NCBI GenBank assembly: GCA_017455495.1
Contig: JAFTAR010000061.1
Location: 1-42,612, forward strand
Direction: 5' to 3'
DNA length: 42,612 nucleotides
From: Prevotella sp.
Lineage (GTDB): Bacteria; Bacteroidota; Bacteroidia; Bacteroidales; Bacteroidaceae
A program made the translations under genes and the position numbers. The notes beneath the pieces were generated by a model that was not told where the DNA came from, made no database searches, and worked only from the letters and a program-made list of their open reading frames with translations. This document shows positions 1 to 42,612 of this stretch, one piece after another (the stretch's first letter is position 1; every line of letters begins with the position of its first letter).

Positions 1-27
1 ATTGAAAATTGAAAATTGAAAATTCTT
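1..27. repeat. Heptamer tandem repeat (ATTGAAA) at the left edge
   Basis: Three and a half copies of ATTGAAA lie just downstream of the phosphoribosyltransferase stop codon, in the spacer to a gene beyond the window. The same 7-base periodicity recurs in spacers at 1329-1361, 2037-2068 and 3185-3229 within this cluster and in several chromosomal spacers. Confidence 0.75.
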
Positions 28-57
28 GGACGAGCCGAGCAGGCAACCGCTTTATGA

Positions 58-708
58 TTAAAGCTTGTTGTTGATGGAACTAACCATGAGGATGTTCTTG
101 CCGTATGGCGCGAGGGCCTGTTTCATCGACTGTAGCGTGGAGCCGGTGGTCACGAAGTCATCATAGCAGATGATGTTCTGCTCCCTAGGAACTAGGTTGA
201 CCGTAAACACGGCATTCAGACGCTGTTTGCTATGGCAGCTGCATACATCCTCGTAGAAAGGTATCCTTAGCCGCTGGCCTATCTGTTCGGCTATGCGCGT
301 GGCAAAGTTCTTTACCATGTGCCGACGCTTGGGTGTGGTTATGATGCACCAGTCGCCCTTGCTGAGCTGTTCCCCCAAAAGTTCCTGAAGCATGTTCCCC
401 ATCTCCGTGGCGAAGTATGGCACCATAGCGTCATCGCCCTTGATGTCGGTGAGTGTGCGACCATAGAGTGACTTCTGCCACAGTGAAAGGAAATACAGCC
501 CAGCCCTGTGCCGTAGGCTTTGGCGTGGCGTGAAATCGCAACGTGCCTCCATCGACTTGTCCCAGCCTTTCCGTCGCTTCTCGACGAATAGGTCTGTCTG
601 CCTGTCCCTGACCTTGGCCGACTGTAGGTCAGCCAAAGCCAAGGAGAGGTCAGGCACGGTGATGTCCTGCAGGACTTCCCCGAGGTCGATAGAGGCTCGC
701 TCAATCAT
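58..708 (-). CDS. Phosphoribosyltransferase-like protein in phage structural cluster
   Basis: A 216-residue protein. The C-terminal third carries a PRPP-binding loop of the type-I phosphoribosyltransferase fold: hydrophobic strand, then DDFVTTGST, near residues 180-190. This resembles ComF-type proteins. The N-terminal half is charged and matches no fold I recognise. It is the last gene visible in the leftward structural operon, 45 bases after the tail-like gene, and ends beside heptamer repeats. The fold is well supported by the motif; substrate and purpose are not. A phage could use it for nucleotide salvage, modification or host take-over, but nothing in the sequence decides this. The ATG at 708 is the only good start. 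Confidence 0.7.
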   Translation of the reverse strand: MIERASIDLGEVLQDITVPDLSLALADLQSAKVRDRQTDLFVEKRRKGWDKSMEARCDFTPRQSLRHRAGLYFLSLWQKSLYGRTLTDIKGDDAMVPYFATEMGNMLQELLGEQLSKGDWCIITTPKRRHMVKNFATRIAEQIGQRLRIPFYEDVCSCHSKQRLNAVFTVNLVPREQNIICYDDFVTTGSTLQSMKQALAPYGKNILMVSSINNKL

Positions 709-753
709 AATGGCTTGTCATACTTTGTTTGACAGTGACATGAGTCAGAGACG

Positions 754-1320
754 TTAAGCAGAAACGCCGGACAAAGTGCCGTCCTCTGTGGCAATGCTGC
801 CTGTATAGAACGGGGCCGGGCACTCGTCGGTGGCCTCCACGTTGATAGTGGTGCTGGCCGTGCCGGAGGCACCCTGTCCGAGATCCTGGGCCACCGTTGT
901 TTTGGTGAGCCACTTTTCTGAACCTACGACACGGCGGGCACCTCGCATGTCCTCTACGATAAAGACGTTGTCGTTGTTGTTGAGATAGGCAGCTGCGGCA
1001 GAGGCATCGGCATCCACGCCCGGATGGACGGCAGTGAGTTTGTTGAGCTGCGTCTGCGACGGGTATTCGCCCTGTGCCTCAGAGGTAAGCTGAGACTTGT
1101 CGGGGATGATGTCGATGTACTTCCACTTACTGTCGGCACGGAGTGTGAAACTACCGTTGTACTTGGCCGACTGCAGGCGACCGTTGGTGTCGTGCGACAG
1201 TGTGGGCCATGTCAGGATGTCGTACTTGGAGATGTAGTAGATGCGCCGCTTCACGCCGGGCAACTCAGGCTTGCCTTGGCACCATGCGAGCGACTTTTGG
1301 ACTGAAGAGCAATCAGGCAT
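754..1320 (-). CDS. Tail-tube/neck-like phage protein, paralogue 2
   Basis: The 188-residue reading frame from ATG 1320 begins MPDCSSVQKSLAWCQG and is a clear paralogue of the next gene upstream (1428-2030). Both share the start, a P-G-x-[KR]-R-[IL]-Y segment, IPDKSQLTSEAQGEYP, a run of alanines before paired asparagines, and a VEDM-x-G-x-x-RVVG segment. I chose 1320 rather than 1365 because the shared N-terminus begins there and the 15 extra codons are heptamer-repeat DNA. The position after the capsid gene and the single-domain size suggest a head-completion or tail-tube protein. Function is inferred from position; I recognise no named family. Confidence 0.6.
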   Translation of the reverse strand: MPDCSSVQKSLAWCQGKPELPGVKRRIYYISKYDILTWPTLSHDTNGRLQSAKYNGSFTLRADSKWKYIDIIPDKSQLTSEAQGEYPSQTQLNKLTAVHPGVDADASAAAAYLNNNDNVFIVEDMRGARRVVGSEKWLTKTTVAQDLGQGASGTASTTINVEATDECPAPFYTGSIATEDGTLSGVSA

Positions 1321-1328
1321 TGTTTTGA

Positions 1329-1361
1329 AGTTAAAAGTGAAGAATGAAGAGTGAAGAATTT
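1329..1361. repeat. Heptamer tandem repeat before a tail-like gene
   Basis: Copies of GTGAAGA/ATGAAGA occupy the spacer between two tail-like genes and end a few bases upstream of the start codon at 1320. On the coding strand this is a CTTC/ATTC-rich leader. Confidence 0.65.
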
Positions 1362-1427
1362 GCAACCGCTGTCATAGAGCGGGTGAATGTGAGAGTCTGG
1401 CATAGGTGCTGACCATTGTCATTGCCG

Positions 1428-2030
1428 TCAAATCTGGGTGAATGTGTCGGGCGTGGCCTCGCTGGCATACATGGCTGCGCTGCCGTCGCCTGTGACGAAG
1501 AAGCCGGCGTAGTGATAGAACGGGGCTGGCACGTCATCGCTGGCCTCCACGGTGATGGTGGTGCTGGCAGAGCCTGTGATGCCCTGCCCCGTATCCTGCG
1601 AGACCGTGACCTTTATCGGGTAGTGCTCATGCCCTACGACGCGCATGTTGCCGCTCATGTCCTCGACCATGAAGACGGTCTCGTTGTTGTTGAACCAGGC
1701 CGCTGCCGCCGTCGCGTCGACCTCGATGCCCGGATGTACGGCCACCAGCTTGTTGAGCTGTGACTGTGCGGGGTACTCCCCCTGTGCCTCCGAGGTCAGC
1801 TGCGACTTGTCGGGAAGGATGTCTATATAGAGCCATTCCTTGTCAGCGGCCAGCACGAACTCACCGTCGTAGACAGCAGACATGGGCCGTCTGTTTTCGT
1901 CCTTCGGGAGCTTCGGCCACACAAGGATGTTCGCCCGCGCCGTGAAGTACAGCCTGCGGCGCATACCCGCATACTGCGGTCTTCCCTGACACCAGGCAAG
2001 TGACTGTTGGATACTGGAGCAATCTGGCAT
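1428..2030 (-). CDS. Tail-tube/neck-like phage protein, paralogue 1
   Basis: A 200-residue protein from ATG 2030, starting MPDCSSIQQSLAWCQG. It is closely related to the downstream gene at 754-1320 and more distantly to 5670-6095, giving three members of one family in this element. It follows the major capsid gene, as head-tail connector or major tail genes usually do. The C-terminal segment (residues about 130-200) has the alternating Thr/Val pattern of a beta-rich tail protein. The 26 extra codons up to 2108 are heptamer-repeat spacer and not counted. The exact structural role is inference. Confidence 0.6.
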   Translation of the reverse strand: MPDCSSIQQSLAWCQGRPQYAGMRRRLYFTARANILVWPKLPKDENRRPMSAVYDGEFVLAADKEWLYIDILPDKSQLTSEAQGEYPAQSQLNKLVAVHPGIEVDATAAAAWFNNNETVFMVEDMSGNMRVVGHEHYPIKVTVSQDTGQGITGSASTTITVEASDDVPAPFYHYAGFFVTGDGSAAMYASEATPDTFTQI

Positions 2031-2036
2031 TACTTT

Positions 2037-2068
2037 TTTGAATTGAGAATTAAGAGTTGAGAATTGGC
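2037..2068. repeat. Heptamer tandem repeat before tail-like paralogue 1
   Basis: Units of seven bases (TTGAATT, GAGAATT, AAGAGTT, GAGAATT) lie immediately upstream of the start codon at 2030, in the spacer after the capsid gene. Confidence 0.65.
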
Positions 2069-2158
2069 TACTGCGTTGCGGATCTGAAAAGGGAGTCGGA
2101 GCCATCACGGTCCCGGCTCCCCGTCAAATCAGACTGTATGAAAAAAGATCAGAGCGAT

Positions 2159-3178
2159 TTATCCCTGGCCCTGCTCAGGCCCCTGTTCCTGTCCCTGCTG
2201 TTGCTGCTGGGAGGTGCCGGACGAAGCCAGTTCGACGACTTTCAGGCGGCGCTTGTCGACAGACTCGAACTGCACGCCGAAGAACATGGTGGCGATATAC
2301 GAGAGGATGAACGGCTCGTACTCCTTGACCATGACGTTCTCCACGTCGCCCATCTGGTCATAGCCTACGAGCATATTGAGCTTCGGTGATACATGAATGA
2401 ACCTCGACCCGGCCTTGTTGGCCAGCGGACAGAGGATGAGCCTGCCGTCGCTGCCCTCAACGACCGTCTGCGTGTACTGGTTGTTGTAGTTGATGCCGGC
2501 ATGTGTGAGGAGGTAGGACTCGTTGTACTTGTCGGCGAAGTCCTGCGAGCAGTACATATAGCAGGTCTGCGAGCGCAGGCGCGGGTCGAGCGAGAAGAGC
2601 ACCTGCTTGGCGATGTCCACGGCATTGGCGGTGGTCAGTGCCTCGTCGATCTTCAGGTAGTTGCCTTCCTCGGCAGCAATCTTGCCGTCGGTGATGTCGG
2701 CCTCGGTGATGGTGTCGAAGCCGTCGAAGAGGTCGAGCGTGGTGTCACCGTTGGCATTGCGCTTGCCAGCCCAGATGGCGTTGTTCAGGTTCTCCGACAG
2801 CGACTTGGCAATCAGGGCCAGCACATGCATTGCCGTGGGTGTCTGCATCTGCCCGTCGCCTTTCGTGTCGCCCATGGCACCGAGAAGAGTGCTTACTGCA
2901 CTGTTAGGCTCGAAGTTCGCCACCACTGAGCCGAAGTAGGTCTCGAGGGTGCGGAAGTCGAGGTTGAGGTTATAGCCGGTGCGGCGAGAGGGTTTGTAGG
3001 GCGCGAACTGCGCATTGCCGCTGATGGCCGCGACGTTCTCCTTGTAGCGGATGCCGGGGCGTTCGGTCATGTACTTCAGTGTCTCTCCTATGCCTATGAT
3101 GGGCAGCATGAGGAGGTCGGAGCGGTACTTGGTGGCCGCTTCCTGGTACTCTTGGAGTGTAAAGGTGAGTTTTCCCAT
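2159..3178 (-). CDS. Phage major capsid protein (HK97-like, probable)
   Basis: A 339-residue protein placed directly after a prohead protease/scaffold gene, where the major capsid protein is expected. It begins MGKLTFTLQEYQEAATKYRS and contains IMWAGKRN-like segments (NAIWAGKRNANGDTT) and a C-terminal VQFESVDKRRLKV typical of Bacteroidetes phage capsid proteins. The length is near the 300-400 residues usual for HK97-fold capsids. The last 18 residues are Gln/Glu/Gly-rich low-complexity sequence, an odd tail probably exposed or dispensable. Upstream is a heptamer repeat and downstream the tail-like pair. The call rests on gene order and overall character, not on a catalytic motif. Confidence 0.75.
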   Translation of the reverse strand: MGKLTFTLQEYQEAATKYRSDLLMLPIIGIGETLKYMTERPGIRYKENVAAISGNAQFAPYKPSRRTGYNLNLDFRTLETYFGSVVANFEPNSAVSTLLGAMGDTKGDGQMQTPTAMHVLALIAKSLSENLNNAIWAGKRNANGDTTLDLFDGFDTITEADITDGKIAAEEGNYLKIDEALTTANAVDIAKQVLFSLDPRLRSQTCYMYCSQDFADKYNESYLLTHAGINYNNQYTQTVVEGSDGRLILCPLANKAGSRFIHVSPKLNMLVGYDQMGDVENVMVKEYEPFILSYIATMFFGVQFESVDKRRLKVVELASSGTSQQQQQGQEQGPEQGQG

Positions 3179-3184
3179 TGGATG

Positions 3185-3229
3185 TGAAAGTGAAAAATGA
3201 AGAGTGAAGAATGAAGAATGAAGAATTTG
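3185..3229. repeat. Heptamer tandem repeat before the capsid gene
   Basis: Five to six units of the type GTGAAGA/ATGAAGA fill the 71-base spacer between the protease-scaffold stop and the capsid start at 3178. Confidence 0.7.
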
Positions 3230-3249
3230 CTACCGCAGTTGCTTACTGC

Positions 3250-4431
3250 CTACGGCATCTGTTCGAAGAGCCTGCGGGCGTTGCAGCGAGTGTTGAAGTA
3301 CGACTGCATGCCCGTTGTGTCGGACTGGCTGTTCTTGTCGCTGACAATCTGCGAGGAGGTGTCAGCGGGCTTCTCCTTCAGTTCGGCAATCTCGGCCTGA
3401 AGCTGGGTGTTGCTGTCAGTGAGCGACTGCATCTCCGTCTGGAGCTGCAGCTTGTCGCTTTCGAGCTGCTGCTTGTCGGACTGTAGCTGCTGGTTAGAGG
3501 ACTCTAACTGCTGTTTGGCGGCAGTGAGGGCCTGCACCTGTTCATTGAGCGAGTGGATGGACTGCTTGTCGGCATTGATGGCCGCTTCGAGGATGTCAAG
3601 CTGACTGTCGGCGAGCGTGACCCTGCCCTCGTTGCTTTCGAGGTGGTCATAGGCCAGGATGGCGCATACGCGGGTGAATACTTTGTTCATTGTTGATGGG
3701 TTGTTTGGGATATTTGTCATTTGGTCGTTTATGGCATTGCTGCGGTGTGTGCCCGTGAAGAATGAGGCCAGCGAGTTGAAGAAACGGACTATGGCCGACT
3801 GCTCCGGGTTCGATGTCCTCGGGAGGTCGGGAATGGGGATGCCCGCACTGGCCATTGCCTGGGCCATGGTGTCGGTAAGAATAGGAGCAGACTCGTCCTC
3901 GTAGTCAGTCAGCTCATCGACGAAACCCCATGCGAGAGCCTCCTGAGCGGTGAGCCAGCCACCTACCTTCATCAGCGCAAGCAGTTCGCCCGCGTCCTTA
4001 TGGCAGCGGGCGGCGTACATCTGGGCAATATTCGCGTCTAACTTGTCAAGGTCTTTCTTCTGGGCCTCAATATGGGCGATGAGTGTCTGCAGGTCATCGG
4101 CGTTCATGTTTCCCCACTCAAAGAAACCGACACTGCACTTGTGGACGAGGTACATGGCCGACGAGTCCATGGTGATGTGCCTGGCACCTAATGAGGCAAT
4201 CGTGGCGGCACTGGCGTTCATGCCCACGAAATGCACATTCACATTTCCGTGACGCTTGAAGGCTGAGAATATGCTGAGGGCGGTGTTTGACTTGCCTCCG
4301 AGGCTGTCAATCAGCACGTGGACTTCCTTGCCCTCGTTCTTCGAGAGAACATAGTCCACATAGTCGGCATCGAAGTCATAGCCTCCGACGAAGCCCTTCA
4401 GGTGAAGTTGGTAGTTGTTCTTTGTTGCCAT
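3250..4431 (-). CDS. ClpP-like prohead protease fused to coiled-coil scaffold
   Basis: A 393-residue protein in two parts. Residues 1-210 are a ClpP/SppA-type serine protease domain: nucleophile Ser74 in GMNASAATIAS and His97 in MYLVHK, with the usual hydrophobic IDSLGG strand before them. Residues about 255-355 form a long Gln/Ser/Leu coiled coil with repeated LQSDKQQLES units, as in phage scaffolds. The fusion matches the phage plan in which the protease cleaves its own scaffold during head maturation. The start at 4431 (MATKNN) is preferred over 4452, since the latter lies inside the -7 promoter element. It precedes the capsid gene by 71 bases. Confidence 0.82.
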   Translation of the reverse strand: MATKNNYQLHLKGFVGGYDFDADYVDYVLSKNEGKEVHVLIDSLGGKSNTALSIFSAFKRHGNVNVHFVGMNASAATIASLGARHITMDSSAMYLVHKCSVGFFEWGNMNADDLQTLIAHIEAQKKDLDKLDANIAQMYAARCHKDAGELLALMKVGGWLTAQEALAWGFVDELTDYEDESAPILTDTMAQAMASAGIPIPDLPRTSNPEQSAIVRFFNSLASFFTGTHRSNAINDQMTNIPNNPSTMNKVFTRVCAILAYDHLESNEGRVTLADSQLDILEAAINADKQSIHSLNEQVQALTAAKQQLESSNQQLQSDKQQLESDKLQLQTEMQSLTDSNTQLQAEIAELKEKPADTSSQIVSDKNSQSDTTGMQSYFNTRCNARRLFEQMP

Positions 4432-4451
4432 ATTGTTTTGCAATGATGGCA

Positions 4452-4459
4452 CAAAGGTA
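4452..4459 (-). promoter_or_regulatory. Promoter -7 element for the capsid operon
   Basis: TACCTTTG on the minus strand, 20 bases before the protease start at 4431, matches the Bacteroidetes TAnnTTTG element. No clear TTTG lies at the -33 position. It would make the head genes a separate transcript from the upstream Abi gene. Confidence 0.6.
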
Positions 4460-4473
4460 CATATATTAAAATT

Positions 4474-4500
4474 GGCCCTAAAAGACGAACTTTTAGAGCC
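4474..4500 (-). terminator. Hairpin after the Abi gene
   Basis: Inverted repeat CTAAAAG/CTTTTAG with a 5-base loop, extended by GGC/GCC across one mismatch, lies 48 bases downstream of the Abi stop and is followed on the minus strand by AATTTTAAT. It could end the Abi transcript or act at the adjacent promoter. Just before it a 13-base direct repeat, TATTGCAAAAGCG, occurs at 4505 and 4520. Confidence 0.45.
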
Positions 4501-4547
4501 ATATTATTGCAAAAGCGTATATTGCAAAAGCGGAATATCCGGAGGTA

Positions 4548-5441
4548 TTACTGCCAGAGCGGTTCTGAAGCCCAGCCTGCCGGCATGCCCATGGCAGCAG
4601 GGTCAACACTTGGATATTTCTTAAGGAGTGCTTTGAAATCATTTACAAACGTATTCGCCGGATCAATGCTGTTAAGCCAGTAGACCACACATGAAAGCAC
4701 TGCGTAGAGACGGTTTGGTGCTGCATCTTCCACGTTAATCCACTTGTAGCGTAGCCTTGCTGGCAGTTGCGGCATTCTTGGCATTGTCCTGTTCCATACC
4801 CTGGCATGATGGGCACAGGCGTTGCGAAGTGCGATGACGCTTTTCATCCAGCTTTCCAGGACCTCATGCTGTGGGAGTCCGTAGCTCCGTGCTATCTTCT
4901 TCTTGGTCTTCACATCCGTGAAATTGACAAACAGTTTGGTAAGACACCCGAAAGATGCCAGCTCAAGCGTCTTCCATGCTGGCGGGAAGGCTGTTCTACC
5001 ATATTTCAGGTAATGGTCCTTTATAAACTCTTCCTTCGTCCGCTGCAACTCCCTTTCAATACTGTTCATGTTCTCCAAGAAGTTGTGCTTGTCGGCTGCA
5101 CAGGACTCATCGAAGAACCAGAACGGGCCTTTTGCAAGGGAGAAATAATGAATGATGTTAGAGCGAAGGGAAATCTCTATCTTCTGCATGGCTGAGAATA
5201 TCAGCCGCCTAAGTTCAACATCAAAGCCATACATGCTGACAGCCTGTCCAAATGTTGAACCGGCCTTGAACTGGTGAGTCTCATGGTCGGCCTCTAAGGG
5301 TTTCAAGTAAGCCGCAAAACGGAAATAGCTGACATGGGTCAGGAACGACTCTGCTGCAACAGCATCATTGATGACCAGTCCACACCCTAAAAGCATGGAT
5401 ATGATGGAAGGTATGTCTAAAGCCTGTTTTGTATACTCCAT
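4548..5441 (-). CDS. Abi family abortive-infection protein (AbiD/AbiF-like, HEPN)
   Basis: A 297-residue protein of the Abi_2 type. Diagnostic pieces are SYFRFAAYLKPLE near residue 38, DVELRRLIFSAMQKIEISLRS near 75-93, and the HEPN RNase motif R206-x4-H211 in ALRNACAHHARVWNR. In related systems such proteins cleave RNA or stop growth when another phage infects. Here the gene sits inside the structural cluster of the element with its own promoter (5503-5535) and a downstream hairpin, so it can be expressed independently as a superinfection-exclusion cargo gene. The start at 5441 fits the promoter; the 31 codons upstream overlap it and are not coding. Confidence 0.85.
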   Translation of the reverse strand: MEYTKQALDIPSIISMLLGCGLVINDAVAAESFLTHVSYFRFAAYLKPLEADHETHQFKAGSTFGQAVSMYGFDVELRRLIFSAMQKIEISLRSNIIHYFSLAKGPFWFFDESCAADKHNFLENMNSIERELQRTKEEFIKDHYLKYGRTAFPPAWKTLELASFGCLTKLFVNFTDVKTKKKIARSYGLPQHEVLESWMKSVIALRNACAHHARVWNRTMPRMPQLPARLRYKWINVEDAAPNRLYAVLSCVVYWLNSIDPANTFVNDFKALLKKYPSVDPAAMGMPAGWASEPLWQ

Positions 5442-5502
5442 AATAAAAAATAAGTTCCGCCCTGGTACGCTGATCGAGGGAAGCGTGGCGGAATCTAGTG
5501 GT

Positions 5503-5535
5503 GCAAAGGTACGGTTTTTTTCTGATACTTGCAAA
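5503..5535 (-). promoter_or_regulatory. Promoter of the Abi gene
   Basis: Minus-strand TACCTTTG (5504-5511) with TTTG at 5532-5535, exactly 20 bases apart, is a complete Bacteroidetes-type promoter. It lies about 60 bases before the Abi start codon. Confidence 0.75.
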
Positions 5536-5569
5536 TTTTTCAGCGGAAATCGTCAGAAAAAGTCCAAAA

Positions 5570-5612
5570 CAGATGAAAAACAGATGGAAACAGATGGAAA
5601 ACAGAAGGGAAA
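5570..5612. repeat. Four tandem 10-11 base repeats upstream of the Abi promoter
   Basis: CAGATGGAAA-type units occur four times in a row (5570, 5581, 5591, 5602). They begin about 35 bases upstream of the -33 element of the Abi promoter. The spacing is close to one helical turn, so a protein could bind one face, but no regulator is known. Confidence 0.6.
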
Positions 5613-5669
5613 TCCCGGATTGTCATGTTCGGATGCCTATTATCAGGTCAGACAACACCTCCATTGTTG

Positions 5670-6095
5670 TCATAACGTACAAGTTGCAAGTGCCTTCCTT
5701 GCCGTGAAGGAAACCTCGTACTTCCTGACTGAGGCATCACCGTCGGGCTTGCCTGTCGTGAAAGTGACCCTCACGATGGGAAACGGTGCTTCCCTCGCTC
5801 CTACGACGAAACTGTTGCCCTGCATGTCAGTGATGACGAAAGCAAGATGCCTGTGCGGCGGCAGTTCGTCAAGCGTGTAGAAGGTCAGCTTGGCCGTCTC
5901 TTGCTGGCTGTTGTTGTCGAACTTCCGTTCCACCTCGCAGACAGCCTCTCCCTTCAGGCTGATGTCGGTGGGCAGTACCGTCATAAGTACCTGCACGCCC
6001 GAGTCGGCCCTGTAGGTGACATCGTGCGAGAGGTACGAGGTGGATATATAGCTCAGCCGGCGTATGCCGGGGATGGAGAGGCAATGGCTGTTCAT
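5670..6095 (-). CDS. Small phage structural protein, distant paralogue 3
   Basis: A 141-residue protein. The pattern PGIRRLSYIS near the start, a T-Y-R-A-D-S-G-V core and FVITDMQGNSFVVGAREAPFP followed by beta-rich sequence align with the two tail-like proteins at 754-1320 and 1428-2030. It lacks their long N-terminal opening and alanine-rich segment. It is separated from its relatives by the Abi and capsid genes. A minor tail, connector or decoration role is plausible; none is demonstrated. The downstream 230-base spacer to the Abi gene holds the tandem repeats and the Abi promoter. Confidence 0.55.
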   Translation of the reverse strand: MNSHCLSIPGIRRLSYISTSYLSHDVTYRADSGVQVLMTVLPTDISLKGEAVCEVERKFDNNSQQETAKLTFYTLDELPPHRHLAFVITDMQGNSFVVGAREAPFPIVRVTFTTGKPDGDASVRKYEVSFTARKALATCTL

Positions 6096-6106
6096 GCCGC
6101 ATTGAT

Positions 6107-6133
6107 TTTTCTGTAGATTCTGTATTTTCTGTA
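6107..6133. repeat. Three tandem 9-base repeats
   Basis: TTTTCTGTA, GATTCTGTA and TTTTCTGTA follow one another in the spacer just upstream (minus strand) of the start at 6095. This is a short leader repeat of unknown role. Confidence 0.5.
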
Positions 6134-6161
6134 ATTCTCGGATTTTGGCAAAAAGGCCGTT

Positions 6162-6644
6162 TTAGTCGGAACGTTTTTTCTGTTTATGGCACATGTTTGA
6201 GAGGTAGTTCTTGCGAAGCCGCTGGTAAATCTTCGCGATGGAGTCCCAGCAAGTGCCATCCTCGCGGATGCCTCGCTGCTCCATGAAAAGGTTGATAAGA
6301 TCCTTCTGCTGCGTGCCCACCTTGCCGAAGTCATGCAGGTACTCCCACACGTCAAGGTCGAAATCGTCCTTGATGCGTGACAGCATGGCCCGCTTGCCCG
6401 TGTCGGTGATGTAGTTGTACGTCCGGGGGTCGTGCGACTTTGAGTAGGGGATGTAGATGGCCACCTCACCCTCCTGCTGCCGTGGGGGCAGCACGCCGTC
6501 GGGCTGCGGCACCGTGGCCCGCTGCAGCAGCTTGCTCTCTATGGAGCCGCGTATCAGGGTGACGGGACTTCCTCCGCCGTGCCGGTGTACGAACCACTGG
6601 CGGAGGTACGAGGGCATCTTCAGGTATATGCAATATTCACTCAT
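6162..6644 (-). CDS. Conserved-looking phage protein of unknown function
   Basis: A 160-residue protein that I do not recognise. It starts MSEYCIYLKMPSYLRQWF, has a mixed central part, and a C-terminal half rich in Lys/Arg and helices (about residues 90-160). A strong TAACTTTG promoter precedes it by 26 bases, the spacing is good on both sides, and codon use resembles its neighbours, so it is almost certainly real. It precedes the tail-like gene 5670-6095 in the same direction. A DNA-binding or packaging role would fit the basic C-terminus but is a guess. Confidence 0.6.
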   Translation of the reverse strand: MSEYCIYLKMPSYLRQWFVHRHGGGSPVTLIRGSIESKLLQRATVPQPDGVLPPRQQEGEVAIYIPYSKSHDPRTYNYITDTGKRAMLSRIKDDFDLDVWEYLHDFGKVGTQQKDLINLFMEQRGIREDGTCWDSIAKIYQRLRKNYLSNMCHKQKKRSD

Positions 6645-6669
6645 GGGCTTGCTTTTCAGTTAGCGTGTG

Positions 6670-6677
6670 CAAAGTTA
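6670..6677 (-). promoter_or_regulatory. Promoter -7 element for gene 6162-6644
   Basis: Minus-strand TAACTTTG with TTTG 22 bases upstream (6700-6703). The start codon follows 26 bases downstream. Confidence 0.6.
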
Positions 6678-6710
6678 GTCAATTTCTTGCATTTTCCGGC
6701 AAAAGTGACT

Positions 6711-6762
6711 GGACAAATGGCCATTCTGACAGTGTTGCCGTGGCAATGAGGGCCATTTGTCC
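6711..6762 (-). terminator. Long hairpin after the secreted-protein gene
   Basis: GGACAAATGGCC (6711-6722) pairs perfectly with GGCCATTTGTCC (6751-6762), and inside the loop TTGCC/GGCAA form a second stem. The outer flanks also match after a 5-base slip. It begins about 20 bases past the stop codon at 6784. The T-run is poor, so it may protect the mRNA end or act as a weak terminator. Confidence 0.55.
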
Positions 6763-6783
6763 TGTCCAGTCGCGTTGCTGTCC

Positions 6784-7719
6784 TTATTCATTGACTATGA
6801 GGTATGCCTTGTTCGGCAGGCTGGTAAAGGCACTGGCCGTCCTGAAGATGCCAACCTTGCCGTCTGCCACACCGAACATATATGCCGCATTGCCTGAAGG
6901 TACGACTATACGGGCTCCCGAACTGAGGCACCCTTCAAAGAGGTTTGTGGCGATGGCATTCTCCCTGTAATTGTCGCTCCTGCCAACCGGCACGGTCGCA
7001 GAAGAGGCAGTGCCGCCCTGTGCCACAATCAGGAAGCCAGTGTCAGATGGCACATAGCTCACCTCCCTGAACGTAAACCGTCCGTTGTCGAACTTGGTAG
7101 CCACGTATGCCTTCAGCGTGGATGACTGAGAGAAGTCGAGCGGCACCGTCGAGCAGAACGTACACATGCCATGTGACACGTCCACTGTCTCGTAGTCCTT
7201 GACCGACATGATGACGATGCTGTCAATAACGGTCGTAGCCTCGCCAGACACATATCTGGTCAGGAGGGCAAGATTACCAGCCGTGCTTACCGTATAGTAA
7301 GTCCCCGACATCAGTTGCTGGTATTGTGTCGTTACACCTGTCAGTCTTGCCGAGGCAGAATTGTGAAACTGGACATTGGGGTTATCACCTCCGTAGTATA
7401 TGGCCAGCTGGTCGCCTACGGAAAGGTTCATCAGGTACATCTTGCGGCTGCTGTGATAGTCCACGAGTCCACCGACAGAACGCAGTACGGGGTAGGAGTC
7501 TGTGGCAAAGGCAATCTTGTTGCCGAACAGCCCTGCCCAGGTGCCGGACCAGTAGGCGTAGCTGCCGCGTACCTCCCTAAAGCCGTCGTCAATGCGGATG
7601 TTTGCCGCTGGATGCTTGGTCACAAAGTCATACTTCAGTTTCGTTGCAGCGTCTGCGCTGCCCATGCTGCCCATGAAGAACACAGTCATCAGGGCGAACA
7701 GTCTAAGAACACTTTTCAT
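6784..7719 (-). CDS. Secreted protein of unknown function carried by the phage element
   Basis: A 311-residue protein from ATG 7719. The first 24 residues form a signal peptide: a basic start, a hydrophobic FALMTVFFM core and a small-residue end at SADA before ATKLKY. The mature part is beta-rich. The last segment (SLPNKAYLIVNE) resembles the ends of Bacteroidetes surface proteins with PAYLVV-like tails. I recognise no catalytic motif. A gene for an exported protein between phage head and antirestriction genes, with its own promoter and palindromic operator, looks like lysogenic-conversion cargo. The 88 codons upstream overlap ArdA and the promoter and are excluded. Confidence 0.7.
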   Translation of the reverse strand: MKSVLRLFALMTVFFMGSMGSADAATKLKYDFVTKHPAANIRIDDGFREVRGSYAYWSGTWAGLFGNKIAFATDSYPVLRSVGGLVDYHSSRKMYLMNLSVGDQLAIYYGGDNPNVQFHNSASARLTGVTTQYQQLMSGTYYTVSTAGNLALLTRYVSGEATTVIDSIVIMSVKDYETVDVSHGMCTFCSTVPLDFSQSSTLKAYVATKFDNGRFTFREVSYVPSDTGFLIVAQGGTASSATVPVGRSDNYRENAIATNLFEGCLSSGARIVVPSGNAAYMFGVADGKVGIFRTASAFTSLPNKAYLIVNE

Positions 7720-7766
7720 GTCGTTTGTTGTTGGGTTAGGTGAATACTTCCCGATACGTCGGGTTT

Positions 7767-7789
7767 CGTAGTGCAAAGGTAGCACTACG
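7767..7789 (-). promoter_or_regulatory. Promoter with palindromic operator for the secreted protein
   Basis: Perfect 8-base inverted repeats CGTAGTGC (7767-7774) and GCACTACG (7782-7789) flank AAAGGTA, so the minus-strand TACCTTTGC -7 element lies in the centre of a palindrome. A dimeric repressor bound here would block RNA polymerase directly. The start codon is about 48 bases downstream. Confidence 0.65.
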
Positions 7790-7906
7790 GAACCGACTGT
7801 GCTAAGACAGTTTTTCCTTGTACTGTCATTATCACAAGTTTCTATCACAAGTCCAGCAAGCACAAACGGCTCCCGAAGGAGACGCCTGTGCCGTGTTGCT
7901 TCCGGC

Positions 7907-8521
7907 TTACCGATTGAACACATAGCCGTCAGCGTAGGTGTAATCGCTGTGAAAAAGGTCATAGGCAAATGATTTGTAGTCAAAGTATGAAGCCAGGTGG
8001 CCCATCATGCCATCAAGGTCATAGCACTCATCAATGATATGCTCTGCAAACGCCTCCTCGGAATCCCACTGGCCCATATAATGCTCCTTGAAGCTGTCTA
8101 TTCCCTCGTCGCCGAACCAGTCAAGATACTCTTCGTAGGCCTCCTGGTCATCTTCGTCCAGTCCGGCGTATTCGATAATCTTGCCAAACGTGTCCTTGTC
8201 GATACCGCTTTCCGAGTACCATGCTTCGGGGAAATTCTCGTAGTCCTGATACATCAGTTCTGGATCATCCTCGTCCGCATGTAGCTTGTGGCATACCTCC
8301 ATGAATGTGTCGTAATCGCCACAGGCCACCATATCGACCCACATTCCGAAGATGCTCCCCTCATTGTACTTCCTATACGTACCTACATATACTGAGGGAT
8401 GGCCCAGCTTGTAGTCAGCCATATAATCCTCTACTGACATCTTCTGAAGGATGAGCTTGCCGATGATGTTCTCTTCCTTCTTTGCAAGGGCTTGAAACTC
8501 TAATGATTCTTTGTTCTGCAT
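7907..8521 (-). CDS. ardA: Antirestriction protein ArdA
   Basis: A 204-residue, very acidic protein. PSVYVGTYRKYNEGSIFGMWVDM near residues 43-65 is the characteristic ArdA opening, followed by PELMYQDYENFPEAWYSES and many Asp/Glu. ArdA proteins mimic bent B-form DNA and occupy type I restriction enzymes, shielding incoming mobile DNA. ArdA is more usual on plasmids and conjugative elements than in small phages, so its presence here suggests exchange between element classes or a satellite lifestyle. The ATG at 8521 follows a hairpin leader (8558-8574). The gene is intact, and somewhat longer than the usual 160-180 residues because of an N-terminal extension. Confidence 0.85.
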   Translation of the reverse strand: MQNKESLEFQALAKKEENIIGKLILQKMSVEDYMADYKLGHPSVYVGTYRKYNEGSIFGMWVDMVACGDYDTFMEVCHKLHADEDDPELMYQDYENFPEAWYSESGIDKDTFGKIIEYAGLDEDDQEAYEEYLDWFGDEGIDSFKEHYMGQWDSEEAFAEHIIDECYDLDGMMGHLASYFDYKSFAYDLFHSDYTYADGYVFNR

Positions 8522-8557
8522 GACTTTATAAAATTTGATGTTTAACTTTAAGTGACC

Positions 8558-8574
8558 GTCCTCGTGTAGAGGAC
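8558..8574. promoter_or_regulatory. Small hairpin upstream of ardA
   Basis: GTCCTC and GAGGAC pair around a GTGTA loop, 37 bases before the ardA start. On the plus strand it is followed by TTTTAA, so it could also be a weak terminator in that direction, though no plus-strand gene precedes it. Confidence 0.4.
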
Positions 8575-8737
8575 TTTTAACGATGCCTCAGAAAGTGAGC
8601 GGGGGAAGTGCGCAGATGCAAGGAATGACCAGCAAAATCTCGAAAAACCACATTTTCTTTAGGACTTGTCCGTTAAGAAGAAAATGCGGAAAGCGTGTTG
8701 AAATTTTGTGCAGCCATAAGGATCCTGTAACTGGTAC

Positions 8738-8765
8738 TTGCAGGGCACGGCCCGCCTTAACTTTG
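8738..8765 (+). promoter_or_regulatory. Plus-strand promoter upstream of the decayed gene
   Basis: TTG at 8738 and TAACTTTG at 8758-8765 form a promoter pointing rightward, opposite to the rest of the element. The first following ATG with a coding-like frame is at 8825. Confidence 0.55.
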
Positions 8766-8824
8766 CATCGTAAAAGTCTGGCACACATCAGAGTGCGGCA
8801 CGTTAAACGTCCAATTAATTTGTC

Positions 8825-9400
8825 ATGCAGAACCGAATTAGCATGGAAAGGCTAGAAAGCAAGAGGGTGGGAGAACGGCAAGCCATCCAAAGGTTAAAGA
8901 GCCAGTACCACTATATCCAAGCTGACAACAGCTCGGCCCTTCCCGTATCAGAAACGGTCATCAAGCACAACAAGGCTGGAGTCTGAATGTGGGTCGGTGG
9001 ACTGCAACACCAACGACCATAGACAATAAGCCACGACCATGCCGACGAAAAAGGCCACATTGCGGGATTACTGAATCTTCCCACTGGTACATAGACAAGC
9101 CGACGAGTACACCTTTGACCTACCATAGACTATAGCCGGACGGGATGAATACGACAGGAGCCAGTACCGCTATGAATACTCAGCGAGAGACACCGACAGT
9201 CAAGACCAGACCAGGCAAGTGCTTTCCGAACAGGCACAGGCCATACCAGAACAAGAGTGCTACCCATTCATTGGAAGGGTATCCGGCTCTTTGACCACGG
9301 CATCGTCTGTACCACTAATCGGGTTACCACCACACAAACGGCCTACCACTAAGATAAAGCACGGCACAATCGGCTCTGCAGGGAAGCCGTTAAGCCTATT
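8825..9400 (+). pseudogene. Decayed rightward gene, several frameshifts and stops
   Basis: From ATG 8825 one frame runs 53 codons with protein-like composition (MQNRISMERLESKRVG) and stops at 8984-8986. Beyond it, coding-like pieces continue in changing frames, each closed by a stop: DHADEKGHIAGLLNLPTGT, then HRQADEYTFDLP ending at TAG 9126, then a piece through YRYEYSARDTDSQDQ to about 9400. A promoter of the right orientation precedes it. I read this as one gene broken by at least two frameshifts and several stops; its former function is not recognisable. An untranslated RNA region is the alternative. Confidence 0.45.
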
Positions 9401-9428
9401 CTATTTTGAAAAAAACTTTGTGAATAAC

Positions 9429-9648
9429 GTTGCAAGGTGCAAGGATTGCCCAAAATGCCCTACATATCGGCATTTCTGCCTTGCACCCTTGCTAAAAACG
9501 CTCCAAACCTTGCAACCTTTGCAACTATTGGAATTGTCAATTTTGAGCGACTTTTGCCTGCATGGTTGCAAGGCGAAAACCACGATAAACACGGCGTTTC
9601 GGCGTGTTTGGAAACCATTTCTTGCAACCTTGCAACCATTCAGCAAGG
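9429..9648. repeat. Cluster of CCTTGCA/TGCAAGG motifs, possible replication origin
   Basis: About nine copies of CCTTGCA(A)CC or its complement lie within 220 bases: 9429, 9438, 9479, 9487, 9508, 9517, 9564, 9621, 9628 and a partial at 9641. Some are tandem and some inverted. The cluster lies just beyond the 3' end of the VapE-type replication gene and beside an AT-rich stretch (9710-9740). Iterons next to a replication gene are usual for satellite and plasmid origins; here that role is inferred. Confidence 0.6.
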
Positions 9649-9684
9649 CATTTCAAAATTTTCTCACCCGTTGTTTGTCTCTAT

Positions 9685-9703
9685 AATCTCCACTTTGGAG
9701 ATT
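9685..9703. terminator. Palindrome between the repeat cluster and the VapE gene
   Basis: AATCTCCA and TGGAGATT pair around a CTT loop. It could end transcription arriving from the VapE gene (stop at 9842, minus strand) or be part of the putative origin. The stretch 9704-9841 holds only AT-rich sequence. Confidence 0.4.
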
Positions 9704-9841
9704 TCATGATAGGGGGGATTATTTATATATAAACACCCGTACATGCGCGATAAAAACAAAGGGGAGTAAAGGAAGCAAGCCGTTGATAACACAGTACCAA
9801 CGGCTCACAACGGAAAGAATGCTAATATGCAGAAAAGAAAT

Positions 9842-11083
9842 CTATGAGGAAAGTGGGACAATGTGATACCCGTGCTTTGCACTGCCTCTTTCCTTGTCCC
9901 ACTTTGTTTCGCGCTTCAGGCCCAATACAGACATGGCCAGTCCGATTTTTGTCTCGCTGACGTGTACCTCGTCTGCGGACTTGATTAATTTGTGTTCCTT
10001 CAGGAACTGGACAATATCTGAAGCTGACATAAACTGCGGTTCTTCGCCTTTCTCCGGCAGACGGAAATACCTTCGTATCAGGCTGACGGCCTTCGACTCA
10101 ATGACATACTGGCGGTTCTCCCTGACGAACTGCTGGTATTCCTGCTGTGACCACACCGGGTCAAAGCCTCCGTCGAGCAGCATCACGGCCTCGGCCCACA
10201 GCTGGTCAACGTCCAACTTCTGTCGGTAGTCGTCGATGGACTCCACTTCGATGACAGCCAGACGGCGTAACAGACCGTCATCAGGTGCCTTGATAAAGCC
10301 ACCAAGGTTCTGTGTTCTGTTTGACGTGAAGCAGCAAGAGGCTACGCGCTGCACTGTCTCGTTATACCAGGATCCTGTTCTCCTGACAGTCACCGTCGTT
10401 GCGGACATCATCTGCTTAAACGGCTGTTCGTTGGCCGTTGTGATGGCCGCAAACTCATCGAAGTTAAGAAGGAAACGGTGGGCAAAGGCATTCTGCATTT
10501 GAAACGTACGGTCATCCTTCTGTGCCACCTGATAGTAGTCGCTCAGACATGGCGGCACAATCTGTTCAAAGAAGGTTGTCTTACCGATGCCCGCACGTTC
10601 TCCGACAAGTCCCAGGGCCACGTCGTTCTGCCGCACTCCAAGCGCACAGGCCACCGTGGCCACCAGCCACTTGCGCAACACCTCTCCGCTGCGCTTCCTT
10701 GCCTTCTCGTCCACGAGATGCAGTGACGTACTCAGCAGGTCGATTTGTGAGGGGCCTTTGTACTTCCCTCGCAATCCTTCGAGGTATTCGCGCACAGGGT
10801 TGAACGCCTTCATCTGGTTGGGGCTTGTCAGCAGCTTGCGCAACAGTCCTGCAGAAATAGGCAGTTCATCAGCAAAGGCGTGTAAAATGATGTCCTCCTC
10901 CGTGACGGGGAACTCATACTTAACGCTACAGTTCTCCGTCGGACTGAGATACACACGGCTACGGTCAAGCATATTTACTTTCACCTCATAGTTTTCATTC
11001 AGCCAGTCCTTGATGATGTCAAGACGGCTGTGCGAGGTGCTGCTGGCCGTTGCCGCCAGTTCCTTGCGTCCTTCCTTGCTCAT
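9842..11083 (-). CDS. VapE-type (virulence-associated E) phage replication ATPase
   Basis: A 413-residue protein with the P-loop GERAGIGKTTFFEQ in the middle, FLLNFDEFAAI as Walker B, and TSNRTQ as a sensor-like segment followed by a basic RRLAVIEVES stretch. This is the layout of VapE/SF3-like helicases found in prophages and satellites. An N-terminal region of about 150 residues precedes the ATPase, and the C-terminus carries a winged-helix-like part (SASDIVQFLKEHKLI). The start at 11083 overlaps the upstream stop by the ATGA arrangement, giving translational coupling with the DnaC-like gene; ATG 11098 is an alternative. The pair is the replication module of the element. Confidence 0.75.
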   Translation of the reverse strand: MSKEGRKELAATASSTSHSRLDIIKDWLNENYEVKVNMLDRSRVYLSPTENCSVKYEFPVTEEDIILHAFADELPISAGLLRKLLTSPNQMKAFNPVREYLEGLRGKYKGPSQIDLLSTSLHLVDEKARKRSGEVLRKWLVATVACALGVRQNDVALGLVGERAGIGKTTFFEQIVPPCLSDYYQVAQKDDRTFQMQNAFAHRFLLNFDEFAAITTANEQPFKQMMSATTVTVRRTGSWYNETVQRVASCCFTSNRTQNLGGFIKAPDDGLLRRLAVIEVESIDDYRQKLDVDQLWAEAVMLLDGGFDPVWSQQEYQQFVRENRQYVIESKAVSLIRRYFRLPEKGEEPQFMSASDIVQFLKEHKLIKSADEVHVSETKIGLAMSVLGLKRETKWDKERGSAKHGYHIVPLSS

Positions 11084-11787
11084 GGCTGCTCTTCCCATTT
11101 CTCACGTCGGCTTTCCCCTGGGAGAATAGCCATGTTAGCCATTTCCTGAATGCGCTCACCGATGTAGTTTCCGTAGCCTATCATCTCACCTTTCTCATTG
11201 TAGCCCTTTGACAGGGTCGCAATGTTAAAGTTGGAAGTAAAGAACGTCCTGGCACCAGTCTCATAGCGCAAAGCCATGAGGTCGTTAATCGGCCTTATCT
11301 TGTTGCCGAAGTCGTTTATCTCCAACTGCTCACGCCCCAACTCGTCGATGAAGAGGGGTCGGCTTGCCAGGCTCTCAATGCCGTTCTTAATGATGCGCTT
11401 ATACAGTTCATTGGCTGGTATCATCTCTATGTTCAAGCCGGAAACGAGGTGCAGAACATGACAGAACGACTGCATCAATACAGTCTTCCCACAGCCCACC
11501 TTTCCACCAAGGTACAGCCCTTTATGAATGTTCCACTGGCACTGGTCAGAGCCAAGCACATAGAGCCACATCTGGCGTATGATTTCGCGGTTGTTGTCAT
11601 CTACCACATATCGATGATAGACACCGCGTTTGGCCATGATAGCCTGTGCAGTGGCACTCAATAGCCTCCAGAAATTCTTGCTGTCCATCTCCGGGCAGTG
11701 CCAACGCCATAGTTCTGCAGCAGACTCTTTGTAGGACTGCTGCTGTTCCTCAACGGCACGGCTTACCATGAGTGTGATACGATCCAT
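11080..11787 (-). CDS. DnaC/IstB-like ATPase, putative helicase loader
   Basis: Walker A GGKVGCGKT and Walker B PLFIDELGRE sit in a core of the AAA+ DnaC type, with TFFTSNFN as sensor 1 and ERIQEM as a C-terminal motif. Length about 235 residues. Such proteins load a replicative helicase at an origin. Its stop overlaps the start of the VapE-type gene by four bases. I place the start at 11787, one base after the upstream stop (TGA-C-ATG) and with a GGAG/GGGGA-rich stretch before it; ATGs at 11802 and 11835 are also in frame. IstB of insertion sequences is a relative, but no transposase is adjacent. Confidence 0.75.
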   Translation of the reverse strand: MDRITLMVSRAVEEQQQSYKESAAELWRWHCPEMDSKNFWRLLSATAQAIMAKRGVYHRYVVDDNNREIIRQMWLYVLGSDQCQWNIHKGLYLGGKVGCGKTVLMQSFCHVLHLVSGLNIEMIPANELYKRIIKNGIESLASRPLFIDELGREQLEINDFGNKIRPINDLMALRYETGARTFFTSNFNIATLSKGYNEKGEMIGYGNYIGERIQEMANMAILPGESRREKWEEQP

Positions 11788-11788
11788 G

Positions 11789-12280
11789 TCAGAAGTCCCC
11801 ATCTCCACGTCCTCCTGCCGTTGTAGGTTGTTCATAACTCTTGGCCGTCACCTTGAAGAAGCGTGGGTAGCCTCCGGCCATTGCAAACTGAAGGTACTCA
11901 ACGGCAACGGTCTCTTTGCCGTCCGACAGTATCTTCAGGTGGGCCAGTGCAGCATATTCCATCCGGCTCTTCATGTGTCGGTGGTGCTGTTCTGCCAGAT
12001 ACTCCTTCCAGTTCTGCCATGCCTTGGCAAACGACTCACTTTCCCAGGGCAGTTTCACCTCCACTGGTTCGAGATGATCTTCCGTAAGTTCATCGAGGAA
12101 TTTGCATAGTGCCGTGGCTTTCTCCTTCGTATCGTCCCACTGTCTGAGGAAACGCTTCAGCCGCTTTTCCACCGCCGACGGCATCCCGGCACTTAGGAAA
12201 ACATTCAGTTCCTCGTTGGCATTGGCCATCGAGTCCCACAGTTTTTCCATCAGTTTGATTAGTTCTTGTTCTTTCTCCAT
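11789..12280 (-). CDS. Helical protein of unknown function, replication module
   Basis: A 163-residue protein from MEKEQELIKLMEKLWDSM. The first 80 residues are strongly helical and charged. A middle part with VKLPWESESFAKAWQNWKEYL resembles segments found in replisome-organiser or primosome-like phage proteins, and the end AGGRGDGDF is unstructured. It lies immediately before the DnaC-like gene with one base between, so it is translated with it. A DnaD/replisome-organiser-like role is a reasonable guess from place and size, not from a motif. The start at 12280 is preferred to 12307 because the extra codons are AT-rich spacer. Confidence 0.6.
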   Translation of the reverse strand: MEKEQELIKLMEKLWDSMANANEELNVFLSAGMPSAVEKRLKRFLRQWDDTKEKATALCKFLDELTEDHLEPVEVKLPWESESFAKAWQNWKEYLAEQHHRHMKSRMEYAALAHLKILSDGKETVAVEYLQFAMAGGYPRFFKVTAKSYEQPTTAGGRGDGDF

Positions 12281-12314
12281 ATAGCCTATTTGATTTTGGT
12301 ACTGCAAAATTGCG

Positions 12315-12551
12315 CTATTCCGTTGTCACTGGCAAAGACAGCATTTTGCTGGTCTGGCCATACATCTTACTCGCAATCTTGCTCACATGCTGGCGCATTG
12401 TTGCAGGCTCCTTCAGCCACTTCAATTCATGCTGGAGTATTCTCTTGTCAGGCAGGCTTGCTCCCTCGATGGCATTGATAAGCGCCTGTACCTTCTCTGG
12501 TGTTAGCCCAAGCAGCACCACGTTTCCGTTGTCTGTTGTAAATGCACTCAT
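12315..12551 (-). CDS. Small hypothetical protein
   Basis: A 78-residue protein, MSAFTTDNGNVVLLGLTPEKV, with a predicted helix-turn-helix-like pair of helices but no match I can name. It sits between two genes of the replication module with short spacers (34 and 18 bases) in the same direction, which supports a real gene. Confidence 0.5.
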   Translation of the reverse strand: MSAFTTDNGNVVLLGLTPEKVQALINAIEGASLPDKRILQHELKWLKEPATMRQHVSKIASKMYGQTSKMLSLPVTTE

Positions 12552-12569
12552 ACTTTAATATTCAATTCT

Positions 12570-12848
12570 TTATTCAATATCAAGGCAGGTGTCCCTGTAA
12601 GGTACCTGGCCGTTGATTCTCACACCGCCATTCGGTGTTTCTATTAAGAGTTCGCCATTCTTGCCGTCCTGATCCTGGCAGTCCGGCAGCACCATAGCCT
12701 TGCCCTGACTGTCATAGACAACCAAAGAGTACATGGCACCTGGCCGTGTGTCCTTGCAGGCAAACCATTTCACCTTGCAGCCTCTGGCTACAATGAGGTG
12801 AACGGGTGTCAGTCCTTTGGCCCGGATGGCGGCTTCAAACTGTTTCAC
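12570..12848 (-). pseudogene. Hypothetical protein with 5' end cut off by a MITE
   Basis: The surviving frame (92 residues, K-Q-F-E-A-A-I-R-A-K onward) has no ATG; it can only start at the GTG at 12848. Removing the 186-base element at 12856-13041 and one target copy restores an ATG at 13054 reading M-N-K-R-V-K-Q-F in frame. The MITE therefore lies in codon 4. The 194 added bases shift the frame, and the old ATG now reads about 45 codons of MITE before a stop. The protein is small and beta-rich and not recognisable; it may still be made from the GTG. Confidence 0.65.
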
Positions 12849-12855
12849 TCGTTTG

Positions 12856-13041
12856 GTAACTACTCAGCACCCCATGGTGAGTGCCCCATTCGGGGCGGAA
12901 ATCTTACAAATCTGTCCAAATCTTACAAATAAGAGTAAGAGATTTGTTCGATTTTGAATAGATTTGTGAGATTTCTCGCCGTAGGCGACTCATGTGGTTG
13001 CTCGCTGAAGAGAAATTTTAGGGGGGGTGCTGAGTAGTTAC
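12856..13041. mobile_element. 186-bp MITE with IS66-type ends
   Basis: Perfect 18-base terminal inverted repeats GTAACTACTCAGCACCCC (12856-12873) and its complement (13024-13041) are flanked by an 8-base direct repeat CTCGTTTG (12848-12855 and 13042-13049). IS66-family elements end in GTAA and make 8-base duplications. The inside has no gene; it holds two direct copies of AAATCTTACAAAT and related inverted words. A perfect duplication suggests a recent insertion. Mobilisation would need a transposase elsewhere in the genome. Confidence 0.85.
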
Positions 13042-13127
13042 CTCGTTTGTTCATACGCAGAAAAATGCCTTGCGTGAGTGGTCTTCGCAGATAGCCCACG
13101 CAAGGACTTGGTCTTTATCTTTAGTCG

Positions 13128-13331
13128 TTACAAATCACGTATAATCCCGACGAGGTCGCTATGGAGCAGATACAGACGCTTGCCCTGCTTGTGTCTTGGC
13201 AGCAGGTTACGGTAAATACGCTTTCTTACCCCACAAGGGGTTATGCCCAGTATTTTTGCTGCCTCTTTTATAGTAAGCACTTTATCGTTGGCATCGATAT
13301 AACGCTCCGTTATGGTTCTTTTCTTTTCCAT
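13128..13331 (-). CDS. Excisionase-like helix-turn-helix protein
   Basis: A 67-residue protein with the MerR/excisionase-type winged helix: VLTIKEAAKILGITPCGVRKRIYRNLLPRHKQGKRLYLLHSDL, that is helix-turn-helix followed by a basic wing. Bacteroidetes mobile elements usually carry such a protein as a recombination directionality factor or as a small regulator. It is 4 bases after the stop of the upstream gene 13336-13584. No integrase is within the window, so its partner would be at the left end of the element. Confidence 0.7.
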   Translation of the reverse strand: MEKKRTITERYIDANDKVLTIKEAAKILGITPCGVRKRIYRNLLPRHKQGKRLYLLHSDLVGIIRDL

Positions 13332-13335
13332 GTCC

Positions 13336-13584
13336 TTAATCTTTATATGTTCCTGTTTTCAATTCTTTTTCCAATACTTTCAGATAGTCTTCCTTCAAGG
13401 TGTATACCCTGTCGCCATCCAGCCCTGCGGGAGGCGGGAGCCTGCCACGGAACCGTTGTTGACGTACAGCGTCCTGTGATATATGCTCAATGGCTGCGAT
13501 GTCGCTGTCAAAGAGTATGTCGCTCTCCATCATGCGCACCTCTTCTATCCATGCGCTCAGTTCAGGATTTTTTTTTTGCGACAT
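13336..13584 (-). CDS. Small hypothetical protein, overlaps upstream gene on a poly-A tract
   Basis: An 82-residue protein, MSQKKNPELSAWIEEVRMMESDILFD. It contains a helix-turn-helix-like middle (DIAAIEHISQDAVRQQRF) but no family I recognise. Its first codons overlap the end of the gene at 13562-13900 for 23 bases. The overlap contains a run of ten A on the coding strand (13568-13577). Confidence 0.55.
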   Translation of the reverse strand: MSQKKNPELSAWIEEVRMMESDILFDSDIAAIEHISQDAVRQQRFRGRLPPPAGLDGDRVYTLKEDYLKVLEKELKTGTYKD

Positions 13585-13900
13585 AAGCTTTCCACCAGTC
13601 AGCCGGTATTTCCTTGTGCTTCTGTCTGAGGTAATGCTCGTATGTCACACATACCACAAGGGCTACAGTCTCTTCTGCCATCTGGCTTTCCGAGGCGTTG
13701 AACACATGGATGTACTTACCCTGCTGCTTGCCATGCCGTCGGTTGTAGGTGTTTGCAAGCGTCTTGTAGCTGTCAAGCTCAGGCGCATCTCTCATGACCC
13801 TTCTCTGTGGGGCGTCACTTGGAAGCATCGCCTTGAAAAGCTTTGTCTTTTCGAGGTTCTCCAATACTTCCTTCCTGTCTTTCTTCTCATTGTTATTCAT
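13562..13900 (-). CDS. Small hypothetical protein, first gene of the early operon
   Basis: A 112-residue basic protein (MNNNEKKDRKEVLENLEKTKLF) with an end AYVAKKKS. No recognised domain. It lies downstream of a promoter at 14108-14141 with a leader of roughly 200 bases that contains an 11-base inverted repeat. Its stop codon lies right after a ten-A run, at which a one-base slip would join it to the next frame. Confidence 0.55.
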   Translation of the reverse strand: MNNNEKKDRKEVLENLEKTKLFKAMLPSDAPQRRVMRDAPELDSYKTLANTYNRRHGKQQGKYIHVFNASESQMAEETVALVVCVTYEHYLRQKHKEIPADWWKAYVAKKKS

Positions 13901-13904
13901 ATTA

Positions 13905-13973
13905 CAGTCTTATAGTTAAACCGCACAAATTGCGATATTGCTCTCGCCGTCCAACTTTGCGGCTATAAGACTG
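13905..13973. promoter_or_regulatory. Inverted repeat in the leader of the early operon
   Basis: CAGTCTTATAG (13905-13915) and CTATAAGACTG (13963-13973) are perfect complements 47 bases apart, with the start codon of the gene at 13900 just beyond. It could be a leader stem or a pair of operator sites. The remaining stretch to 14107 has a shorter pair (GTAACAG/CTGTTAC) and no convincing gene. Confidence 0.5.
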
Positions 13974-14107
13974 TTTCAGAGCTATAGTAACAGTGCTCAG
14001 CACGCTTTGTCGGCCATTAGCTCCCCAAAGGCTTGAATGGTGGCTGTTACAAAACCAGCCAACCCGCTTTTTGGGGTGGTCAAGAATGCTTCCCTCGAAA
14101 GCATGCT

Positions 14108-14187
14108 GCAAAAATATACTCAATTTTTCGGAAAAAACAAACTTTTCTGTGACATCGCTATAAACATAGTGTAAAAAGTTTGTTTTT
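14108..14187 (-). promoter_or_regulatory. Early promoter with a flanking inverted repeat
   Basis: Minus-strand TATTTTTGC (14108-14116) with TTTG about 21 bases upstream (14138-14141) gives a promoter for the operon starting at 13900. The -33 element lies in one arm of an inverted repeat, AAAAACAAACTTTT at 14133-14146 and its complement at 14174-14187, separated by 27 bases. This looks like an operator for the XRE regulator encoded just upstream. Confidence 0.5.
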
Positions 14188-14223
14188 CGGTGTATAACGG
14201 CCTTGGCAAGAGGAAAAATGAAA

Positions 14224-14259
14224 GGAGCCAGTCCCGGTTTTATGACCAGAGCTGGCTCC
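14224..14259 (-). terminator. Terminator of the XRE-ImmA-PIN operon
   Basis: GGAGCCAG and CTGGCTCC form the stem, with a smaller stem inside, and on the minus strand the hairpin is followed by TTTCATTTTT. It lies about 80 bases past the PIN gene stop. Confidence 0.65.
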
Positions 14260-14339
14260 CATATCTTGCCCAGTGCTATGTCCTGTCAAATACGATGTGT
14301 TATCATTGTGCTCATGACAAGTGCCAATTTGAAGGGAAT

Positions 14340-14861
14340 TCAAATCTCCTTTTTGAATACATAAGTGGTGATGTCCGTTTCTGGAACGCCATGACTGCCT
14401 TTGTTTCGGACTGTCTCTATAAAAGCCTTGCACTCGTCAGAAGTCATCAGTTTCCTTACATACGCAAGGTACAGGAAATCTATTGTAGTGAGAAACGTAA
14501 TGCCGTTCTCTGTGCAGTAGTCTTTGATGTCCTTCGTGTTGCTGCTTCCTACCACGTCGTTGTAATAGTGGCAGTATGCCATACAGGCACTTTCCCCACG
14601 TCCAAAAGTAGTGGCCAGGCGGGCATACTCTCGCACCACTTCCCTCGGCATATCGGAGAAACTGATTTTTGTAATGTTCTTCAGGAACAGGATTTGGTTG
14701 TCAAGCTGGTTGTGTATGGAGCTGACCTCATCGTATACCTTGTCAAGTACGACGAACTGGTATTCCTTCAGAATGTCAGGGAGTAATGAAAGCCGCTCAC
14801 CTTTCGCAAAATGGAGCAAGACATCAGCATCAAGCACGATTTTTGTCTTCTTCTCAGTCAT
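14340..14861 (-). CDS. PIN-domain ribonuclease (VapC-like), third gene of XRE-ImmA-PIN operon
   Basis: A 173-residue PIN-domain protein. Acidic positions expected for metal binding are visible: D11/D13 in KIVLDADVLLHF, E45 in VYDEV, E90 in GRGESACMAYC and D111/D128 near the C-terminal strand. Such nucleases cut tRNA or rRNA and act as toxins. The start at 14861 overlaps the metalloprotease stop by eight bases (ATGACTGA), so the two are translationally coupled. No VapB-type antitoxin is adjacent; control would have to come from the XRE regulator and the protease upstream. The 27 extra codons up to 14942 lie inside the protease gene and are excluded. Confidence 0.75.
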   Translation of the reverse strand: MTEKKTKIVLDADVLLHFAKGERLSLLPDILKEYQFVVLDKVYDEVSSIHNQLDNQILFLKNITKISFSDMPREVVREYARLATTFGRGESACMAYCHYYNDVVGSSNTKDIKDYCTENGITFLTTIDFLYLAYVRKLMTSDECKAFIETVRNKGSHGVPETDITTYVFKKEI

Positions 14862-15558
14862 TGTAGATATGTTTATGCAATTCCATATAATGACCTTCGG
14901 AAATACTTCCACGATCATAGAGTTCCCGCAGCTTCTCTCCATAATCCCCGATCAGAAGGTTCTTGTTGCCATTGTCGTAAAGTGACAGGTCGAACCCATA
15001 GGCTGCAGCCATGTCCTTGATGGGAAGCCCCAGCAAATCCTGCAGCCGTGCCTCCGATATAATACCCATGTGCTTCAGCCTGTAAGCCATAGCCTCATGT
15101 GACACGGAGAAAATCTGTTCCAGACGGAGAACCGTGCCTATGCGAATAGCGTCCCGCTTCAGCTCTTCACTCGGGATTTCAGCGACGATGCCCTCTTTTG
15201 GAAGCAAAAGATAAGATGCAAAGGCGTTAGCATCCATCTCGCTCTTGTCTCGTTCCTTGCCGTCGCAGACATGTGGCTGCGGCATAGGGTCAAAATACAA
15301 GTGATAAAGTTCATGGCCAATCGTGAAGTGCTGCCTTCCCCTGCTGGTATTGCTGTTGACGAGGACAAACCTGTATCTGTCATCCGGCGTTTTCAGTGAG
15401 AGTCCGAATACGTTGTCAGACAAAGGTCTGTACTTGACAACAACGCCCATCTTTACAAGCAGCGTCTTTACGTGAACAGGCTCATTCTGGCTCAATCCGG
15501 CCATTGTCCTGAACTTCAGCGCAAGATTTTCAATAAGGGAATGGTTTACTCTGCTCAT
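14854..15558 (-). CDS. ImmA/IrrE-family metalloprotease (COG2856)
   Basis: A 234-residue zinc metalloprotease. The motif H82-E83-L-Y-H86 in FTIGHELYHLYF and the acidic third ligand region at 107-109 (SEMDANAFASYLLLP) define the family. In ICEBs1 and Deinococcus, relatives cleave the cognate XRE repressor after DNA damage and so switch on the element. Start and XRE stop overlap by four bases (ATGA). The C-terminal region (residues 170-234) is helical and unassigned. Together with the XRE protein upstream it is the likely lysis-lysogeny or induction switch; the linked PIN gene makes a toxin-antitoxin reading also possible. Confidence 0.85.
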   Translation of the reverse strand: MSRVNHSLIENLALKFRTMAGLSQNEPVHVKTLLVKMGVVVKYRPLSDNVFGLSLKTPDDRYRFVLVNSNTSRGRQHFTIGHELYHLYFDPMPQPHVCDGKERDKSEMDANAFASYLLLPKEGIVAEIPSEELKRDAIRIGTVLRLEQIFSVSHEAMAYRLKHMGIISEARLQDLLGLPIKDMAAAYGFDLSLYDNGNKNLLIGDYGEKLRELYDRGSISEGHYMELHKHIYND

Positions 15559-15881
15559 TTTTCCAATAGGCGGTTGATTTTCAGATAATTCAGCACAAGG
15601 CTCTTGAATGCCGCGACCTCATGCATGTCTTCAGCGGACAGGTTATCTGCCCGGAAAGCGCATACAAGCATACTCTTTACGGCCTCCTCATCCTCTTCAA
15701 ACAGAACGTCAAGCTCTGTTCCAAACACGGAAGCTGCCTTTTCAAGGATATCCAGCGGAGCCTCCCTCTCACCTGTCTCATAGTTGGCGTAGGTCGACCT
15801 GTTTATATCCAAGAAAGAGGACATCTGCTGCTGCGTGAAGCCGTTAGCCTCACGGAGCAATTTAAGATTTCTTCCTACCAT
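15555..15881 (-). CDS. XRE-family repressor
   Basis: A 108-residue protein with a classical Cro/CI helix-turn-helix in residues 3-60: GRNLKLLREANGFTQQQMSSFL, then DINRSTYANYETGEREAP. A short acidic C-terminal part follows. It heads the operon with the ImmA-type protease and the PIN nuclease and has its own promoter (15920-15951). By analogy with ImmR it would repress the element's early genes and be cleaved by the protease. Candidate operators are the inverted repeat around the promoter at 14108-14187. Confidence 0.85.
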   Translation of the reverse strand: MVGRNLKLLREANGFTQQQMSSFLDINRSTYANYETGEREAPLDILEKAASVFGTELDVLFEEDEEAVKSMLVCAFRADNLSAEDMHEVAAFKSLVLNYLKINRLLEK

Positions 15882-15919
15882 CTTTTTTCATACGATTAAA
15901 TTAAAACTGAATTCCGTGG

Positions 15920-15951
15920 CAAAATTAAGCAATATTTCTCAAACTGGCAAA
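15920..15951 (-). promoter_or_regulatory. Promoter of the XRE operon
   Basis: Minus-strand TAATTTTG (15920-15927) with TTTG 20 bases upstream (15948-15951); the XRE start codon is about 40 bases downstream. Confidence 0.7.
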
Positions 15952-16040
15952 TTTTGTCCCAACAATTTGCATCAAAAGGGCCAAAACAAAGTAAAAATAC
16001 GCCAAAATGCGCAATTACGTGAAGAAAAATGTTTATTTAC

Positions 16041-16071
16041 TTGTCACAGTCAATTGTTTTTATTACCTTTG
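16041..16071 (+). promoter_or_regulatory. Outward-facing promoter near the right end of the element
   Basis: TTG at 16041 and TACCTTTG at 16064-16071, 20 bases apart, form a strong promoter reading rightward toward the element end. Between it and the terminator at 16285 no convincing gene occurs; a frame from 16093 runs through the terminator and looks accidental. The product would be an untranslated RNA of about 245 bases. Confidence 0.6.
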
Positions 16072-16181
16072 CACCTACAAAGCGATCTTTGAATGCGTCA
16101 GAAAGCCGAAATGCAAACGAATATGTTGAAATGTAAAAATGTGTTTAATGCTTTCGGCGGACTGAAGCGAGCTAATATAGA

Positions 16182-16216
16182 TTTTTGCTACCCAATTTCA
16201 AAATGGGTAGCAAAAA
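16182..16216. ncRNA. Perfect 13-bp hairpin within the rightward transcript
   Basis: TTTTTGCTACCCA pairs perfectly with TGGGTAGCAAAAA across a 9-base AT-rich loop. It lies between the outward promoter and the putative attachment site. It may be an RNA structure or a protein-binding site for recombination. Confidence 0.45.
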
Positions 16217-16246
16217 CCTCGCAAAAAGCCGATAAATACGGGGAAA

Positions 16247-16267
16247 GTTCGATTCCTGGAGGTACCA
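16247..16267 (+). other. Putative attR: tRNA 3'-end fragment
   Basis: GTTCGATTCC followed by TGGAGGTACCA has the form of a tRNA T-loop, 3' T-stem, acceptor strand and discriminator base. The bases before it cannot form the 5' half of the T-stem (CCAGG would be needed), and no matching acceptor GGTACCT lies upstream. The upstream part is therefore foreign. A phage-type terminator does not follow; instead an ordinary terminator like that of a tRNA gene comes 18 bases later. This is what remains where an element integrates into a tRNA 3' end. The amino acid cannot be assigned. Confidence 0.5.
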
Positions 16268-16284
16268 CTCCTCCTTTCATTATG

Positions 16285-16322
16285 AACCCCGTTGAAGGCG
16301 AAAGCCTGAGGCGGGGTTTTTT
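16285..16322 (+). terminator. Rho-independent terminator right of the attachment site
   Basis: AACCCCG and CGGGGTT pair, with GGC/GCC around a GAAA loop inside, followed by six T on the plus strand. It would end the interrupted tRNA transcript and now ends the outward transcript. The stretch 16323-16477 has no gene. Confidence 0.75.
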
Positions 16323-16477
16323 AATTATGCATTGGTGCTCTGCCAGAATAGATGGCAGAAGGTGCTGGTGTACATATAGAAAAGCAAATTGCACTTCACA
16401 ATAACAATGAAGCGCGATTTGTTTTTGGGTATGTATCCAACAGTCTGTCCTTATCTTGTCAAGACAAGAACAAGGGC

Positions 16478-17287
16478 TTACCTCGGCAGGTTGAAGGCGC
16501 GTGTCATCTCCTTCATCTGCTCGTCGCTCATGCCTTCCGGCTCAAAGCCCATGGCACGGGCGTTGATGTAGATCTTGGCGCTCTTCGACAGCACGTCGAT
16601 CTGGTCGAAGGCATCCATCACGTCCTTGCCTTTTGCAAACACGCCATGCTTCTCCCACATCACGACATCGTAGTCCTCAAGCTCCTTCAGCGTTCCTTCT
16701 GCGAGCTCGTTGGAGCCAGGCAGGGTGTAGGGCACAATGCCAAGGCCGAGCGGGCAGAGAGCCTTCGTCTCAGGAATCATGGACCAGAGGATACGTGTCA
16801 GCACGTCCTTGCCCAGGAATTCCCTCTTGTGGCTCATGGCTACCAGCTCAATGGGGTGGGTGTGTACGGTGGCCTTGTAGCCTGAGCCAGTCTCAATCTG
16901 GCGGGCGTGCACGGTGAGGTGGCTTGGCAGCTCGCTGGTGGGCATCACCGGCTCGTCGGCAATGATGACATAGCTGGCGCAGTCGTCAAGGATGCGGATT
17001 ATGCTGCCGTTCTGCATGGGCCAGCGGGCCAGGTCGCGCATGCGCTTGCCAGTACCTTTGCAATAGAAGTAGCAGCCCTTCAAGGCGGGCAGCACCACGC
17101 CAATCTGCTTCACCTCGCTGATGGGAGCCATCTGGCGCATCTCGTCGTCGGCATACTCCGTAATGTTCACTGTGATGTTGCCGCCGTTGCGCTCGGCCCA
17201 TCCGTTCTGCCACAGGTAGCCAGCCACTTCGGCAGTCTTCTCAATCTCGGCCTTAAGGGCGGGACGCCCTTCAAGTATACTTTTCAT
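16478..17287 (-). CDS. rhaD: Rhamnulose-1-phosphate aldolase RhaD
   Basis: Zinc-dependent class II aldolase that splits L-rhamnulose 1-phosphate into dihydroxyacetone phosphate and L-lactaldehyde, the last step of L-rhamnose breakdown. The zinc ligands are visible as H142 and H144 in VHTHP and H214 in EKHG, with the catalytic Glu in SELPSHL. At 269 residues it matches the usual 274. It stands alone as the first chromosomal gene beyond the phage element, 19 kb from rhaB, yet its promoter has the same 33-base box as rhaB and GH115 (17350-17382). Its C-terminal end is 155 bases from the putative element terminator and appears complete. Confidence 0.93.
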   Translation of the reverse strand: MKSILEGRPALKAEIEKTAEVAGYLWQNGWAERNGGNITVNITEYADDEMRQMAPISEVKQIGVVLPALKGCYFYCKGTGKRMRDLARWPMQNGSIIRILDDCASYVIIADEPVMPTSELPSHLTVHARQIETGSGYKATVHTHPIELVAMSHKREFLGKDVLTRILWSMIPETKALCPLGLGIVPYTLPGSNELAEGTLKELEDYDVVMWEKHGVFAKGKDVMDAFDQIDVLSKSAKIYINARAMGFEPEGMSDEQMKEMTRAFNLPR

Positions 17288-17320
17288 TTAAATAGCTGTT
17301 TAATTTATGGTTATACCCTG

Positions 17321-17382
17321 CAAAGATAGGCCAATTTTCGCTGTGGCGGCATAGTTATTTGACTTTTCGTCCTTAAAATATG
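17321..17382 (-). promoter_or_regulatory. rhaD promoter and rhamnose-type regulator box
   Basis: TATCTTTG at 17321-17328, then 21 bases, then the box 17350-17382, which reads on the minus strand CATATTTTAAGG, three bases, AAAAGTCAAATAACTATG. The same box and the same 21-base gap occur before GH115 and rhaB. AAAGTCA is repeated 21 bases upstream, as expected for two direct half-sites of an AraC-type activator. Confidence 0.75.
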
Positions 17383-17403
17383 ACTTTTTCTTTCCCAAAG
17401 CTC

Positions 17404-17431
17404 TTGTTTTGTCCAATAATTAGTAACTTTG
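17404..17431 (+). promoter_or_regulatory. Promoter of the gene at 17439
   Basis: TTG at 17404 and TAACTTTG at 17424-17431; the start codon follows only 7 bases later, a very short leader common in this group. Confidence 0.65.
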
Positions 17432-17438
17432 CATTCCG

Positions 17439-18053
17439 ATGGAAACAGACAACAATAAGAAATGGCCCGGCAGTGTGATTCTGGCCGATGCAGAGTATGC
17501 TGACAGCGTGGCTTTCAACCTCACGGTTAATTTCGAGCGCATGCTGGAGCGCAGGATTCCTCCTGCCGACCTTGCCCGATGGGCTGAATGCGTAGCCTTG
17601 GACGGGGGAGTGCGTGGCAGTGACAACGACGTCCTCCTTGTGCTGCTTCACAAAAAGCAGTTTCTCCAGTTAGCCAACTTCAAGCCTGGAAAGCTGGCAG
17701 ACGAGCTTGATGGCAAGGCATTTGTGAGCAGTCTTGGCGAGTTCTCAATAAGTGCCGTAAGCGATGAGGATATGGCTTCCAAGGAGGTCCTCCTGCGGGA
17801 GCTTATCCAGTTGTATGGTCACCAGGGTGAAGTGAAGCACTTGATGATTGTAGCACCTGAAGCACTCCTTGGGCGAATGCGCAAGGAGGTTGGCGATGCC
17901 CAGCAGACGGGCTGCCAGACAACAGCTTTCTGCATGGAGCCTGTAACAGGCTGCCCTTGCCGCCAGGAGATGCTTGGCTATTCGCTTATGGCGGCCCTTG
18001 GAGTCACATCAGAAGAGATAGACAACAAACTTAATAAATCACAAAGACTATGA
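17439..18053 (+). CDS. Bacteroidales protein of unknown function, operon with mscS
   Basis: A 204-residue protein beginning METDNNKKWPGSVILADAEYADSVAFNLTVNFERML. The N-terminal part contains an RRIPPADLARWAECVALDGG segment conserved in Bacteroidales proteins of unknown function; the C-terminal part has CQTTAFCMEPVTGCPC with four cysteines. No signal peptide or membrane segment. Its stop overlaps the mscS start by four bases (ATGA), so both are made together. I do not know the role. Confidence 0.7.
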   Translation: METDNNKKWPGSVILADAEYADSVAFNLTVNFERMLERRIPPADLARWAECVALDGGVRGSDNDVLLVLLHKKQFLQLANFKPGKLADELDGKAFVSSLGEFSISAVSDEDMASKEVLLRELIQLYGHQGEVKHLMIVAPEALLGRMRKEVGDAQQTGCQTTAFCMEPVTGCPCRQEMLGYSLMAALGVTSEEIDNKLNKSQRL

Positions 18054-18898
18054 TGGAAAGTATTTTCTCGCCCGAGACCTATTCGCTTATAGGCCAGTGG
18101 GCATTTGCATTCTGCAAAAATTTGTCGTTGGCAATAATCGTGTATTTCGCTGGCAGCTTTATCATCAAGTGGATAAAGAAGCTGGTGATAAAAATGTTGC
18201 AGCGGAGCAAGGTGGACACATCGCTCTACACCTTCCTCACCAGCATTGTCAACGTGGTACTTTGGTTCACGCTGATTATCGTCGTTATCTCCATCCTTGG
18301 AATTGAGACATCGTCGTTCATCGCTCTGTTTGCCTCTGCCGGCGTTGCCATTGGCATGGCCTTGAGCGGCACGCTCCAGAACTTTGCCGGCGGTGTGATG
18401 ATTCTGCTGTTCAAGCCTTTCAAGGTGGGCGACTATATTGAGGCCCAGGGCTTTGCAGGCACGGTGAAGGAGATACAGATTTTCAACACTATCCTGCTCA
18501 CGGTGGATGCTCAGACCATCATCATTCCCAACGGAGGCCTCTCTACAGGCACGATGAAGAACTACTCCAAGGAGCCTTACCGTCGTGTTGACCTGGACTT
18601 CCAGTTTGCCTACGGCACCGACCTCCTTGAGGTGAAGAAGGCCATCCGCGAGATTCAGGCAAAGAACGACAAGATTCTGCAGGGTCCTGTGGATGACAGC
18701 AAGATTGTGGCCGAGCCTTGGATAGGCCTTACCCAGCTTGGCGACAGCGGTGTGGTGGTAAACACCCGTACATGGTGTAAGGGTGCCGACTACTGGGCTG
18801 TTTACTTCTACATGAACGAGACTGTCTACCAGGAGTTGAAGGATCGTGGTTTCATGTTCCCTTTCAACCGCATGGACGTCACTATCCTCAACAAGTAA
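18050..18898 (+). CDS. mscS: Small-conductance mechanosensitive channel MscS
   Basis: A 282-residue channel that releases solutes on hypo-osmotic shock. Three membrane segments lie in residues about 15-40, 60-85 and 90-125. The pore helix is visible as FASAGVAIGMALSGTLQNFAGGVMIL, with the glycine/alanine packing of TM3. The beta domain follows with FKVGDYIEAQGFAGTVKEIQIFNTILLT and a PNGGLSTGTMKNYS segment, then the alpha/beta C-terminal domain. Length equals that of E. coli MscS (286). It follows the unknown gene with overlapping start and ends in a strong terminator. Confidence 0.92.
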   Translation: MMESIFSPETYSLIGQWAFAFCKNLSLAIIVYFAGSFIIKWIKKLVIKMLQRSKVDTSLYTFLTSIVNVVLWFTLIIVVISILGIETSSFIALFASAGVAIGMALSGTLQNFAGGVMILLFKPFKVGDYIEAQGFAGTVKEIQIFNTILLTVDAQTIIIPNGGLSTGTMKNYSKEPYRRVDLDFQFAYGTDLLEVKKAIREIQAKNDKILQGPVDDSKIVAEPWIGLTQLGDSGVVVNTRTWCKGADYWAVYFYMNETVYQELKDRGFMFPFNRMDVTILNK

Positions 18899-18923
18899 TT
18901 TATATTCAGAATTAAGAATTTAG

Positions 18924-18975
18924 AACCACGGATTAAGGGATTTTCTCATAAATCCTTAAATCCGTGGTTGTTTTT
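18924..18975. terminator. Bidirectional terminator between mscS and parC
   Basis: A stem of about 19 bases starting AACCACGGATT pairs with its complement across TCTCAT with one bulge, followed by TTGTTTTT. It serves mscS (plus) and could also serve parC (stop at 19006, minus). Confidence 0.8.
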
Positions 18976-19005
18976 AATACATGCGAAAATTGTATTAATT
19001 AATTA

Positions 19006-21735
19006 TCAGAAGTCCAGGCTTAGCTGGCCTGTCATCTCGTCTATAATCATGCGCTCGCTCTTGCCGGCGTCAGGGTCCATGTTCTCCTCTGGCTGAGGGG
19101 GAGTCTCGGGTGTCTCTTCCGTCTCCTCGGCTTCCGGCTCTTCTGGGAATCTCACCGGCTCCAGTTCCACTATGCCCTCTATCTCGTAGTTGCTGATGCG
19201 CTTGCCGCGGGCCTTGAATCCCTTCACGCCGATGAACTGCTCTGCGTCAATGTCTTCGTCGGGGCGGAAAGAGTCCTTGCCACCGAAGCTGACACGTATC
19301 AGCGGGTACACCTGGTCGGTAATCAGTATCAGCTTCGATGCGCTGTTCTCGCCAAGGAAGTTCTGCTTGCGCTTGGTGGCATCCATGAGGAAGCGTTTCA
19401 GGTAGGGCAGTCCCTTGTTGTCGGCATCGAAGAGGGCAACCGTCCACACCTTGTCGGGCTGGAATTTCTCTATCCTCAGGATGTTGTCCTCGTAGTGGTT
19501 GTTAGCATCGAAGTTGGTAAGGTAGAAGTCGCCGTTGGGCAGCACCACAAGAATCTGGTCTTCGTCGAAGAACTCTCCCAAGAGTTCGCCGTGCTCGTCG
19601 TAGTTCAGGCGGTTCACGTCGGGGTCGTACCACACCTTGCGCCCGCCCAGGGTGCTGTGGCCCTGGCTCTTCAGTGCTATGCGGTGCACGGGCTTCTTTG
19701 TCAGCAGGTTGCCCTTCGACGTGCGTCCTTTTATAAGAATGTCTGCGAAGCTTCGCTCCAGGAACAGGTTTGTCCTTGGGTTGTTTATCTTCACCGAGGC
19801 GTCAAGCGTCACCTTTATTACCTCAGCCTCGCCGTTGGGGTTGGCCGTGAAGTACATTATCTTCGAGCCTGGCGTGCCCTGGGTTAAGTCGTTCTCGCGA
19901 TCGCGGGTTATGCCGGGAATATTGAAGCGCTTCATGTAGCAGGGACCAGCTTTGCCGTCGCGGTACACCACATTATATATAGTGCGCTGGTCGTTCTTCT
20001 TGTACACGCCAAGCCACAGCACGTTCTTGCCTACGAACAGTTTTTCGGCCACTCTCACCACCTTGTACTTTCCGTCGCGGTAGAAGAGAATGATATCGTC
20101 TATGTCGGAGCAGTTGCACACGAACTCGTCCTTCTTCAGACCGGTGCCGATGAATCCCTCCTGCCGGTTTATGTACAGCTTCTGGTTGGCCTCGGCCACC
20201 TTTGTTGCCTCAATGGTGTCGAAGTTCCTTATCTCGGTCAACCTGGGGTGCTGAGCGCCGTATTTGTCCTTGAGGAACTGGAACCAGCCAGCAGTCACCT
20301 CAGTGAGGTTGTTCAGGTCGCGCTCTATCTCATCTATCTCGCCCCTTATGCGTGCCATCAGCTCCTCGGCCTTGTCCTTGTTGAACTTCAGTATGCGCTG
20401 CATCTTTATCTCCAACAGGCGCAGTATGTCGTCCTTAGTGACCTCGCGCACCATCTGTGGATAGTACGGCGTGAGCCGCTCGTCTATGTGCTCGCATACC
20501 TTGTCAACGTTGGGGGCTTCCTCAAACTTGCGGTCCTTGTAGATTCGCTCCTCAATGAAAATCTTCTCAAGGCTCTGGAAGTGCAGCTGTTCCAACAGCT
20601 CTCCGCGGCGAATCTCCAGCTCCTGCCTTATAAGGTCCTTTGTCCTGTCGGCCGAATGCTTCAGCACGTCGCTCACGGTGAGGAACTGGGGCTTCTCGTC
20701 CTTGATGACGCAGCAGTTTGGCGATATGCTTATCTCGCAGTCGGTGAAGGCGAAGAGGGCGTCAATGGTCTTGTCGCTGCTCACTCCCGGTGCCAGGTGA
20801 ACCAGTATCTCCACCTGTGCCGACGTGAGGTCGTCAACCCTGCGGGCTTTTATCTTTCCCTTCTCTATGGCCTTCGTGATGCTCTCGCAGAGGCTGCTCA
20901 CGGTTTTGGTGAACGGCAGCTCGCGGATGACGAGTGTCTTCTGGTCCAGTTTCTCTATCTTGGCCCTCACCTTCAGCACTCCGCCTCGCTGTCCGTCGTT
21001 GTATTTGCTCACGTCTATGGAGCCGCCCGTCTGGAAGTCGGGGTAGAGGTGGAACTCCTCGCCGTGCAGGTAGCTTATGGCGGCATCGCAGATTTCGTTG
21101 AAGTTGTGTGGCAGAATCTTCGAGCTTAGGCCCACGGCAATGCCCTCTGCGCCCTGAGACAGCAGCAGGGGGAATTTCACCGGCAGGGTGATAGGCTCCT
21201 TGTTGCGGCCGTCGTAGCTGAGCTGCCACTCGGTAGTCTTGGGGTTGAACACGGCATCAAGGGCGAATTTTGACAGCCTGGCCTCGATGTATCGCGGTGC
21301 TGCGGCGCGGTCGCCAGTAAGAATGTTTCCCCAGTTGCCCTGCGTGTCCACAAGCAGTTCTTTCTGTCCCAGCTGTACCAGGGCATCGCCTATTGAGGCA
21401 TCGCCGTGAGGGTGGAACTGCATGGTGTGGCCCACAATGTTTGCCACCTTGTTGTAGCGGCCGTCGTCCATGCGCTTCATGGAGTGCAGTATGCGGCGCT
21501 GTACGGGCTTGAGGCCGTCTTCGATATGCGGCACGGCGCGCTCCAGGATAACGTAGCTGGCGTAGTCCAGGAACCAGTTCTGGTACATGCCGCTGAGGTG
21601 GTGCACGGCGGCAGCGTCGAAGCGGTTTACGGGCTTGTAGTCAGAGTGGCCCTCCGCGGCGCTGTTATCGCCGTCAGGCTGGCTCACCACGTCTGCAGTC
21701 TCGTCCAATTCGTCTTTTATAATCTCGTCGTCCAT
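19006..21735 (-). CDS. parC: DNA topoisomerase IV subunit A (ParC)
   Basis: The 909-residue breakage-reunion subunit. YASYVILERAVPHIEDGLKPVQRRIL, HPHGDASIGDALVQL (the quinolone-resistance region) and the active tyrosine Y149 in AAPRYIEARLS are all present, as are the coiled-coil gate and a divergent C-terminal beta-pinwheel. The form with the extra acidic N-terminal 35 residues and a Pro/Glu-rich C-terminal segment near residue 870 is that of Bacteroidetes. It works with ParE to decatenate chromosomes; no parE is adjacent. The TACCTTTG promoter is at 21795-21802. No disruption is seen. Confidence 0.92.
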   Translation of the reverse strand: MDDEIIKDELDETADVVSQPDGDNSAAEGHSDYKPVNRFDAAAVHHLSGMYQNWFLDYASYVILERAVPHIEDGLKPVQRRILHSMKRMDDGRYNKVANIVGHTMQFHPHGDASIGDALVQLGQKELLVDTQGNWGNILTGDRAAAPRYIEARLSKFALDAVFNPKTTEWQLSYDGRNKEPITLPVKFPLLLSQGAEGIAVGLSSKILPHNFNEICDAAISYLHGEEFHLYPDFQTGGSIDVSKYNDGQRGGVLKVRAKIEKLDQKTLVIRELPFTKTVSSLCESITKAIEKGKIKARRVDDLTSAQVEILVHLAPGVSSDKTIDALFAFTDCEISISPNCCVIKDEKPQFLTVSDVLKHSADRTKDLIRQELEIRRGELLEQLHFQSLEKIFIEERIYKDRKFEEAPNVDKVCEHIDERLTPYYPQMVREVTKDDILRLLEIKMQRILKFNKDKAEELMARIRGEIDEIERDLNNLTEVTAGWFQFLKDKYGAQHPRLTEIRNFDTIEATKVAEANQKLYINRQEGFIGTGLKKDEFVCNCSDIDDIILFYRDGKYKVVRVAEKLFVGKNVLWLGVYKKNDQRTIYNVVYRDGKAGPCYMKRFNIPGITRDRENDLTQGTPGSKIMYFTANPNGEAEVIKVTLDASVKINNPRTNLFLERSFADILIKGRTSKGNLLTKKPVHRIALKSQGHSTLGGRKVWYDPDVNRLNYDEHGELLGEFFDEDQILVVLPNGDFYLTNFDANNHYEDNILRIEKFQPDKVWTVALFDADNKGLPYLKRFLMDATKRKQNFLGENSASKLILITDQVYPLIRVSFGGKDSFRPDEDIDAEQFIGVKGFKARGKRISNYEIEGIVELEPVRFPEEPEAEETEETPETPPQPEENMDPDAGKSERMIIDEMTGQLSLDF

Positions 21736-21790
21736 TGCTGAAGGTTTCTCGTTGTTATCGCCGTCAAAGGCCGGCGCAGCCTTGTTTGCG

Positions 21791-21804
21791 GCTACAAAGG
21801 TAGC
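21791..21804 (-). promoter_or_regulatory. parC promoter -7 element in a small palindrome
   Basis: Minus-strand TACCTTTG (21795-21802) lies within GCTAC-AAAG-GTAGC, a perfect 5-base inverted repeat, about 60 bases upstream of the parC start. Confidence 0.6.
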
Positions 21805-21852
21805 AATTTTTCTTCAGACGGCCAACGCTTTTTGAAAATTTTCTCCTTTCTT

Positions 21853-21883
21853 TTGGCCGTTCTCCTTTTTATCAGTAATTTTG
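21853..21883 (+). promoter_or_regulatory. Promoter of lplA-surE
   Basis: TTG at 21853 and TAATTTTG at 21876-21883, 20 bases apart; the lplA start codon is at 21905. Confidence 0.75.
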
Positions 21884-21904
21884 CAGGCCAAACGATTTTG
21901 TGCT

Positions 21905-22603
21905 ATGAAGTATATCACCCTGCCCGCGGATGGCGGCCCTTTCCGCCCCCTGTCTTTCTATTTGTCAATGGAGGAATACGTGGCCAGCCATGTTGCCGAG
22001 CCTGACAGTTTCTTCCTGTGGCAGGTGGAGCCGAGCGTCATCTTCGGTCGCAACCAGGTGATGCAGAACGAGGTAAACACCGCCTACTGCCGCCAGAACG
22101 GCATACGGGTGTTCCAGAGGAAGAGCGGCGGCGGCTGCGTATATGCCGACGAGGGCAACATCATGCTCTCCTATATCACCAACGACAACAGCGTGCCAGT
22201 AGTGTTCAACCGCTTCCTGGGCTTCGTGCTGTTAGTGCTTCGCCGCATGGGCATTGATGCCGTGAGCACCACTCACAACGACGTCCTCATTGGCGGGCTT
22301 AAGGTGAGCGGCTCGGCAATGAGGCTCCTGTCGGGTCACACCATTGCGCATTCCACTCTGCTCTACGACACCAATATGGAGCACATGACAAACGCCATAA
22401 CGCCTCCGCCCGAGAAGCTGCAGGCAAAAGGTATAGAGAGCGTGCGTCAGCGCATCACCCTTCTCAAGGACCACACCTCGCTCTCCTTAGAACAGGTGAA
22501 GACCGCCATCAGGGAAACGCTCTGCCAGGGCGAGCTTGCCCTCACCCAGGCCGACGTAAAGGCTATAGAGGCCATTGCGGCAGACAGATATACAATTATG
22601 TAA
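21905..22603 (+). CDS. lplA: Lipoate-protein ligase A family protein
   Basis: A 232-residue enzyme of the lipoate/biotin ligase fold. RKSGGGCVYADEGNIMLSYI is the adenylate-binding RRxSGGGxVxHDxGN motif, and DVLIGGLKVSGSAMRLLSGHTIAHSTLLYDTN carries the catalytic lysine and the HSTLL signature. It attaches lipoate to E2 and H proteins; lpdA, encoded 10 kb away, uses the lipoyl arm. It lacks the separate C-terminal accessory domain of E. coli LplA (338 residues), as in many short ligases. Start at 21905 rather than 21881, since the longer frame overlaps the promoter. surE follows 9 bases later. Confidence 0.87.
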   Translation: MKYITLPADGGPFRPLSFYLSMEEYVASHVAEPDSFFLWQVEPSVIFGRNQVMQNEVNTAYCRQNGIRVFQRKSGGGCVYADEGNIMLSYITNDNSVPVVFNRFLGFVLLVLRRMGIDAVSTTHNDVLIGGLKVSGSAMRLLSGHTIAHSTLLYDTNMEHMTNAITPPPEKLQAKGIESVRQRITLLKDHTSLSLEQVKTAIRETLCQGELALTQADVKAIEAIAADRYTIM

Positions 22604-22612
22604 ACCACGACT

Positions 22613-23443
22613 ATGAACAATTCAACAGATACAGGAATGACAGCAGGCCACAGGCCGCTGATACTTATTTCAAACGACGACGGCTATCAGGCCAAGGGCA
22701 TCAACCGGCTGATAGAGTTTGTGCGCCCCTTGGGCGACGTTATAGTATGTGCACCCGAAGGCCCGCGCTCCGGCTTTGCCTGCGCCTTCTCGGCCACAAC
22801 CCCGCTTACGCTTACCTTGCGCCGCGAGGAACAGGGCGTGCAGGTGTGGAGCAGCAACGGCACCCCCGTAGACTGCGTGAAGCTGGCCCTCTCGCAGATT
22901 CTAACCCGCAGGCCCGACATCGTCATAGGTGGCATAAACCACGGCGACAACGGCTCGGTGAACACCCACTACAGCGGCACCGTGGGAGTAGTCATGGAGG
23001 GCTGCATGAAGTATATTCCCTCGGTGGCCTTCTCCTTGTGCGACCATCGCGACGATGCTGACTTCGAGCCTCTGCATACCTATATAGAAAGGATTACGCG
23101 CGAGGTGCTCGCCTCTGGCTTGCCGCAGGGCGTCTGCCTGAACATCAACTTCCCGCTCACTGCCGACGGAAGCTTCAAAGGCGTGCGCGTTTGCCGCATG
23201 GCTCATGGCACGTGGGGCAACGAGATTACCAAGTGCCACCATCCCCGCGGCTATGACTACTTCTGGATGGTGGGCCACTACCAGAACGACGAGCCTGAGG
23301 CCGACGATACCGACAACTGGGCTCTAAGCCACGGCTTCGTAGCCATCACCCCAACACGCATGGATGTCACTGCCTACGAAGCCATGAAGCAGCTTGAAGG
23401 GGTTTTCCCTCCAATGTTTAGGGAAACACCTACGTCGGTTTAG
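22613..23443 (+). CDS. surE: 5'/3'-nucleotidase SurE
   Basis: A 276-residue metal-dependent nucleotidase acting on nucleoside monophosphates. The N-terminal ISNDDGYQAKGI gives the two metal-binding aspartates, and the SGTVGVVMEG and NGTPVDCVKLAL segments complete the active site. The first 15 residues (MNNSTDTGMTAGHRP) are an extra unstructured start; ATG at codon 9 is an alternative. It is co-transcribed with lplA (9-base gap). A hairpin with T-run ends the operon at 23499-23521. Confidence 0.92.
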   Translation: MNNSTDTGMTAGHRPLILISNDDGYQAKGINRLIEFVRPLGDVIVCAPEGPRSGFACAFSATTPLTLTLRREEQGVQVWSSNGTPVDCVKLALSQILTRRPDIVIGGINHGDNGSVNTHYSGTVGVVMEGCMKYIPSVAFSLCDHRDDADFEPLHTYIERITREVLASGLPQGVCLNINFPLTADGSFKGVRVCRMAHGTWGNEITKCHHPRGYDYFWMVGHYQNDEPEADDTDNWALSHGFVAITPTRMDVTAYEAMKQLEGVFPPMFRETPTSV

Positions 23444-23498
23444 GGAAAAACATTTTCAGAAGAGTACCGGAAGCATTAACTTTGCACCAAGAAAACAA

Positions 23499-23521
23499 GT
23501 CAGGGCGCTGACAAGTTTTTT
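23499..23521 (+). terminator. Terminator of lplA-surE
   Basis: GTCAG and CTGAC pair around GGCG, followed by AAG and six T. Directly before it, TAACTTTG at 23477 resembles a promoter, but it reads straight into this hairpin and is doubtful. Confidence 0.6.
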
Positions 23522-23577
23522 CAAAAGTTTGTTAGTTAGTATAGTATTTGTTTTTTAGGTTATTGTTTGCTTTTAGT

Positions 23578-23726
23578 ACGATTTTTAGCATTTCTACGCC
23601 GGGCGATGTGATATCGCTCGGCGTAGCATCGTAAAAGGGCTGCCCTCTTCCAAAAAGGGACTGCTTTTTTCTGAAAAAGGACTGCCTTTTTTCGAAAAGG
23701 GACTGCTTTTTTGAAAAAAACTCCCG
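23578..23726. repeat. Long hairpin and four tandem repeats upstream of the methyltransferase
   Basis: A stem of 14 bases with one mismatch, CTACGCCGGGCGAT and its partner (23594-23626), is framed by ACGAT/ATCGT. It is followed by about four 19-22 base units of the type AAAAGGGACTGC plus TTTTTT (23633-23726). Each unit is itself partly palindromic. The rest of the 350-base spacer shows no gene and no cobalamin-riboswitch sequence that I can recognise. Confidence 0.65.
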
Positions 23727-23728
23727 CG

Positions 23729-23763
23729 TTTGGTGCTTACTCCACTTTTTCTTAGTAATTTTG
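23729..23763 (+). promoter_or_regulatory. Promoter of the corrinoid methyltransferase gene
   Basis: TTTG at 23729 and TAATTTTG at 23756-23763, 23 bases apart, slightly longer than usual. The ATG is at 23794. Confidence 0.6.
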
Positions 23764-23793
23764 CACTCCATAATTATATCCGGCACAACAACT

Positions 23794-26700
23794 ATGAACA
23801 CCTGGAAAGAGAATCTTGAGGAGACGAAGCAGCACTACGTGGACTGGTGGAACCACCGAGGCATTATATTAAATATGTGGGAGCATTTCCAGCAGGGTGT
23901 GACTCCCCATGCCGACGTATTGCCGCCACCCCCGCCCCGCGACCTCAACCAGCGGTGGTTCGACCCCAAGTGGCGGGCCGACTATCTGGACTGGTACGTA
24001 GCCCACTCCTGTCTCAAGGCCGACATGCTGCCCGTGGCCAACACGCAGCTTGGTCCAGGCTCGCTGGCTGCCATACTCGGCGGAGTATTCGAGGGAGGCG
24101 AGGACACCATCTGGATTCATCCCCGTCCCGCTGTCAGTGCTGCCGGCGGTTTTCCCGCCTCTGACCCCTTGTCAGAGTCCGTGGTCGGCGGTTTTCCCGC
24201 CGACATAGTCTTCGACCCTCAGCACCCCAACTACCTGCTCCATAAAGACCTGCTGCGCGCCTGCAAGCAGAAGGCACAGGGCCACTACTACGTTGGCATG
24301 CCCGACCTCATGGAGGGCCTTGACGTACTGGCAGCCCTGAAGGGTACCGACCAGGTGCTCATGGACACGGTGATGCAGCCGGAGGTGGTGGAGCGGCAGA
24401 TGCAGCAGATAAACGACATCTATTTCCAAGTGTTCGACGAGCTATACGACATCATCCGCGAAGGCGACGAGATGGCCTTCTGCTATTTCTCGTCATGGGC
24501 TCCGGGGAAGATGTCAAAGTTGCAGAGCGATATCTCTACCATGATTAGTACCGACGACTACCGCCGCTTCGTGCAGCCCTTCATACGCGAGCAGTGCCAG
24601 AAGATAGACTACACCCTCTACCACTTGGACGGCGTGGGAGCCATGCGCCACCTGCCGGCTTTGCTTGAGATAGAGGAACTCAATGCAATACAGTGGACGC
24701 CCGGCGTGGGACAGCCACAGGGCGGCAGTCCGAAGTGGTACGACCTGTACCGCCGCATCCTGGATGCAGGGAAGAGCGTCATGGCGTGCTGGGTGACGCT
24801 TGACGAGCTTGGTCCGTTGCTTGACAACATCGGCACCGAAGGCGTGCACATTGAAATGGACTTCCACAACGAGCAGGAAGTGGAGCAGGCAATGAGGATT
24901 GTGGAGAAGATGAAAGCCCAGAAAAAAGCCCTGCCCAAAGCCCACCCAAGCTCTCATCTGGAGGGGCTTGGGGAGACCCTTCTCCTCCTTGACGGAGGCA
25001 TGGGGACCATGATTCAGCAGTACCACTTAGGCGAGGAGGCGTTCCGTGGAAGCCTGTTTGCCCAGCATCCAGTCAACCTGCAAGGCTGCAACGATGTGCT
25101 CTCGCTTACTGCCCCTCAGGTGATAAGCGAAATCCACAACAAATATCTCGCTGCCGGTGCCGACATCATAGAGACCAACAACTTCAACTCCCAGCGCATA
25201 TCCCTTGGCGACTACGGTCTTGAGGCCCATGTCCGCGACATCAACCTCGCCGCCGCCCGCCTCGCCCGCCAGTGCGCCGACGGGTTTTGCCCGTCGGGAA
25301 AGAAGCGCTTTGTTGCCGGCAGCATAGGCCCCACCAGCCGCACCGTCTTTAGTGAAGAGCTAAAAGGGAACAAGGAAACATTTGCTGCCGCGCTGAGGCA
25401 GGCCTATGAAGAACAAATCCAGGCTCTGGCCGACGGCGGCGTAGACCTGCTCTTGATAGAGACCATCTTCGACGTGGAGAACGCCCGCATAGCCATTGAG
25501 GCAGCACGTGCCACAGCACCGCAGCTGCCCCTGATGCTAAGCTTCAGCGTAGCCACTCCCGATGGGCACAACATGCTCGGCCAGGACATACTTGAGTTCT
25601 TGAGAGGAGGGGGAGAATTCTTCTCCGTTGGCATCAACTGCATCACCGACGTGACGCTGATGATGCCCCTTGTGAAGCAGCTGGCGCAATTCGGCACACG
25701 CGTCAGCCTCTATCCCAATGCCGGCATGCCCGATGAACAGGGGCGCTACTCAAAGACTCCCGAAGCCCTGCTTGCCGACGTGTGGCCGCTCCTTGAGGGC
25801 CACCACCTGAGCATCATTGGCGGCTGCTGCGGCACCACCGACAAGCACATAGCCATCTTCTACAAGGCCATAGAACCCGTGCCGGGTATAAGGCTGTCGC
25901 CGTTAAGGGAAGAGGGAAGAGTGAAAAGTGAAAACCTCAATTCTCAACCCTCAAATCTCAACTCTCAGCCCTCCGCTCCAGCTCTGCTGGCTTGCAACCA
26001 AAGGGACGCAAGAACTCTCAAATCTCAGCCCTCCGCTCCAGCTTTGCTGGCTTGCAACCAAAGGGACGCAAGAAACCTCAAATCTCAAATCATCTCCGGC
26101 AATGCCGATGCCGCCGTAGCCGCCACGAAGGAGGCCATAGACAAGGGTGCCGATCCGCAGTCACTTATCAACGACGAGATGATAGTCGCCATGAGCGAGA
26201 TTGGACAGATGTTTCAGGACGGGAAGGCCTTCGTGCCTCAGCTGCTTATGGCCGGACGCGCCATGAAGGCAGCCCTGGAGCTGCTGAAGCCCCTGATGGC
26301 AGGAAAGGACTCAATGGCCATTGGCAAGGTGGTGATAGGTACCGTGAAGGGCGACCTCCACGACATTGGCAAGAACCTTGTGGCCTCCATGCTTGAGGGC
26401 TGCGGCTTCGAGGTGGTGAACATCGGCATTGACGTGTCGGCCGAGAAGTTCATTGAGGCAGTAAAGGAGAACCAGCCCGACATATTGTGCATGAGTGCGC
26501 TGCTCACCACAACGATGGGATATATGAAGGAAGTCATCAACGCACTGGAGGATGCTGGCATACGCCGGCAGGTAAAGGTAATGGTGGGTGGTGCGCCTGT
26601 CACCCAGCGCTTTGCCGACGACATTGGTGCCGACGGCTACAGCGACAATGCCAACTCGGCTGTGGTGGTGGCCAAGCAGTTGCTGCAGAAGAGCCTTTAG
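23794..26700 (+). CDS. Fused URO-D-like / homocysteine methyltransferase / corrinoid protein
   Basis: A 968-residue three-module protein. Residues 1-385 are a uroporphyrinogen-decarboxylase-like methyltransferase of the MtaA/CmuA kind. Residues 397-700 are a MetH-type homocysteine S-methyltransferase, starting LLLLDGGMGTMIQ, with zinc ligands C616 in GINC and C678-C679 in GGCCGTT. Residues 775-968 are the four-helix cap and B12 Rossmann domain, with lower axial ligand H856 in DLHDIG and a GGAP loop. MetH's folate and reactivation domains are missing. The modules are joined by repeat DNA: SSHLEGLGETL at about residue 387-397 and a 60-base in-frame tandem repeat at 709-767. Inferred role: methyl transfer to homocysteine from an unknown donor via bound corrinoid. 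Its stop overlaps the convergent reactivation gene by 4 bases. Confidence 0.8.
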   Translation: MNTWKENLEETKQHYVDWWNHRGIILNMWEHFQQGVTPHADVLPPPPPRDLNQRWFDPKWRADYLDWYVAHSCLKADMLPVANTQLGPGSLAAILGGVFEGGEDTIWIHPRPAVSAAGGFPASDPLSESVVGGFPADIVFDPQHPNYLLHKDLLRACKQKAQGHYYVGMPDLMEGLDVLAALKGTDQVLMDTVMQPEVVERQMQQINDIYFQVFDELYDIIREGDEMAFCYFSSWAPGKMSKLQSDISTMISTDDYRRFVQPFIREQCQKIDYTLYHLDGVGAMRHLPALLEIEELNAIQWTPGVGQPQGGSPKWYDLYRRILDAGKSVMACWVTLDELGPLLDNIGTEGVHIEMDFHNEQEVEQAMRIVEKMKAQKKALPKAHPSSHLEGLGETLLLLDGGMGTMIQQYHLGEEAFRGSLFAQHPVNLQGCNDVLSLTAPQVISEIHNKYLAAGADIIETNNFNSQRISLGDYGLEAHVRDINLAAARLARQCADGFCPSGKKRFVAGSIGPTSRTVFSEELKGNKETFAAALRQAYEEQIQALADGGVDLLLIETIFDVENARIAIEAARATAPQLPLMLSFSVATPDGHNMLGQDILEFLRGGGEFFSVGINCITDVTLMMPLVKQLAQFGTRVSLYPNAGMPDEQGRYSKTPEALLADVWPLLEGHHLSIIGGCCGTTDKHIAIFYKAIEPVPGIRLSPLREEGRVKSENLNSQPSNLNSQPSAPALLACNQRDARTLKSQPSAPALLACNQRDARNLKSQIISGNADAAVAATKEAIDKGADPQSLINDEMIVAMSEIGQMFQDGKAFVPQLLMAGRAMKAALELLKPLMAGKDSMAIGKVVIGTVKGDLHDIGKNLVASMLEGCGFEVVNIGIDVSAEKFIEAVKENQPDILCMSALLTTTMGYMKEVINALEDAGIRRQVKVMVGGAPVTQRFADDIGADGYSDNANSAVVVAKQLLQKSL
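24145..24201 (+). repeat. In-frame hairpin repeat inside the URO-D domain
   Basis: GGCGGTTTTCCCGCC occurs twice, 42 bases apart (24145, 24187), with TCTGAC/GTCAGA pairing in between. The three small hairpins encode GGFPASDPLSESVVGGFPA, an insertion between the IWIHPRP and IVFDPQHPN parts of the domain. Confidence 0.7.
24945..24985 (+). repeat. GAGGGGCTTGGGGAG palindrome element at the domain junction
   Basis: The core GGAGGGGCTTGGGGAG (24960-24975) encodes EGLGE and lies between the URO-D-like and homocysteine methyltransferase modules. The same core occurs in the ABC transporter and rhamnulokinase genes. Confidence 0.75.
25921..26096 (+). repeat. Heptamer tract and 60-base tandem duplication in the linker
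   Basis: Heptamer-like words (TCAATTC, TCAAATC) are followed by two adjacent 60-base units (25963-26022 and 26023-26082) with two or three differences. Sixty bases keep the frame. Each unit contains CCAGC/GCTGG and CTTGC/GCAAG stems. It encodes the linker between the homocysteine methyltransferase and B12 modules. Confidence 0.85.
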
Positions 26701-27341
26701 CGCTTGCGCTTATAACAGTGGGCATAGTCGCACAGACCGCAGGTGTAGTCCCTGCGGCTCACCCCCTTGCCTAAGCCGATGATGCCGCTGACGCTCTTTA
26801 TGGGTACCATGAGCGAGCTTTCTGTCAGGACTACGCCGCATGTCTCTCTGCCAAACATGGGAAACAGCAGCTGCTGCTCGCTGACATTCCAGCCGCAGTA
26901 GCCTGGCGAGAAGCGGTTTGTGTGTTTCCATCCCAGTTTGTCTATGCTCTGCTGAAGGCTTTCCTCCATTGCGTCGGCACATCTCTCTGCTATCACGCTG
27001 CCAAGGGCATCGGCAATGAACACCTTCACCATGTCGCCCTGCTCTTTCAGCCTTTTCATGTATTGCTCATACTCTGTTCCTGCCGTGGCTATGAACAGGG
27101 TGTAGGCCTCGCTGCCAGCAAGTTGACGGCTTATGATATTACCAAGGCTGAACGACTCTGGCAACCGGCTTACTACGGTGTAGGCGAACTGTGGCCGGAG
27201 CCATTCGCTGATGCTGTCTGCCACGGCTTTAGTCTCGCTGACAGTGGCCTCATCGGGAGTAGCGTCATGGTAGCCCATCTGCTCGTAGACATCGGGCAGG
27301 GCTATGTGCAGGTTGGCGTATGTCAGGATTTTGTGTGTCAT
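26697..27341 (-). CDS. Stand-alone B12-dependent methionine synthase reactivation-type protein
   Basis: A 214-residue protein related to the SAM-binding reactivation domain of MetH: RFSPGYCGWNVSEQQLLFPMF and VVLTESSLMVPIKSVSGIIGLG correspond to the conserved RxxPGYP and LTESxAMxPxxSVSG segments. The end carries CGLCDYAHC, three cysteines spaced as in metal or Fe-S sites, which is unusual. It would use SAM or an electron donor to rescue oxidised cob(II)alamin. The convergent gene at 23794-26700 encodes a corrinoid protein without such a domain, so it is the natural partner, although the two are not in one operon. It is the last gene of the run that begins at tsaE or lpdA. Confidence 0.8.
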   Translation of the reverse strand: MTHKILTYANLHIALPDVYEQMGYHDATPDEATVSETKAVADSISEWLRPQFAYTVVSRLPESFSLGNIISRQLAGSEAYTLFIATAGTEYEQYMKRLKEQGDMVKVFIADALGSVIAERCADAMEESLQQSIDKLGWKHTNRFSPGYCGWNVSEQQLLFPMFGRETCGVVLTESSLMVPIKSVSGIIGLGKGVSRRDYTCGLCDYAHCYKRKR

Positions 27342-27356
27342 CAGTGGCGCTGTGTT

Positions 27357-29156
27357 CTACCGCTGCTGCAAGTCTTGGGTGGTAATCTGTATGATGGCCT
27401 TGTCTAAGAGAACCAGACTGTCGGGGGCTGTGCTGTTGTTCTGGGTGATGCGCTTGGCGTCGAAGTCGTAGACAATATGTCCGGTGCTGTCGCATATCCA
27501 TTGGGCGTTGTAGTAGTTGTGCACAGCCGTGGGGTGGGTGTAGGTGGCAGAGAGCACGTCGCGGCTGAAGCTGAAGTCGCTGTGGTCCAGGCCGAGCTGT
27601 GAGAGAAGCGTGGCAGCCAGGTCGGTCTGGTTGCAGAGCGTGCTGATGGTGACGGGCTGTTTCACAGCCCCGCCTATCCATAGCATTGGCACGTGGGTCT
27701 GCTCAAGAGGCATCTCGCGGCTAACGCTGCCGTATCTTATGCCGTGGTCGGCAGTGATGATGATGAGCGTGTTCTGCCAGAGGGGAGTCTGCTTCAGGCT
27801 GTCAACGAAGTTGCCAAGACACTTGTCCAAGTAGACAAAAGCATTGTACACCTCGTCGCTGTTCTCGTGAATAGGCACATCCCACGGCTCGTGGCTGCTC
27901 AGGGTGCTGTAGCCGAAGAGCCGGCGGGCAGCGTGTCCTTCGTGTGTCATCTCGCCAAGAAGGTGCTTGAAGGTTATGTCGTCCCTTACGCCCCATTGTG
28001 CCGACGAGCGCTCGCTCAGGGTGAAGTCGTCCATGCTGGTGATTTGCTGCCAACCAGTGCTCACGAGGTATGAGCGCATGTTGGTGAAGTTTATGTCGCC
28101 GCCATAGAGGAAGCTGGTCTGGTAGCCCTCGGCAGACAGTGTGCGGGCAATGCTGGGCAGGGTGCCGCTCTTCTGCGGCATCTTCATCACCGACAAGGAG
28201 GGGAACGACGGGTAGCCGCTCAGGGTGCACACGGTGCCGCGGTCGGTGCGCCAGCTGTTGGCGTGGCAGCGGCTGAAGCAGATGCCCTCCTCTTTCAGCT
28301 GCTGCAGGCGCGGCATAACGCTGGCAAACTGCTCGCCGGCACTTTCCATCAGTATTATCACTATGTTCTCAGGGCGGGTGGTGGTGAGCAGGGTGTCGGC
28401 GATGAGGCTCTCCGTGGTGAAAACGCCTCCATCGGCTAAAAGCCGCTGGCACTCGGAGGAGGACATGAAGTCATATTGCGACATGTCGCCAAGCTGGTGG
28501 CTCAGGGAGTAGAGAAAGCTGAATACGGGGTTCACGGCAGAGTGGTTGAGAAACTGGTTCTGCGAGTAGTACACCTGGCCGATGTTGGTGGTAGACTCGT
28601 TTATGCCGCCCCTTATGCCAATGATGAACACCGGAATGAGGGCTATGTGTAGCAGTAGTGGCTTTATCTTGGCACCCCTTGGAGCTGGCAGCTTGCCGCA
28701 GACATGGCGGTAGGCAAGGAATATGACTGTGGCAGCGATGAGGAAGAAGAGCAGGCGTAGCAGTAGGTAGCCCGTGCTCACGCTCTGAGTGATGCCCTCC
28801 GGCTGACTGAGGTACTGCAGGCAGGAGGCATCAAGCTTGAAGCCCCAGAAGGGATAGATGCTGGTATCGGCCACGAAGGCCAGCGCAAAGGCGGTGGCTA
28901 TAATGGTATGATAGGTGGCGAAGAACCACTTGGGGATGTTGACCCACAGGCTTGCCACTGAAGCAAGGAAGGGGATGATGAGGAAGTAGAGAGCTGTGCT
29001 GAGGTCGAGCGACATGCCGTGGCCTGTCACGGCGAAGAAATCAGAAAAGACAACATCGTGCCCGTCTCCGTCAGCCAGCATGAACACCGCCTTCGCCACC
29101 ACGAATACCAGCAGCGTCAGCACATAGAACCTTATAAGATATAAAAGGCGCTCCAT
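27357..29156 (-). CDS. LtaS-like membrane sulfatase / phosphoglycerol transferase
   Basis: A 599-residue protein: about five membrane segments in residues 1-200 (a gap near 90-105 and a long hydrophobic run at 145-165), then a sulfatase-fold domain from residue 250. NIVIILMESAGEQF is the first metal site, TDRGTVCTLSGYPSFP holds the nucleophile threonine, and TADHGIRYG is the C-terminal metal pair. In Bacteroidetes such proteins are thought to modify surface polysaccharide or lipid A with phosphoglycerol or phosphoethanolamine-like groups; the exact substrate is unknown. It lies 6 bases after the ABC exporter gene, which suggests a joint envelope role. Confidence 0.85.
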   Translation of the reverse strand: MERLLYLIRFYVLTLLVFVVAKAVFMLADGDGHDVVFSDFFAVTGHGMSLDLSTALYFLIIPFLASVASLWVNIPKWFFATYHTIIATAFALAFVADTSIYPFWGFKLDASCLQYLSQPEGITQSVSTGYLLLRLLFFLIAATVIFLAYRHVCGKLPAPRGAKIKPLLLHIALIPVFIIGIRGGINESTTNIGQVYYSQNQFLNHSAVNPVFSFLYSLSHQLGDMSQYDFMSSSECQRLLADGGVFTTESLIADTLLTTTRPENIVIILMESAGEQFASVMPRLQQLKEEGICFSRCHANSWRTDRGTVCTLSGYPSFPSLSVMKMPQKSGTLPSIARTLSAEGYQTSFLYGGDINFTNMRSYLVSTGWQQITSMDDFTLSERSSAQWGVRDDITFKHLLGEMTHEGHAARRLFGYSTLSSHEPWDVPIHENSDEVYNAFVYLDKCLGNFVDSLKQTPLWQNTLIIITADHGIRYGSVSREMPLEQTHVPMLWIGGAVKQPVTISTLCNQTDLAATLLSQLGLDHSDFSFSRDVLSATYTHPTAVHNYYNAQWICDSTGHIVYDFDAKRITQNNSTAPDSLVLLDKAIIQITTQDLQQR

Positions 29157-29162
29157 TCTCTC

Positions 29163-31046
29163 TCAGCTCTGCATGTCGTGCAGCTTCTTGTAGTATCCGT
29201 CTATGGCGAGCAGTTCGTCGTGAGTGCCTTTCTCCACAATCTGTCCTTCATGCAGCACGCAGATAATGTCGGCATTCTTTATGGTGCTCAGCCGGTGGGC
29301 AATGGCCACGGTGGTGCGGCTCTTCATCAGGTGTTCAAGGGCCTGCTGCACCAGCCGCTCGCTCTCTGTGTCAAGAGCCGATGTTGCCTCGTCGAGAATC
29401 AGTATCGGCGGGTTCTTCATGATGGCCCTTGCTATGCTGACGCGCTGGCGCTGACCGCCGCTCAGCCTGCCGCCGCGGTCGCCTATGCTGGTGTCGAAGC
29501 CTTTCTCCGACTGCATGACGAAGTCGTAGGCATTGGCAATGCGGGCCGCGTCCTCAATGGCCTCCTCGCTGGGGTTGGTACTGCCGAAGGCAATATTGTT
29601 CCTGAACGTGTCGTTGAAGAGAATGGCCTCCTGGTTCACGTTGCCTATGAGCTGGCGCAGGTCGTGGATGCCGAGATCCTTCACGTTGATGCCGTCAATG
29701 AGAACCTCGCCCTTCTGCACGTCGTAGTAGCGGGGAATGAGGTCCACGAGGGTGCTCTTGCCGCCACCGCTCTGGCCCACTAAAGCCACGGTCTTGCCCT
29801 TGGGTATTACCAAACTCACATCCTTTAGCACCCAGATGGCCTCCCCAAGCCCCTCTGAAGTAGAGGATGTCTGGTTAGATGAAGTATTTGTGGAGGCTTT
29901 ATAGCCAAACCAGACGTGGCGGAACTCTATCTGGTGCTCGAAGGTAGTGATGTGCTTTGGGTTCTCCGGCTCCTTTATGTCGTTCTCGGCATTCAGGATC
30001 TTGTCTATTCGCTCCATGGAGGCCAGACCCTTGGGAATGTTGTAGCCTGCTTTCGAGAAATCCTTCAGCGGCTGTATGATGCTGTAGAGGATTACCATAT
30101 AATATATAAATGTGGGGCCGGTGATGGCCTTGCCCGACAGCACGAGAATGCCTCCGAACCACAGTACGATGATAATCATCACCGTGCCGAGGAACTCGCT
30201 CATGGGGTGGGCCAAGGTCTGGCGTATGTTCACCCTCATTATGTCGTCGCGGTACTTGCTGTTGATTTTGTCGAAGCGTTTGTTCATTATGGCCTCGGCA
30301 CAGAATGCCTTTATGATGCGCAGTCCGCCAAGGGTCTCCTCAACCTGGCTCATGGTGTCGCTCCAGAGGGCCTGCGCCTCAATGCTCTGCCTCTTCAGCT
30401 TGCGGCCCACGATGCCCATGAACCACCCGAAGATGGGCACGAAGACGATGGTGAACAGCGTCAGCTGCCAGCTCACGAAGAGCAGGGTGGAGAAGTATAC
30501 AACGATGAGTATGGGGTTCTTGAACAGCATGTCAAGGCTCGACATGATGCTCGTCTCCACCTCCTGCACGTCGCCGCTCATGCGGGCTATGATGTCGCCC
30601 TTGCGCTCTTCGGAGAAGAAACCAAGCGGCAGCGAGGTGATTTTCTGGTACAGTTGGTTGCGGATGTCGCGCACCACGCCGGTTCGAATAGGTATGATGG
30701 TGGCCGAGGATAGGAAGTAGGCCGTTGTCTTCAGGGCTGTGGTCACGGCAAGGAACAAACCGATGAAGAGTAGGGTGGTGGTCTGTCCGAAGGAGGCTAT
30801 GAGCTGGTTCACGGCATAGTTGAGGTTGTTCATCAGCACAGCCTGAATGTTTGTCCAGTCCCATGGCATCCACGCCGTTGCCGCTTCTGCGTCGCCCGTC
30901 TGGAACAGAATCTGCAGTATGGGAATGAGAGCGGCAAAGGAGAAGATGTTGAGCATGGCCGACAGGATGTTGAACACCACCGATGCCACGAGGTATTTCT
31001 TGTAGGGCGGCACGAAGCGCCTCAGCACTTGCAGGAATTCCTTCAT
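29163..31046 (-). CDS. MsbA-like ABC exporter
   Basis: A 627-residue half-transporter with six membrane helices in the first 340 residues and an ATPase domain with GQSGGGKST (Walker A), LSGGQRQR (signature) and ILILDEATSALD (Walker B). MsbA relatives flip lipid A or other lipids. Between the first strand of the ATPase domain (HVWFGYKA) and WVLKDVSL there are about 24 extra residues, Ser/Thr/Asn-rich, containing EGLGEA; this is the palindromic repeat element at 29835-29905 translated in frame. It lies between strands on the nucleotide-domain surface and should be tolerated. The start is 6 bases after the tsaE stop. Confidence 0.88.
   Translation of the reverse strand: MKEFLQVLRRFVPPYKKYLVASVVFNILSAMLNIFSFAALIPILQILFQTGDAEAATAWMPWDWTNIQAVLMNNLNYAVNQLIASFGQTTTLLFIGLFLAVTTALKTTAYFLSSATIIPIRTGVVRDIRNQLYQKITSLPLGFFSEERKGDIIARMSGDVQEVETSIMSSLDMLFKNPILIVVYFSTLLFVSWQLTLFTIVFVPIFGWFMGIVGRKLKRQSIEAQALWSDTMSQVEETLGGLRIIKAFCAEAIMNKRFDKINSKYRDDIMRVNIRQTLAHPMSEFLGTVMIIIVLWFGGILVLSGKAITGPTFIYYMVILYSIIQPLKDFSKAGYNIPKGLASMERIDKILNAENDIKEPENPKHITTFEHQIEFRHVWFGYKASTNTSSNQTSSTSEGLGEAIWVLKDVSLVIPKGKTVALVGQSGGGKSTLVDLIPRYYDVQKGEVLIDGINVKDLGIHDLRQLIGNVNQEAILFNDTFRNNIAFGSTNPSEEAIEDAARIANAYDFVMQSEKGFDTSIGDRGGRLSGGQRQRVSIARAIMKNPPILILDEATSALDTESERLVQQALEHLMKSRTTVAIAHRLSTIKNADIICVLHEGQIVEKGTHDELLAIDGYYKKLHDMQS
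29835..29905 (-). repeat. Palindromic repeat element in the ABC exporter gene
   Basis: Minus-strand GAGGGGCTTGGGGAGG (29840-29855) is the right half of the element family; the left half is degenerate (GCCTCCACAA). It adds the peptide STNTSSNQTSSTSEGLGEA in frame. Confidence 0.75.
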
Positions 31047-31052
31047 TACTTT

Positions 31053-31508
31053 TTACTTGTCACTTATTACTTTTCTGCTTCCGTCGGGCTGTTCCTCAAT
31101 GTTCACCCTCACGGCATCGTCGGGCAGGAGGTCCTCAATCAGCTCCGGCCACTCAATGAAGCACAGGCTGTTGCTGTAGAAGTAATCCTCGTAGCCCATG
31201 TCGTAAACCTCCTCAACCTTCTTTATCCGGTAGAAGTCGAAGTGGTAGATGCTGTTTGATTTGAGATTTGAGAGTTGAGGTTTGAGGTTTGATGGTTGCT
31301 CTGCAATCTCGTACTCGTTGACGATGGCGAAGGTTGGCGAGGTGATGACATCCTCTACTCCCAGTTCTTCGCAAACGGCTTTTATAAATGTTGTCTTTCC
31401 GGCTCCCATCTTGCCATAGAATGCAAACACGGTGGCATCGCCCATCTGGCTTATGAACTGCCGTGCTGCCTCAGCCAGGCCGTCGGTATCCTTGATTATT
31501 ATCTCCAT
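31053..31508 (-). CDS. tsaE: tRNA threonylcarbamoyladenosine biosynthesis ATPase TsaE
   Basis: A 151-residue P-loop protein of the universal t6A pathway, partner of TsaB and TsaD. Walker A is GKMGAGKTT near residue 32-40, followed by [14 protein letters not shown] and [13 protein letters not shown]. The normal protein passes directly from VNEY to YHFDFYR; here [21 protein letters not shown] intervenes, encoded by heptamer repeats (31254-31298). The insertion lies where the family has a variable loop, so function is probably kept. It starts the tsaE-ABC-sulfatase-reactivation run, possibly read through from lpdA and the DUF3316 gene. Confidence 0.9.
31254..31298. repeat. Heptamer repeats inside tsaE
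   Basis: Five units of seven bases (GAGATTT, GAGAGTT, GAGGTTT, GAGGTTT and variants) stand in frame in a conserved gene, encoding the peptide [14 protein letters not shown]. The words are like those in intergenic spacers of this window. Confidence 0.8.
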
Positions 31509-31511
31509 TTG

Positions 31512-31560
31512 AACAATTCTTAATTCTTAACTCTTACTCGGCAAAGCCGACAACTCTTAA
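31512..31560. repeat. Heptamer and short palindrome in the tsaE spacer
   Basis: AATTCTT/AACTCTT units surround CTCGGCAAAGCCGAC, a small stem-loop, filling the spacer and touching the end of the DUF3316 gene. Confidence 0.65.
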
Positions 31561-32342
31561 TTCTTTATCACTCCCAGCATCAGGCGGTGGGTGAGCACGT
31601 GCTGCTTGAGGTTGTTCACGCTCAGCTGCTGGTAGTCGCCAAGGTAGCCAATGGTGAGCATGGTGCGGCGGCCTGTGCGGTAGCCGAGCGTCAGCTGCTG
31701 GCGAATGGTTGGCGACGAAATGAAGGTGGTGGGCACTGCGTTATGGTCGTAGTTGCCCCGTGCAAACAGCTCGTAGTACGACTGCCCGTAGTTGGGGCTG
31801 AAGGCCAGTCCCACCAACGGCAGGTCGGCCTGGTAGCGTATGGCGGCATCGTGCTTGAACATGCGGAACTTATATGTGGCGATGGCCGACGGCATGATGT
31901 TCAGGCTGAGGCGGGCCTGTGCCGGGTTGTTCGAGTTGCGGGTGTTATAGATGAACCCCACGCAGGCATTGGCCAAGCCGCCTGCCTGCAGACGGAACTT
32001 GCCGTCAAGGAAACTCCATGCATGGTAGCGGCCCACCATGAGGTTGTAGGCCCCCTCCATGGTCGACTCGTTGCCGGCCCTGTCCTCACAGAGGGATAGG
32101 TTTATCTGGTTCTGTACAAGTGTGGTCCAGGGCGACACCTCCGTGAGACAGTCGGCCATAGTAGCCAAGCCGTACTCACTGGTTGAGAGGAACGTGATGC
32201 CGCTACCCTTGAATTTCTCCTGCGAGAGGTAGGTGTCAAGAACACCAGTCGTTCCGTAGCCCACCTGGTACATGCGGCTCTGCGCTGCTACGCTGCTAAA
32301 TGATAACAGGCAAACGACGGTCAAGGCGATGTTTTTTCTCAT
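31557..32342 (-). CDS. DUF3316 family outer-membrane beta-barrel protein
   Basis: A 261-residue protein with a signal peptide (basic start, [15 protein letters not shown] core, cleavage before QSRMYQ). The mature part has alternating hydrophobic strands ending in aromatic residues, including [20 protein letters not shown] and a final [10 protein letters not shown], as expected for a small outer-membrane barrel. DUF3316 proteins occur throughout Bacteroidales and have no known function. It is 28 bases downstream of lpdA, with heptamers (32343-32362) in the spacer, and its stop is 48 bases before tsaE. Confidence 0.75.
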
Positions 32343-32364
32343 CTTTCATCTTTCATTTTTCATC
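32343..32364. repeat. Heptamer repeats between lpdA and the DUF3316 gene
   Basis: CATCTTT, CATTTTT and CATCTAT units, seven bases each, lie directly upstream of the ATG at 32342; the start codon itself is part of the pattern. Confidence 0.6.
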
Positions 32365-32370
32365 TATATA

Positions 32371-33627
32371 TCATGCCTCCGCCGCTGCCAGCAGAATCTC
32401 TGACAGGGTGGGGTGTATGTGCACAATGTGGCGCAGCTGCTCCACGGTGGCTCCCATAGCCATGAGTGCTGCTGCCTCCTGTATCAGGTCGGCACTATGG
32501 GCACCAAAGGCGTGGCAGCCAATGATGCGGCCTGCACCAGGCTCACTCAGCAGCTTCAGCATGCCGTCGGTCTGGTTCATGGTAACAGCCTTGCCGTTGG
32601 CACGGTGGAAAGCCTTCCGGCATTCGTAGGGCGTCCCCTCGCGTTTCAGCTGGTCTTCGCTCTTGCCCACACAGGCCGCTTCGGGTGTGGTGAAGATGGC
32701 GGCGGGAATGATTGAGGTCCAGGAGGAATCTGCCGGTGCCTTGTCGTCAGTAGCCGTGATGTGCTCTATTACTGCTTTTGCCTGGGCCTCAGCGGCATGA
32801 GCCAGCATCTGGCGGCCGTTAACGTCGCCAATGGCATATATGCCGGGCACGCTGGTCTGGAAGTTGTCATCGACATGTATGCCCATGCGCTCGTCGAAGT
32901 CGAAGCCGGCACTGCTGAAGTCAGGCTGAACGTTGGGCTTGCGTCCCGTGGCCATTAGGATCACGTCGGCATCAATATCGCCAAGGCTCTGCACCGCCGT
33001 GTTCATGTGGAAGGCTATGCCGCTCTTCTCCATCAGCTTGCGCAGCCGCTTGGCAACGTCGCTGTCAAGCATGGGCAGGCATTCCTTGAGGTATTCCGTA
33101 ACCACGACCTCCGAGCCGAACCGGTGAAAAATGCTGGCGAACTCCATGCCTATCACTCCTGCGCCAATAATGGCAAGACGCTTGGGCAGGGTGGTTAGCT
33201 GGAGCAGCTCTGTGCTGGTCATCAGGCGCTTGTCGCTGATGTCGGGCAGTGGGAGCATCTTAGCGCTGCTGCCTGTGGCCACAATGATATTCGGGGCGGT
33301 AAAGGTGTCGCCGTCAGAAAGGCTTACTGTGTGGGCATCGGCAAACTCGGCAAGGCTGCGCACCAGGGTTATGCCCTTGGCGCCAAGTATTGACTCCACA
33401 CCGCTGCGCAGCTGCCCCACCACTATGGGCTGGCGCTCTATGGCCTCTTCAAAGGTGGCGCTGTGAACGTAGGTCTTCGTGGGGATGCAGCCGCGGTTCA
33501 GGCAGGTGCCGCCCACCTCACCGGACTCAATGATGACCACCTCAAGGCCTTTCTTTGCGGCGTGCTCAGCGGCGCGGTAGCCGCCGGGACCAGCACCGAT
33601 AACTATCAAGTCAGTATTCATTGTCAT
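32371..33627 (-). CDS. lpdA: Dihydrolipoyl dehydrogenase
   Basis: A 418-residue flavoprotein that reoxidises the lipoyl arm of 2-oxoacid dehydrogenases and the glycine cleavage system. It has the FAD dinucleotide fold VIGAGPGGYRAAEHAA, the redox disulfide C42-C47 in GGTCLNRGC, the NAD fold IIGAGVIGMEFASIF, the second FAD motif GIYAIGDVNG and the C-terminal HIHPTLSE. It is shorter than the usual 460-475 residues, with a compact interdomain region. The promoter TACCTTTG is at 33655-33662. ATG 33627 and 33621 are both possible; the long frame to 33912 overlaps the promoter. Confidence 0.9.
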   Translation of the reverse strand: MTMNTDLIVIGAGPGGYRAAEHAAKKGLEVVIIESGEVGGTCLNRGCIPTKTYVHSATFEEAIERQPIVVGQLRSGVESILGAKGITLVRSLAEFADAHTVSLSDGDTFTAPNIIVATGSSAKMLPLPDISDKRLMTSTELLQLTTLPKRLAIIGAGVIGMEFASIFHRFGSEVVVTEYLKECLPMLDSDVAKRLRKLMEKSGIAFHMNTAVQSLGDIDADVILMATGRKPNVQPDFSSAGFDFDERMGIHVDDNFQTSVPGIYAIGDVNGRQMLAHAAEAQAKAVIEHITATDDKAPADSSWTSIIPAAIFTTPEAACVGKSEDQLKREGTPYECRKAFHRANGKAVTMNQTDGMLKLLSEPGAGRIIGCHAFGAHSADLIQEAAALMAMGATVEQLRHIVHIHPTLSEILLAAAEA

Positions 33628-33654
33628 AAAGGAGCCTCTTTTTTTATGTGTCGG

Positions 33655-33662
33655 CAAAGGTA
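33655..33662 (-). promoter_or_regulatory. lpdA promoter -7 element
   Basis: Minus-strand TACCTTTG, 28 bases before the lpdA start; it diverges from the GH115 promoter about 130 bases away. Confidence 0.65.
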
Positions 33663-33737
33663 GTCTATTTTTCTTAGACAGCCAAACATTTTTAATAAAA
33701 AACATGACAGCCATAAGCCGCATGCCTGCTACAGCCT

Positions 33738-33799
33738 CATTTTTTGTGGTATAAAAATCAAATAATAATGTCACGGGAAGGATTGTTTTAGTAATTTTG
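33738..33799 (+). promoter_or_regulatory. GH115 promoter with rhamnose-type regulator box
   Basis: The 33-base box 33738-33770 (CATTTTTT, then GTGGT, then AAAAATCAAATAATAATG at 33753-33770) is followed by 21 bases and TAATTTTG at 33792-33799. It matches the box before rhaB at 30 of 33 positions, and the one before rhaD in its conserved parts. Confidence 0.8.
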
Positions 33800-33829
33800 C
33801 CCCCAACTAAAAACAACTGATAAACTATA

Positions 33830-36406
33830 ATGAAGAAAGCTTTTCTACTCGCTGTCCTTGCCGTCAACATGGCACTGACATCGTTTGCCGATGTTGTGTG
33901 GTACGACGGCACAGCCCCCGTTAGCTACAAACTGACGGGAAAGTTCGACCCCGTAGTAACCGTTGCCCTGCAAATGTTCACGAGCGACATGGAGCAAGTC
34001 ACCGGCAAGCCAGCAGTTGCCTCCGCTTCGGGCACCATCAGGCTCTATCAGCTTGACAAGGCAAAAGGCTCCGACGTGCGCCGGCTTAAGGCGCTGGGAG
34101 TTCCTACAGACAGTCTCGCCGGCAGGCTTGATGCCTTCAGCATCGTTGCAGAAGGCGGAAATGTTTTCGTAGTGGGCAGCAACGGTCGCGGCACGGCCTA
34201 CGGTCTTTTAGAGTTGAGCCGCATGGCAGGCGTTTCGCCCTGGGTGTGGTGGGGCGACGTGGTGCCCGAACGCCGCGAGCGCCTCAGCTTGCCAGAGTCG
34301 TTCACTACGCTGCAGGCACCCAGCGTTGACTACCGCGGCATCTTCATCAACGACGAGGACTGGAGCCTGCGCAACTGGGCATGGAAGCACTATGAAAGGC
34401 TACGGGTAGGCGACGGAACGTCGGGAATGCAGACCAGCCAGTTCGGCACCATGGGTCCTAAGACCTACAAGGCCGTGTTCCAGTTGCTGCTCCGCCTGCG
34501 TGCCAATGCCATCTGGCCCGGCATGCACACCGGCACGCCCGGCTTCTTCACCATTCCGGGCAACAAGGAGATGGCCGACTCGTGCGGCATAGTCATCGGC
34601 ACCAGCCACTGCGAGCCTCTGCTTAGGAACAACGTTGCCGAGTGGGACGTCTCTGCCCGTGGTCCATACAACTACATCACCAACCGCGACCAGGTGCAGC
34701 AGTACTGGATAGAGCGCCTGCAGCAGGTAAGGGGCTCGGAGGAATTCTTCACCATTGGCATGCGCGGCATCCACGACGGCTCCATGGAGGGCGTGAGGAC
34801 TAAGGAAGAGAAGTTGAACGGCCTGCAGCAGGTCATTGACGACCAGCGCGAGCTGTTGCGCCGCTATTATAATAATAATGTGGAGCAGGTGCCCCAGGTG
34901 TTCATCCCCTACAAGGAGGTGCTCGAGATTATGGAGAGCGGCCTGCGCGTGCCCGACGACGTGACCCTCATGTGGTGCGACGACAACTACGGCTACATGA
35001 CGCGCCTCAGCGACGAGGAGCAGCAGCGGCGCTCAGGCGGCGGAGGGGTTTACTACCACCTCAGCTACTGGGGGCGCCCTCACGACTACCTGTGGCTCAC
35101 CACCACCCAGCCAGGACTTGTCTATTCGGAGATGAAGGCCGCCTACGACCATAACTGCCGCAAGCTGTGGATTGTAAACGTGCACGACCCGAAGGTGGCC
35201 GCCTACGACCTGGAGCTGTTCCTCGACATGGCGTGGAATATTAACAGCCTCACCCCCAGCCCCTCTCCAAAGGGAGAGGGGAGTGGTCAGACTCTTACCA
35301 TTGAGCAGCACCTGGAGCGGTGGCTCTGCACTCAGTTCGGACAGGAGGCAGGCCACAGGCTCTTCCCCGCCATGAAGGAGTTCTACCGCCTCTGCGGCAT
35401 CCGCAAGCCCGAGTTCATGGGCTGGACTCAGGTGGAGCTGGCCGACCGCAGGGCTTATCCCCGTGGACGCTCACATGTCATTGACACCGAGTTTACCAAT
35501 GAGTTCGGGGGCGAGCTGGAGCGCTACCTCTCCAACTATAATGATATATGCCAGACAGTTGAGCAGACAGAGGCCCTTGTCCGTCCGGAATTGAAGGACG
35601 CTTTCTTTGCCCACGTAAAGTATCCCGTTCTGGCAGCCCGCGCCATGGCCGTGAAGATGCTTGAAGCCCAAAGGGCACGCTCCAAGTATCAGGGCCAGAC
35701 CGACCGCGCCATGGAGGGTCGCGAGGACTACATGCTCACGGCTTCAGCCCGTGCCATCCAGGCCTACCGCGAGATACAGCAGCTCACACATTATTATAAT
35801 GACAGCCTTGCAGGAGGAAAGTGGAAGGGAATAATGAACATGATGCCGCGCGACCTGCCGGTGTTCAATCCTCCCACCGTGCCCTATCTGCCAGCCTCCG
35901 ACTTCCTGCCGGGCTATGGCACATATACAGTCAGGACGGCACAGACCAACGACGCCATAGCTCGCAACGCCTGCCAGTACCAGACAGCCACGGAGGGCGT
36001 GCAGACCATACAGATGCTGGGCCACTCCATGAATGCCGTCAGCATTCCCAAGGACGGAGAGGTCGTCTTTGAATTTACCGTAGGCCAGGAAATGCAAATA
36101 CCCGGCAACGGCGAGGTTGCTCTCTATACGGCAATGATTCCCACCCAGCCGAACGACCGGGGCGACCTGCGCTACCAGGTGACACTCGATGACCAGGAGC
36201 CTATCGTTATCTCCCTGAAAGAGCCTTACCGCTCGGAATTCTGGAAGACAAGCGTGCTGCGCGGCCAGGCACTGAAGAAGAATACGGTGAACCTTGGCCC
36301 CGGCCAGCATACATTGAAAGTCAAAGCCCTTGACGACCACATCATCCTTGACCAGTGGATGATTGACTTCAAGCCCAACCGCAAATTCTATGTAATACCT
36401 GTATAA
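33830..36406 (+). CDS. GH115 family alpha-glucuronidase, secreted
   Basis: An 858-residue protein with a signal peptide (first 20 residues, ending before DVVWYDG). The body matches GH115: GRGTAYGLLELSRMAGVSPWVWWGDVVPE, YRGIFINDEDWSLRNWAWKHYE, then GMHTGTPGFFTIPGNKEMADS and VTLMWCDDNYGYMTRLS. The family removes (4-O-methyl-)glucuronic acid from xylan or arabinogalactan. A 40-base repeat (35248-35287) adds SLTPSPSPKGEGSG to a loop near residue 475. Its promoter shares the rhamnose box, which favours substrates that pair glucuronate with rhamnose, such as arabinogalactan or rhamnogalacturonan side chains; that is inference. Confidence 0.88.
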   Translation: MKKAFLLAVLAVNMALTSFADVVWYDGTAPVSYKLTGKFDPVVTVALQMFTSDMEQVTGKPAVASASGTIRLYQLDKAKGSDVRRLKALGVPTDSLAGRLDAFSIVAEGGNVFVVGSNGRGTAYGLLELSRMAGVSPWVWWGDVVPERRERLSLPESFTTLQAPSVDYRGIFINDEDWSLRNWAWKHYERLRVGDGTSGMQTSQFGTMGPKTYKAVFQLLLRLRANAIWPGMHTGTPGFFTIPGNKEMADSCGIVIGTSHCEPLLRNNVAEWDVSARGPYNYITNRDQVQQYWIERLQQVRGSEEFFTIGMRGIHDGSMEGVRTKEEKLNGLQQVIDDQRELLRRYYNNNVEQVPQVFIPYKEVLEIMESGLRVPDDVTLMWCDDNYGYMTRLSDEEQQRRSGGGGVYYHLSYWGRPHDYLWLTTTQPGLVYSEMKAAYDHNCRKLWIVNVHDPKVAAYDLELFLDMAWNINSLTPSPSPKGEGSGQTLTIEQHLERWLCTQFGQEAGHRLFPAMKEFYRLCGIRKPEFMGWTQVELADRRAYPRGRSHVIDTEFTNEFGGELERYLSNYNDICQTVEQTEALVRPELKDAFFAHVKYPVLAARAMAVKMLEAQRARSKYQGQTDRAMEGREDYMLTASARAIQAYREIQQLTHYYNDSLAGGKWKGIMNMMPRDLPVFNPPTVPYLPASDFLPGYGTYTVRTAQTNDAIARNACQYQTATEGVQTIQMLGHSMNAVSIPKDGEVVFEFTVGQEMQIPGNGEVALYTAMIPTQPNDRGDLRYQVTLDDQEPIVISLKEPYRSEFWKTSVLRGQALKKNTVNLGPGQHTLKVKALDDHIILDQWMIDFKPNRKFYVIPV
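35248..35287 (+). repeat. Palindromic repeat in the GH115 gene
   Basis: CAGCCCCTCTCC, AAA, GGGAGAGGGG form a hairpin encoding TPSPSPKGEG in frame. It is a variant of the GAGGGGCTTGGGGAG family. Confidence 0.75.
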
Positions 36407-36425
36407 GATGAAGGTACAGCACCCA

Positions 36426-36487
36426 CATTTTTTAAGGTAAAAAAATCAAATAATAATGCCGTAAAAAGGAATAATTGCATAACTTTG
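36426..36487 (+). promoter_or_regulatory. rhaB promoter with rhamnose-type regulator box
   Basis: Box 36426-36458 (CATTTTTTAAGGT, then AAAAATCAAATAATAATG at 36441-36458), 21 bases, then TAACTTTG at 36480-36487. The rhaB start codon follows 36 bases later. Confidence 0.8.
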
Positions 36488-36523
36488 CGCCAAATACTTA
36501 CTAACGAGCCATAAAACAACAAA

Positions 36524-38107
36524 ATGGAACAGAACAGCTATTTCTTTGCCGTTGACCTGGGGGCCACGAGCGGCCGCACCATCATTGGCAGCATCAACAA
36601 TGGAAAGATGGAACTGGAGGAGGTGACGCGCTTCCCCAACAACCTTATAGAGCAGGGCGGCCACTTCTACTGGGACATCTACGCCCTCTATTTCGAAATG
36701 ATCCGCGGCCTCAAGGAGGTTGCCAAGCGCGGCCTGAACATCACCTCAATAGGCATAGACACCTGGGGTGTGGACTTTGTGTTCATTGGCAGCGACGGAG
36801 CCATACTGCGCAATCCACGCGCCTACCGCGACCCCATCACCTTCGACGCTATGGACGACTACCTGCGTCACGTCGTTTCCCGACGTGAGGTCTACGACAT
36901 AACTGGCATACAACTCATGAACTTCAACTCGCTGTTCCAGTTGTACGCCATGCGCCGTGAGCAGAACTCTGCCCTTGACGCCGCAAAGAAAATACTGTTC
37001 GTGCCCGATGCCCTGTCCTGGATGCTGACGGGCAACGAGGTGTGCGAATATACCATTGCCTCCACGTCGCAGATGCTTGACCCGCGCACAGGGCAGCTCG
37101 ACGAGCGCCTGCTGCAGACAGTGGGCCTGAGCCGCTCAAAGTTCGGGCGCATGGTGCAGCCCGGCACCGTCATCGGCGTGCTCACCGACGAGGTGCAGCG
37201 CATGACCGGCCTTGGCCCCGTGCCCGTCATTGCCGTGGCAGGCCATGACACAGGCAGCGCAGTGGCAGCAGTACCTGCCAGCGACAAGCAGTTTGCATAC
37301 CTCAGCAGCGGCACGTGGAGCCTGATGGGAATAGAGTCGGAAGAGGCTATCATCAACCACCTCTCCTACGAGCGCAACTTCACCAACGAGGGCGGTGTAG
37401 AGGGCACCACCCGTTTCCTGAAGAACATCTGCGGCATGTGGCTCTACGAGCGCTGCCGCTTAGAGTGGCCTGAGGAAGTGCGCAAGCTGTCGCACCCGGA
37501 GCTTCAGGGCCAGGCCATGACGGTGGAGCCGTTCCGCAGCATCATAAACCCCGACGATGCCATGTTTGCTGCACCGTCGTCAATGATTGGCGCCATACAG
37601 CAGTACTGCCGTCAGACCAACCAGCCCGTGCCTGAGACACCGGCCGAGATTTGCCGCTGCATATTCGACTCGCTGGCACTGCGCTACCGCCAGGTGTTCC
37701 AGTGGATAAAGGAATTTACAGCCTCCCCAAGCCCCTCCAAAGGAGGGGATGTTGAGTTACATGATGCAATCTCCGATTCTTCATCAGGGTTTATTGGCAA
37801 CCAAACACCTCCTCCTTCGGAGGGGCTTGGGGAGGCTCTTGTCCTCCACATCATTGGCGGCGGCTCGCTGAACAAGTATCTGAACCAGTTCACCGCCAAC
37901 GCCACAGGTGCCACCGTGCTGGCCGGCCCGCAGGAGTGCACCGCCCTTGGCAACATCATGATGCAGGCAAAGGCAGCAGGCATGATGACCGACATCTGGC
38001 AGATGCGCAGCATCATTGCCAACTCGGTAGAGCTGGTGAAGTATGAGCCGCAGGACAAGGAGGCCTGGGACAAGGCTTACGAGAAGTACTTGTCAATTGT
38101 AGGATAA
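36524..38107 (+). CDS. rhaB: Rhamnulokinase RhaB
   Basis: A 527-residue FGGY-family kinase phosphorylating L-rhamnulose, the step before RhaD. FFAVDLGATSGRTIIG is the first ATP/phosphate loop, GIDTWGVDFVFI the second, GHDTGSAVAAVP and LSSGTWSLMG follow, and IIGGGSLNKYLNQF is the C-terminal adenosine site. E. coli RhaB has 489 residues; about 40 extra lie at residue 400-440, encoded by an element bounded by an 18-base inverted repeat (37721-37836). The insertion breaks the helix-to-strand junction before LHIIGGGS but stays in frame. Activity is probably kept, since the motifs on both sides are intact. The esterase gene follows 20 bases later. Confidence 0.93.
   Translation: MEQNSYFFAVDLGATSGRTIIGSINNGKMELEEVTRFPNNLIEQGGHFYWDIYALYFEMIRGLKEVAKRGLNITSIGIDTWGVDFVFIGSDGAILRNPRAYRDPITFDAMDDYLRHVVSRREVYDITGIQLMNFNSLFQLYAMRREQNSALDAAKKILFVPDALSWMLTGNEVCEYTIASTSQMLDPRTGQLDERLLQTVGLSRSKFGRMVQPGTVIGVLTDEVQRMTGLGPVPVIAVAGHDTGSAVAAVPASDKQFAYLSSGTWSLMGIESEEAIINHLSYERNFTNEGGVEGTTRFLKNICGMWLYERCRLEWPEEVRKLSHPELQGQAMTVEPFRSIINPDDAMFAAPSSMIGAIQQYCRQTNQPVPETPAEICRCIFDSLALRYRQVFQWIKEFTASPSPSKGGDVELHDAISDSSSGFIGNQTPPPSEGLGEALVLHIIGGGSLNKYLNQFTANATGATVLAGPQECTALGNIMMQAKAAGMMTDIWQMRSIIANSVELVKYEPQDKEAWDKAYEKYLSIVG
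37721..37836 (+). repeat. Element bounded by 18-bp inverted repeats inside rhaB
   Basis: GCCTCCCCAAGCCCCTCC (37721-37738) and its exact complement (37819-37836) enclose 80 bases; each arm also folds on itself through AAGGAGGGG or CCTCCTTC. No clear target duplication is seen. Translated it gives a Ser/Pro/Gly-rich loop with PPPSEGLGEA. Confidence 0.85.
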
Positions 38108-38127
38108 TATAAAAGATGTATATTAGT

Positions 38128-41100
38128 ATGAAGACTAAACAGCTCACCGTGCGTAATCTGTTGATGGCCCTTGCAGTGCTGCTTGGCAGCGTGGCTGTTG
38201 AAGCACAGGCACAGACCACCGTGCTCACCGAGGACTTCTCGGGAGCCACCAACATCTTCGGTGTTACAGGAACAGAAGCCGCTGCCAATTCAGCCTTTGT
38301 GTATAACACTAATCTGAGTGGCTTTGGCCCAGTGCTCGCCGTGTGCAACACTACAGCCATCGGCACCATAGCAGGAACCGACGGTCAGCCCGTAGCAGCC
38401 GACGGCGTGGACGTAACGGCCGAGTGGGATGCCTTCCACGGATACCTTAGCGGCGGCAAGAACAACGTAGTGTCCCTTCTCAACAGCGATGGCGAGACAT
38501 TAGTATCCTACGCCTACAACAGCGGCAACTGCACCCTTACCGAGGTGTACATTGGCGGCAGTAAGGTGGAGTCGTTCGCAGCCTTCAACTTCCAGAGCCG
38601 CAACGGCAGCAACGGTGCCAACGGCTTTGGCGGCAATGGCAGGCCTTACGTAGCCACTGCCGGAAATAACCCCCACATCAGCATCACTATGACGCCCAGT
38701 GGCAGCATCACCATTGACTTTACCCGTCAGGGCGCTACCACCACCGTACTCGGCACAGTGGGTTCCATGAAGAAAGACGTGGCCCAACTGACAGTCTACT
38801 CTCCAATAGGTAATACTGACCGCTGCTACGCCATAGACAACATCACCGTTACAACGGCTACCACCCAGGAGGATCCAGATGCCATTCCCTCTATTATCAG
38901 CGCCACGATAACCGGCGAGGAGAAGATGACCTTCGGCCCTGACCCCGACACGGCTTTCGAGAACCTCTACACCGTGGTCATCACCGGCAGCAACGGAACC
39001 ACCATCAACGAGCAGACGCTCCACTCAGGGGTGAATGACTTCAAGGTGGTGTGGGATATTGACGGCTTCCAGACCGCCAACGACACCGAGGGGCAGTACT
39101 GTGACAGCTACGGCTCGTTCTCTGTAAACGGCGAGGGCAAGGCAGCCACGGTCTTCATGCTGCGCAACGTGCCGATGAACTTCTTCGGTCGTATGACAGC
39201 CACCATAACCTACAACGGCACCACCACCGTGGCCCAGAAGTATGTCGTGGCCCAGGGCGACCTAACCCATGCCGACACGCAGGTGCTGCCCTTGGCCGGC
39301 TATCCCGCTGACTTCAGCACCTATCCCACCGCCCTTGACGGCTACACCCTTATGAAGGAGACCTACGGCAACGGCTCCGACCTGATAGTAGGCGGATGGT
39401 GCGTGGCAGGCAGCGACGGCGCCACCGCCACCCTTAGCCACGGCACAGACGGTACAGGCTTTGTGCGCCTCAACGCACCCACGGCAAACAAGTCGCATGT
39501 GCTTACACAGAAGATAGCCTCGCCTGCGCAGCAGGTCATCTTCACTTCAAAGCTGAGGTTCAACAATGCCGGAGGCGTGGTGACACTTACCGGCGGCTAC
39601 CCCTTCTGGAGCAGCAGCAAATATACCTGCCCAGTAAGCCTCAACTTCAACGGCACTGCTATCACCCTAAACGGCACTAAGCTTACCAGCGGCGACAACG
39701 ACGCACAGTTTGCCACCGGACAGTGGTATCTTGTCACCGTCTCGGCCGACAAGACCACCGAGACCTGCTACGCCATAGTGCAGAGCACCGATGGCGAGTT
39801 GCTTGGCAAGACCGACATCCTGCCATGGGCCGAGACCTCCACTCCTGAGTATTTCAGCGTGGGCATGGGCAACAGCAACACCGGCTCCATTGACATGGCT
39901 GCCTGCCAGGCTTACATTCCCGCCGTAGCAAGCTTCACCCTGGCTGCCGACAAGCTGACGCTCTCCATACCACAGAAAGAGCAGGCTGTGATAACCGCCA
40001 CTGTGGTTGATGAGAACGGCATGCCCGTCACCGGCCTTGCCATCTGGACTGTGGTAGAGGACGACATGAAAGACGGCATCACCATTACTACCGATGCCAC
40101 CGACAGCCACATGGCAACCATCACCCTCACAGATGCCGCCACGGCCGGCACTGCCACCATCCAGGTTGCTATAGGCGGAGTTGCCAAGACCATCGCCTTG
40201 ACGCTCACCACGTCGGAGGAGAGCATAAAGTTCACCAAGAGCACCGCCAGCATCGCCATTCCTCTTGACGAGAACGAGACTGCCACGGCCTCCTTCGCCG
40301 CACAGGTCATTGACGGCGAGGGCAACGCCCTGGACAGCAGTGTTACTCTGGCAGCCTTCGCCAAGGACGGCATCACGGCCTTCACCAACACCGGCGGTGT
40401 AAGCTTCGATGCCGCTACTGGCTTGCTCACCGTCACCGCTGCCGCTCAGCCCATGACACTCGTCATCCGTGCAACGGGCAAGAACAGCAATAATGAGGAG
40501 CTGACAAAGAGCGTCACGGTGAACATACACGGCATGAAGTTCGACTTCGGCTATGCCACCGACGATGCCATTGCCGAGGGCTACACCGTGGTGTCAGCCT
40601 CAACGGCTTATACCGATGTCAACGGCTACGGCCTCGTATCGGGCACAGCCACTGCCGGCGGCACCCAGAGCACCTCCAATGCCAATGCCGACTACCTGAG
40701 CGGAGCCATAGGCTTTAATATTAAGGTACAGGAGGGCGCCTTCTACGACGTGGAGATCACCTATCAGGGAGTGCTCACCACTGGCTACGTGAACAGCGAC
40801 CTGGCCGGCTACGAGCTGGGCACCCAGACAAGCCTTGCCACCGCTACATATACCATTCCCGCCACGACCGGCGTGATAGACCTCCGCATAGCCACCACGA
40901 CCGGCGTCAGCGAGGCCCGTATTGCCAGCATCGTTGTCACCAAGCAGGCTCCGCGCCAGAAGCGTAGCAAGCGCCGCGTGCACCACATCGGCGACTCCAC
41001 CTCGGCCAACAACGGCTCGTGGGCTTACCGCCTGTCAAAGTCGGCCAGCACCTATACGGAACTGTTCGAACTCTGCGACTTCCAGAACAACGGCGCCGGA

Positions 41101-41817
41101 GGACGCAACCTCTCCACCTACTACACACAGGGCAAGCTGGCCGCTGTGCTGCGCGACATCTATCCTGAGGACATAGTGATGTTTGGCAACAACGGCACCA
41201 ACGGCATGGGCAGTTCCTTCGAGGCCGACATGAACTACTATCTTGACGCTGCCGAGGCCCTCGGGGCACAGATCATCATCAACTCCTACACCCCACATGG
41301 AGCTGTGGGCAACTACTCCGGCGGCTATGATGCCACAACGCATACCTTCAACAGCTACCGTAAGGATGCCTACGAAACCGTGGTGCGCAAGGTGGCAGCA
41401 GAGCGTGCACAGAACGACGATAACTACATTGGCTTCGTTGAGATAGGCATGAATGCCGACGCAATCTTCAACGCTTACGTTGCCGACTATGCCGCTAATG
41501 GATATGCCTCGGCCGATGCCGCCGCACAGGCCATCATCAGCTGCTTCACCGACCACAACCACTATAGCAACGGCACCCTGGCCTGCGACCTCATGCTTGG
41601 CGGCTACCCCACCTGCGAGGCAAAGGGCATAGTGGACCAGCTTGTTGACCTGCTCGGCGATACGACAACAGGCATTGGCCGCCAGCCGAGCGTACAGCCA
41701 GTCTCCGCTGGAATATACGACATGCAGGGCCGTAAGGTGGCTGATAATATCAGCAGCACCGCAAGCCTCCAGCCAGGCCTGTATATCGTGGCTGGCCGCA
41801 AGGTAGTGATAAAGTAA
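38128..41817 (+). CDS. Large secreted SGNH esterase (CE12-like) with Ig-like domains
   Basis: A 1,229-residue protein from ATG 38128. A signal peptide ends after VAVEAQAQ. Residues 30-610 are beta-rich jelly-roll-like and unassigned. Residues about 590-700 are bacterial Ig-like (DKLTLSIPQKEQAVITATV). Residues 950-1185 are an SGNH/GDSL esterase: GDSTSA (Ser), NNGAGGRN (Gly), GNNGTNG (Asn) and TDHNHYSN (Asp-His). This resembles rhamnogalacturonan acetylesterases. The end, GIYDMQGRKVADN to PGLYIVAGRKVVIK, is of the C-terminal sorting-tag type used for type IX secretion. It is downstream of rhaB, which supports a pectin or rhamnogalacturonan role. Confidence 0.78.
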   Translation: MKTKQLTVRNLLMALAVLLGSVAVEAQAQTTVLTEDFSGATNIFGVTGTEAAANSAFVYNTNLSGFGPVLAVCNTTAIGTIAGTDGQPVAADGVDVTAEWDAFHGYLSGGKNNVVSLLNSDGETLVSYAYNSGNCTLTEVYIGGSKVESFAAFNFQSRNGSNGANGFGGNGRPYVATAGNNPHISITMTPSGSITIDFTRQGATTTVLGTVGSMKKDVAQLTVYSPIGNTDRCYAIDNITVTTATTQEDPDAIPSIISATITGEEKMTFGPDPDTAFENLYTVVITGSNGTTINEQTLHSGVNDFKVVWDIDGFQTANDTEGQYCDSYGSFSVNGEGKAATVFMLRNVPMNFFGRMTATITYNGTTTVAQKYVVAQGDLTHADTQVLPLAGYPADFSTYPTALDGYTLMKETYGNGSDLIVGGWCVAGSDGATATLSHGTDGTGFVRLNAPTANKSHVLTQKIASPAQQVIFTSKLRFNNAGGVVTLTGGYPFWSSSKYTCPVSLNFNGTAITLNGTKLTSGDNDAQFATGQWYLVTVSADKTTETCYAIVQSTDGELLGKTDILPWAETSTPEYFSVGMGNSNTGSIDMAACQAYIPAVASFTLAADKLTLSIPQKEQAVITATVVDENGMPVTGLAIWTVVEDDMKDGITITTDATDSHMATITLTDAATAGTATIQVAIGGVAKTIALTLTTSEESIKFTKSTASIAIPLDENETATASFAAQVIDGEGNALDSSVTLAAFAKDGITAFTNTGGVSFDAATGLLTVTAAAQPMTLVIRATGKNSNNEELTKSVTVNIHGMKFDFGYATDDAIAEGYTVVSASTAYTDVNGYGLVSGTATAGGTQSTSNANADYLSGAIGFNIKVQEGAFYDVEITYQGVLTTGYVNSDLAGYELGTQTSLATATYTIPATTGVIDLRIATTTGVSEARIASIVVTKQAPRQKRSKRRVHHIGDSTSANNGSWAYRLSKSASTYTELFELCDFQNNGAGGRNLSTYYTQGKLAAVLRDIYPEDIVMFGNNGTNGMGSSFEADMNYYLDAAEALGAQIIINSYTPHGAVGNYSGGYDATTHTFNSYRKDAYETVVRKVAAERAQNDDNYIGFVEIGMNADAIFNAYVADYAANGYASADAAAQAIISCFTDHNHYSNGTLACDLMLGGYPTCEAKGIVDQLVDLLGDTTTGIGRQPSVQPVSAGIYDMQGRKVADNISSTASLQPGLYIVAGRKVVIK

Positions 41818-41975
41818 AGTCTAACCGTCAAAATGTCTAAATGTCTAAATGTCTAACCGTCAAAATGTCTAAATGTCTAAATGTCTAACCGTCAAAATGT
41901 CAAAATGTCAAAATGTCTAAATGTCTAACCGTCAAAATGTCTAAATGTCTAAATGTCAAATTGACTAAACGTCTA
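41818..41975. repeat. 8-base tandem repeats with 32-base higher-order period
   Basis: About 20 copies of TCTAAATG/TCAAAATG fill the spacer between the esterase and the isomerase-family gene. CTAACCGTC marks longer units at 41821, 41853, 41885 and 41925 (spacing 32, 32, 40). Confidence 0.85.
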
Positions 41976-41998
41976 ATCATCAAAATATAAAAACAACT

Positions 41999-42612
41999 AT
42001 GAGCAAACCATTAGTAGAGACCAAAGCCCGCGTGGGCGTGTTCAGCATTGCACTTCAGGCTTACCTGCCGCAGTTCCCCCAGCTCGTTCCGGAGTTCGAG
42101 GCCCAGTATGAAGCATTCAAAAAGACCCTGCCCGACACTATTGAGATTATTGACGGCGGCATGGTGACCACCAAGGAGCAGTCAATGGAGGCTGGCGACA
42201 AGTTCCGCGCTGCCGACGTGGACCTGGTAATCCTGCAGATGCTCACCTACTGCACATCTTATAATATGTTGCCCGCTGTGCGCGACCTTGACGTGCCCGT
42301 GGTGATAGTGAACCTGCAGAAGAAGCTGGCTCCCGACTATGCCAAGACCGATATCCCCACCTGGCTGGGCGAACTGTATGCCTGCGGAGCCATCGGCGAG
42401 ATGGTGGCCGACCTTAACCGCGCCGGCAAGCGCTCGGCAGTCATCACCGGCGTAGTAGAGGGCGGAGACCCCGGCGTGCAGGCCGAGATTGAAGACTGGT
42501 GCCGTGCCGCTCAGGTGCGCCGCCGCTTCCGCGACACCAACATTGCACAGATAGGCCGTCCATACCCCGGCATGATGGACCTCTACATTGACGAGACAAA
42601 CCTCTACCACCG
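41999..42612 (+). CDS. L-fucose/L-arabinose isomerase family protein (5' part)
   Basis: The first 204 codons of a gene cut by the window end. MSKPLVETKARVGVFSIALQAYLPQFPQ, then LVILQMLTYCTSYNMLPAVRDLDVPVVIVNLQKKLAPDY and WLGELYACGAIGEM are typical of the N-terminal domain of the L-fucose/L-arabinose isomerase-like family. The metal site lies further downstream and is not visible. It follows the esterase after a 180-base repeat spacer. A role in converting a sugar freed by the upstream enzymes is likely; the substrate is unknown. The ATG at 41999 follows an A-rich leader. Confidence 0.75.
   Translation, partial: MSKPLVETKARVGVFSIALQAYLPQFPQLVPEFEAQYEAFKKTLPDTIEIIDGGMVTTKEQSMEAGDKFRAADVDLVILQMLTYCTSYNMLPAVRDLDVPVVIVNLQKKLAPDYAKTDIPTWLGELYACGAIGEMVADLNRAGKRSAVITGVVEGGDPGVQAEIEDWCRAAQVRRRFRDTNIAQIGRPYPGMMDLYIDETNLYH

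Follow-up and report, generated by a model that had tools for sequence, protein, structure and literature searches.

Why should the gene for a GH115 glucuronidase carry the same promoter box as two genes of rhamnose catabolism? The question is raised by a contig of a Prevotella-like gut bacterium (Prevotella sp.), JAFTAR010000061.1 (assembly GCA_017455495.1), all 42,612 nt of which were analysed and are called the window here; its source genome, labelled G000, is a 2.87-Mb draft that is 71% complete. Bacteroidota promoters are built on −33 and −7 elements, and three promoters of the window carry an operator ahead of a −7 element of the form TAnnTTTG. The features concerned are as follows.

16478..17287, minus strand: rhaD, rhamnulose-1-phosphate aldolase
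17321..17328, minus strand: rhaD −7 element, TATCTTTG
17350..17383, minus strand: rhaD operator, half-sites TCATATTTTAAGG (17383-17371) and TCAAATAACTATG (17362-17350)
33737..33770, plus strand: GH115 operator, half-sites TCATTTTTTGTGG (33737-33749) and TCAAATAATAATG (33758-33770), 21 bp apart
33792..33799, plus strand: GH115 −7 element, TAATTTTG, 38 nt upstream of the GH115 ATG
33830..36406, plus strand: GH115 alpha-glucuronidase-type enzyme, 858 aa (Pfam PF15979 and PF17829)
36425..36458, plus strand: rhaB operator, half-sites ACATTTTTTAAGG (36425-36437) and TCAAATAATAATG (36446-36458)
36480..36487, plus strand: rhaB −7 element, TAACTTTG
36524..38107, plus strand: rhaB, rhamnulokinase (best match TIGR02627)
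38116..41817, plus strand: protein of 1233 aa, beginning 9 nt past rhaB
41999..42612, plus strand: N-terminal part of an arabinose/fucose-isomerase-superfamily protein (ISO), truncated by the contig end

The first-pass annotation had described a 33-base box shared by the three promoters, and its letters are reproduced to the base: the GH115 (33738-33770, plus strand) and rhaB (36426-36458, plus strand) boxes are identical at 30 of 33 positions, and the rhaD box (17350-17382, minus strand), made of the same parts, matches them at 24 and 26 positions, respectively. Exactly 21 nt separate the box from TAnnTTTG at all three promoters, also as described. The box had been started one base late, the complete unit being TCA(N9)G-(N8)-TCA(N9)G—that is, a tandem pair of 13-bp half-sites, TCAwww(N6)G, with a period of 21 bp and the second TCA placed 34 nt before TAnnTTTG (in the GH115 promoter, TAATTTTG starts 34 nt past the start of that TCA). 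The first half-site of the rhaB operator has ACA in place of TCA. A 21-bp direct repeat had been claimed at rhaD, where it is indeed found, but it is present in all three operators rather than at rhaD only. Among 63 aligned promoters from other genomes, a G stands at −9 in all 63 and, 21 bp away, at +12 in 56.

The araI1-I2 site of Escherichia coli AraC likewise consists of two direct half-sites 21 bp apart, adjoining the −35 region; the present operators have this layout with different half-site letters and with Bacteroidota promoter elements. In Bacteroides, RhaR (BT3768) has a direct-repeat motif with a period of 21 bp, located before rhamnose catabolic genes (PMC3870299, PMC3878776), and the Prevotella system resembles it in having an AraC-family RhaR in the genome and an operator of the same period upstream of rhaB and rhaD. 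It differs in reach: one target operon is described for Bacteroides RhaR in the relevant passages of PMC3878776, whereas here three promoters on a single contig, one of them for GH115, bear the operator, and relatives also have it at SusC-type and pectin-enzyme genes.

An AT-rich box that runs into a common −7 element could be a general promoter element or an AT-rich coincidence, yet the searches leave this reading hardly credible. A profile was built from 79 rhaB/rhaD sites found in other genomes, with no site from this genome or from any GH115; because the training sites had been required to show TCA and TAnnTTTG the right distance apart, these columns of the profile are circular. In the window, the three boxes rank first to third in this profile, with 31.6 bits for rhaD, 23.0 for GH115, and 22.0 for rhaB, all above the maximum of 15.2 reached in 200 window shuffles. 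A structured pattern allowing up to three mismatches matches the window five times against 0.77 expected from shuffles: the GH115 and rhaD operators at zero mismatches, the rhaB operator at one, and two other sites at three. A whole-genome search had also been proposed, and with up to two mismatches the structured pattern gives three matches in the 2.87 Mb of the draft genome, precisely the three boxes, while the reversed control pattern gives none; a looser initial pattern with up to three mismatches returned the same three boxes and one reversed match. A 28-mer pattern was dropped on account of many scattered matches in relatives, and the structured pattern, anchored on TAnnTTTG, was used instead. 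Across 100 genomes, the latter finds 161 matches versus 7 for its reverse. As a means of finding the remaining regulon, the motif works in relatives but adds zero sites in the window's own, 71% complete genome.

The candidate regulator is encoded by an intact AraC-type rhaR gene elsewhere in the genome (G000:C8:1065-1928), whose product is 76% identical to RhaR of G018, a protein with the Pfam domains HTH_18 and AraC_binding. Two large genes precede it and have, by eye, the look of sensor kinases. Among 66 rhaB promoters (own included), a box of at least 11 bits is present in 42 of 47 from RhaR genomes and in 1 of 19 from genomes without RhaR (Fisher p 8e-11, a statistic that ignores kinship). 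The association has exceptions: G034 has RhaR and a rhaB without the box; the rhaB box of G048 is visible with a period one base off 21 bp; G043, 81% complete, has boxes and no RhaR was found in it; and G047 has a rhaD site of 16.0 bits and no RhaR.

It is conceivable, if quite unlikely, that the box is bound by another AraC-type protein, such as the hybrid two-component regulator of some rhamnogalacturonan locus, and that RhaR merely co-travels with it. AraC-type domains occur in hybrid two-component systems as well, whose direct-repeat motifs include a long spacer (PMC3878776), the pair of genes ahead of rhaR would suit such a system, and 29 pattern matches (reversed control 3) persist in 52 genomes without RhaR. 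Set against this are the 132 matches (reversed control 4) in 48 RhaR-bearing genomes and the fact that the box, which precedes rhaB and rhaD, mostly vanishes where RhaR is absent. Moreover, the box lies ahead of rhaR itself in G015, G016, G038, G077, and G087 (in G077 as a pattern match only, with a low profile score), and in Bacteroides thetaiotaomicron RhaR is reported to activate the rhamnose cluster (PMC3870299, with reference to Patel 2008). The predicted binding of RhaR to the boxes is well supported, as the first-pass reading of an AraC-type RhaR operator anticipated, and the boxes are very probably RhaR operators through which GH115, rhaD, and rhaB together with its downstream genes are switched on. 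At the sequence level, the support consists of the 21-bp repeat, the fixed distance to the −7 element, conservation, co-occurrence with an intact RhaR ortholog, and operon contexts; from these we infer RhaR binding, its effector, activation as opposed to repression, and the substrate of GH115.

The GH115 protein itself scores 404.5 bits against Pfam Glyco_hydro_115 (cut-off 27), which places it in the family, and its N-terminus is signal-like by eye. Among solved GH115 proteins it comes closest to BtGH115A of B. thetaiotaomicron (5by3), with 602.4 bits against 285.2 or less for the five others listed, and the enzyme is predicted by similarity to be of this arabinogalactan type. BtGH115A is described as active on arabinogalactan and not on xylan (PMC9063842, PMC13059095); the linkage it cleaves has been questioned (PMC9063842). 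GH115 is not named in the passages of PMC8002723 that describe the B. thetaiotaomicron RG-I locus.

That GH115 belongs to the rhamnose regulon, as first proposed from the shared box, is likely, given a profile score on par with that of rhaB and the occurrence of GH115 inside box-driven operons of five other genomes: G059, G097, and G275 have the order box-rhaB-GH115, and G031 and G090 have other box-driven operons containing it. A canonically spaced box directly before GH115 occurs in the window only among the GH115 upstreams examined, namely 31 scored with the profile (own included), 30 loci scanned (own included) with 12 further stretches, and 29 more loci besides the own one, these sets partly overlapping in genomes and some sequences ending at the gene start. 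There are near misses: 24.3 bits but 46 nt ahead of the −7 element in G354, a second half-site alone at the correct distance in G034, 12.1 bits at the wrong distance in G030, and 4.2 bits at 35 nt in G087. When 398 genus genomes were searched at the DNA level, the window's exact order GH115-box-rhaB was absent among the matches listed, the best of which to another genome is 77% and lies inside the GH115 gene. G032 lacks RhaR, and its rhaB-GH115 operon has no box; GH115 can therefore accompany rhaB under different control.

This rarity, together with the closer likeness of the GH115 and rhaB boxes (30 of 33) than of either to rhaD, would fit a GH115 box that is real but idle, the gene having recently arrived beside rhaB with a carried or gained operator copy of no selected role. 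We regard this as unlikely, since outside the boxes the two promoters are unlike (9 of 21 positions downstream and 10 of 30 upstream) although the operator and its exact 21-nt spacing to the −7 element are retained, and since the differently built operons of the five genomes point to repeated recruitment. The unlike flanks also rule out recent copying of a longer segment as the origin of the GH115 box.

Turning to the rhamnose genes, the rhaD product exceeds the cut-off of NF002963 (304.5 vs 170 bits, E 5.3e-91), and the rhaB product, which has an in-frame insert, matches TIGR02627 at E 1.7e-148 and 495.0 bits, under the curated cut-off of 527.95. The C-terminal part of the 1233-aa protein is SGNH-esterase-like by eye, and a galactose-binding-like domain falls under the Pfam cut-off. 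ISO, 99% identical to its counterpart in G032 over 204 aa, matches Fucose_iso_C (30.5, cut-off 29.3) and Arabinose_Iso_C (25.5, cut-off 25), both barely over and with no other family; it falls outside the RhaA family. A PDB sequence search with it returned nothing up to E 0.1, and an AlphaFold model built from 10 near-identical sequences was set aside at a mean pLDDT of 41.3. No classical RhaA was found in the 71% complete draft, and the operon includes this unusual isomerase in genomes without RhaA.

Among the sites of relatives, a selected sample shows the box ahead of SusC, PL11, GH28, GH2, and esterase genes too, a gene set that exceeds the single operon reported for Bacteroides RhaR. A site of at least 14 bits is present at 30 of 80 named rhaB loci—some from genomes already in the training set—including Segatella copri, Phocaeicola, Parabacteroides, and Alistipes, which accords with the 21-bp period of the published Bacteroides motif. 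The genus profile gives the rhaB sites of Phocaeicola 26.2, Parabacteroides 22.9, Bacteroides faecalis 10.5, and B. graminisolvens 4.0 bits. Many of the named relatives of these Prevotella-like bacteria are rumen genomes. RhgR of the Bacillales is an AraC-type regulator. Its control and that of Erwinia RhaS (rhiTN) extend to the use of rhamnogalacturonan or rhamnogalacturonides (PMC3870299), a reach like that proposed here but in other phyla and without SusC/D loci. B. thetaiotaomicron AraR, which affects arabinan use, follows the same principle of a monosaccharide regulator acting on polysaccharide genes with a different regulator and sugar (PMC5061871). The fuller claim is twofold: that RhaR in this Prevotella-like genus, as a cytoplasmic rhamnose sensor with a role beyond a single catabolic operon, directly drives rhamnogalacturonan use (SusC/D importers, PL11, GH28, GH2, esterases, GH115, rhaB, and rhaD), and that in about one-third of rhaB-bearing genus genomes, this one included, RhaA is absent and replaced by the arabinose/fucose-isomerase-superfamily enzyme, a further non-homologous L-rhamnose isomerase. 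We put both parts holding jointly at slightly better than even.

Mechanistically, RhaR, as an AraC-family activator, would sense L-rhamnose or a product of it, and two of its DNA-binding domains would occupy the direct 13-bp half-sites, which are separated by two helical turns and thus exposed on the same side of the DNA. The TCA and the G of a half-site are about one turn from each other, which would fit the two helix-turn-helix motifs of a single AraC domain. With 21 nt between its end and the −7 element, the downstream half-site would cover or adjoin the −33 region, where RhaR may contact RNA polymerase at promoters whose −33 element is poor. The RhaR-bound state would then turn on rhaD, rhaB with the following genes, and GH115, the last being made while rhamnose-rich pectin or arabinogalactan is consumed and presumably stripping glucuronic acid caps from side chains.

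A precise candidate operator is now available for a rhamnose and pectin regulon of Prevotella-like bacteria. It would link one GH115 in particular to pectin or arabinogalactan that contains rhamnose, not to xylan, and it suggests direct control by a monosaccharide sensor of polysaccharide genes that are commonly assigned to SusR-like or hybrid two-component regulators. Should the isomerase reading be true, genome-based calling of rhamnose use would change, since passages of PMC5583593 treat fucI as a gene without homologs in the set of rhamnose enzymes.

The three regulator boxes that the first-pass annotation placed in this Prevotella contig are borne out on reading the sequence:

17350-17382, minus strand: box before rhaD (rhamnulose-1-phosphate aldolase)
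33738-33770, plus strand: box before GH115
36426-36458, plus strand: box before rhaB (rhamnulokinase)

They agree at 30/33 (GH115–rhaB), 24/33 (GH115–rhaD), and 26/33 (rhaB–rhaD) positions, and each is followed, as claimed, after exactly 21 nt by TAnnTTTG, which we take to be the Bacteroidota −7 element. The first pass noted an AAAGTCA repeat at 21 bp for rhaD only; common to all three boxes, aligned on the second TCA, are two TCA(N9)G half-sites 21 bp apart, with ACA replacing TCA in the first half-site at rhaB. The rhaD product exceeds its NCBIfam cut-off and GH115 is clear in Pfam; the best match of rhaB, TIGR02627, falls under its cut-off.

Upstream stretches of 66 rhaB and 66 rhaD genes (window included) were gathered from the genus, and a 36-column profile was trained on 79 sites (43 rhaB, 36 rhaD), all from genomes other than the window's. 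Training sites were required to carry TCA 34 or 35 nt before TAnnTTTG; the columns of these two elements are thus circular, whereas the first half-site and both G's are free of selection. Across the 63 promoters with 34-nt spacing, the first half-site has T in 46, C in 62, and A in 62, with G at −9 in all 63 and at +12 in 56. The boxes rank first to third among the window's 36-mers on both strands (rhaD 31.6, GH115 23.0, and rhaB 22.0 bits), with a 36-mer overlapping the rhaB box out of register in fourth place (11.9) and the fifth at 9.4; the maximum over 200 first-order shuffles was 15.2. A genome search of the kind proposed at first pass returned exactly the three boxes from the 2.87-Mb draft (structured pattern, up to 2 mismatches) and none for the reversed pattern; over 100 genus genomes, the two patterns gave 161 and 7 matches.

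The probable binder is the AraC-type RhaR (cluster c2; domains HTH_18, HTH_AraC, and AraC_binding), whose gene recurs near rhaB in relatives. The window's own draft genome holds an ortholog as an open frame (contig C8, 1065-1928), following two genes 35%–47% identical to the pair preceding RhaR elsewhere. RhaR was detected in 48/100 genomes (E 1e-25), a count that takes in divergent copies (43%–46%) of G016, G038, and G077 as well as a G049 fragment of 89 aa. After removal of G042, whose identity is 43%, and of G074, which lacks a gene start, from the 68 rhaB-positive genomes, a rhaB site of at least 11 bits was found in 42 of 47 promoters with RhaR versus 1 of 19 without; counting rhaB, rhaD, and rhaR promoters together, these become 47/48 and 2/21, with p-values that overstate independence because the genomes are related and partly incomplete. 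Among the 47, a scoring rhaB box is absent from G016, G038, and G077 (rhaB follows rhaR, which has a pattern box in front of it, low-scoring in G077), from G034, despite its good rhaD box, and from G048, where the box is visible one base off. RhaR was not found in G043 and G047 though boxes are present, in G047 at rhaD only.

RhaD-type boxes also stand in four genomes behind a second kind of rhaD (~70% identical), which lies on the opposite strand; they are possibly remains of a replaced rhaD:

G031, contig C147, 14391, minus strand
G090, contig C21, 8176, plus strand
G022, contig C3, 61321, minus strand
G051, contig C42, 65487, minus strand

The TCA-to-G distance of 10–12 bp and the 21-bp half-site period are spacings expected of AraC-type domains. 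Since it ends 21 nt before the −7 element, the second half-site would overlie or abut the −33 region. In 63 promoters, the columns at 50% or more that separate the box from the −7 element give no TTTG-like consensus, which suits an activator-dependent promoter; we infer RhaR's role as activator, as well as its effector.

Sites of at least 14 bits occur at 30 of 80 named rhaB loci, part of which are genomes already within the training set; they include Segatella copri (30.6), Phocaeicola paurosaccharolyticus (26.2), an Alistipes (24.0), a Parabacteroides (22.9), and Dysgonomonas macrotermitis (20.2, no −7 element found at that site). Bacteroides faecalis (10.5) and B. graminisolvens (4.0) score low, yet both show the repeat at a 35-nt spacing; the remaining 48 fall below 14. 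The published Bacteroides RhaR motif likewise repeats directly with a 21-bp period (PMC3870299); judged by that period, therefore, the window operator is of an already known kind.

No canonical box precedes any other GH115 among 31 upstreams scored with the profile (window included), in 30 loci (window included) plus 12 further stretches, or in 29 more loci, whose genomes partly repeat and some of which end at the gene start. Partial cases are G354 (24.3 bits, 46 nt upstream of −7 and downstream of SusC/D-sized genes), G034 (second half-site alone, at the right place), and G030 (12.1 bits, wrong distance). Elsewhere, GH115 lies within operons:

G059: box-rhaB-GH115-GH28-rhaA, GH115 directly behind rhaB (21-nt gap)
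G097: box-rhaB-GH115-AXE1-rhaA-MFS, GH115 directly behind rhaB (3-nt gap)
G275: box-rhaB-GH115-rhaA, rhaB placed from an overlapping locus
G031: box-driven GH2-GH115
G090: box-driven AXE1-DUF4861-DUF2264-GH115
G032: rhaB-GH115-ISO-MFS-GH43, without RhaR or box

The window enzyme is nearest to BtGH115A (602.4 bits; next 285.2), given in the available text of PMC9063842 and PMC13059095 as the sole characterised GH115 active on arabinogalactan and inactive on xylan, although the linkage it cleaves is questioned (PMC9063842). A rhamnogalacturonan/arabinogalactan role fits the regulon better than a xylan role, but the B. theta RG-I locus descriptions in the accessible portion of PMC8002723 name no GH115.

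By eye, a short SPSPKGEG-type stretch within GH115 (~35250-35300) resembles an in-frame insert of ~40 aa in RhaB (37722-37837), encoded by a palindromic element (cctccccaagcccctcc ... ggaggggcttggggagg). Alignments of RhaB from most relatives break at residues ~399-440 (G067, G081, and G040 align through), and fragments like the insert match contigs C80 and C48 of the same genome.

Away from rhaB and rhaD, 20 regions from 12 RhaR genomes, hand-picked among the matches listed, yielded 23 sites of at least 14 bits that are correctly spaced from a −7 element; one region, L324, had no site with that element. First genes are SusC-type at 6 sites and a glycoside hydrolase, lyase, or esterase at 10 (GH28 3, GDSL 3, GH2 2, PL11 1, AXE1 1); the others are DUF362-like (2) and DUF4861, metallophosphatase, iron alcohol dehydrogenase, and RhaR (1 each), with 1 unscanned. 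Whereas Ravcheev et al., in the portion of PMC3878776 available, have RhaR controlling one operon in Bacteroides, in these selected relatives the box precedes SusC-type and pectin-enzyme genes; our literature search found no paper describing such a wider regulon. Against RhaR as the only regulator speaks a rhamnogalacturonan locus of Segatella bryantii, which arabinan and pectic galactan induce as well (PMC11107044), and so further regulators probably act too.

The window's last gene (41999-42612, plus strand, cut by the contig end) is the start of ISO, an arabinose/fucose-isomerase-superfamily protein 99% identical over 204 aa to that of G032; copies in other genomes share 83%–99% with the latter. 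A run of TCTAAATG/TCAAAATG units fills the gap before it (41818-41990). Two full copies are:

Locus L147, 11847-13277, minus strand
Locus L328, 7498-8928, plus strand

Among 67 rhaB-positive genomes (G042 dropped), 41 have only RhaA, the classical L-rhamnose isomerase, 20 only ISO, 4 both, and 2 neither. All 24 ISO genomes have rhaB, and in most, ISO is close behind it on the same contig and strand; it is on another contig in G004, G025, G053, and G078, is split by a contig break in G040, and is separated from rhaB by another gene in G032 and the window. ISO, complementary to RhaA in its occurrence across these genomes, is a candidate new kind of L-rhamnose isomerase. Thirteen of the 20 ISO-only genomes (G006, G007, G032, G033, G035, G040, G047, G057, G081, G082, G083, G095, and G098) lack both a RhaR match and a scoring rhaB box, although G047 has a 16.0-bit rhaD site, and rhamnose use may therefore be controlled differently in them.

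Taken jointly, the balance leans slightly towards RhaR directly driving rhamnogalacturonan use and ISO replacing RhaA in about a third of rhaB genomes, a leaning that was a little firmer before the induction of the S. bryantii locus by other glycans was considered.
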